A stretch of 64,000 bases of DNA from Metabacillus rhizolycopersici. GTDB taxonomy: Bacteria > Bacillota > Bacilli > Bacillales > Bacillaceae. The DNA lies in assembly GCF_020075705.1 (NCBI RefSeq), contig NZ_JAIQUM010000018.1, positions 9,285 to 73,284 of the forward strand, written 5' to 3'. The number at the start of each line of letters is the position of its first letter. Position 1 is the stretch's first letter. This document shows, piece by piece, positions 1-64,000 of the stretch. The translations under genes were made by a program, and so were the position numbers. The notes beneath the pieces were generated by a model that made no database searches, was not told the DNA's origin, and worked only from the letters and a program-made list of their open reading frames with translations.

Positions 1-120
1 TTGCATGAATACTTCATGGGACTCTCGCACTTCAATTGGAAATGTCTGATCATATAATTTCAAAGCATTTTCTAGGTTGCTTAAATGGTCATCTGTTATT
101 TCTCCCCATCTAATTGTCAT
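1..120 (-). CDS. N-terminal part of a probable GNAT acetyltransferase (cut by window edge)
   Basis: Reading leftward from ATG at 118-120, 40 codons run off the window edge without a stop. The start is preceded by an AAAGGGTGGTG ribosome binding site. The protein begins MTIRWGEITDD and continues with ALKLYDQTFP, which resembles the start of small GNAT-type N-acetyltransferases of Bacillus. Only the first 40 residues are visible and no acetyl-CoA motif can be checked, so the family call is tentative. Confidence 0.5.
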   Translation of the reverse strand, partial: MTIRWGEITDDHLSNLENALKLYDQTFPIEVRESHEVFMQ

Positions 121-324
121 AAACGCACCACCCTTTGATTTAATGTTTATCAAAAATAACACATACTCTTAATCATCGATTTAACAATGCTAAAACCGAA
201 AAAAAGACGAAAGATTAAATTCGTCCCGTTATCTATCCTTCTATTTGAATAATGTGCCCATCAAAACGAAACCATTATTTTCATGGTAACTACGTCTTTG
301 GATTATAGCAGCATACTTCTTATT

Positions 325-864
325 TCAGTTCATACTTACCTTTTTATCTAAAACATCATGAACTCGATGTAGCACAATCGCCCCAAGTCCCTGTATAACC
401 GTCTTCACTACCAATTGCCCAATGATTGCTGCCGGAACGGCTTCCCATGGTAAGAAATTTGCACCGATTGGACTTAAGCCAATAATAACAAACACAACAG
501 AATCTAAAAATCCGCCTACTAAACCACTATAGAAAACTCTCAAACTCATCGGCAATTTTAGACGTGAATAGATCTCAGTATCAGTCGTTTCAGCTAATAG
601 AAATGAAATAGCCGAGGCAAAAACAATGATTAATGTATCGCCTAATAAAAAGGAAACGACCGCAGAAAGCAGTAACGCTATTCCAATTAACAAATACGTC
701 TTTTTTCTACCGTATTTGTTTTGGACAAGATCACGAAAAATAAAGGTTGCACCAATTAATAATGTACCCATTGGGACAATAAAAACCCAAAATTTTAACG
801 GCGCGAATGCAGCAGTTATGACGTTTGCTAAAATAATTGAAACTAAATATAATACTATTCTCAT
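325..864 (-). CDS. VUT-family (COG1738, YhhQ-like) queuosine-precursor transporter
   Basis: The 179-residue polytopic membrane protein has about five or six hydrophobic segments and matches the VUT/YhhQ pattern, including the N-terminal PLKFWVFIVPMGTLLIGA region followed by TFIFRDLVQ. Family members import queuosine precursors such as preQ0/preQ1. It is somewhat shorter than E. coli YhhQ (about 220 residues). The ATG has an AGAGG ribosome binding site. A preQ1-I riboswitch with a terminator lies directly upstream, which independently supports a precursor-uptake role. Regulation is most likely transcription termination when preQ1 is plentiful. Confidence 0.85.
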   Translation of the reverse strand: MRIVLYLVSIILANVITAAFAPLKFWVFIVPMGTLLIGATFIFRDLVQNKYGRKKTYLLIGIALLLSAVVSFLLGDTLIIVFASAISFLLAETTDTEIYSRLKLPMSLRVFYSGLVGGFLDSVVFVIIGLSPIGANFLPWEAVPAAIIGQLVVKTVIQGLGAIVLHRVHDVLDKKVSMN

Positions 865-900
865 CTTTACCTCTCACCTTAATCTTTGAATTAAGCCACA

Positions 901-932
901 AAAATAAAAAACAACACCAAAGAGAAGTGTTG
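901..932 (-). terminator. Expression-platform terminator of the preQ1 riboswitch
   Basis: On the minus strand a CAACAC/GTGTTG stem with a nine-base loop is followed by TTTTTTATTTTT. It lies a few bases 3' of the aptamer and about 35 bases before the transporter ATG, the arrangement of a transcriptional off-switch. Confidence 0.85.
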
Positions 933-937
933 CTTCA

Positions 938-971
938 CCTTAGTTTTTTAAAGAGGGTAGCTAGAACCTCT
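938..971 (-). promoter_or_regulatory. preQ1-I riboswitch aptamer
   Basis: On the minus strand the segment reads AGAGGTTCTAGCTACCCTCT followed by TTAAAAAACTAAGG. This is the compact preQ1-I consensus: a P1 stem AGAGG/CCTCT, a conserved loop beginning TTCTAGC, and an A-rich tail ending in CTAAGG that forms the pseudoknot. An intrinsic terminator and then the VUT transporter gene follow. The match to the known consensus is close to exact. Confidence 0.93.
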
Positions 972-1090
972 ACCGCTTATAGCGGATATTATCATTTACT
1001 AGCGTAATAATACCTCATTTTTCGACAAATTGCTATTCGAATGAATGATTTAGGGCAATTTTGAAAACATTTGAACAAAAGAACTGAAGC

Positions 1091-1126
1091 TGGATTTCGT
1101 GCGCTTATCCATAGTCCAAGAATTTT
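1091..1126. repeat. Remnant of repeat A tail
   Basis: TGGATTTCGTGCGCTTATCC followed by ATAGTCCAAGAA is almost the same as the tail of repeat A copy 2 (11035-11066). The rest of the element is absent, so this is a decayed copy in the intergenic region before corA. Confidence 0.6.
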
Positions 1127-1253
1127 TGGGTGTATCTGATGTGCTGTTCTATTATTGTTTTTTATAAACATGCAACATCAATGGTTAAGAACCCTTTAAA
1201 CAACAAAAGTGAACTATTTTTGGTTTTCCTAAAGGTTAATAGTAAAAACTAAG

Positions 1254-1282
1254 TTTACAATACCGGGCGTGCAGAGTATGAT
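1254..1282 (+). promoter_or_regulatory. Probable sigma-A promoter of the corA leader transcript
   Basis: TTTACA at 1254-1259 and TATGAT at 1277-1282 are separated by exactly 17 bases, which fits a housekeeping promoter. Transcription would start near 1289. That gives a leader of roughly 200 nt before corA, containing the short ORF and the hairpins described separately. Confidence 0.6.
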
Positions 1283-1326
1283 ATGGAAGTACTTTGAGTT
1301 ATTTGATGGTAAGGAGTTGAGCTTTT

Positions 1327-1455
1327 ATGAGTAGTGGAAGTACCAACGAACCAGAACCCGGATCGATCAAAGAGGAAGTCATTATCAAACCAATCCTCTT
1401 AAGGTTGAATACTGATAAAAATTCAACTCTTTATGTATGGCCGGCCTACTTTTGA
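1327..1455 (+). CDS. 42-codon leader peptide upstream of corA
   Basis: The short ORF starts with ATG, has a strong AAGGAG ribosome binding site at 1311-1316 and ends at TGA 1453-1455. The peptide begins MSSGSTNEPEPGSIKEE and ends LYVWPAYF. Its stop lies only three bases before a hairpin that buries the corA ribosome binding site, so ribosomes finishing the leader could open it. The early acidic/proline run EPEP recalls MgtL of enterobacteria, where such a run destabilises ribosomes at low Mg2+; that parallel is my inference. No homologue is known to me. It could instead be a chance ORF, but the RBS quality and position argue against this. Confidence 0.6.
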   Translation: MSSGSTNEPEPGSIKEEVIIKPILLRLNTDKNSTLYVWPAYF

Positions 1456-1458
1456 TTT

Positions 1459-1477
1459 CCTCCTAAACATGAGGAGG
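1459..1477 (+). promoter_or_regulatory. Hairpin sequestering the corA ribosome binding site
   Basis: CCTCCT at 1459-1464 is perfectly complementary to the AGGAGG Shine-Dalgarno at 1472-1477, with a seven-base loop. Upstream, the strand at 1421-1432 can pair either with 1404-1410 (local hairpin) or with the leader ORF's own Shine-Dalgarno at 1311-1320. The leader could therefore adopt two mutually exclusive folds. The pairing is seen directly; regulation is inferred. Confidence 0.6.
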
Positions 1478-1485
1478 TATTTATT

Positions 1486-2424
1486 ATGAAAAAAATTTAT
1501 TTAACGAATGAGAATGGAATACTTCAAGAAACAACGGACATTAGCAACGGTTGCTGGGTTAACTTAGTATCTCCAACAGAACAAGAAATTCACGAAGTAG
1601 CCGATAAATTGCAAATTCCTTTGGACTTTTTAAAGGACCCGTTAGACGAAGAGGAACGGTCAAGAATTGAAAAGGACGATGACAATATTCTCATCATTGT
1701 CAATATACCTTTAGTAACGAAGGATGAAAATGACATCCCCATTTATGATACGATTCCATTAGGGATGGTTATCACGAACAATTGCTTTATAACGGTATGT
1801 TTAAAGGATAATCCTATTTTTCACTTATTTGTCCAAAATAAAGTAAAACAATTTTTCACATACAAGAAAACAAGATTTTCACTGCAAATTCTCTATTTGA
1901 TGGCAACTACTTTCCTCAAATACCTAAAGCAAATTAGTAAGCAGACAGATACCATCGAGAAGGAACTACATCAATCAATGAAAAATAAAGAGCTATTTTC
2001 CTTGTTGAATTTAGAAAAAAGCTTAGTTTATTTCACTACTTCGTTAAAATCGAACAATATTGTGATGCAGAAAATGTTAAAAAGTAATTATTTAAAAATG
2101 TATGAAGATGACCAGGACTTGCTAGAGGATGTTATTATCGAAAATCAACAAGCCATCGAAATGGCGGAAACACATACATCAATATTAAGTGGTATGATGG
2201 ATGCCTTTGCATCTGTCATTTCAAATAATGTAAACATTGTGATGAAGTTTTTAACCTCCATTACAATTATTATGGCTTTACCGACAATGGTTGCAAGCTT
2301 TTATGGAATGAATGTTCCCATTCCATTTCAAGACTATCCATATTCATTCCTAATTGCCATCATCATCTCTTTTATATTATCAAGTATTACCGCAATCATC
2401 TTCTGGAAAAAGAGGTTCTTTTAA
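1486..2424 (+). CDS. corA: CorA-family magnesium/cobalt transporter
   Basis: The 312-residue protein has the CorA layout: a large acidic cytoplasmic N-terminal domain, a long helical region (about 120-250) and two C-terminal membrane helices. The signature YGMN motif follows the first of these (ASFYGMNVPIP, about residue 272), and the C-terminus is short and basic (WKKRFF). CorA channels carry Mg2+ (also Co2+/Ni2+) inward as pentamers. AGGAGG precedes the ATG by eight bases but is paired in a hairpin. No M-box riboswitch consensus is present upstream; a leader ORF is there instead. Confidence 0.92.
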   Translation: MKKIYLTNENGILQETTDISNGCWVNLVSPTEQEIHEVADKLQIPLDFLKDPLDEEERSRIEKDDDNILIIVNIPLVTKDENDIPIYDTIPLGMVITNNCFITVCLKDNPIFHLFVQNKVKQFFTYKKTRFSLQILYLMATTFLKYLKQISKQTDTIEKELHQSMKNKELFSLLNLEKSLVYFTTSLKSNNIVMQKMLKSNYLKMYEDDQDLLEDVIIENQQAIEMAETHTSILSGMMDAFASVISNNVNIVMKFLTSITIIMALPTMVASFYGMNVPIPFQDYPYSFLIAIIISFILSSITAIIFWKKRFF

Positions 2425-2754
2425 AAATCTAAAAATCATCATTGAGCAAATTTTTGTACGTCATTCTAAGTCGAATGGCGTTTTCTTGTTTCCCATGAAT
2501 CTCCGAGCTGGGGTTTTACTTCCTTTAAAAATGGGATAAAAGAAGTTTGTCTTACAATTGAAGCCAATAAAATGTGTTTTCTACAGGAGCACAAAATGAA
2601 TTTTTTGATTACTAGAAACGAAATTGATACAATAAACGTGTCTAAGAAATTATGTGTTACTTTATACAAATCGATGTCCACTAGGAACAGCTCATCATTT
2701 ATATTTGATTCCATATCGAGGTCAACCAAAATTTAGTAATAAAGGAGAAAAAAC

Positions 2755-3039
2755 ATGTCAAATGCTGATCATGAAATTTTAGTTAATAAAGCCATCGCTA
2801 ATGCCCCTGAGTGGCTAAAATGGGACATTGAAACAATCGTAAAAGATTCAAACAGTAGGATTAGAATAAGTCAGGCAATTTCTGAACTACATGAAAAATA
2901 TACATTTAATTTTACCCATCTTTTTGCAGCGATGGGGCATAATACAGAGTGGATTGTTATCTCTCGTGAAAGATTGAACTTTATTGATAACAATATCGAC
3001 TTAATCCAGTTTATGATTAAGAAAATTCAGCAACAGTAA
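2755..3039 (+). CDS. Small conserved protein of unknown function, copy 1
   Basis: The 94-residue protein has a good AAAGGAG ribosome binding site. It is soluble, without a signal peptide or membrane segment, and appears mainly helical. It shares most of its sequence with the 93-residue protein encoded 500 bases downstream, including NKAI.NAP.WLK at the N-terminus and SRERLNFIDNNIDLIQFMIK at the C-terminus. I do not recognise the family. A strong hairpin terminator at 3247 ends its unit. The tandem paralogy shows it is a real gene. Confidence 0.75.
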   Translation: MSNADHEILVNKAIANAPEWLKWDIETIVKDSNSRIRISQAISELHEKYTFNFTHLFAAMGHNTEWIVISRERLNFIDNNIDLIQFMIKKIQQQ

Positions 3040-3246
3040 ATAGATTTAACACAAAACCTTATGCACTTCATACTTAACGAGCATTTCACTCATTTACATA
3101 CATAATAATCGTTGGATTATTTCCAAACTGAAAAGGGATTAGGAATGGTAGGCAGGTCGAAACTTGCATCCTCCTCCTTATATCCCCTTTCATCACCTTT
3201 GCTTAAGAATGCAATGGACATAAAAACAAGGACGTCATCATGAAAA
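3040..3246. other. Intergenic stretch with an extended imperfect hairpin
   Basis: No gene is visible. Around 3131-3193 a long imperfect stem can form (GAAAAGGGAT with the complement at the far end), capped by GCAGGTCGAAACTTGC. This could be a structured 3' UTR of the small-protein mRNA. The pairing is visible but its function is unknown. Confidence 0.3.
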
Positions 3247-3286
3247 ATAGATTACTACTCTTCTCCTGTAGTAATCTATCTTTTTA
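3247..3286 (+). terminator. Intrinsic terminator after small-protein copy 1
   Basis: A perfect 12-bp stem (ATAGATTACTAC paired with GTAGTAATCTAT) with a nine-base loop is followed by CTTTTTATCTT. It separates the two paralogous small genes into independent transcription units. Confidence 0.85.
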
Positions 3287-3555
3287 TCTTCCTATCACAC
3301 ATCGTTCCTATTTTCCAGAAATACCTTCATTCGGAAAATCCATAAAAAATATGCCATGCACCCGCAGCGTTTGCACTAGCTTCCAATGTTGTGCTAAACA
3401 ATCGATTTGTTTTGATTGATCGGTATTTAATTGGTACAATAAACTTATCAATTCCTTACATCATAATGATGTATAGTTTCCATTCGTTACAAAATGCATA
3501 ACACGACAGTAAGTTTGCTAAACAACCTATTTTTTTAGTCGAAGGAGAATTCAAC

Positions 3556-3837
3556 ATGTCAAACGAAGAATATGAAGTTTTAGTTAATAAAGCCATTGAT
3601 AATGCCCCAAACTGGTTAAAAGCTGATGTTGAAATGATTGTAGAAGATGCAAATAGTAACAATAGAATAAGTTATGTGATTTCTGAGCTTTATAAAAGAT
3701 ACACGTTCAATTTCACACATCTTTTTGCTGCGATGAATCAAAATTCCGAATGGACAATTACGTCACGTGAAAGATTAAACTTTATCGATAACAATATCGA
3801 CTTAATCCAGTTTATGATTAAGAGAGTTCAACTATAA
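3556..3837 (+). CDS. Small conserved protein of unknown function, copy 2
   Basis: The 93-residue protein is closely related along its whole length to the one at 2755-3039, differing mostly by conservative changes. It starts at ATG after a GAAGGAG ribosome binding site. It is acidic, helical and lacks export signals. The tail SRERLNFIDNNIDLIQFM is identical in both copies, which marks it as the functionally constrained part. Copy 2 has its own upstream region, so the pair arose by tandem duplication of a complete unit. The family is unrecognised. Confidence 0.75.
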   Translation: MSNEEYEVLVNKAIDNAPNWLKADVEMIVEDANSNNRISYVISELYKRYTFNFTHLFAAMNQNSEWTITSRERLNFIDNNIDLIQFMIKRVQL

Positions 3838-3938
3838 GAGCTATATCTATAAAAAAGAACGGTTTATTTTTCTATAAATTTCCAATATGGATAGGTTGAG
3901 GTTTACTCTTCCTGCCCTTTTTTATGCCATTTTGCTAA

Positions 3939-4104
3939 TTAAGAAAAGCGCAAGCGCCTTGATCAGCAAAATGGCAAATAAGACGCTCTTGAATAGAAAG
4001 TGTTTTTTACCTTCAATTCAAGAGTGACTTAGACCCAAGAGGGGCTAGGACGCTTGCGCTGGACAATTCTCGAAGCCTAAACTTATAAATTTTGATATTA
4101 TAAA
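3939..4104. repeat. Dispersed repeat A, copy 1 (GCGCAAGCGCC type)
   Basis: The segment opens AAAGCGCAAGCGCC, contains an inner hairpin (CTCTTGAAT ... ATTCAAGAG around a conserved GAATAGAA...CCTTCAATT core), then GACTTAGACC and GAGGGGCTAGGACGCTTGCG, and ends in an AT-rich tail. The ends are mutually complementary. Near-identical copies lie at 10931 and 62899, with a decayed one at 23582. An extra 11-bp inverted repeat (GCCATTTTGCT/AGCAAAATGGC) straddles its left edge. Confidence 0.85.
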
Positions 4105-4135
4105 AAATGTCGCAACTAAAATGTAGCTGCGACAT
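4101..4135 (-). terminator. Terminator of the chromate transporter operon
   Basis: On the minus strand the stem ATGTCGCA/TGCGACAT is followed by TTTTTTATAAT, about 25 bases past the last chrA stop. The T-run overlaps the end of repeat A copy 1. Confidence 0.8.
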
Positions 4136-4160
4136 CGATGGTTCCTACTAATGCTTCCGA

Positions 4161-4691
4161 TTAAGACAAAAATAACGCTCCATAACCCATTGCCCCGATA
4201 ATAACAAAAGCTGGATGGACCTTCCACTTTTCTAATAAGAAAAAACTAACAATTATTAAGATGAGCGTTTGCCATGTTCCCGTATCTTTATACGATGTAA
4301 AAAAGAAATTAAATGCCATTACCCCTAATAATACTGCAATCACTGGTCTAATAAAATTTGTCATTCTTTTTACCTTTGGTGATTCCTTGTATTTATATAA
4401 AAAACTTAAGAGTGCAATCATTAAAATGAGTGATGGTGCGACTGTAGCAAAAACCCCAACAAACCCTCCTAATACACCAGCTTGCTGATAGCCAATATAC
4501 CCAGCCATCTTTGTTGCAATCGGGCCTGGAAGTGCATTTCCTAGAGCTAATACTTCACTGAATTCATTTAGATTCATCCAACCATATCGATCGACAACCT
4601 CATTTTCTATTAAAGGGATCGAAGCAGGACCACCTCCGTAACCTAAAATTCCTGGAATGAAAAAGGCTAAGAATAGTTCCCAATAAATCAC
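4161..4691 (-). CDS. chrA: Chromate transporter, short-chain CHR family, subunit 2
   Basis: The 176-residue membrane protein carries the CHR signatures GYGGGPASIPLIE and LGNALPGPIATKMAGYIGY near the N-terminus, followed by four or five hydrophobic segments. Short CHR proteins function in pairs and export chromate by proton/anion exchange. Its ATG overlaps the stop of the preceding paralogue by four bases, indicating translational coupling. An intrinsic terminator follows. Confidence 0.9.
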   Translation of the reverse strand: MIYWELFLAFFIPGILGYGGGPASIPLIENEVVDRYGWMNLNEFSEVLALGNALPGPIATKMAGYIGYQQAGVLGGFVGVFATVAPSLILMIALLSFLYKYKESPKVKRMTNFIRPVIAVLLGVMAFNFFFTSYKDTGTWQTLILIIVSFFLLEKWKVHPAFVIIGAMGYGALFLS

Positions 4692-5263
4692 GTTGCATCC
4701 TCCCTTTTTGTCTCCCCTACTTCTTCTGCTGGTTTATCCTTTTTTAAGATTGCAGCAAGCAGCAGACCTATAATTAATATCGCAGGGTGTAATCCAGCTA
4801 TTTCCATTAATGAAAAACTTAAAGCAATCAAAATAATCGCCTTTCCCCATCCGAGAGATGCTTTTGATTTTTTAAAAAAATCCCATGTTAACACAGCCAA
4901 CATCACTCCAACAACCGGTACAACTGCAGCAGTCATCCCCTGTACCCATGGTAACTCTCTAATAGAAGAGATTGTTGTTAATAATACAATCATTAAGATA
5001 ATGGTCGGGAGAATCGTTGAAAGTGTTGCATTAATCAATCCGATAATCCCTGCTACTCGGTACCCAATATACCCCGCCATTTTTGTTGCAATTGGTCCCG
5101 GTAATGTATTTCCCAAAGCTAGGATGTCTGCAAATTCATCATCATTCATCCATTTATACTTTTCAACGACTTCCTTATGTACAAGCGGAATGGACGAAGG
5201 TCCACCACCATAGCCCAACATCCCAACCCGAAAGAATGCTAAAAATAATTGAAGCTGTTTCAT
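4688..5263 (-). CDS. chrA: Chromate transporter, short-chain CHR family, subunit 1
   Basis: This is the first gene of a two-gene chr operon. The protein from ATG at 5261-5263 (MKQLQLFLAFFRVGMLG) has about 191 residues and carries GYGGGPSSIPLV and LGNTLPGPIATKMAGYIGY. A longer in-frame start at 5326 also has a plausible RBS, but it adds a polar segment not typical of the family, so I prefer the internal ATG. Together with the next gene it resembles the B. subtilis ywrB-ywrA pair. The native substrate may be chromate or sulfate-like oxyanions. Confidence 0.88.
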   Translation of the reverse strand: MKQLQLFLAFFRVGMLGYGGGPSSIPLVHKEVVEKYKWMNDDEFADILALGNTLPGPIATKMAGYIGYRVAGIIGLINATLSTILPTIILMIVLLTTISSIRELPWVQGMTAAVVPVVGVMLAVLTWDFFKKSKASLGWGKAIILIALSFSLMEIAGLHPAILIIGLLLAAILKKDKPAEEVGETKREDAT

Positions 5264-5388
5264 CCTATCAACCTTTTCTACATATTTTACAAAAGTACTA
5301 CTGAATGGTGAACATCGATTATCCATTCTTATGTCCTTACCAATATGATCTTTTGCAATAGTTCTTTTTTATCTACTTCGCTTTCTCG

Positions 5389-6807
5389 CTATATCTTTTT
5401 CAATATTTTTTGACCTGTTTGTGCCTCGATAAATGCTATTTCCCCTTCTAATAATGGAAAACTCGGAACATATGTCAATGTATAATGTGATTCGTGATTT
5501 TCTAAATATTCCTGCGTCCATTCAAGCTTAATCGTAAATGCACGTTGATAAATTTCTTTGGTCTCGACTTCTGTGATTGCTGGCTGAGTGTTAACGCTGA
5601 CTAAGAGTTCGGGATCTAGTCCTGGGCTCATATAATGATCAATCTTCCCAGTTGTCCGATTAACACTTATCATCGCTGCCCCAACTCTAATCGGTATCTC
5701 TTTATGAAAAACACGAAACTCATAGTGGAAATGGTTGCTTCCTTCCTCATTACCTTCTTTTGCTACCACTAAACGGAAAATTTGATTTGCTAAAGGGTAG
5801 AGATGAAATAACATTTGAAGGGCCAACTCTTTGCATTCCAAATAATCAAGCAACAAATTCCCTTTTCGGTTAAGAAATGAATACATACTATGTAGATTAC
5901 CAGATTCATTGTCATGCATCAATTTCAAAGTGTAATCATTTCTTCGATGGAAAAATCCATCTATTGTTAAATCATCCTGTAGCTCACTGCTTCCAGCTTT
6001 TGTCCTCCAGACACTTCCAGTAACATTTCCTAAATCTACTTCACGAATTTTTTCAAACGATTGCTCATCAAAGCCTATTAAGTCATTAAGTTGTTCTTGA
6101 TTTTCTTTAGGACGAAAAATACATTCAAGTGATTCACTTCTTTCATCTTCTTCATCATCACTATACTCGTCCCTATGTCCATCAGCTGGATAAGAATAAA
6201 ATGGAAGTGAAGGCTCATATACGAGATGTAGCTGACTATCACCATCAACATATAATTCACTGCTGATTTCTGTAATTTGCAAGTCCATGTTTAGTTCTGT
6301 CAAAAATTTCTCCTTTATCACTTCTTTTTCAACAAGCATTTCAGGGTATTGGATATTTATAGCTTCTCCATAATAACGAAATTCGGTGATTTCTCCTGAT
6401 TTGGCTATAGTAAGGAAAAAACCTGAAAAAGGAAGAGGTAATTCAAGCGCCATCGAGACATACGAAAGCCTGTAAGTCCCTTCCTCGAGCTGATTCCATT
6501 TTTCAAGAGTGAATTGATTTTCTGCATATGGATAGTGATGATTTACGAATTCTAAAGCTCTTTTTTTCAATTGTTCCTCTGAAAAATTTGAAAATCCCTT
6601 TTTAGTAGACCATACATCTCTACTTAAATTCAGCAAACTCCCATCATTAGCAAGCTCAATCCAAATTCCAAGCTCCTCGCTCTCTTTCTTCTTCCATGCG
6701 AAAACGGCAACCCCTGCATCTTGATTATAATCCTCAATCTCCGCTTCATACTCATCATCTACATGTCCGATTTGCAATGCGATCACTCTTAATTCGTCTA
6801 TTGACAT
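5389..6807 (-). CDS. YcdB/YcdC-repeat domain protein
   Basis: The roughly 472-residue acidic protein has no signal peptide or membrane helix. It appears to hold repeated beta-rich modules of the YcdB/YcdC (DUF4901, PepSY-like) type, seen in recurrent stretches such as ALEFVNHHYP, ALQMLFHLYP and a C-terminal TYVPSFPLLEGEI segment. Biochemical function is unknown; related proteins are often extracytoplasmic, but this one looks cytoplasmic. I choose ATG 6807 over GTG 6822, because the latter directly abuts AGGAGA and leaves no RBS spacing. Confidence 0.6.
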   Translation of the reverse strand: MSIDELRVIALQIGHVDDEYEAEIEDYNQDAGVAVFAWKKKESEELGIWIELANDGSLLNLSRDVWSTKKGFSNFSEEQLKKRALEFVNHHYPYAENQFTLEKWNQLEEGTYRLSYVSMALELPLPFSGFFLTIAKSGEITEFRYYGEAINIQYPEMLVEKEVIKEKFLTELNMDLQITEISSELYVDGDSQLHLVYEPSLPFYSYPADGHRDEYSDDEEDERSESLECIFRPKENQEQLNDLIGFDEQSFEKIREVDLGNVTGSVWRTKAGSSELQDDLTIDGFFHRRNDYTLKLMHDNESGNLHSMYSFLNRKGNLLLDYLECKELALQMLFHLYPLANQIFRLVVAKEGNEEGSNHFHYEFRVFHKEIPIRVGAAMISVNRTTGKIDHYMSPGLDPELLVSVNTQPAITEVETKEIYQRAFTIKLEWTQEYLENHESHYTLTYVPSFPLLEGEIAFIEAQTGQKILKKI

Positions 6808-6955
6808 ATCATTTTCACCCACTCTCCTATTTAACCTCTTACACTTACACTTCGAGATTGAAGTTTCTTATCCACTATTATCTAGTTTAACATTATTTGG
6901 ACCTTTCCCAATTATGTATTCCCACATATAATTACTTGCTGGGAGGTGCAAATGA

Positions 6956-7909
6956 ATGGCTGAAATAAAACAATTTATCTTCTTTGACTTTGAAATGCTC
7001 TGTTCTGACAAAGGTATGGCTTTTGAACATATGGAGGCCATTCGTTTAGGCGCTGTAAAATATGATCTTGAAACAGAAAGCATTTCATATTTTGATCGAT
7101 TTATCCGACCTGAAAATCGTGAGCCTCTATCAGATTTTTGTAAATCATTAACTCAGATAGAAGATAGTAATTTAGTTGATGCAAGTGATTTTAAAGTCGT
7201 CTTTGATGATTTTCTAGTATGGGTTGGTGGAGTGAAAAAATCTCGTTATTTTTCTTGGTCTCCTAGCGATTTGTCACGATTGAAAATTGATGCAGAAAAA
7301 CACGGTCTTCCATTTCGTACCATTGATAAGATTAAAAAGCGTTACATTGATTTTCAAGCTATTTTTAATAAAAGAGTGGCGAAGGGAAATATTTCTGTTG
7401 AAGATGCACTGACTTTATATGGAATGGAATTTATCGGAGAAAAACATAACCCGATGTATGATGCCTATAACACTTTACGAATCTATTTAAGCTTTTTAAA
7501 TGAGCCCGTGCAATCCGATTTGATTATGCTAAAGCGATTCATTTTTGAAGAAGAAGTCCCACTCGAAACGGATCAAATAAATTTGAACTTGAACAATTAT
7601 ATAAGACAAGATGCGGCATTAATAACTGGACAATTACGGGAAGTATCTCGAATGAGAAACGCTAAAAAATTACTAAAACCCGTTAGAAGAATCGTTGAAA
7701 AATATGAAAATGTCCTAATTAATCGCTCTGGATTATTTTCTGAGGAGAATGTTTTACAAGCAAGCATTTTAGTAACTTTTTATCACGAGTTACAATTTTC
7801 ATATAATGAACATTTCTCGTATTCTTCTAAAATTATTCTTTTCGATGAATACATGTTCCAACCATTAAAACAGCTTGCTATGAAGAAAAGTTTGAAAGCA
7901 AGCGAATAA
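6956..7909 (+). CDS. DEDDh-type 3'-5' exonuclease family protein
   Basis: The 317-residue protein has an N-terminal DnaQ-like exonuclease fold. The DxE metal motif is in IFFDFEM (D11, E13), a middle aspartate lies in SPSDLSRLKIDA, and H and D of the last motif are in KHNPMYDAYNTL (about 160-167). The C-terminal third is helical and of unknown role. It resembles KapD/Exo-III-epsilon-like proteins of Bacillus. GGGAGGTG precedes the ATG by seven bases. It may act on RNA or DNA ends; the substrate cannot be read from sequence. Confidence 0.75.
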   Translation: MAEIKQFIFFDFEMLCSDKGMAFEHMEAIRLGAVKYDLETESISYFDRFIRPENREPLSDFCKSLTQIEDSNLVDASDFKVVFDDFLVWVGGVKKSRYFSWSPSDLSRLKIDAEKHGLPFRTIDKIKKRYIDFQAIFNKRVAKGNISVEDALTLYGMEFIGEKHNPMYDAYNTLRIYLSFLNEPVQSDLIMLKRFIFEEEVPLETDQINLNLNNYIRQDAALITGQLREVSRMRNAKKLLKPVRRIVEKYENVLINRSGLFSEENVLQASILVTFYHELQFSYNEHFSYSSKIILFDEYMFQPLKQLAMKKSLKASE

Positions 7910-8034
7910 AAGGGAAACACAAAATATCGACTTTTCGATTATTTGAGTCTCCCTTATCTTAGTAACTGTTTGTACTTTCTTCACTGAAGGTAATCCCAGT
8001 TTTTCACAAGTACTGATTAGCCCAATCTACTATT

Positions 8035-9231
8035 CTAACTCGCTTGAGAATAAGCTTGCTTGTATGCTTTCTTTTTCCCGTGTAGTAAATAATATAAAAA
8101 GATACATCCAAATACAACTATAGCCAACGTCATATACAATCCACGAAAACCAACTAGGGGAATGATTGCCCCTAATAGAAAAGGTCCAATCCCCGTCCCT
8201 GCATCGAAGAATATGAAAAAGGTTGAGGTGGCAAGTCCAACTCGATGCCGTGGAGATTCCTTAATGGCAATTGCCTGACAGCATGACTGCAAAGTCCCGA
8301 ATCCGAGTGCAATGAGCGCTCCTGCTAAAAGAAGCGTAAAACCATGTTCTGCTTGGCTAATGATGATTAACCCAATCCCAAATAGTATAATTGCTGGAAA
8401 AATAACAATATTATCGCCTTTTTTATCTAAGATCCGACCAGTGAATGGTCTTGAAATTAAGAGAAATATAGCATAGACGATAAAATAGAAACTTGCTGCG
8501 TCTACTAAATTAATTTCATTCGCATATGTAGCAAGAAACGACAGAATACCCGAGTAAGAAAAACCAATGATGGCGATAACGATTGAAATAGGAAGGGCAC
8601 CTTTTTCGAAAAAGTCTGTCAATTTAAACCCCTTCATCTCATCAAGCTGTGCTTTTGTGATGTTCGCTTCAGGGATTTGTGCAAATAACGAGATGATAAT
8701 ACTAATAACAGTACATAGAGTACATAATACAAAAATCATTGTAAAGCTTGCATGCTGACTAATAAAAAGACCAATGAAGGGACCAATTGCAGTTGCAAGA
8801 GTGATGCTAAGTGAATAATAGCTTGTTCCTTCTCCGCGACGTTCATTCGGAATAATATCCATTACAACAATTGACATCGCTGTCGTAGCCAATCCAAATG
8901 CCGCGCCATGAATAAAACGAACCAACAATAATAAGCTAATGTTTTCGACTGTAAAATACAACAGTGAAGCAATCAAGAATAGAACTAATCCACCGAAAAG
9001 CATTTTTTTACGACCAATTCTTTCAATGTATTTTCCCGAAAATAGGCGTAGAATGAGCGCGCCGATGATGAAGATACTAGAGGCAAGACCAGCCATGCTT
9101 TGTGAGGCGCTAAATTCTTGGATAGCATAAACGGTTAACGTAGTCATTAATAGGTAAAAGGTTAACGCAATGAAAAAGCTAGCTGCGGAAAGAATGATAA
9201 AATCCTTCGTCCATAATTTTGTTTTACTCAT
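8035..9231 (-). CDS. MFS transporter (12-TM efflux-type)
   Basis: The 398-residue protein starts at ATG 9231 (MSKTKLWTKDFIILS) after a GGAG site. The longer open frame to 9372 adds an unlikely polar extension. About 12 membrane segments are visible, with the MFS loop motif GKYIERIGRKKMLFGG between TM2 and TM3 and RGEGTSYYSLSITLATAIGP in TM5. It resembles Bacillus drug/metabolite exporters of the YfkF/YfmO group. It converges on the exonuclease gene. The substrate is unknown. Confidence 0.88.
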   Translation of the reverse strand: MSKTKLWTKDFIILSAASFFIALTFYLLMTTLTVYAIQEFSASQSMAGLASSIFIIGALILRLFSGKYIERIGRKKMLFGGLVLFLIASLLYFTVENISLLLLVRFIHGAAFGLATTAMSIVVMDIIPNERRGEGTSYYSLSITLATAIGPFIGLFISQHASFTMIFVLCTLCTVISIIISLFAQIPEANITKAQLDEMKGFKLTDFFEKGALPISIVIAIIGFSYSGILSFLATYANEINLVDAASFYFIVYAIFLLISRPFTGRILDKKGDNIVIFPAIILFGIGLIIISQAEHGFTLLLAGALIALGFGTLQSCCQAIAIKESPRHRVGLATSTFFIFFDAGTGIGPFLLGAIIPLVGFRGLYMTLAIVVFGCIFLYYLLHGKKKAYKQAYSQAS

Positions 9232-10120
9232 TTTTACAATCTCCAATTTCAAAGTGTAGTTTCTTGATTTGGGTATGCAAAGACTTCCGCAATCTCCTTT
9301 CATAATCTTCGTATCAATTAGATCGCGTACAACTAGAATGTCTACATAGCAATACCCATTTAAATGATTCAATAATTAGTTTATTACCAATTTAAGTTAT
9401 TTGACTGTAAATTTAACATTATACTTTTTTTCAGAATTGTCAATCAACTAAACTTACAAATAAACTGGAAAATAAATGAATATTTTAGCGCATAATGAAT
9501 TGTACCATTTGATTCATGCTAAATCACCTAGACCTGACTGGCTACGTTTTAATCATTCTTCAAGTAGGTATCGATTAAGATATTCTTAATGACCAAAAGG
9601 AGATAGATAATATTTTTGACTTACCTACTAGTATGAGTAGAAAATTACTTGCTGAACGACGTTCTCTTACAAGTGTTTCAAATGTTGACATGATATTCCC
9701 CCTTTATATGATGCAAAATCTTTATAACCTTTATTTTTTATAATCTCTAATTGCTTTAAAAATCTAGATTTCGAGACATCTTATTAAAAAATTAAGAATA
9801 ACCAAATTTACTGTACATTCCGATTTAAATTACTCAATTGATCTTGAATTCTGTTCACTCTAAAAATAAATGTGCTGGAGTGATTCTTAATCTTTTTTTA
9901 GTCAAGAAAAATGTGTCTAGTTTATGACTGAATAAAAATAGTGATTTATATAATAACTATACTTATCTATAAAAAAATAATGCAAAGACTATCAACTCTT
10001 AACTTTATTAAAGTAAAAAACAGAAAGGGAATATAAGTTATTATTAATAACCAACTCCAACAACTTTTACTAACTTACTAAATTGCGACCATAGTTTTTC
10101 AGGAACAGCGAGTAATTAAA
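9232..10120. other. AT-rich decayed intergenic region
   Basis: About 0.9 kb without an intact gene. Apart from the nitroreductase remnant at 9575-9691 I see only very AT-rich sequence with scattered stops in all frames, ending at the hairpin terminator at 10121. It is probably a graveyard of lost genes. Confidence 0.5.
9575..9691 (-). pseudogene. Remnant of a nitroreductase-family gene
   Basis: After AAAGGGGGAATATC, an ATG at 9691 opens MSTFETLVRERRSASNF, the typical start of Bacillus nitroreductases (FMN-binding RRS motif). The frame then loses similarity and stops at 9575. In a neighbouring frame a few residues (LEE..K) still recall the next conserved helix. The rest of the roughly 200-residue enzyme is gone. 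This is a truncated, decayed gene. Confidence 0.55.
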
Positions 10121-10154
10121 AAAACTAATATCTCACATTCCAGATATTAGTTTT
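10121..10154. terminator. Strong bidirectional hairpin terminator
   Basis: A 13-bp stem (AAAACTAATATCT paired with AGATATTAGTTTT) with an eight-base loop is flanked by A- and T-runs. It follows decayed sequence, so it is likely the leftover 3' end of a lost gene and shields yfmQ from upstream read-through. Confidence 0.8.
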
Positions 10155-10342
10155 TTGGTTTTATTATGAAATTATCAGTATTCATCATGTTTCCTCAATT
10201 ATTGGAAACTTATATACAGTTAGACAAGTGGATGGTTAAATTATTATAAAAGTGGATGGTTATTTTTCAAGAAAAAAGCTTTATTATGATAAGGATTACC
10301 TCATGTAATACAATTACTTTAGAACATAAAGGGATGAAAAAT

Positions 10343-10765
10343 ATGACATGGACGTTTGTGCTAATGTTAATTCTTGTGAGTTTAGCTAAAATTTTATTGA
10401 CGTGTCTTCCAACCTCTGTTGTGGAATGGATTCTCGGCAAATTTGAAATACATCCAACGCTTAGTGACACGATGGACACTGTAACCATCGACGGAAAACG
10501 CTTGGAAGGTGAAGAAAAAAATCAAGTTATTAATCATTTTAATCAAGCGTTATTTTTAGAGAAGCATTCTTTTCCTCCAGAGAACAGTGGAACTCCTATA
10601 GTTATTGATACGAAAATGGGAAAAAACAATGTTAGGCTTTTTGTGTATTGTTACAACGATCACGTTGATGTAATCAAAACATACAAAAAGAAAGAAATCG
10701 CATATCGTCTGCGTTCCGATAGTCTTCAGAAACGTTCTAGTTTCGTAACTGAGGAGTTAGTTTAA
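10343..10765 (+). CDS. yfmQ: YfmQ-family protein
   Basis: The 140-residue protein has one N-terminal membrane segment (TWTFVLMLILVSLAKILLTC) followed by a soluble domain containing LPTSVVEWIL, VTIDGKRLEGEE, NSGTPIVIDTK and LFVYCYNDHVDVIK, all characteristic of Bacillus YfmQ. The function of the family is unknown. AAAGGG sits nine bases before this ATG; an ATG three codons earlier lies directly on the RBS and is less likely. Confidence 0.85.
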   Translation: MTWTFVLMLILVSLAKILLTCLPTSVVEWILGKFEIHPTLSDTMDTVTIDGKRLEGEEKNQVINHFNQALFLEKHSFPPENSGTPIVIDTKMGKNNVRLFVYCYNDHVDVIKTYKKKEIAYRLRSDSLQKRSSFVTEELV

Positions 10766-10930
10766 TAGTTACCTAAAGTTGATAAAGTCCTTTCATTAAT
10801 TAAAAAAGGGCTAATTGCTATTATTAATGACTGTTTTCGCAGACTTTGTTGCTACTGTCATATAGAGTGCCATCAACAGTGACCGGTTTGGCTCCATTTT
10901 CCTTGATTCGGGCTTCTAACCCATGAACAG

Positions 10931-11066
10931 AATCGCAAGCGCCTTGATCAGCCTAAGGCAATCAGGAATAGAAGGGATTTTTCACCTTCAATTTCTGATT
11001 GCCTTAGACCTAAGAGGGACCGGACGCTTGCGCTGGATGTCGTGCACTTATCCACAGTACAAGACT
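10931..11066. repeat. Dispersed repeat A, copy 2
   Basis: AATCGCAAGCGCCTTGATCAG, then a long inner hairpin (CTAAGGCAATCAG paired with CTGATTGCCTTAG) around GAATAGAAGG...CCTTCAATT, then GACGCTTGCGCTGGA. Its tail continues TCGTGCACTTATCCACAGTACAAGA, shared with remnants at 1091 and 23735, rather than the tail of copies 1 and 3. It directly adjoins repeat B copy 1. Confidence 0.85.
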
Positions 11067-11069
11067 TTT

Positions 11070-11228
11070 ATAAAGCGAGACTTCCATCAGTGGGGATTTT
11101 CCTTATCCCCCACTGATGGATAGCGAGACTTATCGGGCCTTTACGGGCAGTTATCCCCCACCTTCGCCTCTTTGTGATTCACTCAAGCTTAGAGGTGGGG
11201 GTATTACTGCCCGTTAATGCGGGATAAA
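11070..11228. repeat. Dispersed repeat B, copy 1 (bcr1-like, about 159 bp)
   Basis: The segment starts ATAAAGCGAGACTTCCATCAG and forms a strong stem (CCATCAGTGGGG with CCCCACTGATGG). A second stem follows (GGGCAGTTATCCCCCACC with GGTGGGGGTATTACTGCCC), and it ends GCGGGATAAA. The length, the two-hairpin layout and the ATAAAG...GGGATAAA ends resemble the bcr1 repeat described in the B. cereus group, as I recall it. Copies lie at 40453 and 62166. Confidence 0.8.
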
Positions 11229-11243
11229 TTCCTAAACAAAGAG

Positions 11244-11282
11244 ATAAAGTCAATCCTTCGCTAGATAAGGGATTGACTTTAT
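11244..11282. terminator. Hairpin downstream of gerAB-like gene
   Basis: A 13-base stem, ATAAAGTCAATCC paired with GGGATTGACTTTAT, lies 40 bases past the stop of the minus-strand permease gene. The following minus-strand sequence is only moderately T-rich, so it is a probable rather than certain terminator. Confidence 0.5.
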
Positions 11283-11319
11283 TTGTATAATGTTTACATT
11301 TGATAATTTTGGATCTTGT

Positions 11320-12438
11320 TTAACGAATTGGGAGTTTAGTTGCTGTGGAAGCAGAGTGCTTTTTTCTTATTTTCCCGATTACTAATAATAAAAGTGGAAA
11401 AAACAAACAAATTGTTAAGGAATAAGGTGTCAATGTGTTTTTAAGAAAGTTATGTAAATGTACAGAATTTGGATGCATAAAGGTAGAAAAAGTAATAATT
11501 AAAAACGCTAATGGGTAAGTAAGGATTTTATAGCTTTTTAATCCAAGAACTTGAGCTAACCCAAGAGAAAGTCCGTAAAAACCTATCGTCATCTTAAAAT
11601 ACAGTGATAAAATCCAAACAATTGTCAAAATGATTTCGATTCGATCTAAAAAGTTACCAATGCTTATTTTTTTCGCTAATGTGAACGTGGGATAAAGTTG
11701 GATTGCGGTAATGCCAAAACCCAATACCAAAATACTGAAAATAGTGATAATAATTATGGAGGTTCCTCCAATTAACTGTCCTTTATAAAAGGCTTTTTTC
11801 ATTTCTGTTTTATCAGTAACATACGGTATTATCATTAAAAAGAGGGCAAGCTGTAAGGGGTTCCCCAAGCTACCATATGAGGCCTTTATAATTGGCTTTA
11901 TACCTTCTCCATAAATAGGTTGAATGTTTTCTAATTTTACTTCAGGGATAAGAAAAAAGAATAACAAGAAAAGCAGCGCTATAATCCAAGGGAAAAAGAT
12001 TACTGCTGAACGACAGATGACTTCTAATCCTAATCGTACACCGATTAAGCTTGTAATCACAAAAATAATGATAATCATTTGTATGGGTGTTTCAACCAAT
12101 ACTTGCGAAGTAAAAAAATCCGCCATATCTCTAACCTGTCCACAAGTAATGTGATAAACATAAAAAAGATAAATTAGCGCTGTCATTTTGCCAATCCATT
12201 TTCCTACTATTTTTTCATTATATTCAACATAAGTCATGGATGGATAAAGGGTGGCTAATTGATTAAATAATAAAACGAAAAATAAAGTAATAAGAGTTGT
12301 TAAGATAGCAGCAATCCAAGCATCCTGTTTTGCTACTCTCGCAAGGGGAGCGGTTGTAAGAATTATCGCACTTCCTAACGTAAATATGATGACTAATATT
12401 TGAAATTCACTGGCATTTATCTTACCCTTTTCGAGCAT
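11320..12438 (-). CDS. GerAB/YndE-family spore germination permease subunit
   Basis: The 372-residue protein starts at ATG 12438 after GGAGG. It has about ten membrane helices and the GerAB features of the APC superfamily: an N-terminal KINASEFQILVIIFTLGSAI segment, TYVEYNEKIVG, and a GNPLQLALFLMIIPYV stretch. GerAB proteins are the ligand-sensing membrane subunit of germinant receptors and normally work with GerAA and the lipoprotein GerAC. Neither partner is adjacent here, so it is an orphan B subunit. It indicates an endospore former. Confidence 0.88.
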   Translation of the reverse strand: MLEKGKINASEFQILVIIFTLGSAIILTTAPLARVAKQDAWIAAILTTLITLFFVLLFNQLATLYPSMTYVEYNEKIVGKWIGKMTALIYLFYVYHITCGQVRDMADFFTSQVLVETPIQMIIIIFVITSLIGVRLGLEVICRSAVIFFPWIIALLFLLFFFLIPEVKLENIQPIYGEGIKPIIKASYGSLGNPLQLALFLMIIPYVTDKTEMKKAFYKGQLIGGTSIIIITIFSILVLGFGITAIQLYPTFTLAKKISIGNFLDRIEIILTIVWILSLYFKMTIGFYGLSLGLAQVLGLKSYKILTYPLAFLIITFSTFMHPNSVHLHNFLKNTLTPYSLTICLFFPLLLLVIGKIRKKHSASTATKLPIR

Positions 12439-12604
12439 AGTTACCTCCAACATTCAAATAATATTTAGTATCCCAATAAATCCCTATAATTATTAGATAA
12501 ACTATGAGGGGGTATAAGTGAGTTAGCAGTACAAGTTGCTTTATGTTAAATTTACAAAGGTTTTAAAACAATCGATTTATCCCTAATCACTCTTCATTAA
12601 GTTC

Positions 12605-12638
12605 AAAAAAGCTCGGTCGAATATGACCGAGCTTTTTT
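12605..12638 (-). terminator. Terminator of the aminotransferase gene
   Basis: The stem GCTCGGTC/GACCGAGC is flanked by A6 and T6 and lies seven bases past the aminotransferase stop. It is symmetric and would work on either strand. Confidence 0.88.
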
Positions 12639-12645
12639 GAATCTT

Positions 12646-13977
12646 TCATATCAATGGAATCTTACCTTCAATCTCCTTAATCGAATCATCTAAAATACGA
12701 ATCAAATTCCCTATTTCTTCTTTAGTAATAATCAGTGGTGGTGCAATGACAATTGTATCTTGGCCATCAAATATGACAGAGCGGCAAATGAGACCACGTT
12801 TCGCAGCTTCATTAACGATTAGTGGTGATACCGGTGTTTGAAATTTCTTTTGATCTTCGTCGACGAATTCAATCGCAGCCATTAGCCCAAGTCCCCTTAC
12901 TTCACCAACGATTTTGTGATTAGCTTGAATCCACATCAGTCCTGCTAACAATTCTTTTCCCATAGACTCTGCATTACCAATGAGGTTTTCCGTTTCAATT
13001 AGTTCCAGATTTTTTAATGCAACGGCACAGGCCATCGCGTGGCCACTATATGTGTAACCATGTAATAACGTTCCTGTTGAGAGCTTCTTAAATTCCTCAT
13101 GGATTTGCTCAGTTAGCATGACTCCACCAAGTTGTGCATATCCACTTGTTACCCCTTTTGCAAAACACATCATGTCAGGAGTGACTCCGTAATGTTCGAT
13201 TCCAAACCATTTGCCTGTGCGCCCAAATCCTGTAATCACTTCGTCCGTGATAAATAAGATTTCATTTTCTACACAAATTTCCTTCACTTCTTTAAAGTAG
13301 GTTGCAGGTGCGATATGAACTCCACCGGCACCTTGCACTGGTTCAGCAATAAACGCGGCAATTGTTTCAGGTCCTTCCGCTTCAATTAGCTCTCGTAACA
13401 TAACAGGTTCAACATGATCGACATAGTAAAAATCTGGAGCTAGTGAACTCGAAAATTCTCTAAATGGCTTTAAGCCCGTCGCACTTGTCGCACCCATCGA
13501 CACGCCATGATAGGATTTTGTTCTTGAGATGATTTTTTTCCGCTCCGGTTTCCCTTTTAACATCCAATAATGGCGGGCAAGTTTATACGCTGAATCATTC
13601 GCTTCTGATCCACCAGATGTAAAAAAGGTTGCCATTAAATCACTAGATGCTAATTCAGCAAGCTTTGCGGATAATCGTATCGCCGGTTCGTTACTAAACG
13701 TCGCAAAACATGAGCTATATGCAAGCTTTGTCATTTGTTCCTTTGCTACTTCACCTATTTCAGATCTTCCGTGTCCTACATTCACATTCCAAAGTGATGA
13801 CATCCCATCGATCACAATCTTTCCTTTTACATCCTCGAGGTAAACGCCCCTCCCTTCTTTAAAAATAAACGAAGGTCCAGCATCCTGCTGCTGTTGAATC
13901 GAGGATGTTGGATGAAGAAAATGGTTTTTATCTAATTCCTCAAGCTCACGAATATCATCCATCCAGTTAGGCATCAT
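12646..13977 (-). CDS. Class III PLP-dependent omega-aminotransferase
   Basis: About 443 residues. Class III aminotransferase features are visible: TSGGSEANDSAYKLAR, SYHGVSMGATSATG, the PLP-ring aspartate in FITDEVITGFGRTG and the Schiff-base lysine in MCFAKGVTSGY. The family transfers the terminal amino group of omega-amino acids or polyamines to pyruvate or a keto acid. The start is set at ATG 13977 after AAAAAGG; an ATG one codon later is equally possible. A broken copy of its N-terminus lies at 27745-27957, at the end of the beta-lysine operon. The exact substrate is unknown. Confidence 0.87.
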   Translation of the reverse strand: MMPNWMDDIRELEELDKNHFLHPTSSIQQQQDAGPSFIFKEGRGVYLEDVKGKIVIDGMSSLWNVNVGHGRSEIGEVAKEQMTKLAYSSCFATFSNEPAIRLSAKLAELASSDLMATFFTSGGSEANDSAYKLARHYWMLKGKPERKKIISRTKSYHGVSMGATSATGLKPFREFSSSLAPDFYYVDHVEPVMLRELIEAEGPETIAAFIAEPVQGAGGVHIAPATYFKEVKEICVENEILFITDEVITGFGRTGKWFGIEHYGVTPDMMCFAKGVTSGYAQLGGVMLTEQIHEEFKKLSTGTLLHGYTYSGHAMACAVALKNLELIETENLIGNAESMGKELLAGLMWIQANHKIVGEVRGLGLMAAIEFVDEDQKKFQTPVSPLIVNEAAKRGLICRSVIFDGQDTIVIAPPLIITKEEIGNLIRILDDSIKEIEGKIPLI

Positions 13978-14208
13978 AACCATCCTTTTTGTTAGAATTA
14001 AGGTCCTGATACTTTGAAAGTGTTCTAAAAAACTCAAGTGGTAACAGTACAGAATCTTTATTAAATCTTATTTTAAGTTTATTGCACTTTTTTGTTCTCT
14101 GAATATATTTAATCATTATTTATGCTAAAATTCTCCAAACATAACAGCTTATAGAAGATAAATTCTATGTTGCATGTACATGTTGTAACTATTCTTTTAA
14201 AAGATGAT

Positions 14209-15432
14209 CTAAAATCCTTCGTCCTCTTCGCTTATCCTTTTTGTTTCCTTTTTTAATATTTCTGCTTTATCCGTGTTTTCCCAAGGCAGTTTGATATCTG
14301 ATCTTCCAAAGTGTCCATAACACGCAGTTTGAAAATAAATGGGTTGCCTTAGATTTAACATCTGAATAATACCTGCAGGGCGAAGGTCAAAGTATTTACG
14401 TATTAGTTGAACGATCTTTTTTTCTTCTATTTTTCCTGTACCAAACGTTTCAACGGCTATTGAAACAGGGGTAGCTACTCCAATAGAGTAAGCGAGTTGA
14501 ACTTCACATTTTTCTGCAATCCCTGCTGCAACAATATTTTTAGCTACATAACGTGCTGCATAGGCTGCCGAACGGTCAACCTTTGTTGGATCTTTTCCTG
14601 AAAATGCACCGCCCCCATGACGTGAAAATCCACCATACGTATCCACAATAATTTTGCGACCAGTTAAGCCTGCGTCTCCCTTTGGTCCACCAATGACGAA
14701 TCGACCAGTCGGGTTAATAAAATATTTTGTGTTATCATCAATTAATTTAGTTGGTACCACGTGAGCAATTACATGACGAAGCAGATCTTTTTTTATTTGT
14801 TCTAATTCTACTTCAGGATCATGTTGCGCAGAAATAACGATTGTATCAATGCGAACAGGCTTCACGTCTTCGTATTCTACTGTAACCTGAACTTTTCCAT
14901 CTGGACGTAAATAACTAATCATCCCATTTTTTCTCACTTTTGTTAAACGTTTAGCTAGGTTGTTGGACAGAGAGATTGGTAATGGCATTAGCTCCTGGGT
15001 TTCATTGCAAGCAAAACCAAACATCAATCCTTGATCTCCGGCACCAATTGCTTCTATTTCATCCTCATTCATTAAACCTTCACGTGCCTCTAGAGCTTTA
15101 TTAACTCCCATAGCTATATCAGAAGATTGCTTATTCAACGCAATTAAAATCTTACATGTATCCGCATCAAAACCATATTCAGTGTTTGTATAACCGATAT
15201 TTCGAATGGTTTCTCTCACTATTTCTAAGAAATCTACTTTGCTATCCGTTGTAATCTCTCCCGATAAAACAACTAAGTCTGAACTAACTGAACTTTCACA
15301 AGCAACGCGGGCATTTGGATCTTTTTCAAAAATGGCATCTAATACAGCATCAGAAATTTGATCACACATTTTATCAGGATGACCTTCTGTAACCGATTCT
15401 GAAGTAAATAGGTGTCGTTGTTCTTTAAACAT
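14209..15432 (-). CDS. metK: S-adenosylmethionine synthetase
   Basis: The 407-residue enzyme makes SAM from methionine and ATP. Signatures include [36 protein letters not shown] and the P-loop-like [19 protein letters not shown]. It starts at ATG 15432, nine bases after GGAGG. No S-box riboswitch consensus is seen upstream, which is unusual for metK in Bacillaceae. Its place next to the MTA salvage genes, and substitutions in the N-terminal domain compared with the usual Bacillus enzyme, suggest it may be a second, locus-dedicated metK (inference). Confidence 0.94.
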
Positions 15433-15809
15433 TACTTTCTCACCTCCAAAAATTATCATTTTTTATACCATTTATCTTTTACGCCAATGTTTTCAAGGAT
15501 CATATGAAAAGCTTTGAATAATAAATTACTCTATCAGGTATCTGAGACTTTTAAAAAGTTTCCTTTTGGAATTTTCCATACAGAGTTAATTTCTTCAACG
15601 AACATTAGAACGATTTTAAAATATGATACGGCAATTAGATAATAAAGGTCTGTACTATTTCCTAGCTAAAATAAATAAAATTTAACACCTTACACAAAGT
15701 TCAAAACCCGTGAATTTCTGGGCTTACGTATTGCTTATCTAAATTAAAAATGGTCCACTGTATCTAACAGTAAACCACCACCACAAAAGTAATTTCCATA
15801 GATTAATTT
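15433..15809. other. Intergenic region upstream of metK
   Basis: 377 AT-rich bases. I looked for S-box and other SAM-riboswitch consensus on the minus strand and found none. A weak hairpin near 15752-15778 may end the mtnK-mtnA transcript. No other feature is visible. Confidence 0.4.
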
Positions 15810-16868
15810 TTATTTTAAATTTTGAAGTTTACTCGAATACTGACCTGCTTTATCAGGATAAACAATACCTTGTTCTGTCACAAAGGCAGTTACAAGTGAA
15901 AAAGGCGTAATATCAAATGCAGGGTTATACACTCTTATCCCTTGTGGTGCTATCCGTTTTCCTAATCCAACCATAATTTCATCTTCCGAACGTTCTTCTA
16001 TCTGAATTTCTTTTCCGGTTGGTGTACTTAAATCAATAGATGATAGCGGAGCTGCTACATAAAATGGCAATTTATGCTCTTTTGCTAAGATAGCTACTGT
16101 ATAGGTTCCAATTTTATTAGCAACATCACCATTGGCAGCCACCCGATCCGTTCCAACAATAACAGCCTGCACTGATTGATTGGCCATAACAACCGCTGCC
16201 ATATTATCACAAATAAGGGTCACATCAATTCCTGCCTGCTGCAATTCCCATGTAGTAAGACGTGCCCCCTGAAGAACAGGACGAGTTTCATCTACAAATA
16301 TCTTTAAATTCCACTCTCGTTCTTTAGCGATATAAAATGGAGCTGTTGCAGTTCCATACTTGGCAGTCGCTAAACTCCCCGCATTGCAATGTGTAAGAAT
16401 TCCCATACCGTCTTGAAATAAGCTAAGAGCATGTTCTCCAATATCTCGACAGACTTTTTCATCTTCTTCTTGAATCTGTAAAGCTTCTTTAAGAAGAATT
16501 TTCTTAATAACCTCTACATTTGATCCTTGTTTTTGTTCTTGATAAGCTCTTTCTTTTAAACGTTTTAATGCCCAGAACAGGTTAACAGCTGTCGGCCGTG
16601 CTGTTGCTAAAAAATCCGATTTTTTTTCTAAATCTTCAATGAAGGTACTCACATTATTTTCATGGTTGTTTTGAACTCCTAAATAGAGACCATAGGCAGC
16701 CGCCATCCCAATAGCTGGTGCACCACGTACTTTCAAAAATCTAATCGCTTCCCATACCTCTTCTATAGTAGACAGTGACAAAAACACAGTTTCTTCAGGA
16801 AGGAGGGTCTGATCGAGTAATATTAGTTGATCTTTTTTCCATTGAACGGATTGAATAAACTCACTAAT
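15810..16868 (-). CDS. mtnA: Methylthioribose-1-phosphate isomerase, apparently starting at ATT
   Basis: It isomerises MTR-1-P to methylthioribulose-1-[11 protein letters not shown] (catalytic Cys), [12 protein letters not shown] and [18 protein letters not shown] (catalytic Asp) are present. The first conventional codon in frame is GTG 16787, but the 27 codons before it encode conserved MtnA sequence ([20 protein letters not shown], cf. VEWKE...LP.ET in B. subtilis). No ATG, GTG or TTG occurs between the upstream stop and that GTG. ATT at 16866-16868, nine bases after AGGAGG and overlapping the mtnK TAG, is the best start (352 residues). Confidence 0.9.
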
Positions 16869-18096
16869 CTTGATCTACCTCCTGATTTTTAACATACCTG
16901 ACTAAAGAAGTGAGATCACCGATTTTTTGTGCTGTTTCCCTTTTCAATACTAATTGTTGTCCAATCGCGAGGGCTAATCTTTCGCCTTTTGCTCTTAATT
17001 TGGGATCGTTTATGCTTTCCAAATCAGAAACATGGGCTAAACCGATTACTCGACGCATCATTTTACATCCCGCATATCCTAATGAATCTTGAAGCAAACG
17101 TAGTATATAATCATCTTCATATCCCTGTATGGATGCATAAGGCTCACTAGCTTTTCCCTTCCATAAAATTCTAAATTCCTCTTCAAAGACTATCCAAATT
17201 TCCTCTACTGTATTTAACAAATAATCTTGGTATTGAAGCCGTTCTTCTTGATCTAGGGTATGTCCTTCATGAGAGCAAAAATTGAGTAATAGATTGGCAA
17301 TCACTGCTCCAATGTCAAAACCCATCGGCCCGTAAAAGGAAAACTCTGGATCAAACACTTTCGTGTCCGTTTCTGTGACCATAATACTTCCTGTATGAAG
17401 GTCTCCATGGATAAGTGCCTGAGCATGAGTAAGGAATTTTTCCTTTAACTTAGTGATTTCAAGTTTAAGCTCACCATGACCCCAAATCTCTTCGATTACT
17501 TCCTTAATTAGCGGGTTAAATTGATTCGTTTTCGCATCGTAATATGGATCAGTAAACACAAGATCTTCAGTAATTTTACACAATTCAGGATTTATAAATT
17601 GTACTACTTTCTGTTTTTTATCCTGATGATCCAACGCTAAATCTGAAGTTAAAAATAGAGTTCTAGCTAGAAACGTGCCTATATGTTTTGCAAAATAAGG
17701 ATAACGATTACGAGAAATGAGTCCTTTACGCATGATGATGTGACTGGATAAATCCTCCATAACGGTTAATGCCAACTCTTTATCGTAATGATAAACTTTT
17801 GGGACTAAGCCAGGGCAAATACTATTTTGTATCATTAATGCTTCACTCTCAATACGGGCCCTATCCAATGTTAACGGCCATGACTCCCCAACAACGCGAG
17901 CATAAGGAAGTGCTTGTTTTATAATGACACTTTTACCTGAGGAACCATTTTCTATTATTCGGAAAACTAGATTTAGATTTCCATCACCTATTTCCTTGCA
18001 AATTAGCTGAGCATTTTCCGAAAATAAACCCGGAATCTTTCTAACATATTCGATTATTTCTAACTCACTAAGCACATGGTAACTTGAATTTGACAT
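16864..18096 (-). CDS. mtnK: 5-methylthioribose kinase
   Basis: The 410-residue kinase phosphorylates methylthioribose with ATP, the first committed step after MTA nucleosidase. Signatures include [13 protein letters not shown] [29 protein letters not shown], the catalytic loop [11 protein letters not shown] and the metal-binding [11 protein letters not shown]. The conventional ATG has a GGGAGAGG site. Its last codons overlap the mtnA start, so the two are translationally coupled, in the same order as mtnK-mtnA of B. subtilis. No S-box is seen in the divergent promoter region. Confidence 0.95.
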
Positions 18097-18254
18097 GAAT
18101 CGCCTCTCCCTCTCATAGATTCTCTCCCGAGTAAAATCAACTATGTGTTTGTCGTGGCTCTATTAAAAGCTAGACAAAACAACTGTTTTTTTTAGTTTAC
18201 TCACTAAAAAGGTCATGTCATCATATGTTGTTTTTAAGAGAGAGGTGATTAATT

Positions 18255-19439
18255 ATCGAAAATAACAACTTTATAGTCAAAGCATCCAACCAAATGAATC
18301 GCCTTCCTAATCAATTTTTCTCCACCTTAGTTGGAAAAGTGAATGGGTTTATCAATGCTGGGTATGATGTTATTAATCTAGGACAAGGCAATCCAGACCT
18401 TCCTACTCCGCCACATATTGTTCAATCATTACAAAAGGCTGTGGAAAATCCGATCAATCATAAATATCCGCCGTTTACAGGGAAAATTGAACTGAAGAAA
18501 GCTATATGTACTTGGTATCAAAACGAACATGGGGTTACATTGGATCCGGAGAAGGAAGTAGCTATATTGTTTGGAACAAAAACCGGACTCATCCAACTAT
18601 CACAAATTTTGCTGAATCCAGGTGACATGGCTCTCGTCCCTGACCCAGGCTATCCTGATTATTGGTCAGGAATCGCCATTGCCGGTGCTGAGATGGTCCC
18701 TATGCCGCTAAATTCTACTAAAGGATTTTTCCCTGATTTTTCAACGCTTACACCGTACCAACGCAAACATACAAAATTAATGTTTCTTAATTACCCATCA
18801 AACCCGACAGGCGCTTGTGCGACTAGTTCCTTCTTTGATGAAGCCATTTGCTTTGCAGAGAAAAACAATATTGTTATTGCCCATGATTTTGCCTATGGAG
18901 CAATCGGCTTTGACGGGCACAAACCGATCAGTTATTTATCCCGACCAGGTGCTAAGGATGTTGGCATCGAATTTTACACGTTATCAAAAACCTATAATAT
19001 GGCTGGATGGCGGGTCGGATTTGCACTTGGTAATCAAGAGCTGATTCGCTTAATTAATGAACTTCAAGACCACTATTTTGTGAGCTTATTCGGTGGGATT
19101 CAAGACGCGGCTATAACAGCTTTGACCTCCTCTCAAGGAAGTGTCCGAGAACTTGTTGACACCTACGAATTACGGCGCAATGCCCTTTTTGAAGAACTAA
19201 ATAAAATTGGCTGGAATGCACCGCTTCCTAAAGGATCCTTCTTTGCATGGCTGCCTATTCCAAAGGGTTACACATCAAGCCATTTTGCTGACACCTTATT
19301 AGAAAAAGGGAAAGTTGTTGTGGCTCCAGGAATCGGTTTTGGCAAATACGGAGAGGGTTATGTTCGAGTAGGATTTCTTACTGAAGAGGAACGCATTCGG
19401 GAAGCAGTGCAGCGAATTTCTAAATTATCTATCTTTTAA
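18255..19439 (+). CDS. mtnE: MtnE-type aminotransferase, apparently starting at ATC
   Basis: A PLP-dependent class I aminotransferase converting ketomethylthiobutyrate to methionine. It carries LGQGNPDLPTPPHIV, NYPSNPTGACA, AHDFAYGAIGFDG and the PLP lysine in YTLSKTYNMAGWRVG. The first ATG (18294) has no RBS and would drop residues SNQMNR that align with SHVLKE before LPKQFF in B. subtilis MtnE. Upstream the frame stays open to ATC 18255, placed six bases after AGAGGTGA; ATT 18252 is an alternative. It diverges from mtnKA. Confidence 0.88.
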   Translation: MENNNFIVKASNQMNRLPNQFFSTLVGKVNGFINAGYDVINLGQGNPDLPTPPHIVQSLQKAVENPINHKYPPFTGKIELKKAICTWYQNEHGVTLDPEKEVAILFGTKTGLIQLSQILLNPGDMALVPDPGYPDYWSGIAIAGAEMVPMPLNSTKGFFPDFSTLTPYQRKHTKLMFLNYPSNPTGACATSSFFDEAICFAEKNNIVIAHDFAYGAIGFDGHKPISYLSRPGAKDVGIEFYTLSKTYNMAGWRVGFALGNQELIRLINELQDHYFVSLFGGIQDAAITALTSSQGSVRELVDTYELRRNALFEELNKIGWNAPLPKGSFFAWLPIPKGYTSSHFADTLLEKGKVVVAPGIGFGKYGEGYVRVGFLTEEERIREAVQRISKLSIF

Positions 19440-19545
19440 AGTATCGTGTTGAATGAACAAAAAACTTGGTTAATCAACAAAACTTACTAACATCACTATC
19501 TTTTAGATCTCTCTACAACCTTTATATTCAGGAGGTGAAATGTTT

Positions 19546-20766
19546 GTGACAACTGACCAAAACTATGTTACTGCTACTTATTTAGTTCATGGTCATTTTG
19601 ATTTTTACAAAAAAGCGCAAGAAATCGCTATAGGACTTACTGTGGGAAGTTGGACAGATCTCCCTAATGCTAAAAAAGAACAAATGATACCGCATTTAGG
19701 GAAAGTAATCGAAGTAAAAGTGCTAAATCATAATTCAGATGAAATACCTCAAGCTCTATTAATGATCGGTTACCCGCTTGTTAATATGAATCCGGATATT
19801 CCCTCGATCCTCACAACAGTCTTTGGTAAATTATCAATGGACGGTCAGATTAAATTAATAGATTTGCATATACCAGATTCCCTTCTTTCGCAATTTCCAG
19901 GACCGCGTTTTGGAATCGATGGAATAAGAAGGCTGTTAGGAGTTCACGACCGACCATTACTAATGAGCATCTTCAAACAATGTATCGGGCTTCCTATAAA
20001 TGAACTAGAAAAAGAATATCAAAATCAAATTGATGGACAGGTGGATCTTATAAAAGATGACGAGATTTTCTTTCGTGATGATTATGCACCCGTTTTAAAA
20101 CGAATAGCTACTTTTGAAAAACAAAATCAACACCATAAAGAAACAACCGGAAAAAAAGTACTTTATGCAGTTAACCTAACCGGACCAGTTACTCAACTTC
20201 TTGAGAAAGCAAAACATTTAAGTGATGCGGGAGCATCTTGCTTATTACTAAATGTAGCTCCATATGGATTTGATATTCTCCACCGAATAGCCGCAGATCC
20301 AGATGTGAATATTCCGATTATGGCACATCCAGCCTTTACCGGTTCGTTTTACCCTTCACCTTATTATGGTTTATCTGCTCCGTTGCTTTTAGGTAAATTA
20401 ATGCGTTTATCAGGTGCTGACATTGTTCTCTTCCCCTCTCCTTACGGTTCTGTAGCGATGCCAAAAGATGAAGCTTTGAATTTAGCCAAACAACTAAAAT
20501 ACCCTAACAAAATACATCGGCCAGCATTTCCAACACCTTCGGCAGGAATACATCCAGGTCTTGTTCCAACACTATATCGCGATTTTGGAGATCATTTCAT
20601 TGTTAATGCGGGGGGAGGAATTCATGGACATCCTCAAGGCACTTCAGCTGGAGGAAAGGCATTTACTGATGCGATTCAAGCAGTCGTATCAGGTCGAACA
20701 CTTGCGGAAGCAGCAGAAGACTCTGCTGAACTTCGTTCGGCAATTAATAAATGGGGTGCGTTATAA
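19546..20766 (+). CDS. mtnW: 2,3-diketo-5-methylthiopentyl-1-phosphate enolase (RuBisCO-like)
   Basis: About 406 residues of the RuBisCO-like protein family, which enolises the diketo intermediate of MTA salvage. Visible motifs are GLTVGSWTDLP, LLMSIFKQCIGLP, VDLIKDDEIFF (metal/carbamate lysine region) and GGGIHGHPQGTSAGGKAF. GTG 19546 lies seven bases after GGAGGTGA; an ATG two codons earlier is almost on top of the RBS. It is the first gene of mtnW-X-B-D, and its stop overlaps or abuts the mtnX start. Confidence 0.93.
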   Translation: MTTDQNYVTATYLVHGHFDFYKKAQEIAIGLTVGSWTDLPNAKKEQMIPHLGKVIEVKVLNHNSDEIPQALLMIGYPLVNMNPDIPSILTTVFGKLSMDGQIKLIDLHIPDSLLSQFPGPRFGIDGIRRLLGVHDRPLLMSIFKQCIGLPINELEKEYQNQIDGQVDLIKDDEIFFRDDYAPVLKRIATFEKQNQHHKETTGKKVLYAVNLTGPVTQLLEKAKHLSDAGASCLLLNVAPYGFDILHRIAADPDVNIPIMAHPAFTGSFYPSPYYGLSAPLLLGKLMRLSGADIVLFPSPYGSVAMPKDEALNLAKQLKYPNKIHRPAFPTPSAGIHPGLVPTLYRDFGDHFIVNAGGGIHGHPQGTSAGGKAFTDAIQAVVSGRTLAEAAEDSAELRSAINKWGAL

Positions 20767-20768
20767 CC

Positions 20769-21446
20769 TTGGGCTCAATCAAAAAAATGACCATTTTTTG
20801 TGATTTTGATGGAACAATCACAAAAAGTGACAACATCATCAATATTATGAAGTATTTTAATCCTCCTGGTTGGGAAACGATTAAGAATGATATTTTGACT
20901 GGACGAATGAGTGTTCGAGAAGGAGTAGGACGTATGTTTTGGCTATTACCAACATCACACCGAGAAGAAATCACTCATTACGCTATAAAACAAACCAAAA
21001 TCCGAACAGGTTTTGATCAATTTATTCAATACTGCCAGGATAGCAATATTCGCCTTCTCATTACTAGCGGAGGAATAGACTTTTTCGTTTTCCCTATTTT
21101 ATCTAACTATCCTATTCCAAATCATGATATTTATTGCAATTCTTGCGATTTTAGTGGCAAACAAATCAAAATTCTATGGCCTTTTTCTTGTGATGCACTA
21201 TGCACCAAAGATTGTGGAATGTGTAAACCAAGTATTCTTCGTTCTCTTTCAGCAAATGATGATATAAAAATTGTCATTGGAGATAGTATCACAGATTTAG
21301 AAATTGCTAAATTAGCTAAACTTGTTATCGCAAGAGATTTCCTTTTACAGAAATGCAAAGAACAGCCTCTTCCTTATAAAGAATTTGATACATTTTTAGA
21401 TGTAGTTAATATATTAAAACAAATTAAGCGTGGTGAAGACCTATAA
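20769..21446 (+). CDS. mtnX: 2-hydroxy-3-keto-5-methylthiopentenyl-1-phosphate phosphatase
   Basis: About 225 residues of the HAD phosphatase superfamily: CDFDGTIT (nucleophile Asp), ITSGGIDFFVFP and GDSITDLEIAK. It dephosphorylates the MtnW product. The start is uncertain. TTG 20769 is taken here; an ATA at 20763, overlapping the mtnW TAA as ATAA, has better spacing from GGGGTG and mirrors the mtnX-mtnB junction; ATG 20787 has no RBS. A conserved Cys-rich stretch (CDALCTKDCGMCKPS) is as in B. subtilis MtnX. Confidence 0.92.
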   Translation: MGSIKKMTIFCDFDGTITKSDNIINIMKYFNPPGWETIKNDILTGRMSVREGVGRMFWLLPTSHREEITHYAIKQTKIRTGFDQFIQYCQDSNIRLLITSGGIDFFVFPILSNYPIPNHDIYCNSCDFSGKQIKILWPFSCDALCTKDCGMCKPSILRSLSANDDIKIVIGDSITDLEIAKLAKLVIARDFLLQKCKEQPLPYKEFDTFLDVVNILKQIKRGEDL

Positions 21447-22117
21447 CCAAAAATGAGTTTGAAAATATCAATCTTGAAGCAATCCAACAGGCCTTTAAAA
21501 CATTACAAACTGCTAAAGGAACTCTATCACAAAGAGGGTGGTTTCCAGCAACTAGTGGGAACATGTCCGTTCGTATCAAATGTTCTTCATTAGAAAATAA
21601 TCAGCCTATTATCGCAATAACCTCTAGTGGTAAAGACAAATCGGTTCATACTTCAGAAGACTTTCTTTTAGTAAATTTGAATGGAGATCTTTTTTATCCT
21701 ACTAACTTAAAACCTTCTGCTGAAACTTTAATTCACACCTCTATATATCAATTGATCCCTAATTGTGAAGCAGTTTTTCATGTCCATACAATTTATAATA
21801 ATCTCATTTCGGCTCTTTACGGTGATCAAGGGAAAGTAATTTTCATGAAACATGAAATGCTTAAAGCATTTAATATTTGGAAAGAAGATGCTTCAATAAC
21901 AATTCCAATTGTAGAAAATCATGCTAATATTCCTAAATTAGCAGAAGAAATCAGGAGAGTTATCCACCCCGAGGTACCAGGAGTATTAATCAAAAACCAT
22001 GGAATTTATGTATGGGGTGATAGTGACTTTGCTACTAAACGCCATTTAGAGGCATTTGAATTTCTATTTGAATATCAAATTAACATGTTTTTTTTAGAGA
22101 AATTTAATCAAACTTAA
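21443..22117 (+). CDS. mtnB: Methylthioribulose-1-phosphate dehydratase, apparently starting at ATA
   Basis: A class II aldolase-fold Zn enzyme with VHTIYNN preceded by FHVH (metal histidines), SGKDKSVHTSEDFL, LKPSAETLIH and IKNHGIYVWG. The first ATG in frame (21563) would cut off the nearly invariant GWFPATSGN, which is encoded just before it. The 40 upstream codons are open with no ATG, GTG or TTG. ATA 21443, overlapping the mtnX TAA and six bases after GGTGA, is the only sensible start, giving 224 residues. Confidence 0.92.
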   Translation: MTKNEFENINLEAIQQAFKTLQTAKGTLSQRGWFPATSGNMSVRIKCSSLENNQPIIAITSSGKDKSVHTSEDFLLVNLNGDLFYPTNLKPSAETLIHTSIYQLIPNCEAVFHVHTIYNNLISALYGDQGKVIFMKHEMLKAFNIWKEDASITIPIVENHANIPKLAEEIRRVIHPEVPGVLIKNHGIYVWGDSDFATKRHLEAFEFLFEYQINMFFLEKFNQT

Positions 22118-22141
22118 ATCATAAAAAAGGAGAAATGAACT

Positions 22142-22675
22142 ATGGCAACAATTAGAATGCGTAATACCAATAAAAGATTAACACAAGAACAAGAGGTTAA
22201 AAGTTTTTTAGATGAACAAGGAGTACTTTATGAACATTGGGATATGGAAAAGTTACCAAATGATCTGCATGATAATTTTACCCTTTCTGATGAGAAAAAA
22301 GAAGAAATTCTTTCCCTCTTTGATTCCGAAATTAGATCCCTTGCAAATCGACGTGGCTATGAAGAATGGGACATTGTTGCATTGTCCGATGCAACTCCTA
22401 ATTTAGATGAGCTCCTAAAGAAGTTTGAACAGGTACATGTTCATACCGAAGATGAAGTTCGTGCAATCACAGCAGGAAATGGGATCTTTACAATCAAAGG
22501 CGATTCCGGTTATTTCGATGTAGAATTGTCTGCTGGGGATGTAATTTCTGTTCCTGTTAACATACCCCATTTCTTTACGTTAATGGAAAACCGTCAAGTA
22601 GTGGCCGTTCGATTGTTTATTGATGCTTCAGGCTGGGTTGCTCATCTATATGATGATCCGGACTTCAAATCGTAA
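22142..22675 (+). CDS. mtnD: Acireductone dioxygenase
   Basis: The 177-residue cupin oxidises acireductone to ketomethylthiobutyrate and formate (Fe form). Metal ligands are visible in HVHTEDEVR and later in IPHFFTL. MATIRMRN, RRGYEEWDIVALSD and VISVPVNIPH match the family. Conventional ATG with AAGGAG. It is last in the mtnWXBD operon and is followed by a strong terminator. The active site reads HVH where many family members have HHH, but the two liganding histidines are kept. Confidence 0.94.
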   Translation: MATIRMRNTNKRLTQEQEVKSFLDEQGVLYEHWDMEKLPNDLHDNFTLSDEKKEEILSLFDSEIRSLANRRGYEEWDIVALSDATPNLDELLKKFEQVHVHTEDEVRAITAGNGIFTIKGDSGYFDVELSAGDVISVPVNIPHFFTLMENRQVVAVRLFIDASGWVAHLYDDPDFKS

Positions 22676-22721
22676 TAGAAATGAGTGATTAATTTTAAAC
22701 TAAGAAACCGATGTTGTGTAA

Positions 22722-23561
22722 TCAGCCTCTTTCATCTGAAAGAGGCTTTTCCATATTATCATTAACAAGTTTATCTTTTAACAATTTATGATCAAGAAGC
22801 CAAGATATACCGTCATGATCCACGATGACTTTTAAAAAATCATCCTTTCCGGATTTATCGTTTGATTTCCACCTAGTATAGGTGATTGACACTAACATCG
22901 ATACAAATGCATCACGAAAATAATCATCCTTGAAATATTCGTTATTCCAGCCCCTTATCCTTTCGGTGGAACTTGATCGTCCGTTTATTTTTTTCCATGC
23001 GTCTACTAAAAACGTTTTTTCTTTTTCAACATCCCTATTTCCTTCTATTTTAAACGGAAAATTACTATAGGGTCTTGTTTCTAAATATACTCTCTTCGTT
23101 GCTCCTGATATAGGTAAACGACTTATCCAATCACTAATCTTAAGATAACTTTCATAGTGCCACCTTTGATTAAAATGAGTGCTATCATTTTTTTCAAGCT
23201 GTACATCACGAATCGTATATTCCGGTTTTACTGGAGTACTTAAACTAGCACCTGTCGTAAATATGATATATTCCTTTAAATAAGAATTCCTCGCCTTTTG
23301 ATATCTGTTTTCAGAAAAAAATTTAATACTACGGTACAGAAATTCGAACGCATCTTCGCTTCCATTTGTTTTCATCTCCCAATACATTCTATCCTTATAC
23401 ATAATTACAACACAATCTCTTTCATTTTGGTAACTAAAACCGAGGCTTACTCCAACAAACAAAGAATTTTGCTGAATTTCACTAAAATCCAATGGTGGTA
23501 TTTCTTTGTTTTCTTGTCTCTTATCTCGCCAAGGGTTACTTTTCTCATTTACTAATTTCAT
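22722..23561 (-). CDS. Hypothetical protein, 279 residues
   Basis: The protein is soluble and charged, without a signal peptide or membrane helix, and rich in aromatic residues (WRDKRQ, YWEMKTNGSEDAFEFLYRS, RWHYESYLKISDWIS). I do not recognise the family; it has a flavour of defence or phage-associated hypotheticals, but nothing in it proves that. It starts at ATG 23561 after GAAGGTGATGT. Its C-terminus is encoded within the mtnD terminator hairpin, suggesting it was acquired or extended late. Repeat A remnants and an IS lie just upstream. Confidence 0.55.
   Translation of the reverse strand: MKLVNEKSNPWRDKRQENKEIPPLDFSEIQQNSLFVGVSLGFSYQNERDCVVIMYKDRMYWEMKTNGSEDAFEFLYRSIKFFSENRYQKARNSYLKEYIIFTTGASLSTPVKPEYTIRDVQLEKNDSTHFNQRWHYESYLKISDWISRLPISGATKRVYLETRPYSNFPFKIEGNRDVEKEKTFLVDAWKKINGRSSSTERIRGWNNEYFKDDYFRDAFVSMLVSITYTRWKSNDKSGKDDFLKVIVDHDGISWLLDHKLLKDKLVNDNMEKPLSDERG
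22725..22750 (+). terminator. Terminator of the mtnWXBD operon
   Basis: GCCTCTTTC/GAAAGAGGC stem with ATCT loop followed by TTTTCC. The hairpin doubles as the last coding bases of the convergent gene (its PLSDERG tail), so the two units share this DNA. Confidence 0.88.
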
Positions 23562-23581
23562 AGTACATCACCTTCTTTCGA

Positions 23582-23775
23582 ACAAAAGCGAAATTCCTCA
23601 ATCAGCATCGGGCAAATAAGACGTTCATGAATCGAAGATGCTCTTTCCCCTTAATTAGTGGCTTGACCCTAGATGCAGTCAAAAACACGATGTCCTGTCG
23701 CACTGACTTTACTTACCCGTCCTGTGCTTCAGATCTGGATGGCAAAGCGCTTATCCACAATACAAGAATTTAATA
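23582..23775. repeat. Decayed copy of repeat A
   Basis: AAAAGCGAAATTCCTCAATCAGC, TCGGGCAAATAAGACG, then TTAGTGGCTTGACCC keep the order of repeat A, but the paired ends are eroded. The segment ends with GCGCTTATCCACAATACAAGAA, the alternative tail seen in copy 2. No gene lies between 23562 and 23885. Confidence 0.55.
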
Positions 23776-23885
23776 ATTTCCTGGTAAACGATAAAAAATC
23801 ACCATCACTAAGATGACTCCAAAATTATATTATTTCGGCACAACCCATATTATGACTAAACTCATTTAAATTAATGATGTACTTC

Positions 23886-25090
23886 TTAAGTACTGAGGAT
23901 TTTGGACATTTTTTTCATAACGATCGGTGAGAAAAACAAATACATTTGTTCTCCACATTTTTCGCATGAGAACATCGGAGGAGTTGTTGGATCTCCATCA
24001 TCCATTAAATCACAATCTCTTACTACATTTAAAGGAATCTCTTCTTTTTCATGACACGTTTGATTTTAACGATATTTCTACCCACTGTTTGTTGAAAGAT
24101 TGATACGAGTTCTTTTGCTTTTTTCTTTATACGACGTGAATACACTTCATAATATCGGATTGTCTTAAAATTCTCATCAGGAATATACCGAATTAGACGA
24201 CCGATAAACTCCTCTACCGAAATTGTTTCTCTCTTCTCTTTGCCATCTGTTTTATCAATATATTTAAAGGTGACGAACTGTCCATCATATTCCTCAATCC
24301 GCCCTAAAGATATCACGGGTCGACGAATATAACGGCCAATATACTTTAGCTGCTCCTTTACATTCCCTCTTTGTTTTGGCGCATACACATAGAAGCCTTT
24401 CGCATTTGCAGAAAAGGCTTTTTGTAAAAGGGGCTAGATTCGCTTTTTCTCTTTTTCACTCACATTCCTTCTAATCAACTTAAGTACCACTGTCTGCCAT
24501 TGTTTTCTCAACAAATCAAACGGAATGTAGTTATATGTTTTCCACTCATCATTCTCTTTCATACCTCCCATAGTCAAGAGCATATGGACATGGGGATTAA
24601 AATTAAGGCGCGAGCCAAACGTATGTAAGCCAGCAATAACTTCAGAAGTCACCTTCATTTTCTTTTCAAAAAAATTCTGAACGATTCGTACTGCCTGATC
24701 CATAAATTCTTTTAATAAATATCGGTGCTTTAAGAAAATATCTCGTAACCCTTTATCAATCGTAAATATCATATGGCGATGATTGACTTGAAAGACTTCT
24801 TCTTGTAGAACCCTTCCCCGTTCCTCCATCTCTCCACAACTACATGTTGTACAAAACCTTCCTTTACATCGGTATGGAACTCGCTTAACATCATGACAAC
24901 CTTCGCATACAAATAATTTAAATCCATTCTTTGGATTACCACAATCTCGAAACTTTTCCACCTCTTTTATCACGTTAGAGCGAAGTAACCGATCATATTT
25001 ACTTTTGAACTTCTCCCAGTGTTTGTTATGATCAAAAAAGAGCGTTCTTAAAATATTTGTATCCATACCCTTATTTTCTCGAAAATCCAA
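23886..25090 (-). pseudogene. IS91-like (HUH) transposase, inactivated by an amber stop and a frameshift
   Basis: Reading leftward from 25090: an N-terminal zinc-ribbon (VCEGCHDVK, C-K-GRFCTTCSCGE), RHMIFTIDKGLR, then the HUH motif NPHVHMLLTMGG. The frame hits TAG at 24434-24436 but continues in the same frame with FYVYAPKQRGN, YIGRYIRRPVIS (catalytic-Tyr region) and YYEVYSRR. After 24029 a -1 shift is needed to reach a CEKCGEQMY finger and the original stop at 23886. Together this is about 400 codons, full IS91 length, but it cannot encode one protein. Confidence 0.8.
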
Positions 25091-25338
25091 AAAAGGGACA
25101 ACTTATAAATTCTGGTGATATTATAAAAAAGAGTGAATGAAAAGAATAATTTCCCTCTTTTCATTCACCCTTGCAAAATCGACCATTTTGGAAATATGAT
25201 ATCGCGAAGAATTGCAACGGTATTCGGTTTCGTTTAAACGCATAAACCAAATTAGTTTTTAGAATAGCTTTATACACCTTATCTATTATCTTCTGGAACT
25301 AACAGACTAGTTATATCTTAATAAAAAAACAAATCTTT
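25091..25338. other. Intergenic region with repeat A tail remnant
   Basis: GGGACAACTTATAAATTCTG plus GATATTATAAAAAA at about 25097-25132 matches the AT-rich tail of repeat A copies 1 and 3. The rest is AT-rich with no gene or clear terminator. Confidence 0.45.
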
Positions 25339-26661
25339 TTAATATAAATCTTTTATTTCCTTTTGATATAAATCATGCAATTTTAGTTGGGTCTCCGTAT
25401 TAACAAACGCATTCTCTTGTTCTTCCTTAATTGATGAAGGAATCTCAAACATAGTTTCCATGTTAGTAGGAAGGGCTTGATGAGGGACAGAGATATTTGG
25501 TATTTTTCTGGATATTTTTTCGTGTGTTGCTAAGTGAAATCCCCATAAACCGAAGGAAGGAACAATTACATTGTATCCCTTAGTATAGAGGCCTGTTCTC
25601 TTTATTGTTTTACCAATGCTCCAAAATACTTGTGGTGCATCCTCAGGTGAATTAGATTGGCAAACTAATGCACCATCTTCCGATAAAAGATTGGCTACTT
25701 TACTGAATAATTCCTTTGTATATAATGAACTTAAGATTGAATTAACAGGATCTGGAAAGTCAATGATAATTACATTATATTGTTGTAGCTCTCCTGCTAG
25801 ATATTTCTTGGCGTCTTTGATGTGAACATGAACCCTGCTATCTAAAAATGAGCGATTGTTTTGAGCTAATAGTGATGGATTGGTTTTGGCAAGTTCAATG
25901 ATCATTGGATCAATGTCAACAAGATCAACATGTTTCACATCTGGATATTTAAGAACTTCACGTAATGCAAGACCGTCCCCTCCACCTAAAATGAGAACAC
26001 GTTCATTGGAAGCTGCCACCTCCATCACCGGGTAAACTAACGCTTCATGATAATGTCTTTCATCCAAAGAACAAAATTGTAACTCCTGGTCTATATACAA
26101 ACGTAGATCATTGGCCTCAACTAATAATATGTCTTGAAATTCACTTGCCCCATGATATAGAATGTTATGTTTTCCAGCTGTCATTTCTTTTAACTGCTTC
26201 ATATCCCATTCATTTCCGCGATCATCGCGTAATTGAAACAATGATCGAGATTCTATGTTTTTTTCTATCGAGGCGTTTGAAGTAAGATTTATTTTTTTCA
26301 TTACAGGTTTGTTGTTGGATTCTTCTCCGCGAGAGAGCTCATACACGTTTGTACGCTTAGCTTCTATTTTTTCAAGAATCGCTTTTAACGCCGGCCATAT
26401 ATCCTGGTTTCCACATGTATATAAATCTAATGCCGCATATCCATGTTCCGGCCATGTATGAATTGAAACATGGGAAGTTGATATACCAATGACCCCCGTA
26501 ACCCCCTGAGGTGAAAAAGAATGGAAATGAGTTGATAAAATCTCCATTCCTAATTGATTGATTGCTTTCGTTAACAATTCTTTTAACTGTTCCGCATTAT
26601 TAAGAATATCTTCGCTGCACTCGTACGCATCGATAATAAAATGCTGTCCTCTCATATCCAT
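25339..26661 (-). CDS. Fused S-adenosylmethionine decarboxylase / spermidine synthase
   Basis: About 440 residues. Residues 1-120 are a prokaryotic SpeD-type pyruvoyl AdoMet decarboxylase (THFHSFSPQGVTGV, SHVSIHTWPEHGYAALD, LYTCG). Residues 125-440 are a SpeE-type aminopropyltransferase (LILGGGDGLALREVLKYP, LVDIDPMIIELA, IIDFPDP, CQSNSPEDAP). One chain could decarboxylate SAM and use the product to aminopropylate putrescine, releasing methylthioadenosine for the nearby mtn genes. The residue before the presumed pyruvoyl serine is Thr (STSH), where many SpeD proteins have Glu. ATG 26661 is preferred over GTG 26673 for RBS spacing. Confidence 0.88.
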   Translation of the reverse strand: MDMRGQHFIIDAYECSEDILNNAEQLKELLTKAINQLGMEILSTHFHSFSPQGVTGVIGISTSHVSIHTWPEHGYAALDLYTCGNQDIWPALKAILEKIEAKRTNVYELSRGEESNNKPVMKKINLTSNASIEKNIESRSLFQLRDDRGNEWDMKQLKEMTAGKHNILYHGASEFQDILLVEANDLRLYIDQELQFCSLDERHYHEALVYPVMEVAASNERVLILGGGDGLALREVLKYPDVKHVDLVDIDPMIIELAKTNPSLLAQNNRSFLDSRVHVHIKDAKKYLAGELQQYNVIIIDFPDPVNSILSSLYTKELFSKVANLLSEDGALVCQSNSPEDAPQVFWSIGKTIKRTGLYTKGYNVIVPSFGLWGFHLATHEKISRKIPNISVPHQALPTNMETMFEIPSSIKEEQENAFVNTETQLKLHDLYQKEIKDLY

Positions 26662-27069
26662 AGATAGAAACACTCCTAATTAGTATACTAGAGATATATT
26701 GTCATAGTACGATTACCTTCCCGAAATCTTTTTAATAATCGCATATTTTCTAATTACCCCCATTTTCTTCTTATACTATATGTTCAGGCTATTAATTAAG
26801 TTTGTACTCATTTCTTAATTTATCAAAATGGTGAAGAAGCATATTTTCATATTTATAAAACAAGTAACTATACCATTTCAATCTCTATCATATTTCTTGT
26901 ATAAAGGTAAGCGGAAAGAACCCGCTTACTGTTTTATAGCTTCCAAATTAGCCTATAAAAAGACTAGTTTCCTTCAATCACACAGTGTAGAGCTAGCTCG
27001 TCCAATCCAAACGCCCTCTCGGCTGCTATTATTGTAGAGCATGACAACTCTTTTTTTAAAAATAAGAAA
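26662..27069. other. Intergenic region, possible relic of an ABC-F-type gene
   Basis: No intact gene. Just before 27070 one frame reads SAAIIVEHDNSFFKN, which resembles the switch-histidine region of ABC-F ATPases, and another frame around 26945-27030 resembles the preceding part. The similarity is short and the frames differ, so this is a weak suggestion of a decayed gene. Confidence 0.25.
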
Positions 27070-27734
27070 ATGGCGAAAGAGAATGTCATTTATACAACCT
27101 GGTCACCTGAATGTTTTCTTGAAGTGGCAATATTTAGCTATCCAATGTTTATGAAGCATCATACACCACTCTTTCTGTATGAAAATTTTTATGATCTCGA
27201 ATTTAAGGTAACGTTAGGAGACATACAGTATTATGGTTGTTTATGCCAGATGAAAAAGTATATCCTCTATGCAAGTTGTATGACATGGAAGGTGGTTTTT
27301 TATATAAGGTAAATGAACATACGACAGAGTTAATTCGTTCAAATCTTGATGACGTGGATAAATTGTGGAACACTGGCATGAAGGTTCTAGATCCTCTTGT
27401 CGCGACATTGGAAGGTGAGGATTTGGTCGGTGTACTTCTTGTTTATGAAAACAAGGAACGATATATGTACAATGTGTTAAGCAATGATTCCATCTTTTCT
27501 CAATACAATACAAATGCCACATACTTTCAAGTAGCCTGTGGCATCTATGCTTCCTTATCCGTACTATTATTGGATCAAATACCAAAAGGAGTTTATTATG
27601 TTGATGCGTTATTGTTAAAAACAAGCAACCACTATGGTCAATTTCCAACTTATTATATGACTGATTTTGTAACAGGTGAAAGCAAGTATACTGACGGTCT
27701 CTTACTCCAGAGAATGAAAAATAACCGTAATTAA
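27070..27734 (+). pseudogene. Frameshifted gene of unknown family
   Basis: Two overlapping frames together make one protein. The first (from about 27070) carries YTTWSPECFLEVAIFSYPM and KVTLGDIQYY. The second, joined near 27235, carries LFMPDEKVYPLCKLYDMEGG, NATYFQVACGIYASLS, IPKGVYYVDALLLK and DGLLLQRM, ending at 27734. No ribosome binding site precedes the ATG at 27070, so the N-terminus is probably lost too. The C-terminal part vaguely recalls saccharopine-dehydrogenase/homospermidine-synthase-like C-terminal domains, but I cannot assign it. It lies beside the polyamine gene. Confidence 0.5.
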
Positions 27735-27744
27735 TCGTCAATGA

Positions 27745-27957
27745 TTACAGAGGATTTATAGCCACGATATTTATTGGAAACATGATATACTCTCTTCCTT
27801 TTCCATCTTCCAGGTAAATACACTCCCCTTCTTTAAAAATAAAAGCAGGTCCAGCATCCTGCTGCTGTTGAATCGAGGATGTTGGATGAAGAAAATAGTT
27901 TATATCAAGTTGCTCCAGTTCACGAATGTCATCCGTCCCGTTTGGCATTCTTACCAC
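27745..27957 (-). pseudogene. N-terminal remnant of a class III aminotransferase
   Basis: Starting at 27957 after AAAAAGGTGGTAAG, the product MPNGTDDIRELEQLD and HPTSSIQQQQDAGPAFIFKEG nearly repeats residues 1-45 of the intact aminotransferase at 12646-13977. The DNA is almost identical over long stretches. After IYLEDGKG the frame breaks down and stops. It is a truncated duplicate sitting at the 3' end of the beta-lysine operon. Confidence 0.85.
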
Positions 27958-27974
27958 CTTTTTTGTACTTAATT

Positions 27975-29252
27975 TTATTCATTTTCACACCAATCAACGA
28001 TTGTTAAGGCAATGATTTCCGCCGCTTCGAACACCTTGTTAATCTCAATATATTCATTTGGAAAATGCGCTTTTTCTGTTACTCCAGGTCCAAAAACGAT
28101 CGTCGGTGTTGCTCCAACCTTTGTTAATAGACCTCCGTCCGTTCCCCACGGAGACGCTTCAATGATTGGGGATTCACCTATGACATCTTGATAGCTATTT
28201 ATCAATTTTCCAATTAATTCATGCTCAAGCTCGATTGCACCTGGAACCCACCTAGCACCGAACCATTCAAGTATTGCCGGCTGTTGTTCAAACCATGAAT
28301 CGAGTTCTTTTAGTTTTGCGATCCAGCTTTCCATCTCTCTTTTTGCTTCTTCCAATGATTCATCTGGTGAGACTCCCATTCGTCCTTCAAGTGAGACATA
28401 ATCAGCCACTGAGGAAGGCCAGTCACCACCGTTTATTTTCCCAATATTGATTGGTATTGGAATCGGAATTTTGCTATATAATGGGTCAGTGATCCGTTCA
28501 TTTCTACGTTTTTCCAGCTCGCGAATATGTTCCACAACAAGTAATGATTTTTCAATCGCACTTACACCCTCATAACGCGTTCCTCCATGAGCAGAGCGGC
28601 CTTTCACGTGAATTCGAAACCACATCGATCCTTGCTGTTTCGGGAAAATTTTCATATTTGTCGGTTCAGGGATAATCGCAGCATCTGCTTTGTATCCTCT
28701 TAAAATGGCAGCTAGTGTCCCAGCACCCCCACTTTCTTCCTCAATCACACTTTGAAAAAAAACATCTCCTTTTAAGGGGATGCCAAGTGCACGAAGAGCT
28801 GATAAGGCTAAAAGCAGTGAGACATTACCACCTTTCATATCGGTAGCACCGCGCCCAAATAATTTTCCATCGATAACTTCTCCACTATAAGGATCATGCT
28901 CCCACTGCTCTAGATCTCCTTCAGGAACGACATCAATGTGACCATTCAAAATAAGCGAGCGTCCTTCACCTGTTCCTTTTAAGATTCCGACAACATTCAG
29001 ACTCCCATTAAATTTCGTTCGCGATGAGGAAAAATAAGGATGCTTCACTAATTCGTTCCCATCAGGCTCCCATATATCTACTTTCAAACCGATGTCACGC
29101 AGTGCTTCAATTACAATTGTTTGTGCCAATTGTTCATTTCCTTGTGTACTACGAGCCTGCACTAATTTCTGCAAAAGCATTGTACCCTCTTCACGGTTCC
29201 TTTTTAGCCACTGATTGATTCGCGTTTGTAGCATTTTACGGTTATCACTCAC
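27975..29252 (-). CDS. yodQ: M20-family deacylase/peptidase (YodQ-like)
   Basis: The 425-residue ArgE/DapE/ACY1-type metallohydrolase has LNGHIDVVPEGD, GRGATDMKGGNVSLLLAL, the catalytic EEESGGAGT and a C-terminal FGPGVTEKAHFPNEYI with the last metal histidine. In this operon it probably hydrolyses an N-acyl intermediate of beta-lysine catabolism (inference from context). It starts at GTG 29252 after GGGGGGAGCAAG. Gene order matches B. subtilis yodP-kamA-...-yodQ, although the position within the operon differs. Confidence 0.88.
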   Translation of the reverse strand: MSDNRKMLQTRINQWLKRNREEGTMLLQKLVQARSTQGNEQLAQTIVIEALRDIGLKVDIWEPDGNELVKHPYFSSSRTKFNGSLNVVGILKGTGEGRSLILNGHIDVVPEGDLEQWEHDPYSGEVIDGKLFGRGATDMKGGNVSLLLALSALRALGIPLKGDVFFQSVIEEESGGAGTLAAILRGYKADAAIIPEPTNMKIFPKQQGSMWFRIHVKGRSAHGGTRYEGVSAIEKSLLVVEHIRELEKRRNERITDPLYSKIPIPIPINIGKINGGDWPSSVADYVSLEGRMGVSPDESLEEAKREMESWIAKLKELDSWFEQQPAILEWFGARWVPGAIELEHELIGKLINSYQDVIGESPIIEASPWGTDGGLLTKVGATPTIVFGPGVTEKAHFPNEYIEINKVFEAAEIIALTIVDWCENE

Positions 29253-29277
29253 CTTGCTCCCCCCTAAAAAATCAGAC

Positions 29278-29940
29278 TTAGTTAACCGTTCCTAAATCCT
29301 TCGAAACTTGTAAAGGTGCATCAGTATTCAAAACAACTTCTTCTGTAGTAAATGGAGACATTACCTCTTTTAACAGCAGCCCATGGTCTGTCACTTCAAT
29401 CACAGCCATATCCGTAATGATGATACTGACACACTCTTTTGCAGTTAAGGGCAATGTACATGTTTTTAAAATTTTCGGTTCACCTTTTTTATTACAATGA
29501 TTCATGAGAACAATGACTTTTTTCGCCTTTTTCGCAAGCTCCATAGCACCACCGATTCCTGGAATTCTTTTTCCAGGAACAATCCAGTTAGCCAAATCAC
29601 CTTTTTCACTCACTTCTAACCCACCGAGGATTGTAAGATCTAAGTAACCTGAGCGAATCATTCCAAAAGCTGTGGCACTGTCGAAATAGGAAGCCCCTGG
29701 GACAATGGTAACAGGAAAGCCTCCAGCGTTGCAAAGGCTTGGATCCTCTAACCCTTTTTCTGGTGATTTCCCCATACCGAGAACCCCATTTTCTGCATGA
29801 AACATGACATGGACATCATGACTAAGATGATTTGGAACAAGCGAGGGAATCCCAATCCCTAAATTAACAATCATACCGTCCTTGATTTCCCGTGCTGCTC
29901 GTTTGGCAATGCGGTTTCGAATATCTACTCCCATGCCCAT
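29278..29940 (-). CDS. yodR: CoA-transferase subunit B (YodR-like)
   Basis: About 220 residues. IVNLGIGIPSLVPNH, HAENGVLGMG and the catalytic-glutamate-containing segment are those of the beta subunit of succinyl-CoA:3-oxoacid CoA-transferase-like enzymes. It overlaps the end of the alpha-subunit gene, so the two are made in equal amounts. ATG 29940 is chosen, ten bases after AAAGGAG; TTG 29946 is an alternative. It activates a keto acid from beta-lysine breakdown (inference). Confidence 0.9.
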   Translation of the reverse strand: MGMGVDIRNRIAKRAAREIKDGMIVNLGIGIPSLVPNHLSHDVHVMFHAENGVLGMGKSPEKGLEDPSLCNAGGFPVTIVPGASYFDSATAFGMIRSGYLDLTILGGLEVSEKGDLANWIVPGKRIPGIGGAMELAKKAKKVIVLMNHCNKKGEPKILKTCTLPLTAKECVSIIITDMAVIEVTDHGLLLKEVMSPFTTEEVVLNTDAPLQVSKDLGTVN

Positions 29941-30629
29941 TTCCAATCTACTCCTTTACTTTGAATGACAAGATCAACGAATACTCCAGGTGTCACAATC
30001 ATCTCGGGGTTTAGTTCACCTATTTCAACAATTTCCTCTACTTCCGCAATTGTAAATTTTCCCGCCATTGCCACGAGCGGATTTGTGTTCCGAGCGCTTG
30101 TTTCATAAACGAGATTTCCAAACGTATCTGCTGTTTTTGCGTAGACAATGGCGATATCAGCTGTCAAAGCTGTTTCTAGCAAATACTCCTCCCCATGAAC
30201 GATGACTCTTTGTTTCCCTTCCTCTACCATACTATCAATCCCAATGTCTGTTAAAACCCCACCAAGGCCAACACCGCCTGCCCTTATACGTTCAACTAAT
30301 GTTCCTTGTGGAGAAAATTCCACTTCAAGCTTCCCCTCCATCATTAACTGTCCGGCGACCGGATTAGAACCGATATGAGAAACAATGAGTTTTTTTGCTC
30401 TGCCTTGACTTACAAGCTTACCGATTCCAATCGTAGGAAATCCGGCATCATTTCCAATCAAGGTTAGTTCCTTTACCCCTTTTTCAAGCATGCCATTTAT
30501 GATTGTTGGCGGATTTCCAACTCCCCCAAATCCACCAAACATGAGGGTACACCGATCATGAATATATGACAGCGCATCTTCGAGGGTTCCTACTTTGCTG
30601 ATTGATTTTTTTGGAGGTATTTCCGTCAC
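29925..30629 (-). CDS. yodS: CoA-transferase subunit A (YodS-like)
   Basis: The 234-residue alpha subunit has LMFGGFGGVGNPPTIING, LIGNDAGFP, HIGSNPVAGQLM and ETALTADIAIVYAKTAD. It starts at GTG 30629 following GGAGGAGACAGAT. It lies 17 bases after the yodT stop and overlaps yodR, forming one operon. The partner enzyme and substrate are deduced from the beta-lysine context. Confidence 0.9.
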   Translation of the reverse strand: MTEIPPKKSISKVGTLEDALSYIHDRCTLMFGGFGGVGNPPTIINGMLEKGVKELTLIGNDAGFPTIGIGKLVSQGRAKKLIVSHIGSNPVAGQLMMEGKLEVEFSPQGTLVERIRAGGVGLGGVLTDIGIDSMVEEGKQRVIVHGEEYLLETALTADIAIVYAKTADTFGNLVYETSARNTNPLVAMAGKFTIAEVEEIVEIGELNPEMIVTPGVFVDLVIQSKGVDWKWAWE

Positions 30630-30646
30630 ATCTGTCTCCTCCTACC

Positions 30647-31984
30647 TTAGCTAATTTCACTTTGAATCTCTGAAATGGTCTCTTCGAAAAGAACAACTAG
30701 CTGATCAATCTCCTCTTTCGTTATGACAAACGGTGGAGAAAGTATGACTGCATCGCCGTTTACTCCTTCATTACCTGTTGATGCCGGATAAATGAGCAAC
30801 CCTTTATCTCTAGCTTTTTCGACGATTTTACTCGTTAACTCTGTTTCGGGCGTAAACGAACGTTTTGTTGTTGGATCAGCGACAAACTCAATCCCAATCA
30901 TGAGTCCTTTTCCACGTACATCACCAATGATGTCGGTGGTCAATGCGAGTGCTTTCAATTTTCCAAGTAAATAGTCACCGTTATCTTTCACTTTTTCTAT
31001 CAACCTATGTTTTTCTATATAATCAAGAACAGCTAAAGCTACTGCCGCCGATTGGGGGTTTGCACTATACGTATGTCCGCTCATTATCGACCCGGAACCT
31101 TTTAAAATAGGTGTCATTACTTTTTCGCTAACAAGTGTTGCTGCAATTGCTGTATAACCAGCACTCATTCCTTTCCCTAATGCAATGATATCTGGTTTCA
31201 CGTCCCAATGATCCATCCCGAACATTTTTCCGGTACGACCAATACCTGTCATCACTTCATCAGCAATAAATAAAATATGATGTTGATCACAAATGTCTTT
31301 GATTTTTTTGTAATAGCCCTCTGGAGGGACAATGACACCGCCAGCTGCTCCGACAATAGGTTCAGCGATAAATGCAGCAATATGTTCAGTACCTATTCGC
31401 TGAATAGCGACTTCTAAGTCACTCGCACAAAACAGGTGACAATCTGGGTATGTTTGATTAAATGGACACCGATAGCAATAGGGAGCTGAAACAGAAGGAT
31501 ATTCCTCTAGCAACGGAACAAATCGTTCACGTCGCTTAACATGACCTGACATCGATAATGCCCCAAGCGTGATTCCATGATAGCTAATCCAACGGGAAAG
31601 GATTTTATTTTTCCGATAATTACCCTGCTCCTGCCAATGTTGAATTGCGATTTTCATTGCAGTTTCTGTTGCTTCTGAGCCACTATTTACAAAAAATGAC
31701 CAATAGTCCTCATCTGCATCAACAAGCTCATTTAATTTTCTAGCAAGCATTTCTGCTGGCTCTGACGTAAATTGTGAGCGATAGACAAATGATACTTTAT
31801 TCGCCTGTTCATCCATTGCTTTAATAATTTCCGGGACACGGTGACCGATGCTTGCTGTGACTGCACCTGAGGAACCATCTATATACTTTTTTCCAGTAGT
31901 ATCATAAAGATAGATGCCATTCCCGTGAGTCACTGTTGGATAATGATCATTCATCATTGGTTTAATCAATAACGAACGTTTCAC
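30647..31984 (-). CDS. yodT: Class III aminotransferase (YodT-like)
   Basis: About 445 residues with NSGSEATETAMKIAIQHW, SYHGITLGALSMSGH, LFIADEVMTGIGRTG and the PLP lysine in IALGKGMSAGYT. It likely removes the amino group of beta-lysine or its acetyl derivative. GTG 31984 (VKRSLLIKPMM) is preferred, with GAGGAG six to seven bases upstream; the longer frame to 32020 lacks an RBS. It is only distantly similar to the aminotransferase at 12646. Confidence 0.9.
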   Translation of the reverse strand: MKRSLLIKPMMNDHYPTVTHGNGIYLYDTTGKKYIDGSSGAVTASIGHRVPEIIKAMDEQANKVSFVYRSQFTSEPAEMLARKLNELVDADEDYWSFFVNSGSEATETAMKIAIQHWQEQGNYRKNKILSRWISYHGITLGALSMSGHVKRRERFVPLLEEYPSVSAPYCYRCPFNQTYPDCHLFCASDLEVAIQRIGTEHIAAFIAEPIVGAAGGVIVPPEGYYKKIKDICDQHHILFIADEVMTGIGRTGKMFGMDHWDVKPDIIALGKGMSAGYTAIAATLVSEKVMTPILKGSGSIMSGHTYSANPQSAAVALAVLDYIEKHRLIEKVKDNGDYLLGKLKALALTTDIIGDVRGKGLMIGIEFVADPTTKRSFTPETELTSKIVEKARDKGLLIYPASTGNEGVNGDAVILSPPFVITKEEIDQLVVLFEETISEIQSEIS

Positions 31985-32157
31985 ATAAATCTCCTCTCTT
32001 TCATAGCAGGCAACAATCACATTTAATCTAGCTATTAAAATTTTTCTACTTGTGATGAGTTTTTCATTTGATGTGAGGAGAGTTATGTCGGAATTGATGG
32101 AATCAGCGAACCACTGATTCCTTTCAAATAAACACTCATGACAATTTGAGGCTTAAA

Positions 32158-32436
32158 TTAAAATTTAAAATAGTTTCTTTTTAAAAATCTTGGAAGTGCC
32201 ATCAACTCATCATAGGGGATCCCATTTCCTATCCTTTTTGTGTCCACTAATAATAGCTGATCCTCTAACGCCTCAATTGTTGCTTCAGTTTGATACTCCA
32301 TTCCACATGAAGTGCATTTTATTCCAGGTGTTTCCGTTATTTCAATCGCCCGCGAACCATCAGGAAGCTCCCAATATACTGTACATGCGATTTCACTAGC
32401 ATGTAACTTTTCACACCATTCACATTTCAAGATCAT
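32158..32436 (-). CDS. yokU: YokU-family zinc-finger-like protein
   Basis: About 92 residues with two CxxC pairs (LKCEWCEKLH and IKCTSCGMEYQ) and the YokU core VYWELPDGSRAIEI and MALPRFLKRNYF. In Bacillus it sits next to kamA, as here, but its role is unknown. The start is uncertain between ATG 32436 and the nearby GTG or TTG. It lies 16 bases after kamA and is co-transcribed with it. Confidence 0.88.
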   Translation of the reverse strand: MILKCEWCEKLHASEIACTVYWELPDGSRAIEITETPGIKCTSCGMEYQTEATIEALEDQLLLVDTKRIGNGIPYDELMALPRFLKRNYFKF

Positions 32437-32452
32437 CCACACCCTTAACGCA

Positions 32453-33853
32453 TTATTTCTCGCCTTTCTTTTCCTTCTGTAACTGTGCGAGATATTTTTT
32501 CTCTTTCAGTTCATCACGTTTTTCTCTTTTATCTTTTAATGTAGAAAAGGTTGGGCTCTCTTGAAAGTTTTTTCTGCGATCATAACGCTCAAGTGAATCA
32601 GGTACTAAGGTGAATTGTTCATCATTCATTAAACCTGTAATCCCTATTTTCGACGGTTCCATATCATGACTTTGATAGATTTTATTAAAATAATCATCTG
32701 CACGACCAGCAATATAATTCTCTGGCTCTGGATAGGTTGTAATGACACCTTCAAAATTACGTAGTACTATTTTTGCAGGACTTTGGGATATCATATAGTT
32801 AGGTTGTAGAGTGATTTTCCCACCACCCCCAGGAGCATCTACGACAAAGGTAGGTACGGCATACCCGCTTGTATGTCCACGTAGCCCTTCAATGATCTCA
32901 AGCCCCTTTGAAATCGGTGCACGGAAATGACCAATTCCTTCTGAAAGATCACATTGGTAAATATAGTAAGGACGAACGCGGATTTTCACTAAATCATGCA
33001 TAAGTTTTTTCATGATTGGAACGCTGTCGTTAATTCCAGCTAAAATAACCGCCTGGTTTCCAACAGGGACTCCTGCATCAACAAGCATTTCACAAGCACG
33101 TTTCGATTCTTCGGTAATTTCTATTGACGTATTGAAATGAGTATTTAACCAAACAGGGTGATACTTTTTCAAAATATTGCAGAGGTTTTCAGTGATTCGT
33201 TGTGGAAAAACGACAGGAGCTCTTGTGCCAATTCGGATAATTTCTACATGTGGAATTTCTCTTAAGTTTTTTAATATATATTCAAGTATCGTGTCATTAA
33301 TGAGTAAACCATCTCCACCAGAAAGAAGGACATCACGAACCTCTGGTGTGTTTCGAATGTAGTCGATTGCACCATCTAGCTGCTTTTTAGGAACACCCAT
33401 GCCTATCTGTCCTGAGAAACGGCGCCGAGTACAATAGCGACAATACATTGAACACTGGTTTGTGACGAGGAATAAAACGCGATCTGGATAACGATGTGTT
33501 AAACCTGCGACAGGTGAATCTTCATCCTCTTCAAGTGGATCTTCTAAATCATATTTCGTTTTCTTTATTTCTTCTCCAATCGGGACAGATTGCATCCGGA
33601 TCGGACATCTTACATCATTTGGATTCATTAATGCTGCATAATAAGGAGTAATGTTTAGCGGAATTGTTTTTGTGGAAATTCTTACGCCTTCTTCTTCTTC
33701 TGGTGTTAGGTTGATGACCTTTTTAAGATCATCAAGTGTCCGGATCGTGTTCGTTAACTGCCAGATCCAATCATTCCACTTCTCTTCTGGTACATCCTTC
33801 CATAGTTCAATATCTTTCCAATGGCGGTCAGGTTTATATAAATCATGAAGCAT
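32453..33853 (-). CDS. kamA: Lysine 2,3-aminomutase
   Basis: The 466-residue radical-SAM/PLP enzyme converts L-lysine to L-beta-lysine. The cluster motif CSMYCRYCTRR is visible, as are LLSGGDGLL, IRIGTRAPVVFP and the PLP-lysine region APGGGGKI. The start is ATG 33853 (MLHDLYKPDRHW) after AAGGGGG; the open frame extends further but without an RBS. Adjacent ablB and the CoA-transferase genes support either osmolyte formation (N-acetyl-beta-lysine) or lysine breakdown during sporulation. Confidence 0.95.
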   Translation of the reverse strand: MLHDLYKPDRHWKDIELWKDVPEEKWNDWIWQLTNTIRTLDDLKKVINLTPEEEEGVRISTKTIPLNITPYYAALMNPNDVRCPIRMQSVPIGEEIKKTKYDLEDPLEEDEDSPVAGLTHRYPDRVLFLVTNQCSMYCRYCTRRRFSGQIGMGVPKKQLDGAIDYIRNTPEVRDVLLSGGDGLLINDTILEYILKNLREIPHVEIIRIGTRAPVVFPQRITENLCNILKKYHPVWLNTHFNTSIEITEESKRACEMLVDAGVPVGNQAVILAGINDSVPIMKKLMHDLVKIRVRPYYIYQCDLSEGIGHFRAPISKGLEIIEGLRGHTSGYAVPTFVVDAPGGGGKITLQPNYMISQSPAKIVLRNFEGVITTYPEPENYIAGRADDYFNKIYQSHDMEPSKIGITGLMNDEQFTLVPDSLERYDRRKNFQESPTFSTLKDKREKRDELKEKKYLAQLQKEKKGEK

Positions 33854-34110
33854 GTTGGATTCCCCCTTAGTTTCCTGATTAACTCGCAAATTTTGCACAA
33901 TAACAAAAGCAATGGATGTCATGCGCTCTCCACAGTTCAAGCATATTATAGTTTCTTAAACAAAATATTGTCTCTCTTATGTGAAGGCTAAAAAAGGCTA
34001 TCGTACATCAAAATCGTGATATACGCCTCTTTTCTATATATGCAAGTTAGGTCCATTAGGGGAATCGTTCTACAAATTAATCATAGCAGTTTACCAATTT
34101 TCAGTAGCGA

Positions 34111-34965
34111 CTATAAAGTAGAAAGATCCTTAACCCATACATTCATATCCTCTAATTTTTCGTAAATATAACAGTTGTTGGTTAACCTCCCGTTATATTC
34201 ATAGCCTAGCTGATAGAAGGCAGCATTCATCCCGAACGAACGTGCTCGCGCAATCGAATAAGCGCAATGAATACCGTTATTCTTTAATTCATTTTCGAGG
34301 TGGATTATCAGTTTTTTCATCAATCCATACTTTCGATGATCTAATAACGTGGCGCAATCAGTTAATTCTGCATTGTGGAGTGTGTGATTAATTTCTGCTG
34401 ATGCAGCACTCACTAGTTGTTTATCGCATTCTACAACGTAAAAAGCATTACCACTACTAATCATTTTTTTTACATATTCTGCATTATTCATTGGTGTCGG
34501 GTACACCGCAAATACCTTTTTATAAAGATCGGCAAGTTGATCAGCGTCTTGTACCGTCGCTTTTCGGAAATGATAACAATCCGGTGATAGTAGTTCTTCA
34601 GTCTTTCTTTCTTTTTCCATTATCGTATGAAGTGTCGCATCTTCTTCAATCCAAGAGTTGCTCGTTCTCCGTTCGATTTCTTTGTAACTGGTCATCATAT
34701 ACATATCCGTTCCATTAAAGTAACCCTTTATCATTGCTTCTAACTCAAATCCCTTTGATAGAAGTAGCTGCCAATGTTCTGGTAAAGAATAAAAGATGAT
34801 TTTTGAAAATCTGTGCTGACCTACCACTCGTTCAAGTTCATCTAAAATCATTGTCATATTTCCCCGGTAATGATCGACACGAAGGCGTTCATTAAAATAA
34901 TCGAGAAACAGTTGGATTGAATAATCCGTCGTTTTCGCGTTTTTCGTTTCGTACGTCGGCTTCAC
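34111..34965 (-). CDS. ablB: Putative beta-lysine N-acetyltransferase
   Basis: The 284-residue protein has a C-terminal GNAT domain (RKATVQDADQLADLYKKVF, TDCATLLDHRKYGLMKKLI, ARARSFGMNAAFYQLGY), matching AblB/YodP. It acetylates beta-lysine to the compatible solute N-epsilon-acetyl-beta-lysine. It starts at GTG 34965, eight bases after AAAGGAGG. A gap of about 260 bases separates it from kamA, larger than usual for this pair, so kamA may also have its own promoter. Confidence 0.9.
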   Translation of the reverse strand: MKPTYETKNAKTTDYSIQLFLDYFNERLRVDHYRGNMTMILDELERVVGQHRFSKIIFYSLPEHWQLLLSKGFELEAMIKGYFNGTDMYMMTSYKEIERRTSNSWIEEDATLHTIMEKERKTEELLSPDCYHFRKATVQDADQLADLYKKVFAVYPTPMNNAEYVKKMISSGNAFYVVECDKQLVSAASAEINHTLHNAELTDCATLLDHRKYGLMKKLIIHLENELKNNGIHCAYSIARARSFGMNAAFYQLGYEYNGRLTNNCYIYEKLEDMNVWVKDLSTL

Positions 34966-34980
34966 AAGTATCCTCCTTTT

Positions 34981-35008
34981 TGTATATTTGTTCTACAAGA
35001 AAATATCT
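34981..35008 (-). promoter_or_regulatory. Possible sigma-E-type promoter of the beta-lysine operon
   Basis: On the minus strand AGATATT (35002-35008) and AATATACA (34981-34988) are 13 bases apart, similar to sigma-E -35 and -10 elements. The B. subtilis operon is known to be sporulation-controlled. The match is weak and AT-rich, so this is a suggestion only. Confidence 0.3.
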
Positions 35009-35378
35009 TACTTTTTTATTTTAGTGCTTTTCTCGTGGGTTCTAAGGTCGTGTGGCTCCTTGCTGTTGACTAGATTGTTTTAGAATTCGCTAAGACATGT
35101 TTTCCTTGATTTTTATACCTATTTATATATAGTTATTAAGTTTAACAAGCAACTATTCACCGTCCCTATTCCGTTCATACAAAAAGGTTGAAACAGGGGA
35201 TTTATTTGTACAGGCAAACTCGCAAATGCCTAAGTCTGTCCCAAGTAAATAAGTGTCCTATAAAACTACCATTTAAATTTCCCCATTTTTAGACACCGAT
35301 GTCAAAATATAGATTTTATGATATACCATCGTTAGATTTACGACAAACAGCTACATCTTTTTCGTATAAATCAAAAAG

Positions 35379-35428
35379 GATCGATGTCACGGATTCTTAT
35401 TCAATCCGTAATACATCGATCTCTTTTA
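35379..35428 (-). terminator. Terminator of the sucrose operon
   Basis: A long stem, GATCGATGT/ACATCGATC outside and ACGGATT/AATCCGT inside, is followed on the minus strand by CTTTTTGATTT. It lies about 45 bases past the fructokinase stop. No gene is seen between 34966 and 35378. Confidence 0.85.
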
Positions 35429-35470
35429 TTCATTTTCATTCTTTTAAAATAAAACTATTGATCATTCATA

Positions 35471-36460
35471 CTATTTATTGTTTCTCACTTGAGTATTAAT
35501 AAAATTCATAACATGTCGTCTTGAAGGTGCTGCCTGAATAGCACCTTTTACAGAAGCTGTAAGTGCTCCACTTGCATTCGCAAAAGCCAAAATTTGCTGA
35601 TGATATTCATGAATTTTTTCACAAAGATTTTCAGTAGTTACTCCTAAAAGTAACAGTTCCGATAGAAATCCTCCGATGAAAGCATCACCTGCTCCAGTAG
35701 TGTCAGCAACTGTTACTTTAAATCCTTCATCTTCATATTCCACGCCATCTTCCAAATAAATGCTAGCTCCATCGCTTCCTTTTGTATACACTACAACTTT
35801 CACATTACCAACAAAAAGAGAAGCTATTGCTGATTTTTCCTCTTCAATACCTGTTATGAAAGCGAGCTCCTCATCAGATACTTTCACCAAATCCGCTAAA
35901 GGCAAAAATTGTAAGATTGTTTGGCGACAGCTTTCTGCATCCGGCCATAATGGAAGACGGACATTTGGATCAAAACTAATAATCCCACCAATTTCACGAA
36001 AATCGTCGATCACTTTTTTATGAGTTTGTTTCATTGGGCTTTCAATTAAATCGACTGAGCAAAAATGGAGAAAATCTCCTGTTGTAAACAAATCTGACTT
36101 CACTTCCTGTGGCGTGAGCATTAAGTCAGCCGCGTTTTCACGATAAAAATTAAAGCTTCTTTCACCATGCTTATCGACCGAAACGAAGGCTAATCCGGTT
36201 TCACCCTCATCCGTTCGAATAATAGATGAGGTATCAACACCATTTTCTTTTATTACATCCATCAAAAAATCTCCAAAGTGATCATTCGCAACTTTTGTGA
36301 GCATGACTGAATGGCCGCCATATTTTGCAATTGCAATAGCTACGTTCATTGGAGCACCTCCCGCAACACGCTCAAAACCTGATACTTCTTTTAGTGGTTT
36401 ATTTTTTTGAACTGGAATAAAGTCAATTAATGTCTCACCGATACAAAAAACTTTCTTCAT
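35471..36460 (-). CDS. scrK: Fructokinase (PfkB family)
   Basis: The 329-residue ribokinase-fold sugar kinase has GETLIDFIP at the start, VAGGAPMNVAIAIAKYGG, and the catalytic DTTGAGDAFIGGFL. It phosphorylates the fructose freed from sucrose-6-phosphate or sucrose. It is the last gene of the scr operon and is followed by a strong terminator. A gap of about 100 bases with a 7-bp inverted repeat (GTGGGT/ACCCAC) separates it from scrB. Confidence 0.92.
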   Translation of the reverse strand: MKKVFCIGETLIDFIPVQKNKPLKEVSGFERVAGGAPMNVAIAIAKYGGHSVMLTKVANDHFGDFLMDVIKENGVDTSSIIRTDEGETGLAFVSVDKHGERSFNFYRENAADLMLTPQEVKSDLFTTGDFLHFCSVDLIESPMKQTHKKVIDDFREIGGIISFDPNVRLPLWPDAESCRQTILQFLPLADLVKVSDEELAFITGIEEEKSAIASLFVGNVKVVVYTKGSDGASIYLEDGVEYEDEGFKVTVADTTGAGDAFIGGFLSELLLLGVTTENLCEKIHEYHQQILAFANASGALTASVKGAIQAAPSRRHVMNFINTQVRNNK

Positions 36461-36564
36461 CTCTTCACCTCAAAACAAGTGGGTAGCTCAAAGGTAGTAG
36501 ACCATCCCTAACTAATAGAGTTAGAATGATTGACACTTTTCTTTTAGTCACCCACACTGATTTT

Positions 36565-38049
36565 TTATTTCCAAATATCTTTCAAATTCCAATAAGTTAA
36601 TTCCTGTACTAGTACTTCACTATTGTTGTCACCATTGTAAGCGAAAAGCTCAACTCCTAATCTTTCTTCTCCCGGATAGATACGACTTGTCATCGTCGCT
36701 TGTCCATCATTAGCAAATACTTCGATTGAGGAACGATCAATGAAAATACGTAAAGTCAGCAAACCATTTGCTTCAAGTGTTGCATTTCTAACCCCATCTT
36801 CTACCTTTCCACTTTTAGAACAATCAAGGATTAACTTTTGTTGTTCCAAATGGTAAGTTATCACTGTCTCCTCATCATTAAGACCACGAATTTTCAAGCC
36901 AACAGCAGATGCAGTAGTATTTGTTAACTCAAAGACAGCCTTTACTTCGAGTAGATCCTCTTTCGTTTTTACTAAATAGTCACCAGAGATTGATTTATTC
37001 TTGCATACATGATGTTCTGATTCACGTAGTAAAGATACTTCTTCAACAGGATTCATGAGAATTTTATTATTAGATCCTAATGTTACTTCACGCGGTAATG
37101 TTAATGCTCCACACCAGCCATCTGTTTTTGTCGGCATGTTTGCTTCCCACATATCCATCCAGCCTATCGCAATTCGACGACCTTTTGAATCTAATAATGT
37201 TTGTACTGCATAAAAGTCATGTCCATGATCTAATTCAGTGAACGCACCATGAACAAATTCATTTGTATCATAATCATAATCCCCTACTAAATAACCTGTT
37301 TGGAATAAGTTATTATAGTCATCACCGTCTGCCTCAATACCTTGTGGTGAAATCATTAGCACATATTTCCCATCTAACTCAAAGAAATCTGGGCATTCCC
37401 ACATAAACCCTAGTGTACCGTCGCTTTGAGCTAGAACACCAACATACTCCCATTTTCGCAAATCAGCTGAGCGATATAAAATGACTCTCCCAACCTTCTC
37501 TTTCGTTGCATTTCCTAAAATCATATACCATGTGTCGTTATGCTTCCATACTTTGGGATCACGGAAATGATGTGCACTATCTGCTGGCGGTTTTGCAATA
37601 ACAGGATTTTCTCCTATTTTTTCGAAAGTAACCCCATCACGACTTACTGCGATATTTTGATTTTGAAAAAAAACATCATTCTCTTTGTCTGTATAATGGT
37701 GTCCTGTATAAATTAATGTTAACTCACCATCATTATCTACCGCACTTCCTGAAAAACAGCCATCTACATCACAAACATCTCCAGGAGCTAACGCAACAGG
37801 TAAATGTTCCCAATGAACAAGATCTTTACTTTTCACATGTCCCCAGTGCATCGGCCCCCAGTTTTCATTATATGGATGATGTTGGTAAAATACATGATAT
37901 TCTCCGTTAAATTGTACTAAACCATTTGGGTCATTAATCCAGTTTGCTGGCGCCATAATGTGGTAACCAAGTCGATAACGTTGATTCATTGTTTCCTTTG
38001 TTTTCGTTAGTGCCTCTTCTGCTTGTTTTATTCTATCAATTGTTAACAT
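36565..38049 (-). CDS. scrB: GH32 sucrose hydrolase (sucrase-6-phosphate hydrolase type)
   Basis: About 494 residues. The nucleophile motif NWINDPNGL, the transition-state FRDPKVW and the acid/base MWECPDFF of GH32 are all present, with a C-terminal beta-sandwich (FIDRSSIEVFANDG). It has no signal peptide, so it acts on sugar inside the cell. As the partner transporter is a proton symporter rather than a PTS, the substrate is probably free sucrose. ATG 38049 is eight bases after AGGAGG. Confidence 0.93.
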   Translation of the reverse strand: MLTIDRIKQAEEALTKTKETMNQRYRLGYHIMAPANWINDPNGLVQFNGEYHVFYQHHPYNENWGPMHWGHVKSKDLVHWEHLPVALAPGDVCDVDGCFSGSAVDNDGELTLIYTGHHYTDKENDVFFQNQNIAVSRDGVTFEKIGENPVIAKPPADSAHHFRDPKVWKHNDTWYMILGNATKEKVGRVILYRSADLRKWEYVGVLAQSDGTLGFMWECPDFFELDGKYVLMISPQGIEADGDDYNNLFQTGYLVGDYDYDTNEFVHGAFTELDHGHDFYAVQTLLDSKGRRIAIGWMDMWEANMPTKTDGWCGALTLPREVTLGSNNKILMNPVEEVSLLRESEHHVCKNKSISGDYLVKTKEDLLEVKAVFELTNTTASAVGLKIRGLNDEETVITYHLEQQKLILDCSKSGKVEDGVRNATLEANGLLTLRIFIDRSSIEVFANDGQATMTSRIYPGEERLGVELFAYNGDNNSEVLVQELTYWNLKDIWK

Positions 38050-38061
38050 AATCATTTCCTC

Positions 38062-39303
38062 CTAAATAGCCTTTTGAACTTCATTTTTATTGTGATTGAT
38101 CCCTTTACTTTTTTTAGAGCTTACGAGAGTGAAGATTGATAGGATCGTAAAACATAAAACCATAATTCCCATTACCATATACGTATCTCGGAAACCGATA
38201 CTATCGTATAATTTACCAGCAATTGGTGAAAGAATAGATGCCCCTACTTGGGAAGCAAACTGGAAACCAACTAGATATAATACGGAAGATAAACGCGTAT
38301 CAAAATTTGCTGCTAAATATTTAAAAATAGCGATGAGCATAATCGGTAATTCTAAAGCGTGAATTAATTTCATCCCTGATATTCCGATTGGCCCCTCTAC
38401 CATCCCAGATCCTACTATTCTAAACGCCATCAAAAATCCTGCTAATAGTAAACTATTTTTCGCTCCTAATTTATTGACAATAAATGGGGCAAGAAACATC
38501 ATTCCTGCTTCTAAAAATACTTGGAACGAATTCAAATAACCAAATACTTGATTTCCCAATGCTTCTGTAGGAAATAATGATGCATAATACAGTGGGAATT
38601 GCTGATCATATACACTATAGACACATGTTACTCCGATCACATATACTATCAAAAACCAGAAATCTTTTAATAGAAAGAGCTGCCCAATATCTTTTAATTT
38701 AACAGAATCAGCTCTCTCTAACTCTTGATCTGTCATTTCAACTTTCACAGATAGAATGATGGCAACTAAAATGATCGCTGAAACTGATGCCACCCAAAAG
38801 TTGATGTTTGGATTGATATTAAATAGTTGTCCTGCAAAAAATGTAGCTGCTGCCCATCCTAATGAGCCCCACATTCTTGATTTCCCATATTCAAAGTCGT
38901 ATTTACGACCGATTTTTTCAATGTACGATTCGATCGCTCCGATACCTGCTAGAAAAGCAACCCCTAAGTAAAGTCCCCCAACAATTGCTCCTAAGATGAC
39001 ATTGTATTGTAATAATGGTCCATATACATAAATATAAAATGGTCCGACAAATACGAGCATGACACTAATAAAAAATAAAATATTTTTCTTTAATCCTATT
39101 TTGTCAGAAATATAACCGTATATTGGTTGCATACACAAAGCAAAGATAGCGTTTACAGAAAAGATAATCCCCGTTGCTGCCCCGCTTAAATTGATTTCTT
39201 GTCCTAACCAAATTGAAAATAAGGAATAACTAGATGACCAAGTAAAAAAGAAAAAGAAAAAATATGCACTTAATTTCCAATAAAGACTCTTTGAATCTTT
39301 CAT
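38062..39303 (-). CDS. Oligosaccharide:H+ symporter (LacY/CscB-like MFS)
   Basis: About 413 residues and 12 membrane helices. SLYWKLSAYFFFFFFTWSSS and IYGYISDKIGLKKN fit the oligosaccharide:H+ symporter family (sucrose permease CscB, LacY). It starts at ATG 39303, nine bases after AAAGGAG. It is the first gene of the scr operon, six bases from scrB apart from the start ambiguity, and is driven by the operator-overlapped promoter at 39365-39407. Confidence 0.9.
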   Translation of the reverse strand: MKDSKSLYWKLSAYFFFFFFTWSSSYSLFSIWLGQEINLSGAATGIIFSVNAIFALCMQPIYGYISDKIGLKKNILFFISVMLVFVGPFYIYVYGPLLQYNVILGAIVGGLYLGVAFLAGIGAIESYIEKIGRKYDFEYGKSRMWGSLGWAAATFFAGQLFNINPNINFWVASVSAIILVAIILSVKVEMTDQELERADSVKLKDIGQLFLLKDFWFLIVYVIGVTCVYSVYDQQFPLYYASLFPTEALGNQVFGYLNSFQVFLEAGMMFLAPFIVNKLGAKNSLLLAGFLMAFRIVGSGMVEGPIGISGMKLIHALELPIMLIAIFKYLAANFDTRLSSVLYLVGFQFASQVGASILSPIAGKLYDSIGFRDTYMVMGIMVLCFTILSIFTLVSSKKSKGINHNKNEVQKAI

Positions 39304-39345
39304 AGCATTTGCTCCTTTTAGATAGGATAATAAATTTTTCGTTTC

Positions 39346-39359
39346 TGAAAGCACTTTCA
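39346..39359 (-). promoter_or_regulatory. cre-like site of the sucrose operon
   Basis: TGAAAGCACTTTCA is palindromic and differs from the CcpA cre consensus only in the central G. It lies between the promoter and the symporter start, a position where CcpA would act as a roadblock under glucose. Confidence 0.55.
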
Positions 39360-39364
39360 ACATC

Positions 39365-39407
39365 ATTTTATGTCAACCGGTTTCATATGTCAACCCGTTG
39401 ACATATG
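39365..39407 (-). promoter_or_regulatory. Promoter overlapped by a LacI-type operator
   Basis: On the minus strand TTGACA (39393-39388) and TAAAAT (39370-39365) are 17 bases apart. An almost perfect 24-bp palindrome, CATATGTCAAC-CC-GTTGACATATG at 39384-39407, covers the -35 box. A second half-like copy (TGTCAACCGGTT) falls in the spacer. This fits direct repression by the adjacent LacI-family regulator. Confidence 0.8.
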
Positions 39408-39415
39408 AAAAAATA

Positions 39416-39443
39416 AAAAACATTGCCCTCAGCAATGTTTTTA
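39416..39443 (-). terminator. Terminator after the LacI-family regulator gene
   Basis: AACATTGC/GCAATGTT stem with a five-base loop, followed on the minus strand by TTTTTTATTTTTT. The stop codon of the regulator lies within the ascending A-run. It separates the regulator gene from the scr promoter. Confidence 0.85.
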
Positions 39444-40424
39444 CGTTGTTGTTCCTTCTATTAATTTAACAGGAAGACGTGTTTCCAGTGGGATTTCACT
39501 AAAATCCCCTTCTATTTCTTTTACTAATAATTCAATTGCTGTTTTTGCAATTGATGCAATCGGCTGCTGAATTGTTGTCAATTCTGGCAGTAATATTTGA
39601 GTAGTTTCTGTTCCGTCATAGCCGACCACTTTTACCTGACCTGGTACATCTAAACCTCGTTTTTTTGCCTCCGTTATAAAAGATGCGGCAAATAAATCAT
39701 TACTCGCAAAAACTCCGTCTACATTGGGATAATCATCAAAAATCTTACTTATGACTTGTTGTTGACTTTGTCGATCAAAAACATCCGGAACTTCATATGT
39801 GATTGGTGTTCTTCCATTATTATTCATGACATCTTCATACGCATTTCGCCTTAACATTGCCGGTGTTTCCAATTCCTTTTGTCCATTAATATGAATAATA
39901 GTCTGACAGCCTTTCTCTATTAAAAGCTTTATTGCTATTTTTCCGCCTTCATAATTATCAGAACTTACAACTGGAATTGTTTCTGATAGATTTCGATCAA
40001 TCGCCACAACAGCTAGATTTTGCTTATGATAATTTAGAATACCGCGGTTATGTGTACCAACAATAATTCCATCAACTTGGTTGCGCATAAGCATCTCTAA
40101 ATATTTTTCTTCTTTATCAATACGATTTAAACTATTGCAAAGTAACACCTTGTACCCTAGGGAAGCACTGATATTTTCAAGATGAAAGGTTAGCTCACCA
40201 AAAAAAGGATTACTTGTTGTAGGCAAAATGATTCCAATCAGATTAGATCTTTTATTAAATAATGAACGAGCAACATCGTTTGGAAAATAATTAAGCTCAT
40301 TCATAGCCTTCTGAACATTTTCTCTTGTTTCCTCGCTAATATAGCCACGATTGTTCAATACCCGCGAAACTGTTGTTGGCGAAACACCCGCTAGCTTTGC
40401 TACATCACTAATTTTAGGCTTCAT
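39441..40424 (-). CDS. scrR: LacI-family transcriptional regulator of the sucrose operon
   Basis: About 327 residues from ATG 40424 (GGAGGAAATGGA upstream). The N-terminal HTH has ISDVAKLAGVSPTTVSRVLN with hinge helix PNDVARSLFN. The periplasmic-binding-like core includes GIILPTTSNPFFGEL and IIVGTHNRG. It most likely represses the symporter-scrB-scrK operon through the palindrome at 39384-39407 and is released by a sugar ligand. The gene lies directly upstream in the same direction. Confidence 0.9.
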   Translation of the reverse strand: MKPKISDVAKLAGVSPTTVSRVLNNRGYISEETRENVQKAMNELNYFPNDVARSLFNKRSNLIGIILPTTSNPFFGELTFHLENISASLGYKVLLCNSLNRIDKEEKYLEMLMRNQVDGIIVGTHNRGILNYHKQNLAVVAIDRNLSETIPVVSSDNYEGGKIAIKLLIEKGCQTIIHINGQKELETPAMLRRNAYEDVMNNNGRTPITYEVPDVFDRQSQQQVISKIFDDYPNVDGVFASNDLFAASFITEAKKRGLDVPGQVKVVGYDGTETTQILLPELTTIQQPIASIAKTAIELLVKEIEGDFSEIPLETRLPVKLIEGTTT

Positions 40425-40452
40425 TCCATTTCCTCCAAATGCTTTCAATAAC

Positions 40453-40609
40453 ATAAAGTGAGACTTCCATCAGTGAAGGTTTTCTTTATCCCCACGGATG
40501 GTTAGCGAAACTTATCTTAATCTTTCAGGTAGTTTAGCCCACACTTATAGCTCTTCTTCTCCTCGAAGTCTAGAAGACGGGTTTTTTCTGCCCGTTAATC
40601 TGTCATAAA
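40453..40609. repeat. Dispersed repeat B, copy 2 (divergent)
   Basis: ATAAAGTGAGACTTCCATCAG ... GGATGGTTAGCGAAACTTATC, then GCCCACACTTATAG and a final TCTGCCCGTTAATCTG, ending ATAAA. It is the least conserved of the three copies: the first stem is shortened and the second is rebuilt. It starts 28 bases upstream of the regulator ATG, so the scrR transcript probably begins within or across it. Confidence 0.75.
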
Positions 40610-40827
40610 CATAAAGAATACAGCTAGACTTTATTTCCGATTTAAATCAAAATGTACTATTCGTCTTTTCATTTATCAACATTAAGTAGTCAAATCATAT
40701 ATTCTTATTATATCAAAAAGGATACTAAAAGAATCTCGATTAATGAAATGATGAAAATGAACTTAATGTCTGATAAGTATCTGTACAAGCGATAAGTGTG
40801 ATTTCCTTTTTCTTCATATATGACTGC

Positions 40828-40866
40828 CCCTATATAATCCTTCATAGGTTATATAGGGTTTTATCA
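40828..40866 (+). terminator. Orphan hairpin terminator
   Basis: CCCTATATAA/TTATATAGGG stem followed by TTTTATC on the plus strand. No plus-strand gene lies upstream in this intergenic region. Confidence 0.5.
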
Positions 40867-41054
40867 CATGTTCGGTAGCGTTGATTTGAAATTTTTTTCG
40901 GAGATTAATAGGCGTAAGAAAGCTCCTACTTCAGAGGAATAAAGAGAGCATAATTGGAGGATGAAGACCCCCCATTTATGGAAGTTTCACTGTTAAATAT
41001 TTTACTATTAACCTCTAGAGAAAAAGGTGGATCTAGATGCATTTTTCATTAACT

Positions 41055-41090
41055 TAGGCTGCCGCAAAACCGCTCGGCAGCCTATTTTTT
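41055..41090 (+). terminator. Orphan plus-strand intrinsic terminator
   Basis: TAGGCTGCCG/CGGCAGCCTA stem, ten-base loop, then TTTTTT. It is a very good plus-strand terminator, yet the only genes around are on the minus strand. It may end a small RNA or a lost gene from the 40870-41054 stretch, which also contains a 24-codon ORF (ATG near 40978) of doubtful reality. Confidence 0.75.
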
Positions 41091-41165
41091 CCTCTTCGAT
41101 TAAATAATGCACAAAACATGTGAGCACTGATAAATAAAAAGGGAGCAGTGGGTAAATTCACATTT

Positions 41166-42698
41166 TTAAAGTGGATTTCTTTCTTTCCCTGATTTTAAAT
41201 CAATCACCTTTACAGAATTCTTAGGAACAGGAACTACCTGACTTGCTGGAGCTAATTGCTTATTTTCTACCCAATCAACAAGTAAATCAAAGGATTGGTG
41301 AGCATATGGCAGTAGCGGTTGTAGCTTTTGTTTTGCATCTGTTAATGGATTCCATACAAGACTCTCAACGTGATTTCCATTTTCAATCATGTAGAGGCGA
41401 TGCAAATTTTCTTTCCCTGCCTTTTTTACTAGTTTCTCATATCCTTTTGCATGAACATCTGGAAAAATTAACGTATCTAATGAACCCGCAATGCTAATAA
41501 GAGGAACGTCAATATCTCCTGTATTGGCAACCTTTTTAACATTTTCTTTCAAACTTTTTTTACGGCTATTATAATGATAATCTTTAAAGATAGAATCATA
41601 GGTACGGTCTCTTTGACCAGCTTCCGTAAAGTTTAAATAGTTTCTCCAATCAATTTTATTGGGAGCAGTAGGATCAAAGTGATCACGGTAGATATTTAAT
41701 GTAACGAACCAGTATACTTGATCATGGTAACCCCAAAGGTTTTCTGATCCTTTTGGCACTCCGGCTCGATACAATTCCTTCACTGCTTTTTCCCTTTCCT
41801 TTCCGTTTCCATAGATCGCTTTTTCTGCATGATTAACAACTGGTACTAATGAGCTAATGAGATTGGGAGCTTCTACCGACCATAAAACACCCGCCATATC
41901 AACTCCTCCATCAAAGAGACGCGGTTCTCCCGTTTTTTGGGCTCCATCATGTTCAAGCGCATAACGAACCACATAACCTCCATTCGATAGGCCGATTGCA
42001 TATGTAGGTACCTGATGATTTTTTTTAATTAAATGACTTGCTGGATTTGTAGCGTCAGTTGAACGAATGAGGCGATGAGAATAATGTTTAAGCAAGTAAT
42101 TTTGAGCTGCTTTCGTTGCTTGTCGAAAGCGAAAGTTCCATTCCATTACAGTATCATCATCGTTTACTAGAGCATTTTTCACTTTTGCGAGTGGATCACT
42201 TGGGTCACTTTCTCCTTGAGTACCTTTATCAGTCGCTACATATGCATAGCCCTTCTCTAAAACAAAATCACTAAATAATAGGTCTGTTGACGTTTCATTT
42301 CGAGTGGCTGGAATGCCAGCGGCAACAAGCTTTCCATTCCAATGATCGGGAATACGAATAACAAAGTGTGCATCTTCAAAGATTCCATTTACCTGTGTAC
42401 CCGTAATTTCAGCAGGGTTGTACATTTGATGCCATCCTGAATTGTCCGTTTTCTTTCCCCAATTGAATGGGGTAAGCGCCTGGTTTCCATATAAAATTGC
42501 TTGTTCATATTGTGCAGGATTTTTCGTTGTTAACCAATTCCCATCGACACCGTCAAAATAAGTAGTCGTAACATTATGAGCTCCAGGAATACCTTTATTG
42601 CCTTGTGACGCGAATGAATGTGGAAGATTATGCATAAATGAACTCATCGTAAAAAGCAGTGAGGAAGAAATAGTAAACGCTAACATTTTCCTTTTCAA
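41166..42698 (-). CDS. Secreted alpha/beta hydrolase of unknown specificity
   Basis: About 510 residues with an N-terminal signal peptide ([19 protein letters not shown]...SFA) and a serine-hydrolase core: nucleophile elbow GLSNGGYVV, candidate acid in [10 protein letters not shown] and histidine in IENGNHVES. It resembles tannase/feruloyl-esterase or hydroxybutyrate-oligomer hydrolase-like families, but I cannot choose between them. It starts at TTG 42698, just after GGAGGGG; ATG 42686 is an alternative. It may deacylate an extracellular substrate for the sugar genes that follow. Confidence 0.7.
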
Positions 42699-42881
42699 AT
42701 AAACCCCTCCAATTTGTGAAAATTGTCCATCATTATCCATATTTTACATTTATTTACCTAGAGTTACACGAGTCGAATTGACTATTAGCACAATGCAGAT
42801 TTATAAAAAAGAAAACAAACGCACACTACAGAAAGACATAAGTAGCATGCGTTCGATACTTTTACCTACAGACTAATCGCT

Positions 42882-44099
42882 TCATTTATTTTCTAGTAGA
42901 AACATTTTACCTTTTTTCTGAACTTGCTTTTTTTGTTTGAGGCTATCATACAATGTCATCAAGATGATAATCACAAAACAAATACTTGAAATTTGAAAAA
43001 CAGTTCCTAAATCTACATATGCTGAAACAGCTCCTAATAAGATGGCACTTACACCAAGTCCTAAATCGATTGAGGAGTAAAACATTCCATTGGCAATACC
43101 GCGTCGTTCTGGATCAGTCTTTGATAAAATCCAAGCTTGAAGTGCTGGGAGCATAGAGCCATAACCTGTTCCGAATAAAGCCCCTGCGAGAATAAGCATT
43201 CCCACAGAATACGTATAAGATAACACCCATAGCCCGGCAATTGTTAAGATCGCACATGCCACGATCAATGCCCATGGTCCTTTTGCATCAAATACTTTCC
43301 CAGAGATAGGTCGAACGATTGTAGCCATAACTGCATTACAAAAATAGTATAAAAAGATTTGGTCAATTCCCCGCTCTTCCCCAAAAATGACGATAAATGT
43401 AACAATCGCACCATAGCCAAATGTCGCTAAAATGACGATCACTGCTGGATACCAACTATTTTTGTCAAACAAAGAGCCCAAAATAGTAAATTCCTTAGGA
43501 TTGAATGTCGTTTCTTGAACTGATTTTGGCGTTTCATACTTAACAAATGATAGAGTCACAATAGCAATCAAAGCTAAACTTGTCGCACAAATGATAAGTA
43601 ATTGAAAGCCAAAATTTTGATACACTAAAATTCCTAGACTAGGGGCGATTATCATACCAATAGTAGCTGACAAGCCAAAATACCCCATCCCTTCACCGAT
43701 TCGTTTAGAGGGGACTAGTTCAACAGCTACTGTACCATTTACAGTTGTGGACCATCCCCATGCAAATCCATGAATAAAACGCACTATGAGGAATAGTAGA
43801 ATCGCAAAAGTAAACAAATAGCTAATCGTTAAAAGCACCAGAGCTAAAGCCCCTACAATAACTAACCATTTACGACTACTAGATTCTAAGACAAATCCAA
43901 TAAATGGTCGAATTAAAATCGCTGACACAGCAAATAGAGTTGTGACCAATCCTATTTGAATATCAGATGCTCCAAGTGCTTTCGCTTGTGGCGGCATAGT
44001 AGGTAATAACATCATGAAACTCATAAACAAAAACAAGTTTCCTATTATTAGTAAAATAAATGATTTTGACCAAAGTACAGGTACATCTTTGTGTTCCAT
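42882..44099 (-). CDS. MFS transporter
   Basis: 405 residues, 12 membrane helices. RPFIGFVLESSSRKWLVIVGA (motif A), RFIHGFAWGWSTTVNGT and SKRIGEGMGYFGLSATIG are typical of the Bacillus YfkF/NarK-like drug or metabolite exporters. ATG is nine bases after AAGGAG. It is related to the MFS protein at 8035-9231 (same RIGEGMGYFGLS / RRGEGTSYYSLS motif). The substrate is unknown; it could serve the adjacent sugar cluster. Confidence 0.87.
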   Translation of the reverse strand: MEHKDVPVLWSKSFILLIIGNLFLFMSFMMLLPTMPPQAKALGASDIQIGLVTTLFAVSAILIRPFIGFVLESSSRKWLVIVGALALVLLTISYLFTFAILLFLIVRFIHGFAWGWSTTVNGTVAVELVPSKRIGEGMGYFGLSATIGMIIAPSLGILVYQNFGFQLLIICATSLALIAIVTLSFVKYETPKSVQETTFNPKEFTILGSLFDKNSWYPAVIVILATFGYGAIVTFIVIFGEERGIDQIFLYYFCNAVMATIVRPISGKVFDAKGPWALIVACAILTIAGLWVLSYTYSVGMLILAGALFGTGYGSMLPALQAWILSKTDPERRGIANGMFYSSIDLGLGVSAILLGAVSAYVDLGTVFQISSICFVIIILMTLYDSLKQKKQVQKKGKMFLLENK

Positions 44100-44390
44100 T
44101 TCGATTTTCTCCTTCTTTCGATCACAAGTAGATTGTAAGCACCTCTTAATTTGTTTTTCAAATTAATTAAATTAGTGGTTACTCATTAATTTTTAATCCA
44201 TTTAGTTAAGAGTAACTTACTCTCTTACAACTAGACCTCATTCATAAAATAGCTAAAAGTTACAATCGTTATGAATGATGGTATGAATACACATAAACCG
44301 AGGAGTGATTAATTTCTATCTTAATGAAAGCTCGCCTAGTTTAGTTTTATTCTTTTCATTAAGTTTCCCATCTATTTTCATTCGGTAACA

Positions 44391-44431
44391 AATATAATCG
44401 ACAGAACAATTTCTGTTCTCTCGATTATATT
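44391..44431 (-). terminator. Probable terminator of the first TIM-barrel gene
   Basis: A long nearly perfect hairpin (AATATAATCGA...TCGATTATATT with inner AGAACA/TGTTCT) is followed on the minus strand by TTTGTT. It lies 44 bases after the stop. Confidence 0.6.
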
Positions 44432-44474
44432 ACATAATTTTCATTTAATTCCAAAAACAAACCCTATCTTTCCA

Positions 44475-45335
44475 TTAGAACCAATCTTCATAGCCCAGTT
44501 TTCTCAAGTTATCTGCGGAAGTTTTTAAGCAATCAAAGGGGTCTCGCCCGTACTGCAGATCTTGCTCGACTAAGAAATATTGTGCGCCACTCTCAAGACC
44601 CGCCTCAATAATTGCTTTCATATCAAGGCTCCCTTCACCAACTTCTGCAAATTCGATAACATTAGTGAAAATTTCGCCGAACTTAGCTCGATCTTTTAAA
44701 TCTACTCCACTTAAATCCATCTGACCAATGCGGTAATCTTTTAAATGTAATAATGAAATGCGGTTTTCATATTTTTTAATAAATTCAACAGGGTTTTCGC
44801 CACCTCGATAAATCCAGTGCACATCAAGTTCGAAGCCAAGCTTTGAGGTACTATTTTTCATGATATCAAGCAAATATTCACCATCATATTTTGCGAATTC
44901 GATATGGTGGTTATGATAATATAATTCAATCCCGTGCTCCGCTAAGCGATTGGCCATCTTTTCAGCCTTTTCGATAAATTTCATTATTTTTTCTTTATCG
45001 CCCATTACATTTACCGGTAGCATGCCGATACGTACGAAACTACAATCTAACGTTTTACAATCACTTACAATTTTTTCGAAATTATTTGTCAACGTCTCTC
45101 CTGGAGCACCAGATGCCATTGGCTCTAAACCTGCAGAAAGCGCTGCAATTTTAATATCAAAATCTTTACTCGCCCTTTTTAACTCAGAAACATTTTCCTC
45201 TGTCATTGGAATTTGTGAAACCTCAACTGCATGATATCCAAGCTCATTTATTTTTCTCATCGTCTCATAGACACCTAATTCTTCAACTTTACCTTTAACC
45301 ATCATCATTTGAACGCCAAGTTTGCCTTTTTTCAT
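44475..45335 (-). CDS. Sugar phosphate isomerase/epimerase-like TIM barrel (AP-endonuclease-2 family), copy 1
   Basis: 286 residues. Metal-site segments of the xylose-isomerase-like TIM barrel are present: YYHNHHIEF, FELDVHWIYRGG, SLLHLKDYRIG and FLVEQDLQ. It is a close paralogue of the 286-residue protein at 45731-46591 (start, MTEENVSELKRAS and NLRKLGY tail shared). It is a separate unit with its own cre-like sites upstream. In related pathways such proteins catalyse beta-elimination or hydration of 3-keto sugars, or epimerisation. GGAGG ten bases before the ATG. Confidence 0.85.
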   Translation of the reverse strand: MKKGKLGVQMMMVKGKVEELGVYETMRKINELGYHAVEVSQIPMTEENVSELKRASKDFDIKIAALSAGLEPMASGAPGETLTNNFEKIVSDCKTLDCSFVRIGMLPVNVMGDKEKIMKFIEKAEKMANRLAEHGIELYYHNHHIEFAKYDGEYLLDIMKNSTSKLGFELDVHWIYRGGENPVEFIKKYENRISLLHLKDYRIGQMDLSGVDLKDRAKFGEIFTNVIEFAEVGEGSLDMKAIIEAGLESGAQYFLVEQDLQYGRDPFDCLKTSADNLRKLGYEDWF

Positions 45336-45449
45336 TTTTCGATAGCCTCCAGTTTCATTTTCCTTGTGACTTCTGATTAACGACGAATAACACTAGACAT
45401 CTTCATTAATATACATTTATCATATTAAGAGAAATTCTATGACTCGCAT

Positions 45450-45463
45450 GGTAAACGTTTTCA
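45450..45463 (-). promoter_or_regulatory. cre-like site upstream of TIM-barrel gene 1
   Basis: GGTAAACGTTTTCA matches the CcpA cre consensus at 13 of 14 positions (first base G instead of T). It lies about 115 bases before the start codon at 45335. Confidence 0.55.
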
Positions 45464-45605
45464 AAAAAATTCATTCTTACTTACTTCTCTCAGTAAAGCT
45501 CTCATGTGTTTTAATCAATATTAACTAACGAATCTCTTATTAGTTTAATATAAATTTCTATGAACTTCATTATCTCAAACTGTCGATATTTCAAATGAAA
45601 TTTAC

Positions 45606-45619
45606 TGAGAGCGCTTTCT
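45606..45619 (-). promoter_or_regulatory. Second cre-like site between the two TIM-barrel genes
   Basis: TGAGAGCGCTTTCT has the central GCGC and flanks of a cre site, with one or two mismatches. It is about 270 bases upstream of the gene at 44475-45335. Confidence 0.45.
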
Positions 45620-45670
45620 AATGTCCGTTTGTTTCTTTTATTAATCAATTACGTATTAATCTAGAACGAT

Positions 45671-45701
45671 AAAAAAGATCTGACAGAGTCAGACCTTTTT
45701 T
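45671..45701 (-). terminator. Terminator of the dehydrogenase/TIM-barrel operon
   Basis: GGTCTGAC-TCT-GTCAGATC followed on the minus strand by TTTTTT, 30 bases after the stop of the gene at 45731. It ends the operon, so copy 1 further on needs its own promoter. Confidence 0.88.
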
Positions 45702-45730
45702 AAATTCCCTAATTCATTTTCAGCTTTACC

Positions 45731-46591
45731 TTAAAACCAATCTGCATAACCTAATTTTCGTAAGTTTTCTGCAGATGTTTGCAAGCAATCAAATGGATCT
45801 TTTCCGTATACATCATCTTGCTCAACTAAGAAATATTGTGCGCCACTTTCAAGGCCAGCTTCGATAATTGCTTTCATATCAAGGTTACCTTCACCGACTT
45901 CAGCAAATTCAATTGTATTTGTGAAGATTTGCATAAATTTGGCCATGTCTTTAAAGTCAACATCAGTTAAATCCATTTGTCCTACTCGGTAATCTTTCAG
46001 ATGCAATAAAGAAACACGACCTGCGTATTGTTTAACAAACTCTGCAGGATTTTCGCCTGCTCTTTGAATCCAGTGAACATCTAACTCAAAACCAAGCTTA
46101 GATGTATTATTTTTGATCATGTCTAATAAATAGACACCATCATATTTTTGGAATTCAAGATGATGCGTGTGATAATATAAATCAATACCTTGCTCTGCTA
46201 ATCTCACTGCCATAGCTTCAGCTCGATCGATAAACGCCATGATTTGATCTTTATCGCCCATTAAGTTTAGCGGCATCATACCAATACGTAAGAAATTACA
46301 GTCAAGCGTTTTACAATCATTGACAATTTTTTCAAAATCAGCTGATAATGTCTCGCCAGGCATTCCAGGTAGCATTGGCTCAAGTCCTGCAGACATAGCG
46401 GCAATTTTGATATCAAAATCTGCGCTTGCTCTTTTTAACTCAGAGACATTTTCTTCTGTCATTGGAATTTGCGATACTTCTACAGCATGGTATCCAAGCT
46501 CGTTTATTTTTCTCATTGTTTCATAAACACCAATCTCTTCTACTTTGCCTTTTAGCATCATCATTTGAACGCCAATTTTACCTTTATTCAT
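45731..46591 (-). CDS. Sugar phosphate isomerase/epimerase-like TIM barrel, copy 2
   Basis: 286 residues with the metal-site motifs YYHTHHLEF, FELDVHWIQRAG, LLHLKDYRVG and FLVEQDDVYG. It lies two bases after the Gfo/Idh gene and shares its RBS region, so it is co-translated. It is very similar to copy 1; one visible difference is YYHTHH versus YYHNHH near the metal site, which could reflect different reactions (elimination versus hydration) or plain redundancy. Confidence 0.86.
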   Translation of the reverse strand: MNKGKIGVQMMMLKGKVEEIGVYETMRKINELGYHAVEVSQIPMTEENVSELKRASADFDIKIAAMSAGLEPMLPGMPGETLSADFEKIVNDCKTLDCNFLRIGMMPLNLMGDKDQIMAFIDRAEAMAVRLAEQGIDLYYHTHHLEFQKYDGVYLLDMIKNNTSKLGFELDVHWIQRAGENPAEFVKQYAGRVSLLHLKDYRVGQMDLTDVDFKDMAKFMQIFTNTIEFAEVGEGNLDMKAIIEAGLESGAQYFLVEQDDVYGKDPFDCLQTSAENLRKLGYADWF

Positions 46592-46593
46592 GT

Positions 46594-47598
46594 TTACCCC
46601 TCCATTGTCATTGCTTGTTTTAATTCGGACGATTTAAGAATTGCATCAATTATTTGAATCGATGTAAGTGCATCTTTAGCGTGAACATAATCTTGAGTAT
46701 CATTTTCTATACAAGAATAGAAGTGATTAATTATTTTTGTATGGCTTGCACCGTAATAGAATTTTGTACCAGGAAGCTTTCGGTCTTCCATGATTTCTTC
46801 CTTCTTACCATTTTCATTTAGTCTAGTAAGAGTGCTGTCTTTAATTGTGAATTTTCCCTTTTCAAAGACGACTTGAAGTTCAACACTGGAATTTCCTGCA
46901 TTCGCATTCGTCGCAAAGAACAATCCTGATGCACCGTTTTTAAACTTAATATTGGCTGTAGCCGTGTCTTCTACTTCAATGCCATAATCCAATAACTGAT
47001 CAACAGTCCCTCTTATGGACGCAATTTCTCCGCCAATCAGTTGCATTAAATCGAGAGTATGTAGCGCCTGGTTAATCATAACCCCTCCACCGGCATACTC
47101 CATTTTTCCCCGCCACGGTTTAACATCATAATAAGATTTTGGTCTAAACCAGGTTACTAACCCTTTGATACCAATTATTTTGCCATATTCTCCACTATTC
47201 ACAATCTCTTGCAGCTTTTCAAAGGATTCATTATAGCGGTTTTGAAGGCATACACCAATTTTAATATCCTTATTGGCTTCCTCTAATTTGACTAGTTCTA
47301 ATCCCTCTTCAGTGTTCAATCCTAAAGGTTTTTCTTGAAAAACATGAACTCCTTTTTGGACACAAGCCTTCGTTGCTGGGTAGTGAAGATAGTGGGGCAA
47401 AAGATTATGAACACAATCCAATGCTTCTTTTTCTAGCATCTCGTGATAATCGGTATAAAAATTCACACCAGGTACGTTATCCTTTAATGTTTCATCACGA
47501 TCACATACAGCTACTAACTCAACACTTGGATTAGCTTGTATAGCTGGTAAATGAATTTTAGAGATATCCCCAAGACCAATTACGGCTATTTTCAGCAT
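46594..47598 (-). CDS. Gfo/Idh/MocA-family oxidoreductase 1
   Basis: 334 residues. An N-terminal Rossmann motif (VIGLGDISKIHL) and the EKP motif in FQEKPLGLNTEEG are followed by GGGVMINQALHTLDLMQ, carrying the catalytic His. These NAD(P)-dependent enzymes oxidise or reduce sugar hydroxyls or keto groups, often at C3. AAAGGAAG precedes the ATG. In the operon it pairs with the second dehydrogenase upstream; one may oxidise and the other reduce the same sugar carbon (inference). Confidence 0.88.
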   Translation of the reverse strand: MLKIAVIGLGDISKIHLPAIQANPSVELVAVCDRDETLKDNVPGVNFYTDYHEMLEKEALDCVHNLLPHYLHYPATKACVQKGVHVFQEKPLGLNTEEGLELVKLEEANKDIKIGVCLQNRYNESFEKLQEIVNSGEYGKIIGIKGLVTWFRPKSYYDVKPWRGKMEYAGGGVMINQALHTLDLMQLIGGEIASIRGTVDQLLDYGIEVEDTATANIKFKNGASGLFFATNANAGNSSVELQVVFEKGKFTIKDSTLTRLNENGKKEEIMEDRKLPGTKFYYGASHTKIINHFYSCIENDTQDYVHAKDALTSIQIIDAILKSSELKQAMTMEG

Positions 47599-47663
47599 TA
47601 GAGCACTTCCTTTGTAAACAACTCATGACCTAGGTGGCCATGAGCTCTTTTGATTTTATTTCG

Positions 47664-48824
47664 TTATTGTTTAACAGGACTCTTTTTTTCTTCTTCAATC
47701 TTTTTAGTTAATTCAGCAAAGTATAGCTCTTCATCAATTGGAAGCTCTACTTCTTTATCTAACCAGCTTGAAAGATGGATTGCGTTTGCTAATGCAACAC
47801 CATTAATACCATCGCTTCCTGGTGCAATTAAAGGTGTACCATCTAAGATATTTGCAGCAAAGTTTTCTAATACAGAGCAATGTTGAGCACCCCATACGCT
47901 TTCAAACTCAATCACTTCTTCAGTAGATATTTCTGATGGGCCTTGACCAGTGAAAATTTTCATTACATCTGCCCAACTCATCGTAGCGCTCATTTCAGGC
48001 TCAGGTGTGTTAAGTCGTTTGATTGTAATTTTTTTGCTATCATCAACAATGATTTTTCCTTTATCGCCCAAAATCTCAAAACGGTCAGTACCCAAAATAT
48101 CATGCGTAGCTGTAATAAATACACCAGTTGCACCATTACCGTAGTCAAGTATTGTTGTTACTTCATCTTCAACTGCGATATTTCTTTGGTAGCCGTATTT
48201 CACATTAGAATATACTTTTTTAGGCATTCCACAAATCCATTGAAGCAAATCGATTTGATGTGGTGCTTGGTTTACAAGGACACCGCCACCTTCACCGCCC
48301 CAAGTTGCTCTCCATGCACTTTGGTCGTAGTAACCTTGTGGTCTCCACCATGTTGTAATGATCCAGTTTGTACGACGAATATTACCAATTTCACCATTAT
48401 CAATAAGTTCTTTCAATTTTTGGTAAAGTGGATTCGTTCTTTGGTTGAAGAAAACACCAAATGTCAATTCAGGTTTTGTTGCTGCAAATTCGTTTAATTC
48501 TTTTACTTGTTTTGTATAAACACCAGCTGGTTTTTCTAGTAATGTGTGGATATTTCTTTTTAACGCCTCGATTCCCATTTCTGGGTGAAGGTAATGTGGT
48601 ACAGTCGTAACAACTGCGTCAACATCACCACTCTCAAGCATTTCAATATAATTATCATAGAATGGAACATTTGGATATTTCTCTGCACACATCTCCTTTT
48701 TAGCAGGGTCAATGTCACAAATAGCTCCAATTACCATGTTTTTAACTTTTCCTTCTGAGATAAATCCAGCGTAAGTTCCACCTTGTGCACCAATACCAAT
48801 AATACCTAATCTAACTTGTTTCAT
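47664..48824 (-). CDS. Gfo/Idh/MocA-family oxidoreductase 2
   Basis: 386 residues with GIIGIGAQGGTYAG (NAD binding), LLEKPAGVYT (catalytic Lys) and GGGVLVNQAPHQIDLLQW (Asp/His). Length and the HQIDLLQW motif are those of glycoside-3-dehydrogenase-like members, including levoglucosan dehydrogenase types. No signal peptide. It starts at ATG 48824 after GAGGAG, two bases from the preceding gene's stop. Confidence 0.88.
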   Translation of the reverse strand: MKQVRLGIIGIGAQGGTYAGFISEGKVKNMVIGAICDIDPAKKEMCAEKYPNVPFYDNYIEMLESGDVDAVVTTVPHYLHPEMGIEALKRNIHTLLEKPAGVYTKQVKELNEFAATKPELTFGVFFNQRTNPLYQKLKELIDNGEIGNIRRTNWIITTWWRPQGYYDQSAWRATWGGEGGGVLVNQAPHQIDLLQWICGMPKKVYSNVKYGYQRNIAVEDEVTTILDYGNGATGVFITATHDILGTDRFEILGDKGKIIVDDSKKITIKRLNTPEPEMSATMSWADVMKIFTGQGPSEISTEEVIEFESVWGAQHCSVLENFAANILDGTPLIAPGSDGINGVALANAIHLSSWLDKEVELPIDEELYFAELTKKIEEEKKSPVKQ

Positions 48825-48826
48825 TA

Positions 48827-49714
48827 TTATTTCTCCTCACTTTCAATTTTTTCTAGAATTTCAAGTAAAGCTTCATACTGAAGTTTATATCCACCTTCAC
48901 CATCAAGTTCTTTATTATCCTTAATAATTTCTGTTGCATCCTCAAGTTCTAAATCCTTTAAGGAATCAAATCGAACTAAATGTGGCTCAAGTGTTAGGAA
49001 GCCTTTGTAGCCGCTATTAATAAATTGTGCTAGAAGCTCAGGTATTTTTCCTTCTCCAGTACCACACACAACGTTTTCGTTATCGGTTGTTACAGCATCC
49101 TTGATGTGGATATAAACGATTTCATCTCTTAACAGATCGTAGCACGCCCCAGTATCTTCGCCACACTGCACAAAGTTAGCAAAATCGAAAATTCCTTTAA
49201 AGTACGGAGAACCAACAAGCGTTAAAATCTCATGGCAACGACGTGCAATATCACCATAGATATCCTTCTCATTTTCATGCACTAAAATAACATTGTATTT
49301 TTCTGCAATTGCTGCATATTCCCTTAGTTTGCTTATAACATCATCTTTATATTGATCAGCATCCTCACCCTTAGGGATATAGAAGCTGAAAATACGTATA
49401 TATTTACAATCTAATAGATTGGAAATTTGACAAAGCGTGTCCAACATAATCTTTTGGTTTGTAAAGCCATCTTCATCATTAATGTACACCTTACCAATTG
49501 GTGATCCGATTGAAGAAACACTTACACCTGCTTTTTGTAAACGTGGTAGTACATTTTCATTTATTTCATCTACGGAATAATCGCCAATGTTTTTTCCATC
49601 AATTCCTCGTAATGAAATATAATTCATGCCTAGCTTTGTTACTACTTCTAATTGGGTATCAAAATCAGACGAAATTTCATCTGAAAATCCTGAAATCTTT
49701 AAGTCTTTATTCAT
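48827..49714 (-). CDS. Sugar phosphate isomerase/epimerase-like TIM barrel 3
   Basis: About 295 residues, AP-endonuclease-2 fold: ISSDFDTQLEVVTKLGMNY, ISLRGIDGKN, VILVHENEKDIYGD, GIFDFANFVQCGED, YIHIKDAV and FLTLEPHLV give the metal ligands. It is only distantly related to the two 286-residue copies. ATG 49714 after GGGAGG is preferred to the longer open frame. It is the first enzyme gene of the operon, just downstream of the AraC regulator. Confidence 0.86.
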   Translation of the reverse strand: MNKDLKISGFSDEISSDFDTQLEVVTKLGMNYISLRGIDGKNIGDYSVDEINENVLPRLQKAGVSVSSIGSPIGKVYINDEDGFTNQKIMLDTLCQISNLLDCKYIRIFSFYIPKGEDADQYKDDVISKLREYAAIAEKYNVILVHENEKDIYGDIARRCHEILTLVGSPYFKGIFDFANFVQCGEDTGACYDLLRDEIVYIHIKDAVTTDNENVVCGTGEGKIPELLAQFINSGYKGFLTLEPHLVRFDSLKDLELEDATEIIKDNKELDGEGGYKLQYEALLEILEKIESEEK

Positions 49715-49777
49715 TGATGAATGTTCCTCCCTTGCTGGAATGTAATAAAATTTGCACTTTCTAAACATTCCCTTTAT

Positions 49778-50623
49778 CTACTTTTTTAGACGTAATCGAC
49801 GATACTCTTTTGCTGTAACGCCCATCTTCTCTCGAAAATACCGGCTAAAATGGGATGCACTTTCAAAGCCACAATCATGAGCAATATCATGTAAAGCTTT
49901 ATTCGGTTCCATTTCAAGCGAATATTTCACTTGTGTTAACCGACACCCCATGACATACTCCATCACTGTAAACCCTGTCATTTCTTTAAATACATGTGAT
50001 ACATACGACTTACTTAAATTAAGTGCTTCAGAAATCGATTCCAGCGTCATTTTTTTCATGTAATTTAACTGAATGTATGAGGCTATGTTTTCAGCATGCT
50101 CTACTTTGTCACCTTTTTGATTCGGAATTTTAATCGATTCCACCTCTCCAAGACGATGCACACTAATCAACACTTGTAATAAAAGCACTTTCATTTCAGT
50201 TTCTGCAAACTTATCATGAAGTTCTGGAGACCTCTGCAGCATATCGAGACGTCGAATTATTTCTTCTAAACGTTTCGATTCTTCATTGCCATTTGTTCGA
50301 ATTAAACAATGGTGAAGTGTTTGAAACACCTCAATTAAATACATACTACCTAATTCTACTAGTAAACCTTTAATCCAATGTGGTGAAAAGTGAACGACAC
50401 TTCGAATGTACTCACTATTTGGGTTAATATTCGGTTTATGCAAAGTTAAGCCATCCATGAGCAAAATATCCCCAGGTTCTAAATCATAAATTTGATTATG
50501 AATTAAATACCTACATGATCCAGAATGGAAAAAATAAACCTCATACTCTTGATGTGAATGGTAGTCATACGAGTGCCCACCCAGTCCTTGCATTCGGTAG
50601 CTTACAAGCAGCGTTCCATTCAA
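49778..50623 (-). CDS. AraC-family regulator of the sugar cluster
   Basis: About 281 residues with an N-terminal cupin sensing domain (YDYHSHQEYEVYFFHSGS, DLEPGDILLMDG) and two C-terminal HTH motifs (SISEALNLSKSYVSHVFKE and IAHDCGFESASHFSRYFRE). It likely activates the downstream TIM-barrel/dehydrogenase operon on binding a sugar. A TTG start at 50623 is taken, since AAAGGA sits eight bases before it; other starts nearby are possible. Confidence 0.87.
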   Translation of the reverse strand: MNGTLLVSYRMQGLGGHSYDYHSHQEYEVYFFHSGSCRYLIHNQIYDLEPGDILLMDGLTLHKPNINPNSEYIRSVVHFSPHWIKGLLVELGSMYLIEVFQTLHHCLIRTNGNEESKRLEEIIRRLDMLQRSPELHDKFAETEMKVLLLQVLISVHRLGEVESIKIPNQKGDKVEHAENIASYIQLNYMKKMTLESISEALNLSKSYVSHVFKEMTGFTVMEYVMGCRLTQVKYSLEMEPNKALHDIAHDCGFESASHFSRYFREKMGVTAKEYRRLRLKK

Positions 50624-50877
50624 ATGAATCAATCCTTTCAATGAAACTACTATTAGTTTATACCAAAATTGTTCTGATTACGTTACCTGAAACTGTTTGA
50701 ATTTTATCATAAATTGACTGAGAGTGCTTTTTGTAAGCGATCAACAATCAACTAATCCTAATTCTTCCAATATCTACTTTATATTTTTTAGTATGGCAAC
50801 TTTATTCTATGTTTATGTATTAAGCAACTCAAGGGGAAAGGTTTCGTAAAAATAGCTTTTAGATAAGTGAGGTTTCC

Positions 50878-50925
50878 AACACAGCAAAGGCCACTAGCAT
50901 AAATGCTAGTGGCCTTTGCTGTGTT
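50878..50925. terminator. Perfect 23-bp palindrome downstream of GH3 gene 1
   Basis: AACACAGCAAAGGCCACTAG with CAT is exactly complementary to the following 23 bases, separated by AA only. It lies ten bases past the GH3 stop on the minus strand, but the T-rich tail is on the plus-strand side. A shorter degenerate version (CTAGTAT-AA-ATACTAG) sits at the same place after GH3 gene 2. It may stabilise mRNA 3' ends or terminate. Confidence 0.6.
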
Positions 50926-50935
50926 ACCTTTTGTT

Positions 50936-53308
50936 TTATAGATTGGCAATTACTTCATCAATTGCCTGATTAATCTCTTGTTTGACTTCATTTGGCACAT
51001 GTTTTTTTGGTAATTTATCGACCTTCTTCTTCAAGTCTTCCAACGTTGAAATTGCACGTGAAGTATTACCGGTAGCCAAGTATTTTTCTGCTTTTTCGAT
51101 TTGGTTTAAGAGAGATTTTTGATGCCCGTGTTTTGAGAGATTTTTGTTAATAAGCTGTTTCAGCCCACTAATCGTTGTTTGTCCATCTTTCGAATCATAA
51201 GAGAGACCAAAATTGTACGCGTATGCTACACCATTTTTATCACGGAAAACATAAGAAGGATCTTCATCATAACCAGGAACATCTCCGTTCTCTTTGTCTA
51301 ATTCTTCCTGATTAGCAGGAATTGTGAACGGAAGTTTCCCTGTAGGATTGAATTTTCCACGAATGACATCAACTATCGCCTCAGGTTTCACCCCAAAAGT
51401 ACTTATGACAGCTTTTGCTTTTCCTTCCACATTATCAATCAACCATGGGTTCGTCATGTTTAATGCAAGAATAGTCGGAACAGTATCTTGAATTTCATTA
51501 ATTCTATCCACATCATCGATTCCATTTTCTGGCCCTATTGTCAACTGGGGATTACTAGCCTTTGGTGTGCTAGGACGGACCCAAACAAATGCATGTGTTG
51601 CTTCCTCAATATTATTCGTAATTGTGACAGATTTATCATAATTACGAATAGACTCTATGAATCCTGCAGTATTCTCTTTATCATCTCCATTTGAGAAAAT
51701 CTCGACGTAAAGCTTAATCTCTTCAATTTTATCATCATTCAATGGCAATAAATGATCATCATTTCGTAATAGAACAATTGATTTACGATGCGCTTCATCC
51801 GCTAGTTCCTGTGATTCTGGATTAGTTGCGACAGCGAGCGCATTTTCTGGGTCTACGTAAGGATCTTCAAACAGCCCTAATTGCATCATTTCAGTCAGCA
51901 GGAATGTGACCGATTCGTCTAGTCTCTTTTCTTTAACCAAACCATCATTAACTGCATTGATAAGATAAGTCGGGTCAGCTTCTCCAGAGAAAATATTAAC
52001 TCCTGCGTCTAGTGCTTTTGCATATCTCTCTTCCTTGGTTAACTCTTCAACACCCCAAGGCATTGATGTAGTGATACCTGTGTCGGTGTTAACATAACCT
52101 TTGAAACCAAGATCATCACGCAATAAATCTTCAATGATAGCTTTGTTATACGCGAATCCAACTTCTTCAAATTCTTCTCCATTTCCTAATTGGTTAGGCG
52201 CACTATGTTCATTACTCGGATACGCGTAATAAGGCATGATAGACGTTGTTCCCGCCTCAATTGCTGCCTTAAAAGCCGGAATGTGATATTTAAGTAAGCT
52301 ACCTTCAGTTGGATACGGATTGAATTGACCATTCAAATAATGTGGATCCTTCCCATCGTCACGGGCTCCTCCACCAGGGAAATGCTTCGTTGTTAGAGAA
52401 ACACTATTTGGACCAAGTTCCTTGCCTTGATAACCTAAGACAATTTCACGAATCATATCTGCTGCAAGCTCAGGATGTTCTCCAAAGGTACCTTCAGTTC
52501 TTGTCCATAATGGGTCTGTGATAATATCCGCCATATACATGTAGCCCTTACGAATTCCGCTTGCCGTAAATTCTTGTGCAGAAGTTTCTGCAAATTCCCT
52601 CACAAGTTCAGTATCACGACTTGCGGCAAGTCCTAATTCACCCGGCCAAACAGAGAATTCGCCTACAGACTCACTAATACCAAATGTCTTACTTGTATTG
52701 ATATGATTCCGTGGGTTCGATGTCATGACAACTGGGATACCTAATCTTGATCTCTCTGCTACTTCTTGTATTTGATTAATCCATGTTGCTAAAACATCCG
52801 CACTTGGGTTTTGACGGATAATGAAGTAGCGCAAATTACGATCAAGGATACCGTTTGTAGTCCCTGACGCATCGAGAACTGGTTCATCAAATTCATAATT
52901 AGGATCACCTGGTTGAGCCCAGCGATTCGTTTCACTCCAACGGTCTGCCTCACTAAGTAAGTTATCTCCTTCTGCACTCTCATTCATATAGTGTGAGGAA
53001 ATAAGCATCATTCCTGCCTTTTCCTCAAGTGTCATCTTTGAGACTAGATCTTTTACTCGCTTATCAACAGGAAGCGTCCAGTTTTCATAAGAATCTAATT
53101 TTCCGTTGTCATTTAAATCTCTGTACTCTTTCCCCTTAATCTTAAGCGTGTCTTTAATGCGTGTCTCGACTTCCATGTCAGCATTTCCTTTACTTGCAGC
53201 ACTTGCCTGTGGTGCCATGAGCGGAATTGTCAGCAAAACGGCAAGTGAACTTGCCATGACTTTTCTTATGTTTTTACCTTTTCTCCACTTTTTCAAAATT
53301 GAAGACAT
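50936..53308 (-). CDS. Secreted GH3 glycoside hydrolase with C-terminal FIMAH-like domain, copy 1
   Basis: 790 residues. Signal peptide with ...LMAPQASAASK cleavage site; a short EF-hand-like DLNDNGKLDSYENW; GH3 barrel with TLEEKAGMMLISSH, TTKHFPGGGARDDG and nucleophile region GYVNTDTG; the second alpha/beta domain with SIVLLRND. The last 70 residues (LKQLINKNLSKHG...NQAIDEVIANL) resemble a FIMAH domain. It hydrolyses beta-linked glycosides outside the cell. It is a close paralogue of the next gene upstream. Confidence 0.9.
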   Translation of the reverse strand: MSSILKKWRKGKNIRKVMASSLAVLLTIPLMAPQASAASKGNADMEVETRIKDTLKIKGKEYRDLNDNGKLDSYENWTLPVDKRVKDLVSKMTLEEKAGMMLISSHYMNESAEGDNLLSEADRWSETNRWAQPGDPNYEFDEPVLDASGTTNGILDRNLRYFIIRQNPSADVLATWINQIQEVAERSRLGIPVVMTSNPRNHINTSKTFGISESVGEFSVWPGELGLAASRDTELVREFAETSAQEFTASGIRKGYMYMADIITDPLWTRTEGTFGEHPELAADMIREIVLGYQGKELGPNSVSLTTKHFPGGGARDDGKDPHYLNGQFNPYPTEGSLLKYHIPAFKAAIEAGTTSIMPYYAYPSNEHSAPNQLGNGEEFEEVGFAYNKAIIEDLLRDDLGFKGYVNTDTGITTSMPWGVEELTKEERYAKALDAGVNIFSGEADPTYLINAVNDGLVKEKRLDESVTFLLTEMMQLGLFEDPYVDPENALAVATNPESQELADEAHRKSIVLLRNDDHLLPLNDDKIEEIKLYVEIFSNGDDKENTAGFIESIRNYDKSVTITNNIEEATHAFVWVRPSTPKASNPQLTIGPENGIDDVDRINEIQDTVPTILALNMTNPWLIDNVEGKAKAVISTFGVKPEAIVDVIRGKFNPTGKLPFTIPANQEELDKENGDVPGYDEDPSYVFRDKNGVAYAYNFGLSYDSKDGQTTISGLKQLINKNLSKHGHQKSLLNQIEKAEKYLATGNTSRAISTLEDLKKKVDKLPKKHVPNEVKQEINQAIDEVIANL

Positions 53309-53545
53309 TGTTTTCCTTCCCTTCTTTTAGATAAGTACTTTTATTCAATTAAATTACTAAAACACAACGTCCTCCCTGTATTCTGATTAAAATTGTTTCA
53401 TAGATTAATTAAAGGTATTTTACACCACCAAAAAGGGTGTCAATAAGCTAACTATTAAACTCTTTCTTATTATCGTTTACTATGACACAGTACAAAATAA
53501 AGCTACTAGTATAAATACTAGCGGCCCGACCACTTTATTTAGTCT

Positions 53546-55942
53546 TCACTTTTTTAGATTGGCAATTACTTCATCAATTGCCTGATTAATTTCCTGCTTA
53601 ACTTCATTTGTTACATGTTTTTTCGGTAATTTATCAACTTTTTTCTTCGTGTCATTCAAAGTTGAAATTGCGCGTGCAGTTTTACCTGAAGCCAAGTATT
53701 TTTCTGCTTTTTCGATTTGGTTTAATAGAGATTTTTGATACCCGTGTTTTGAGAGCTTTTCGTTAATAAGCTGTTTCAGCTCACTGATCGTTGTTTGTCC
53801 ATCTTTCGAGTCATAAGAAAGACCAAAATTGTACGCGTATGCATCTCCACTTTTTGCAAGATAAGCATAAGATGCATCTTCTTCTGGTGCGAAACTAGGA
53901 ACATCGCCGACTTCATTGTCCACTGCTGCCATACTAGCAGGAAGGGCAAATGGAAGTTTTCCAGTTGGATTGAAGTCTCCACGAATAACATCAACGATTG
54001 CCTCAGCCTTAGTACCAAAAGTACTGATAAATGCTGCTGCATTTGGTTCAATTTGATCAAGTACCCATGGGTTGGTCATGTTGACCGCAGTGATTGTCGG
54101 AACTGCTTTTTGAATACTAATAATTCGATCGACATTCGTGATGCCTGTTTCAGGACCTACAGTAATTCGTGGATTATTATCCCAGTTAGATTGAACAGGT
54201 TTAACATAAATATACGCGTGTGTTGCTTCCTCAAGTTTATTCGTGATTGTGATAGTAGGATCATGCTTTTTAATTGTCTCAATTAACCCCTTAGTACTCG
54301 CTCCATCCGTTCCACCAGGGAACATCTCAACATAAAGTTTTACATTTTTCAATTTTGCATCATTCAAAGGCAATAGATTATTATCATTGCGTAATAGAAC
54401 GATTGACTTAAGATGTGCTTCATATGCTAGTTCTTGTGCTTTTGGATTAGCTACAACATCAAGTGCATGCTGTGGATCTACATAAGGATCTTCAAAAAGA
54501 CCTAAGTTCATCATTTCTGTTAGCAATAATGATACAGATTCGTTCACTACCGATTCTTTTAGTAAGCCTTGTTCGACTGCTTTGACGATAAGAGAAGGGT
54601 CAGATGATCCAGAAATGATATCTGTTCCTGCATTTATTGCTTTCGCAACTTTTTCTACAGGGGTTAAAAACTCGGCACCCCAAGCATTATTGCCAACTGC
54701 ACCAGTATCAGAATTAACGTATCCTTTGAAACCAAGTTTTCCACGTAAGAAGCCATCTAAAATTGCTTTGTTAAGTGCAAAGCCAACTTCTTCAAATTGC
54801 TGGTCTTTACTAAACCACGGCAATCCTTGATCAGCACTATCATTGCTTGGATATGCGTAATAAGGCATGATAGACGATACATCTGCTTTGATAGCTGCCT
54901 TAAATGGTGGAATGTGATACTTAAGCATACTTCCTTCCGTTGGATATGGATTGAATTTACCTTCCACAAAGTGAGGATCCAAACCATTATCACGTGCTCC
55001 TCCACCTGGGAAATGCTTCACTGTAATTGCAACACTGTCTGTACCAAGTTTATCGCCTTGAAAACCTTTGATAACGTTATAAATCATATCTGAAGCAACT
55101 TTAGGATCCTCACCAAATGTATCTTCAATTCTTGCCCATAGTGGGTCTGTAGCGATATCAGCCGTATACCCGTAGACTTTACGAATTCCAGCAGCTCTCC
55201 ATTCCTGTGCAGCGATTTCTGAGAATTCCCCTACTGCTTCCTCATCGCCCGCTGCTGCAAATCCTAGTGGACCCGGCCAAAATGAATGTTGCCCCTCACT
55301 AGCTGAAATATTCGTGTAATCTGTTGACGCATGATTCCTCGGGTTTGAAGTGACGACAACCGGGATACCTAATCTTGAAGCCTCACCTAATTCTTGTAGC
55401 TGATTCGTATATTTTGCGATAACATCTACAGTCGGAGTTTGGCGGAAGATAACATATCTCATATTTTTTTGCACAATTAGCGGATCATTATCTAATACAT
55501 ATCGACCATCAGTTGGGTTCGCTATCGGAGTATGTGTGTTAATTAGCATCAATCCTGCTTTTTCAGCAAGTGTCATCTTTGATACGAGATCGGCTACCCG
55601 CTTTTTAACAGGGTTTCTCCAATCCTCATACGTGTCGAGAGACTTGTCTCCATCTAAATCTCTAAACTGCAGCCCCTTTACTTTAAGCACCCCTTTATTT
55701 GCCGCTTCAATTTCTGGTTGACCAGTTTTCTTGTTAGCTAATACACGGTATGTATTCGTGTTTGCTCCTGAGTCCCCAGGGTTCGTATTCGTACCTGGCT
55801 CTACATACCCTAAGTCTTCATTACTATTTGCAGCACTTGCTTGTGGCACCATAACTGGAGCTAACAATGATAAAGCAAGTGTAGCTGTCATGACTTTTCT
55901 CAGTTTTTTACCTTTTCTTATTTTTTTTACAACTGAAGCCAT
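53546..55942 (-). CDS. Secreted GH3 glycoside hydrolase with C-terminal FIMAH-like domain, copy 2
   Basis: 798 residues with signal peptide (...MVPQASAANSN), KGLQFRDLDGDKSLDTYEDW, TLAEKAGLMLINTH, ITVKHFPGGGARDNG, nucleophile region GYVNSDTG and the same C-terminal helical domain, which is nearly identical between the two copies. Compared with copy 1 it has a Gly/Thr/Asn-rich insert after the signal peptide. Tandem duplication followed by divergence of the catalytic parts suggests related but distinct substrates. ATG follows AAAGGGG. Confidence 0.9.
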   Translation of the reverse strand: MASVVKKIRKGKKLRKVMTATLALSLLAPVMVPQASAANSNEDLGYVEPGTNTNPGDSGANTNTYRVLANKKTGQPEIEAANKGVLKVKGLQFRDLDGDKSLDTYEDWRNPVKKRVADLVSKMTLAEKAGLMLINTHTPIANPTDGRYVLDNDPLIVQKNMRYVIFRQTPTVDVIAKYTNQLQELGEASRLGIPVVVTSNPRNHASTDYTNISASEGQHSFWPGPLGFAAAGDEEAVGEFSEIAAQEWRAAGIRKVYGYTADIATDPLWARIEDTFGEDPKVASDMIYNVIKGFQGDKLGTDSVAITVKHFPGGGARDNGLDPHFVEGKFNPYPTEGSMLKYHIPPFKAAIKADVSSIMPYYAYPSNDSADQGLPWFSKDQQFEEVGFALNKAILDGFLRGKLGFKGYVNSDTGAVGNNAWGAEFLTPVEKVAKAINAGTDIISGSSDPSLIVKAVEQGLLKESVVNESVSLLLTEMMNLGLFEDPYVDPQHALDVVANPKAQELAYEAHLKSIVLLRNDNNLLPLNDAKLKNVKLYVEMFPGGTDGASTKGLIETIKKHDPTITITNKLEEATHAYIYVKPVQSNWDNNPRITVGPETGITNVDRIISIQKAVPTITAVNMTNPWVLDQIEPNAAAFISTFGTKAEAIVDVIRGDFNPTGKLPFALPASMAAVDNEVGDVPSFAPEEDASYAYLAKSGDAYAYNFGLSYDSKDGQTTISELKQLINEKLSKHGYQKSLLNQIEKAEKYLASGKTARAISTLNDTKKKVDKLPKKHVTNEVKQEINQAIDEVIANLKK

Positions 55943-56345
55943 TATTTCATCCCCTTTGCCCTATTAAATAAATTAATCATTCCTTAATTAATTATTTCTA
56001 ACAAGACCACCCCCCTTAAACAATAAAAGGTAATGAAAATATTTAATTTGAGCTTGTCCAAAATCTATCAATAAAATTCCTTAGTTGAACTTTGTTTAGT
56101 AAGAATATTCCGAAAATTATAGATAGAATTTATTAATAGATCACCTTCATATCCAGGTTAAAAGGGTATTTTCAATCTGGATATGACCCTAATAGAAAAA
56201 AGTTTGTAGTTCGAAACTGATAATTACTGCATTAAATAAAAATAATAAAATAGGTAAACGCTTTCATTAAATTTCATTATATAGTCAAAGATCAAATTCA
56301 GATTAGCGGTATTTTTTAGGTATTTTTGTGTTTTTTTAAGATAAC
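55943..56345. other. Long 5' region of the GH3 genes
   Basis: About 400 AT-rich bases without a gene. It contains a cre-like site at 56253. Sequence at 56340-56395 recurs at about 53435-53490, upstream of GH3 copy 1, in a slightly altered form, showing that the duplication included flanking DNA. No further feature is seen. Confidence 0.45.
56253..56266 (-). promoter_or_regulatory. cre-like site upstream of the GH3 genes
   Basis: GGTAAACGCTTTCA matches the cre consensus at 13 of 14 positions. It lies about 310 bases before the GH3 copy 2 start. Confidence 0.5.
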
Positions 56346-56367
56346 AAAAAAAAGAGTCAATAGACTC
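56346..56367 (-). terminator. Terminator of the two-component system genes
   Basis: GAGTC-TATT-GACTC followed on the minus strand by TTTTTTTT, 28 bases after the response regulator stop. Confidence 0.75.
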
Positions 56368-56394
56368 ACTACTAAACTCCTTTTTTATCGTTCT

Positions 56395-57156
56395 TTATGA
56401 ATGATTGCTTTTTACTAGTTGAAGTCTGGATTTTCGGAAATCTGATGGAGAACATCCAGCTATCTTTTTAAAATTATTACTAAAATAGGCTAAATCCGAA
56501 TATCCGACTCGTTCGGCTATTTCAGACATTCTTAAAGATGTAGTTACTAATAATCGTTTTCCTTCTTCAATTCGAAGTTCAGTAATATGATCAACAAATT
56601 TCTTATTTAATTGTTGCTTAAATAACTGACTTAGATAACTTGGATTCATATGAACATTGTTTGCCACATCTTTGAGTGTAATCTGGGATAATGGTGTTCT
56701 TTCAATGTATGCTAAAACCCGATCAATTGTTGAGGATGGAAGATCTTCTACATCTAATGAAGAATCGAGGTTCTTTATCTCTTCTTTTCGTTTTTCGAGC
56801 CACTTTTGGAGACATAACCTTAAGTCATCATCTTCGATTGGTTTAAGTAAATAATCGAATACACCGCTCCGAAGTGCCTTTTGGACAAATTGAAATTCAT
56901 CATGTACGCTGATGACAATAACATCTGGTTTTTCTTTAAATGAATCAAGCTCCTTCACAAACGAAAGTCCATCCATAATCGGCATTCGAATATCGGTTAA
57001 TACTAAATCCACTTCATTATGCTTGATCCAATCAAGAGCCTCTAATCCATTTTCACATTCGTGGACTACTTGTATTGGGAGATTTAGTTTAGTAATTGTC
57101 CATTTAAGCGCTGTACGAACCCATCTTTCATCGTCTACTAACAAAATCTTTTTCAT
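56395..57156 (-). CDS. YesN-like response regulator (REC + AraC HTH)
   Basis: About 253 residues. Receiver domain with ILLVDDERWVRTAL, phospho-acceptor Asp in LVLTDIRMPIMDG and Lys in YLLKPIEDDD; C-terminal AraC-type HTH (TLKDVANNVHMNPSYLSQLF, MSEIAERVGYSDLAYFSNNF). ATG 57156 follows AGGGGGG and overlaps the kinase gene by 29 bases. It most likely controls the TRAP transporter and/or GH3 genes. Confidence 0.92.
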   Translation of the reverse strand: MKKILLVDDERWVRTALKWTITKLNLPIQVVHECENGLEALDWIKHNEVDLVLTDIRMPIMDGLSFVKELDSFKEKPDVIVISVHDEFQFVQKALRSGVFDYLLKPIEDDDLRLCLQKWLEKRKEEIKNLDSSLDVEDLPSSTIDRVLAYIERTPLSQITLKDVANNVHMNPSYLSQLFKQQLNKKFVDHITELRIEEGKRLLVTTSLRMSEIAERVGYSDLAYFSNNFKKIAGCSPSDFRKSRLQLVKSNHS

Positions 57157-58996
57157 CCAATCCCCCCTCACTTTCATCTTCTAAAATTGGCATATGCAAT
57201 TTTACAGTTGTACCGACTCCTTTATTACTTTCAATGGAAACTCCATATTCTGACCCAAATAAATTCCGAATTCGTTGATGCACATTGATGATTCCGATGT
57301 TCATTCCATTATTAGACGTTGTCATTTGTTCCATTTTCTTTGTTATTTCTTTTACTATGTTATCGGGAATGCCAACGCCATTATCTGAAATTTGAACCAC
57401 AATAGAAGTTTTAGAACTACGAAACGCAGCAATATTTATCGTAATTTTCCTTACATTACAGCCTATGCTATGCACATAACAATTTTCGACAATCGGTTGC
57501 AGTGAGAACTTTACGACTTGAAGATTCCTTGCCCATTGTGGAATATCCCACGTATGTTCAAAACGATCTTCAAAACGAAAGCTTTGAATTTGCAAATACA
57601 TTTCGCAAAACTTCATTTCTTCTTCTAAGGTTACGGTAGCTGAATTATTCTTAAGATTATAGCGAAGGAGCTTCCCAAGCATTGATGACATCGTTGCAAT
57701 ATGTTCTTGATTTTCCTCTAATGCCATGCCCCTAATTGTTTCAAGTGAGTTATACAAAAAATGTGGATTCATTTGTGATTGCAGCATCTTTAATTCAATT
57801 TCTTTTTGTTTAAGCGACATTTCTATTTCTCTTAACTTGGAAAAATACACTTCTTCAATCAAATGAGAAAGCTTGCACACTAAATGATTAAAGCTTGCCG
57901 ATAACTGTCCAATTTCATCCTTTGATTCTACGACGACTCGTCCATTTAGATTACCTGTTTCTACTTCTTTCATAAAATGTTGTAATCGGCGAATCGGGCG
58001 AATTAACGATGTAGCAAAACCAGAGCCAAGCAAGTAAGCAATCAGTAAGGAAATCACAATCGTCCAGGAAATCGCTTGGCCAATATGTCTGATACCTTCG
58101 GTTAAACTCCAGTATGAAACCGCTGTAAAAAACGTCCACCCAAGATTTTGAGACTGCGTATAGGTTATGAAATCTCTTTGTTCATTTTTCAAGACCATAG
58201 ATCCACTTTCTTCTGATGGCCAATTTGCATTTAGATTTCTTTCAGCTTTTTTCCCTAACTTTGAAAAATCAGGATGATAAACATAATGTCCTTTTGCATC
58301 TAAAATAAAAAAGATTCCATTTTTACTAACCGTTACTTTCTTTGCAATTTCTTCAATTCTTCTGAAGTTGATATCAATCACCAGCATTCCCACTGGCTCT
58401 ATCGTTTTCGGATTATACAAGCGCCTGACAAGCGAAATCACAGGTTGTTCTTTATCTTTTAATTTTACCGTTCTGCTCACTAACATCGTCCTGGATTGAT
58501 AGGGAACAGCTGAATACCAATATTCTTCCTTCATATTGGAAGCTGGATAATAATTTTCTGTTCCAAGCGTATCAATTACAAGCCCGTGGTCGGAAAGAAC
58601 CGTAATATTTGAAATATCTGCTCTTGAATATTCTTGCGTTTCTAAATAATCTCGGAGCGACTCTTTAATAAATTGGGAATGTTGGTTTTCTAAGGAATCC
58701 ATTTGAAGAAACTGATTGACTTCAGGAGAGTTGATAATTTGTAGACTGGTAATCTCGAAGTCTTGTAAATAATATTCAATATGTGACTCTACCTGCTCAA
58801 TGACTTGGTGGCTCGATTGTCTAACCTCTTCCTCCAACTCGGCTGCTGAATATTGATACGAAATAATTCCTACGGAAGAAACCGGAATAATAATCAATAA
58901 ACTAGCGAATACAATTAGCTTTGTCATAAAAGAGCGATTCTTCAATAAAAGGTAACGCTCAAAAAATTCAATGACCTTACTTCGTTTTGACTTCAT
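57128..58996 (-). CDS. YesM-like sensor histidine kinase
   Basis: 622 residues: TM1 at about 27-47, an extracellular Cache-like sensor (to about 300), TM2, a HAMP domain, then the His-kinase segment with phospho-acceptor in QMNPHFLYNSLET and an ATPase domain with DNGVGIPDN. Kinases of this type sense extracellular oligosaccharides or sugar acids, often with a binding protein. Its position between the TRAP genes and the GH3 genes suggests it senses their substrate. ATG after AGGGAAGG. Confidence 0.93.
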   Translation of the reverse strand: MKSKRSKVIEFFERYLLLKNRSFMTKLIVFASLLIIIPVSSVGIISYQYSAAELEEEVRQSSHQVIEQVESHIEYYLQDFEITSLQIINSPEVNQFLQMDSLENQHSQFIKESLRDYLETQEYSRADISNITVLSDHGLVIDTLGTENYYPASNMKEEYWYSAVPYQSRTMLVSRTVKLKDKEQPVISLVRRLYNPKTIEPVGMLVIDINFRRIEEIAKKVTVSKNGIFFILDAKGHYVYHPDFSKLGKKAERNLNANWPSEESGSMVLKNEQRDFITYTQSQNLGWTFFTAVSYWSLTEGIRHIGQAISWTIVISLLIAYLLGSGFATSLIRPIRRLQHFMKEVETGNLNGRVVVESKDEIGQLSASFNHLVCKLSHLIEEVYFSKLREIEMSLKQKEIELKMLQSQMNPHFLYNSLETIRGMALEENQEHIATMSSMLGKLLRYNLKNNSATVTLEEEMKFCEMYLQIQSFRFEDRFEHTWDIPQWARNLQVVKFSLQPIVENCYVHSIGCNVRKITINIAAFRSSKTSIVVQISDNGVGIPDNIVKEITKKMEQMTTSNNGMNIGIINVHQRIRNLFGSEYGVSIESNKGVGTTVKLHMPILEDESEGGLDEKDFVSRR

Positions 58997-59050
58997 TGTT
59001 CGACCTTCCCTATGAATAATTTCTCCTGTTACTCATCATCTTAACTGAAA

Positions 59051-59080
59051 AGACCCACTCGGTAAATGACCGAGCAGGTC
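59051..59080 (-). terminator. Terminator of the TRAP transporter operon
   Basis: On the minus strand GACCTGCTCGGT/ACCGAGTGGGTC stem followed by TTTTCAG, about 15 bases past the dctP stop. It separates the transporter from the kinase gene. Confidence 0.85.
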
Positions 59081-59092
59081 TAGTTTCGTTAT

Positions 59093-60115
59093 TTATGGTC
59101 GCGCTTCATCAATTGCATCTAAAACTTCTTGATAATCTTTTCCGTATTTATCTAGGACCGTTTTCGTTGCTTCTTTCCAAGGAGTAATGTCTTCAACTTC
59201 TATGAATTCAACTCCTGCTTCTTTTAACTTTTTCTCAGATTCCTGCTCCAACTTAGCCCATGCTTCTTTTTGAGTGACGACAGAATCAGTTGCGGCTTGT
59301 TGAATAATCTCTTTATCTTCATCTGATAGTTTATCCCAAGTTGCCTTACTCATTAACAATACTTCAGGAATACGTTGGTGATGATCCATGATGATGCTTT
59401 TAGCTTCCTCATAATGGTTAGAAGAATCTAAGCTTGGTAGATTGTTTTCCGCACCATCAATAATCCCTGTTTGCAGGGCACTAAATACTTCACCATATGG
59501 CATAGGTGTAGCACTTGCTCCTAAAGCATCAAGAAGATCGATATTAATCTTACTTTGCTGCACACGAATTTTTTGCCCTTCTAAATCCTCAATACTTTTT
59601 AATGGTTTTGTTGAATAAAAATTACGAGATCCTGAATCGTAATAAGCTAAACCTCTCATCTTTGATTGCTCTAGATCTGTAAGTAATTTTTTCCCTGCTT
59701 CTCCTTCAAGAAAATTCCACAAATGCTCATCACTATCAAATACATATGGAAGATTTAGTGCTGAAAACTGATCATTAAATTCTGCTAACGGACTAGCATT
59801 AATTCTTGTAAAATCAATTGCTCCAAGCTGAACTTGCTCAAGAACTGATTTTTCATCACCAAGTTGCGCAGAAGGGAATACTTCAATTTTGATACGGCCA
59901 TCCGTTCTCTCATTAACCAACTCAGCGAATTTTTTGTCGCCAATAACCGTTGGGTAATCAGCTGGTTGGTTATCAGCTAAACGGAATGTATACTCCGCCT
60001 TTTCTGATTCGGATCCTGCTGTTGGTTCTGATGACTCTTTATTTCCACATGCAGCTAGTACAGAACCAGCCATTAATACTGTTGCAAACAAACCTGCAAT
60101 CTTTCTTTTCTTCAT
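59093..60115 (-). CDS. TRAP transporter substrate-binding lipoprotein (DctP family)
   Basis: About 340 residues with a lipobox (GSVLAACGNK), so it is anchored outside the membrane. TRAP-type DctP features include FRLADNQPADYPTVIGDKKF, the substrate-carboxylate Arg segment GQKIRVQQSKINIDLLDALG and GIIDGAENNLPS. These bind organic acids or sugar acids (uronates, aldonates). ATG 60115 follows AAAGGGG; the longer frame lacks an RBS. Confidence 0.92.
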   Translation of the reverse strand: MKKRKIAGLFATVLMAGSVLAACGNKESSEPTAGSESEKAEYTFRLADNQPADYPTVIGDKKFAELVNERTDGRIKIEVFPSAQLGDEKSVLEQVQLGAIDFTRINASPLAEFNDQFSALNLPYVFDSDEHLWNFLEGEAGKKLLTDLEQSKMRGLAYYDSGSRNFYSTKPLKSIEDLEGQKIRVQQSKINIDLLDALGASATPMPYGEVFSALQTGIIDGAENNLPSLDSSNHYEEAKSIIMDHHQRIPEVLLMSKATWDKLSDEDKEIIQQAATDSVVTQKEAWAKLEQESEKKLKEAGVEFIEVEDITPWKEATKTVLDKYGKDYQEVLDAIDEARP

Positions 60116-60165
60116 TCTTAGACACCCCTTTGATTTTTTAATTATATATCCACCTATTCCATCCA

Positions 60166-61461
60166 TTACTTAGCTAACATATTTGGAAGCCACATGACAA
60201 CCTCTGGAATATAAGTGATAATTAACAGAACGATTAATAATGCATAGAAAAATGGAAGCATCGCTTTTGTACCTTGTTGGATCGAAACCTTTCCAATTGC
60301 ACAGCCGACGAACAGTACGGTTCCGACAGGCGGTGTGATTAACCCAATCCCAGCGTTTAATATAAGCACAATTCCAAAATGAACCGGATCCATTCCAAAG
60401 CTTGTAACGACCGGAAGTAGGATTGGCGTCATAATTAAGATCATCGGTGCCATATCCATTGGTGCACCAAGAAGTAGCAATAAAATATTAATAATCAATA
60501 ATATGACAAGTGGATTATCAGATACAGATAAGAATAAGTCTGTTACCATTGCCGGTACCTGCAAATAAGCTAAAATCCAACCGAAGGCTGCAGAAGCAGC
60601 AATTAAGAAAAAGACCATTGAAACCGTTCTTAAAGTACGGATCAATATTTTCCCAAGGCTCCTTAGAGGAGCATCTCTGTAAATGCCGAATGCTAGAATA
60701 AAAGAATATAAACAAGCTAATGCTCCTGATTCAGTCGCAGTAAACCAACCGCTCAAGATGCCACCTAAAATAATTACTGCAGGACTTAATGATAAGATCC
60801 CATGAAGTAAAACGCTACCAATTTCAGCCTTTGGAACAGGTTCTGCTTTTTGATATCCGCGTTTTCTTGCGATAATATAAGCTGTTGTCATAAGGGCAAT
60901 TAACATAATCACTCCTGGTACGATTCCCGCCATAAACAGGCTCGCAATCGAGACGCCTCCAGCTGCTAATGAATATAAAACCAAATTGTGACTCGGCGGC
61001 ACAACTACCCCTTGAATCGCTGAAGCAATCGTTACACCAACAGAATAATCTGCTTCATAGCCCTGCTTTTTCATCATCGGAATCATCACTGATCCGACAG
61101 AAGAAACATCTGCTACTGCAGATCCGGAAATATTACCAAAAAACAAAGATGCCACACTGTTTACCATCGCCAAACCGCCGCGAACTCGTCCGACTAATAA
61201 TCGAGCTAAATTCACGATTCGATGTGCAAGTCCACCTTCACTCATAATTTGTCCAGTGAGAATAAAAAATGGAATGGCGAGTAATGAAAAGGAGTTCATT
61301 CCCTGAGTCATTTGCTGACCAATTACTGCCCATGGCACACCTAAATAGATAACGGTTACCAAGGACGAGATAATAAGCGTTAATGCAATTGGAAAACGAA
61401 GTAGTATTAATAAGATAAAACTTGAGATTAAAATGATAATTGCAATGGTGTTTGTATCCAA
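60166..61461 (-). CDS. TRAP transporter large permease (DctM family)
   Basis: 431 residues, about 12 hydrophobic segments, with LLAIPFFILTGQIMSEGG, SGSAVADVSSVGSVMIPMM and LITPPVGTVLFVGCAIG, the hallmark DctM patches. It couples Na+ entry to substrate import. TTG start at 61461, eight bases after GGAGGG and one base after the dctQ stop, so translation is coupled. Confidence 0.93.
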   Translation of the reverse strand: MDTNTIAIIILISSFILLILLRFPIALTLIISSLVTVIYLGVPWAVIGQQMTQGMNSFSLLAIPFFILTGQIMSEGGLAHRIVNLARLLVGRVRGGLAMVNSVASLFFGNISGSAVADVSSVGSVMIPMMKKQGYEADYSVGVTIASAIQGVVVPPSHNLVLYSLAAGGVSIASLFMAGIVPGVIMLIALMTTAYIIARKRGYQKAEPVPKAEIGSVLLHGILSLSPAVIILGGILSGWFTATESGALACLYSFILAFGIYRDAPLRSLGKILIRTLRTVSMVFFLIAASAAFGWILAYLQVPAMVTDLFLSVSDNPLVILLIINILLLLLGAPMDMAPMILIMTPILLPVVTSFGMDPVHFGIVLILNAGIGLITPPVGTVLFVGCAIGKVSIQQGTKAMLPFFYALLIVLLIITYIPEVVMWLPNMLAK

Positions 61462-61462
61462 C

Positions 61463-61960
61463 CTACATACCCTCCTCTATGTCTTTATGCCGCGTTGTAT
61501 TGATATTGAATAATTGTAATACCGCATATCCACAGATCATGACTCCAGTAATTGGCATGGCGATATACGTAACACTACTTGGAAGTTTTGTAGCCGGAAG
61601 GGTTGAATCAAACATTAATACGGTAAAGTCCCAACCTTGAACGACTAGATACAAACCAAAAGCGAAAATACTTAGACTAATAATTTTATCTAACACTTTA
61701 TTGAAGATTTTAGAGAAAAGGTTCGTAAACGAATCAATCCCCAAATGAATATTCTCGCGAAACCCAATGGCAATCGCCATTAAAGCGAACCAAGCCAGCA
61801 ACAACAACGTGACCTCTTCTGACCAAAAAAAGACAAAGTTAAATAATTTACGAGTCATAACTTGGGTTGTGACGATAAGCACTAATCCAACAAGTGAAAC
61901 GAGCGCGAACTTTTCAAATACACTATCAATAAATTTACCTATCTTTATGATAAACTTCAT
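61463..61960 (-). CDS. TRAP transporter small permease (DctQ family)
   Basis: 165 residues and four membrane helices; FFWSEEVTLLLLAWFALMAIAIGF is interrupted by the conserved EE pair of DctQ, followed by RENIHLGIDSF. First gene of the dctQ-dctM-dctP operon, with GGAGGGGAG before the ATG and a cre-like site 24 bases upstream. Confidence 0.92.
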   Translation of the reverse strand: MKFIIKIGKFIDSVFEKFALVSLVGLVLIVTTQVMTRKLFNFVFFWSEEVTLLLLAWFALMAIAIGFRENIHLGIDSFTNLFSKIFNKVLDKIISLSIFAFGLYLVVQGWDFTVLMFDSTLPATKLPSSVTYIAMPITGVMICGYAVLQLFNINTTRHKDIEEGM

Positions 61961-61983
61961 TTCTATCTCCCCTCCTCTTCACC

Positions 61984-61997
61984 AGAAAACGTTTTCA
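61984..61997 (-). promoter_or_regulatory. cre-like site in front of the TRAP operon
   Basis: AGAAAACGTTTTCA matches the cre consensus at 13 of 14 positions (first base A) and contains the palindrome GAAAACGTTTTC. It is 24 bases before the dctQ start, in the leader or promoter. Confidence 0.6.
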
Positions 61998-62165
61998 TTT
62001 ATTTAATTGTAAATAATATTTTAACTTTTTGGAATATTACGTTTTTTAGAGAATTTTGTGATTTTTTTAGGTTTTAAGAAAAAAGGAATAGGAAAATAGA
62101 TCTAGGTGTTGTGGAACTTAGTAGTGTAGAAATAATTAGGGGTTTTACTCCCCATTAAGTATGGG

Positions 62166-62322
62166 ATAAAGCGAGACACTTCCATGTGGGGGTTTCTTTA
62201 TCCCCCACTGATGGTTAGCGAGACTTATCGGGCTTTTACGGGCAGTTATATCCCCCACCTTCGCTTCTTTGATTACTCAAGCTTAGAGGTAAGAGATTTA
62301 CTGCCCGTTAACGCGGGATAAA
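62166..62322. repeat. Dispersed repeat B, copy 3 (bcr1-like)
   Basis: ATAAAGCGAGACACTTCCATG, stems of CCCCCACTGATGG type and GGGCAGTTATATCCCCCACC, ending AACGCGGGATAAA. Highly similar to copy 1 at 11070. Its right end touches the stop codon of the larC2-like gene, so the insertion lies exactly at that gene's 3' end. Confidence 0.8.
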
Positions 62323-62799
62323 TCAACTTTCATTTTCGAACTTCTTCCATACCTGTTCATATACTTTTTTCAAAGGTACATTATGTTGTCTGGCAATCTT
62401 TTTACAATCGTCAAATTCTGGTGATCTTTGGACGAGCTCTCCAGCGAGAAAGCCCTCTTTCACTGTCACTGATCCCCACTCAGTTGATATCTCTTTAAAG
62501 CTTCTTTCTAGCCGATGAACTGTTAAAGGATAATATCTTATCCCAAGCGTCGTAGTTTCTTTAAATAATATATCCTTCATCCTATTAAGATTACTACGAG
62601 AAGAAAGTAGTTGAAGTAAGATCCCGGGTCTATTCTTTTTCATATAAATCGGTGAATAAAAGACATCATTTGCTCCAGCCTCGAAAAGTAAATCCATTAC
62701 ATAACCAAGCCACTCTCCTGAAATGTCATCAAGATTCACTTCCATTTTGATCATTTCATCATCAAGATGCTCTTCGTTAGGAGGACGGTGAGTGCTCAA
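62323..62799 (-). CDS. larC: LarC2-only nickel insertion protein (C-terminal LarC domain)
   Basis: About 158 residues corresponding only to the C-terminal part of LarC (nickel insertion into the pincer cofactor): IKMEVNLDDISGEWLGYVMD, GANDVFYSPIYMKKNRPG and LGIRYYPLTVHRLERS. The N-terminal LarC1 domain is absent; upstream there is only repeat A and then larE. TTG 62799 with AGAGGGG is a possible start. In lactobacilli LarC1 and LarC2 are joined by programmed frameshift, so a truncated gene or a split gene with part elsewhere are both possible. Confidence 0.78.
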   Translation of the reverse strand: MSTHRPPNEEHLDDEMIKMEVNLDDISGEWLGYVMDLLFEAGANDVFYSPIYMKKNRPGILLQLLSSRSNLNRMKDILFKETTTLGIRYYPLTVHRLERSFKEISTEWGSVTVKEGFLAGELVQRSPEFDDCKKIARQHNVPLKKVYEQVWKKFENES

Positions 62800-62898
62800 T
62801 ATACATGCCCCTCTCATTGATTGGACTATTACCACAAATATTCTTACTAACTTGATTTTTCCCGAAAATATCTATTGCGTTAACCGTCACCTTTTCTT

Positions 62899-63060
62899 AA
62901 TTAAGAAAAGCGCAAGCGCCTTGTTCAGCCTCGGGCAAATAAGAATCTAAGGAATAGAAGGTGTTCTTTGCCTTCAATTCTTAGTGGCTTAGACCCGAGA
63001 GGGGCTAGGACGCTTGCGCTGGACAATTCTCGAAGTCTAAACTTATAAATTCTGATATTA
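62899..63060. repeat. Dispersed repeat A, copy 3
   Basis: AAAAGCGCAAGCGCCTTG, inner stems CTCGGG/CCCGAG and AAGAATCTAAGG core, then GAGGGGCTAGGACGCTTGCG and the same AT-rich tail as copy 1 (GACAATTCTCGAAG, CTTATAAATTCTGATATTA). It lies between larE and the larC2-like gene. Confidence 0.85.
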
Positions 63061-63062
63061 AG

Positions 63063-63087
63063 AAAAAGCCTTGGATACCCCAAGGCC
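63063..63087 (-). terminator. Terminator of larE
   Basis: GCCTTGG/CCAAGGC stem with a five-base loop followed on the minus strand by TTTTTC, ten bases after the larE stop. It makes read-through from larE into the larC2-like gene unlikely. Confidence 0.85.
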
Positions 63088-63096
63088 ATTTTACTA

Positions 63097-63897
63097 TTAT
63101 AAAAGAACTTTATTCATACTACCACTCTTATAACCGATTAAATCTAATGTAATATATTTATAGCCGTAACTTACTAGCTCATTTGAAATCAATTCATGAT
63201 GTTCTAAAACGATTTTCATATCGTCTGGCTCGACTTCAATCCTTGCGATTTCTTCATGCGTTCGTACCCGTACTTGTCGAATCGACAGCGACTTTAAAAA
63301 GGCTTCTGCTTTTTCTACCTTTGTTAGCTTTTCAATCGTAATTTTCTCACCATATGCAATTCGTGATGATAAACAAGCGAACGAAGGCTTATTCCAAGTT
63401 GGTAAGTCAAACTCACGGGAAAGCTCACGAATTTCATCCTTGAAGAGGTTTGCTTCTTGTAGCGGTCCATGTATGCCTCTCTCCTTGGCTGCTTTCATTC
63501 CAGGACGAAATTCATTGAGGTCATCCGCAATGACGCCGTAGACAACATTTTGAAACCCTTCTTTTTCCATAAAGGGCATTAAATGCTCGAATAAACTGCT
63601 TTTACAAAAATAACAGCGATTTTTATCGTTCTCTGTATAGCCTGGAATCGCTAATTCGGACGTTTCAATCACACGATGATTTGCTCCAATCTTTTTAGCT
63701 AATTCCTTCGCTTCTAATAGCTCACTGGATGGATAGGTTTCAGAATCAGCGGTCACAGCTAATACACGGTCAGTGCCTAATGTATCGACAGCGACTTTTA
63801 ATAAGAATGTGCTATCTACCCCGCCAGAAAATGCCACAACGACTGAGTTCATTTCTCGGAGAATCGACACTAACTTCTGATATTTTTCGTTTATCAT
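63097..63897 (-). CDS. larE: ATP-dependent sacrificial sulfur transferase LarE
   Basis: 266 residues. PP-loop motif AFSGGVDSTFLLKVA, conserved NRCYFCKSSLFEHL and the sacrificial cysteine in SFACLSSRIAYG. It adds sulfur from its own cysteine to the nickel-pincer cofactor precursor of lactate racemase and related enzymes. ATG follows AAAGGAG. Its terminator separates it from larC2; an upstream gene ends about 70 bases before it. Confidence 0.92.
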   Translation of the reverse strand: MINEKYQKLVSILREMNSVVVAFSGGVDSTFLLKVAVDTLGTDRVLAVTADSETYPSSELLEAKELAKKIGANHRVIETSELAIPGYTENDKNRCYFCKSSLFEHLMPFMEKEGFQNVVYGVIADDLNEFRPGMKAAKERGIHGPLQEANLFKDEIRELSREFDLPTWNKPSFACLSSRIAYGEKITIEKLTKVEKAEAFLKSLSIRQVRVRTHEEIARIEVEPDDMKIVLEHHELISNELVSYGYKYITLDLIGYKSGSMNKVLL

Positions 63898-63967
63898 TGT
63901 CTTCTCCTTTCTTACTAAACATCATCTCTAGAGTGTATTAATTTTAAATCTCTATCATTACCTAGGA

Positions 63968-64000
63968 TTAGATGGTCATGCTTCCGAATCCACCGTCAAC
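63968..64000 (-). CDS. C-terminal ten codons of an upstream gene (cut by window edge)
   Basis: Reading from the window edge on the minus strand, VDGGFGSMTI ends at TAA 63968-63970. The stretch recalls the NIDNGFGA-like C-terminus of LarB, which would fit next to larE, but ten residues cannot establish identity. Confidence 0.35.
   Translation of the reverse strand, partial: VDGGFGSMTI

Follow-up and report, generated by a model that had tools for sequence, protein, structure and literature searches.

The closest described systems are single genes with near-cognate start codons. In E. coli, infC, a gene with an AUU/AUA start, is autoregulated, and the AUU start of pcnB limits its translation. 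To our knowledge, starts at AUU, AUC or AUA (hereafter AUH) have been described in a handful of bacterial genes (see also PMC13009471). According to that paper, the Staphylococcus aureus genes ccpN (AUA) and cvfC1 (AUU) have conserved non-canonical starts with extended Shine-Dalgarno (SD) sequences, from which reporters measured output below that of AUG: approximately 10% of AUG in poor medium for the staphylococcal AUA/AUU starts, and up to 30% in rich medium for the AUA of ccpN (PMC13009471).

Here, the window (the whole analyzed stretch of 64,000 nucleotides from Metabacillus rhizolycopersici) holds a methionine-salvage cluster in which the AUH codons of mtnA, mtnE and mtnB are very probably the real start codons. 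The window encodes all seven enzymes (K, A, W, X, B, D and E) that carry out salvage from MTR on (Table 1). The enzymes are the same as those of the Bacillus mtnKA/mtnWXBD S-box operons, and the gene order is similar. However, the cluster has three AUH starts and no S-box: the leader SAM riboswitch that defines an S-box-regulated Bacillus mtn operon is absent, with no Rfam match at E<=1 across positions 14000-23600, whereas the canonical copies at loci L004-L006 use ATG/GTG.

The three genes resemble infC in having a near-cognate codon after a strong SD, but infC encodes IF3 itself, whereas the mtn genes encode metabolic enzymes, three in one cluster. An AUU start is shared with pcnB, which is a single gene from another phylum. 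In PMC13009471, ccpN and cvfC1 are likewise single genes, encoding a regulator and a small protein, and their initiation was mapped by Ribo-RET, whereas we infer mtn initiation. These AUH starts belong to an attenuating class already described for infC, pcnB and staphylococcal ccpN; finding three of them within a single metabolic cluster is uncommon. No report of AUH starts in mtn genes was found among the matches listed from the open PMC library for the terms used.

Table 1. Features of the mtn cluster in window coordinates; d, aligned SD spacing.
Feature	Position	Strand	Remarks
metK, SAM synthetase	14209..15432	-	ATG start; adjoins cluster
mtnA, methylthioribose-1-phosphate isomerase	15810..16868	-	352 aa from ATT; PF01008
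mtnA proposed start ATT	16866..16868	-	5/5 AUH loci; TAG in frame, 9 bases before
mtnA SD AGGAGGT	16877..16883	-	d=4
mtnK, methylthioribose kinase	16864..18096	-	ATG start; stop overlaps mtnA ATT
mtnK-mtnE divergent intergenic region	18097..18254	.	without S-box; conserved block TTTACTCACTAAAAAGG..CATCATATG adjoins mtnE
mtnE SD GAGAGGTGAT	18240..18249	+	d=4
mtnE proposed start ATC	18255..18257	+	ATT in L002, L003, L068
mtnE, aminotransferase	18255..19439	+	394 aa from ATC
mtnW, RuBisCO-like enolase	19546..20766	+	GTG start
mtnX, phosphatase	20769..21446	+	TTG start, probably conventional
mtnB SD GTGGTGA	21430..21436	+	d=4; weakest of the three SDs
mtnB proposed start ATA	21443..21445	+	5/5 AUH loci; overlaps mtnX TAA stop
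mtnB, methylthioribulose-1-phosphate dehydratase	21443..22117	+	224 aa from ATA
mtnD, dioxygenase	22142..22675	+	ATG start

The preliminary description had placed the three starts at ATT (16868), ATC (18255) and ATA (21443). The codons are located there, without an earlier ATG, GTG or TTG, and each stands 7 nt after the GGTN of its SD; the overlap that it reported between the mtnB ATA and the preceding mtnX stop was confirmed. In-frame stops within or beside the SD (mtnA TAG-ATC-AAG-ATT, mtnE TGA-TTA-ATT-ATC, mtnB TGA-AGA-CCT-ATA) make an upstream canonical start impossible for the window genes, and the first canonical codons are all internal (mtnA GTG 16787, mtnE ATG 18294, mtnB ATG 21563). 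The AUH codons are in frame with a conserved N terminus, more weakly so for mtnE, where this end is variable. For mtnA and mtnB, the claim of a conserved N terminus ahead of the first GTG or ATG holds: these codons evolve like the remainder of the gene (72/52 versus 825/483 for mtnA; 105/83 versus 429/456 for mtnB). In addition, MtnA residues 6-343 (query) align with the solved chain 2yrf, and MtnB residues 24-216 (query), GWFPATSGN included, with 2irp. The corresponding claim for mtnE was not borne out, as codons 2-14 are poorly conserved (6 synonymous and 26 non-synonymous in 39 comparisons). Judged from the sequence, the mtnE start rests on the SD, the frame and the start codons of a sister clade, not on N-terminal residues. 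The SD scan scored ATT 18252 and ATC 18255 of mtnE alike, and only the 18255 position is common to all loci. In the window, a further ATC lies two codons before the mtnA ATT, so that the start is AUH whichever is chosen.

The scan, covering 49 genes hand-picked from the 72 listed ORFs of the window, flagged mtnA, mtnE, mtnB and three others. At 4161-4691 and 25339-26673, the flagged codons are internal (ATC and ATT), and a GTG and an ATG with SD, respectively, are present; 63097-63897 has an ATG with a weak SD, followed immediately by ATA.

Alignment with the upstream DNA of relatives also bore the three starts out. Across five AUH loci (the window and four relatives, L001, L002, L003 and L068), ATT is kept in mtnA (5/5), ATC or ATT in mtnE (4/4, plus a remnant) and ATA in mtnB (5/5); the starts of mtnW, mtnX and mtnD in these loci vary between ATG, GTG and TTG. 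The recurrence of the codons in five genomes makes a sequencing error or strain-specific mutation exceedingly improbable, as does the lack of an upstream canonical codon in gene calls from other near-identical assemblies (P0007, P0008, P0010, P0243); nothing was found in favor of such an error or mutation. Four Neobacillus-type sister loci (L130-L133) have TTG, ATG, TTG and GTG at the mtnE codon, which marks it as a start site. Their mtnB, by contrast, uses an ATG approximately five codons further in. The NCBI proteins P0015, P0255 and P0144 of Bacillus sp. V5-8f start exactly at the three codons. No additional AUH locus emerged when the G725 and G047 families were searched, and plasmid searches gave no copy above 62% identity.

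Some records depart from this pattern. Record P0018 has V instead of I at position 0, and P0011, P0125 and P0250 are among the records printing M there, the underlying codon being unseen. In L002, mtnB has no close stop before the ATA, and four codons ahead of it, within the SD, is a GTG in the same frame. The mtnA codon at -6 is ATG in L002, and 14 of the 30 MtnA records among the matches listed have M at this position; nine of these 14 are JGI or lgn gene calls. This ATG may be used in some relatives; the codon is only 3 nt from GGAGG. As a general mtnA start, it was rejected, since L003 and L068 carry AAG or GGG.

Could translation begin elsewhere, at internal ATG/GTG codons or by frameshifting from the preceding gene? 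The best canonical sites have SD scores of just 8.5 (mtnA, mtnB) and 12 (mtnE codon 106); the scores at the 14 AUH sites are 13-21.5. Internal initiation would remove parts of MtnA and MtnB that are covered by the alignments to solved chains. In L003, mtnE lacks even the internal ATG at codon 14, and no upstream gene can feed mtnE because it is divergent from mtnK. We therefore regard this alternative as very unlikely, despite the mtnK/mtnA overlap and the JGI and lgn calls with internal starts (325-aa MtnA in P0007, P0008 and P0010; 381-aa MtnE in P0243). If the AUH starts are real, automatic gene calls truncate or misplace such genes.

The spacing is also uniform, with d=4 at all 14 mtnA, mtnE and mtnB sites and at the four distinct infC sites scored, compared to 24 of 156 ordinary starts. 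The putative infC start is ATT at GGTN+7 in 5/5 host-type genomes; this agreement was spotted post hoc from three genes, and the infC ATT is itself a start assigned by analogy. As a spacing control, ccpN in L139 and L141 has its AUH codon at GGTG+6 by eye, with in-frame GTG codons overlapping the SD; ccpN is not shown in L140.

AUH and canonical sites were compared by SD score across a set of 222 genes conserved between two Peribacillus-type genomes. The largest AUH excess over any canonical site belonged to mtnB (16) and mtnA (14.5), and the next gene reached 10. Some excess was seen in approximately 40 of the 222 genes, by our reading mostly at internal codons. A version without SD scoring was uninformative and was replaced by the SD-scored one: the two genomes are so close (median 94.9% identity) that 5' untranslated regions look conserved, and mtnA and mtnB were missed, since L002 carries an ATG or GTG in the same frame a few codons ahead of them.

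The explanation that we favor, and consider likely as a whole, is that the cluster uses AUH starts with a GGTN+7 SD and a reduced, IF3-sensitive output. In this S-box-less cluster, mtnA would be translated from AUU, mtnE from AUC/AUU and mtnB from AUA. The SD 7 nt before the codon, as at the infC ATT, would bring the near-cognate codon into the ribosomal P site. The initiator tRNA would read it inefficiently, and MtnA, MtnE and MtnB output would therefore fall below the AUG level and be sensitive to IF3; mtnK, mtnW, mtnX and mtnD would use ordinary starts. The low, IF3-sensitive output is somewhat likely, a step below the starts themselves. If true, the cluster offers a natural system for studying the requirements of a functional near-cognate start and a possible tuning of metabolism by IF3; its three AUH starts lie in a single set of enzyme genes, recur across several Bacillaceae lineages and are spaced as in infC.

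This explanation concerns the effect of the starts and leaves their persistence aside; two further accounts, both compatible with it, address the latter. Neutral or relaxed drift would have weakened the starts in a partly redundant cluster, with the SDs sustaining enough translation and no regulatory purpose. A distant second mtnA occurs in three of the four relatives (G001, G002, G003), and complete S-box mtn clusters were read in G001 and G002. Decay fits as well: L002 has a pseudogene in place of mtnE, and L001 a set of mtnE remnants, and the Neobacillus-type stretches read lack mtnA (4/4) and mtnK (3/4). A 1-nt indel separates the TTG/GTG from the ATT forms of mtnE, and an ATT-to-ATG change in mtnA would abolish the mtnK stop in 4/5 loci, so that this codon is partly locked. 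A neutral model gives a probability of 0.41 that every tip lacks a third-base G in all three genes. However, mtnA and mtnB are under purifying selection, and mtnB keeps ATA in 5/5 loci although ATG would leave the mtnX stop intact in the window. Bacillus sp. V5-8f (G037, a draft genome) retains all three AUH starts even though its AUH copy is the sole mtnA found at E<=1e-100. Drift is thus a real possibility, though we would not put it first. Neither the absence of reversion, given that neutral probability, nor third-base invariance was accepted as proof; 24-32% of four-fold columns in mtnB/mtnA are invariant too.

The other account is coordinated control, in which the AUH codons tie the three enzymes jointly to IF3 or initiator-tRNA supply and replace the S-box riboswitch. 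S-boxes were not found in L001-L003 or L068, as in the window, and L004-L006 have two each; the spacing is identical to that of infC, and an AUA start responds to growth medium in PMC13009471. Nevertheless, only three of the seven genes have AUH starts. S-boxes are also absent from the Neobacillus-type loci, with their ordinary mtnE starts, and from the mtnA loci L069-L073, so S-box loss and AUH starts are not tied. We consider this account unlikely. Slightly more doubtful still is its fuller form, in which co-regulation of the three enzymes runs through deliberately weak AUH starts of infC-like geometry, and methionine regeneration is set by the supply of IF3 or initiator tRNA instead of the usual SAM riboswitch. 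Of the original proposal, the use of AUU, AUC and AUA as start codons has good support from the five loci, the sister mtnE codons and the infC spacing; shared translational control is possible.

The preliminary description had also raised an ATA start for mtnX. ATA 20763 overlaps the mtnW stop, is conserved too and lies closer to the SD (d=1), which is distant from TTG 20769. It is the less likely choice: TTG 20769 aligns with TTG/GTG/ATG/GTG/GTG across the five AUH loci, and this position, the seventh codon of the listed ORF, is canonical in L131 and L133 as well; in L132, the seventh codon is GTC, and ATG stands in place of the ATA. A conventional mtnX start at TTG 20769 is therefore most likely on sequence grounds. 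For mtnW, ATG 19540 was rejected in favor of GTG 19546, the most likely start. Separately, the TTTACTC block between mtnK and mtnE is conserved and represents a candidate promoter or operator.

In the methionine-salvage (mtn) cluster, mtnA, mtnE and mtnB each carry an AUU, AUC or AUA (AUH) codon after a Shine-Dalgarno (SD) sequence, with an in-frame stop just before or inside the SD. This was read from the DNA (15000-23000) and ORFs for mtnA, and from DNA, ORFs and translation for mtnE and mtnB. In the window ORFs, ATG, GTG and TTG are absent between that stop and the deep gene interior, bearing out the preliminary description, which placed the AUH codons upstream of any such codon. We take all three to be real starts. 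An SD scan of 49 genes, hand-picked from the window's 72 listed ORFs, flagged six, including these three. Two of the other flags are internal codons of genes with their own canonical start and SD; the remaining one is an ATA immediately 3' of a weak-SD ATG.

Coordinates of features in the window and in related loci
Feature	Sequence	Position	Remark
PreQ1 riboswitch	window	934-976	minus strand
metK	window	14209-15459 region	flanks mtn cluster
mtnA start	window	16868	ATT
Conserved block upstream of mtnE	window	18190-18240	TTTACTCACTAAAAAGGTCATGTCATCATATGTT
mtnE start	window	18255	ATC
mtnB start	window	21443	ATA
279-aa protein	window	22722-23561	beside mtnD
IS91-family transposase fragment	window	24434-25090	adjoins cluster
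speD-speE, fused S-adenosylmethionine decarboxylase/aminopropyltransferase	window	25339-26673	flanks mtn cluster
mtnE remnants	L001	7924-8311	Bacillus sp. ISL-34
mtnE, broken	L002	8785-9963	Peribacillus frigoritolerans RU293

The N-terminal regions support these starts for two genes. MtnA residues 6-343 can be aligned with solved MtnA 2yrf, and MtnB residues 24-216 with 2irp, so internal starts would cost part of the aligned regions. The latter alignment includes GWFPATSGN, confirming its proposed retention. Pairwise comparisons gave 72 synonymous and 52 non-synonymous differences in 270 for mtnA codons 2-28 (rest of gene, 825 and 483 in 3236), and 105 and 83 in 365 for mtnB codons 2-41 (rest, 429 and 456 in 1821). 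For mtnE codons 2-14 the counts were 6 and 26 in 39 (rest, 349 and 171 in 1140); its N-terminus is therefore variable, contrary to the earlier claim that these residues are kept.

A scan with MtnW yielded related loci in Bacillus sp. ISL-34 (L001), P. frigoritolerans RU293 (L002), an uncultured Bacillus MAG (L003) and Brevibacillus parabrevis (L004), and a family search added Bacillus sp. V5-8f (L068; 175,364-base contig). The suggested alignment of starts and upstream DNA showed the AUH codons to be kept: mtnA starts with ATT and mtnB with ATA in all five AUH loci (window, L001-L003, L068), and mtnE with ATC, ATT, ATT and ATT in the four whose start region is in order. The ISL-34 remnant also has ATT. 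By comparison, 14 canonical mtnA copies (L004-L006, L069-L079) carry ATG or GTG close to where the start is expected. The NCBI proteins of V5-8f start exactly at the three AUH codons (MHKS.., MLNKK.., MTEK..). Mapped onto the window DNA, those of Metabacillus litoralis have their first codon at ATC -6 in mtnA, at ATC 18255 in mtnE and at an ATC inside the gene in mtnB.

Among the matches listed, 14 of 30 MtnA records have M at position -6; nine of these come from JGI or lgn gene calls, which presumably saw a canonical codon. This codon reads ATC, ATC, ATG, AAG and GGG in the five loci, changes together with the acidic tail that mtnK encodes in the overlap, and lies only 3 nt from GGAGG. It is ruled out as the start in L003 and L068 (AAG/GGG), and in the window both candidates (-6 ATC, position-0 ATT) are AUH. 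In L002, the mtnA -6 codon is ATG and a GTG lies four codons ahead of the mtnB ATA; each overlaps the SD or is too near it.

As a control for chance, 400 kb each of the cluster-bearing ISL-34 and P. frigoritolerans contigs, plus the 19.6-kb L001, gave 632 reciprocal ORF pairs and 222 non-overlapping genes. A canonical start column common to both genomes (SD score of at least 8) was found for 201. The margin by which an AUH (or CTG) site outscored every canonical site was widest for mtnB (16) and mtnA (14.5), followed by 10; mtnE fell outside the scoring. Some margin of this kind occurs in about 40 genes, which we read as mainly internal codons or spurious ORFs. The two genomes are close, which makes this a limited control.

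The aligned SD-to-codon spacing is 4 (GGTN+7) at 14/14 mtn AUH sites, in one SD register. Canonical starts that score 12 or more for the SD and lie close to the 5' end number 156; 24 of them (15%) show this spacing, and the mode is 2. Chance agreement of three genes has a probability of about 0.004, for a comparison chosen after seeing the data. The IF3 gene infC has ATT after an SD in all five genomes searched (L134-L138), with a spacing of 4 at the four distinct sites scored; by analogy with Escherichia coli and Staphylococcus aureus, this ATT is probably its start. ccpN in L139 and L141 looks like GGTG+6 spacing.

The mtn AUH starts may be maintained for control or may reflect neutral drift. 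The mechanism of initiation is modelled on S. aureus: according to PMC13009471, its infC starts with AUA, and conserved AUA/AUU starts behind an extended SD reach about 10% of the AUG level in poor medium, with ccpN rising to as much as 30% in rich medium. Drift is compatible with a neutral HKY calculation: with the model fitted on 476 four-fold sites, the probability that no tip carries a third-base G in the three genes is 0.41. The last base of the mtnA ATT is also common with the mtnK stop in 4/5 loci. Control is favored by AUH starts in three of the cluster's seven genes, with none convincing elsewhere in the sample, by the spacing they share with infC, and by mtnB keeping ATA in 5/5 loci although in the window a change to ATG would leave mtnX unharmed.

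Copy number bears on both readings. ISL-34, RU293 and the MAG each have another mtnA (53-61% identity), which in the first two belongs to a complete mtn cluster bearing two S-boxes (L005, L006); no S-box was found in the stretch read for the third (L069), nor in the window, L001-L003 or L068. In RU293, mtnE is broken by a frameshift and stops, and both RU293 and ISL-34 have another mtnE in the S-box cluster. This decay in genomes owning another cluster fits drift, whereas in V5-8f, with no other mtnA at E<=1e-100, the AUH starts persist where the copy appears sole. The PreQ1 riboswitch is the window's sole Rfam match at gathering score.

In four Neobacillus-type sister loci (L130-L133), mtnE is 86% identical and starts with TTG, ATG, TTG and GTG at the same codon. 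In three, the SD stands one base more distant from this codon, and a 1-nt indel thus distinguishes TTG/GTG-type from ATT-type starts. Of the JGI records, which apparently give the first residue as encoded, P0244, P0247 and P0252 have L at the mtnE start, and P0246, P0251, P0254 and P0257-P0260 show an internal start (381 aa). The sister mtnB starts at an ATG roughly five codons downstream, with 16-18 nt separating it from GGAGG; mtnA is absent from all four stretches read and mtnK from three. A concatenated protein tree splits AUH from sister loci with full support; being unrooted and weak within the AUH group, it gives no older state.

The neighborhood suggests a SAM-to-polyamine module of metK, speD-speE and mtn with its own MTA recycling; a speD-speE fusion (74% identical) also lies near the cluster in L002. 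The 279-aa protein, without match in Pfam and NCBIfam, is kept near the cluster (62-70% identity) in L002, L003, L068 and L130-L133, and not in L001. The mtnK side of the intergenic region holding the conserved block has a similar TTTACTC motif, a candidate promoter or operator element. Copies of mtnA exceeding 80% identity to that of the window were found in 3/43 genomes of one family, 1/193 of a second and 1/397 sampled in the order (overlapping samples), suggesting scattered gain or loss, on which the IS91 fragment may bear.
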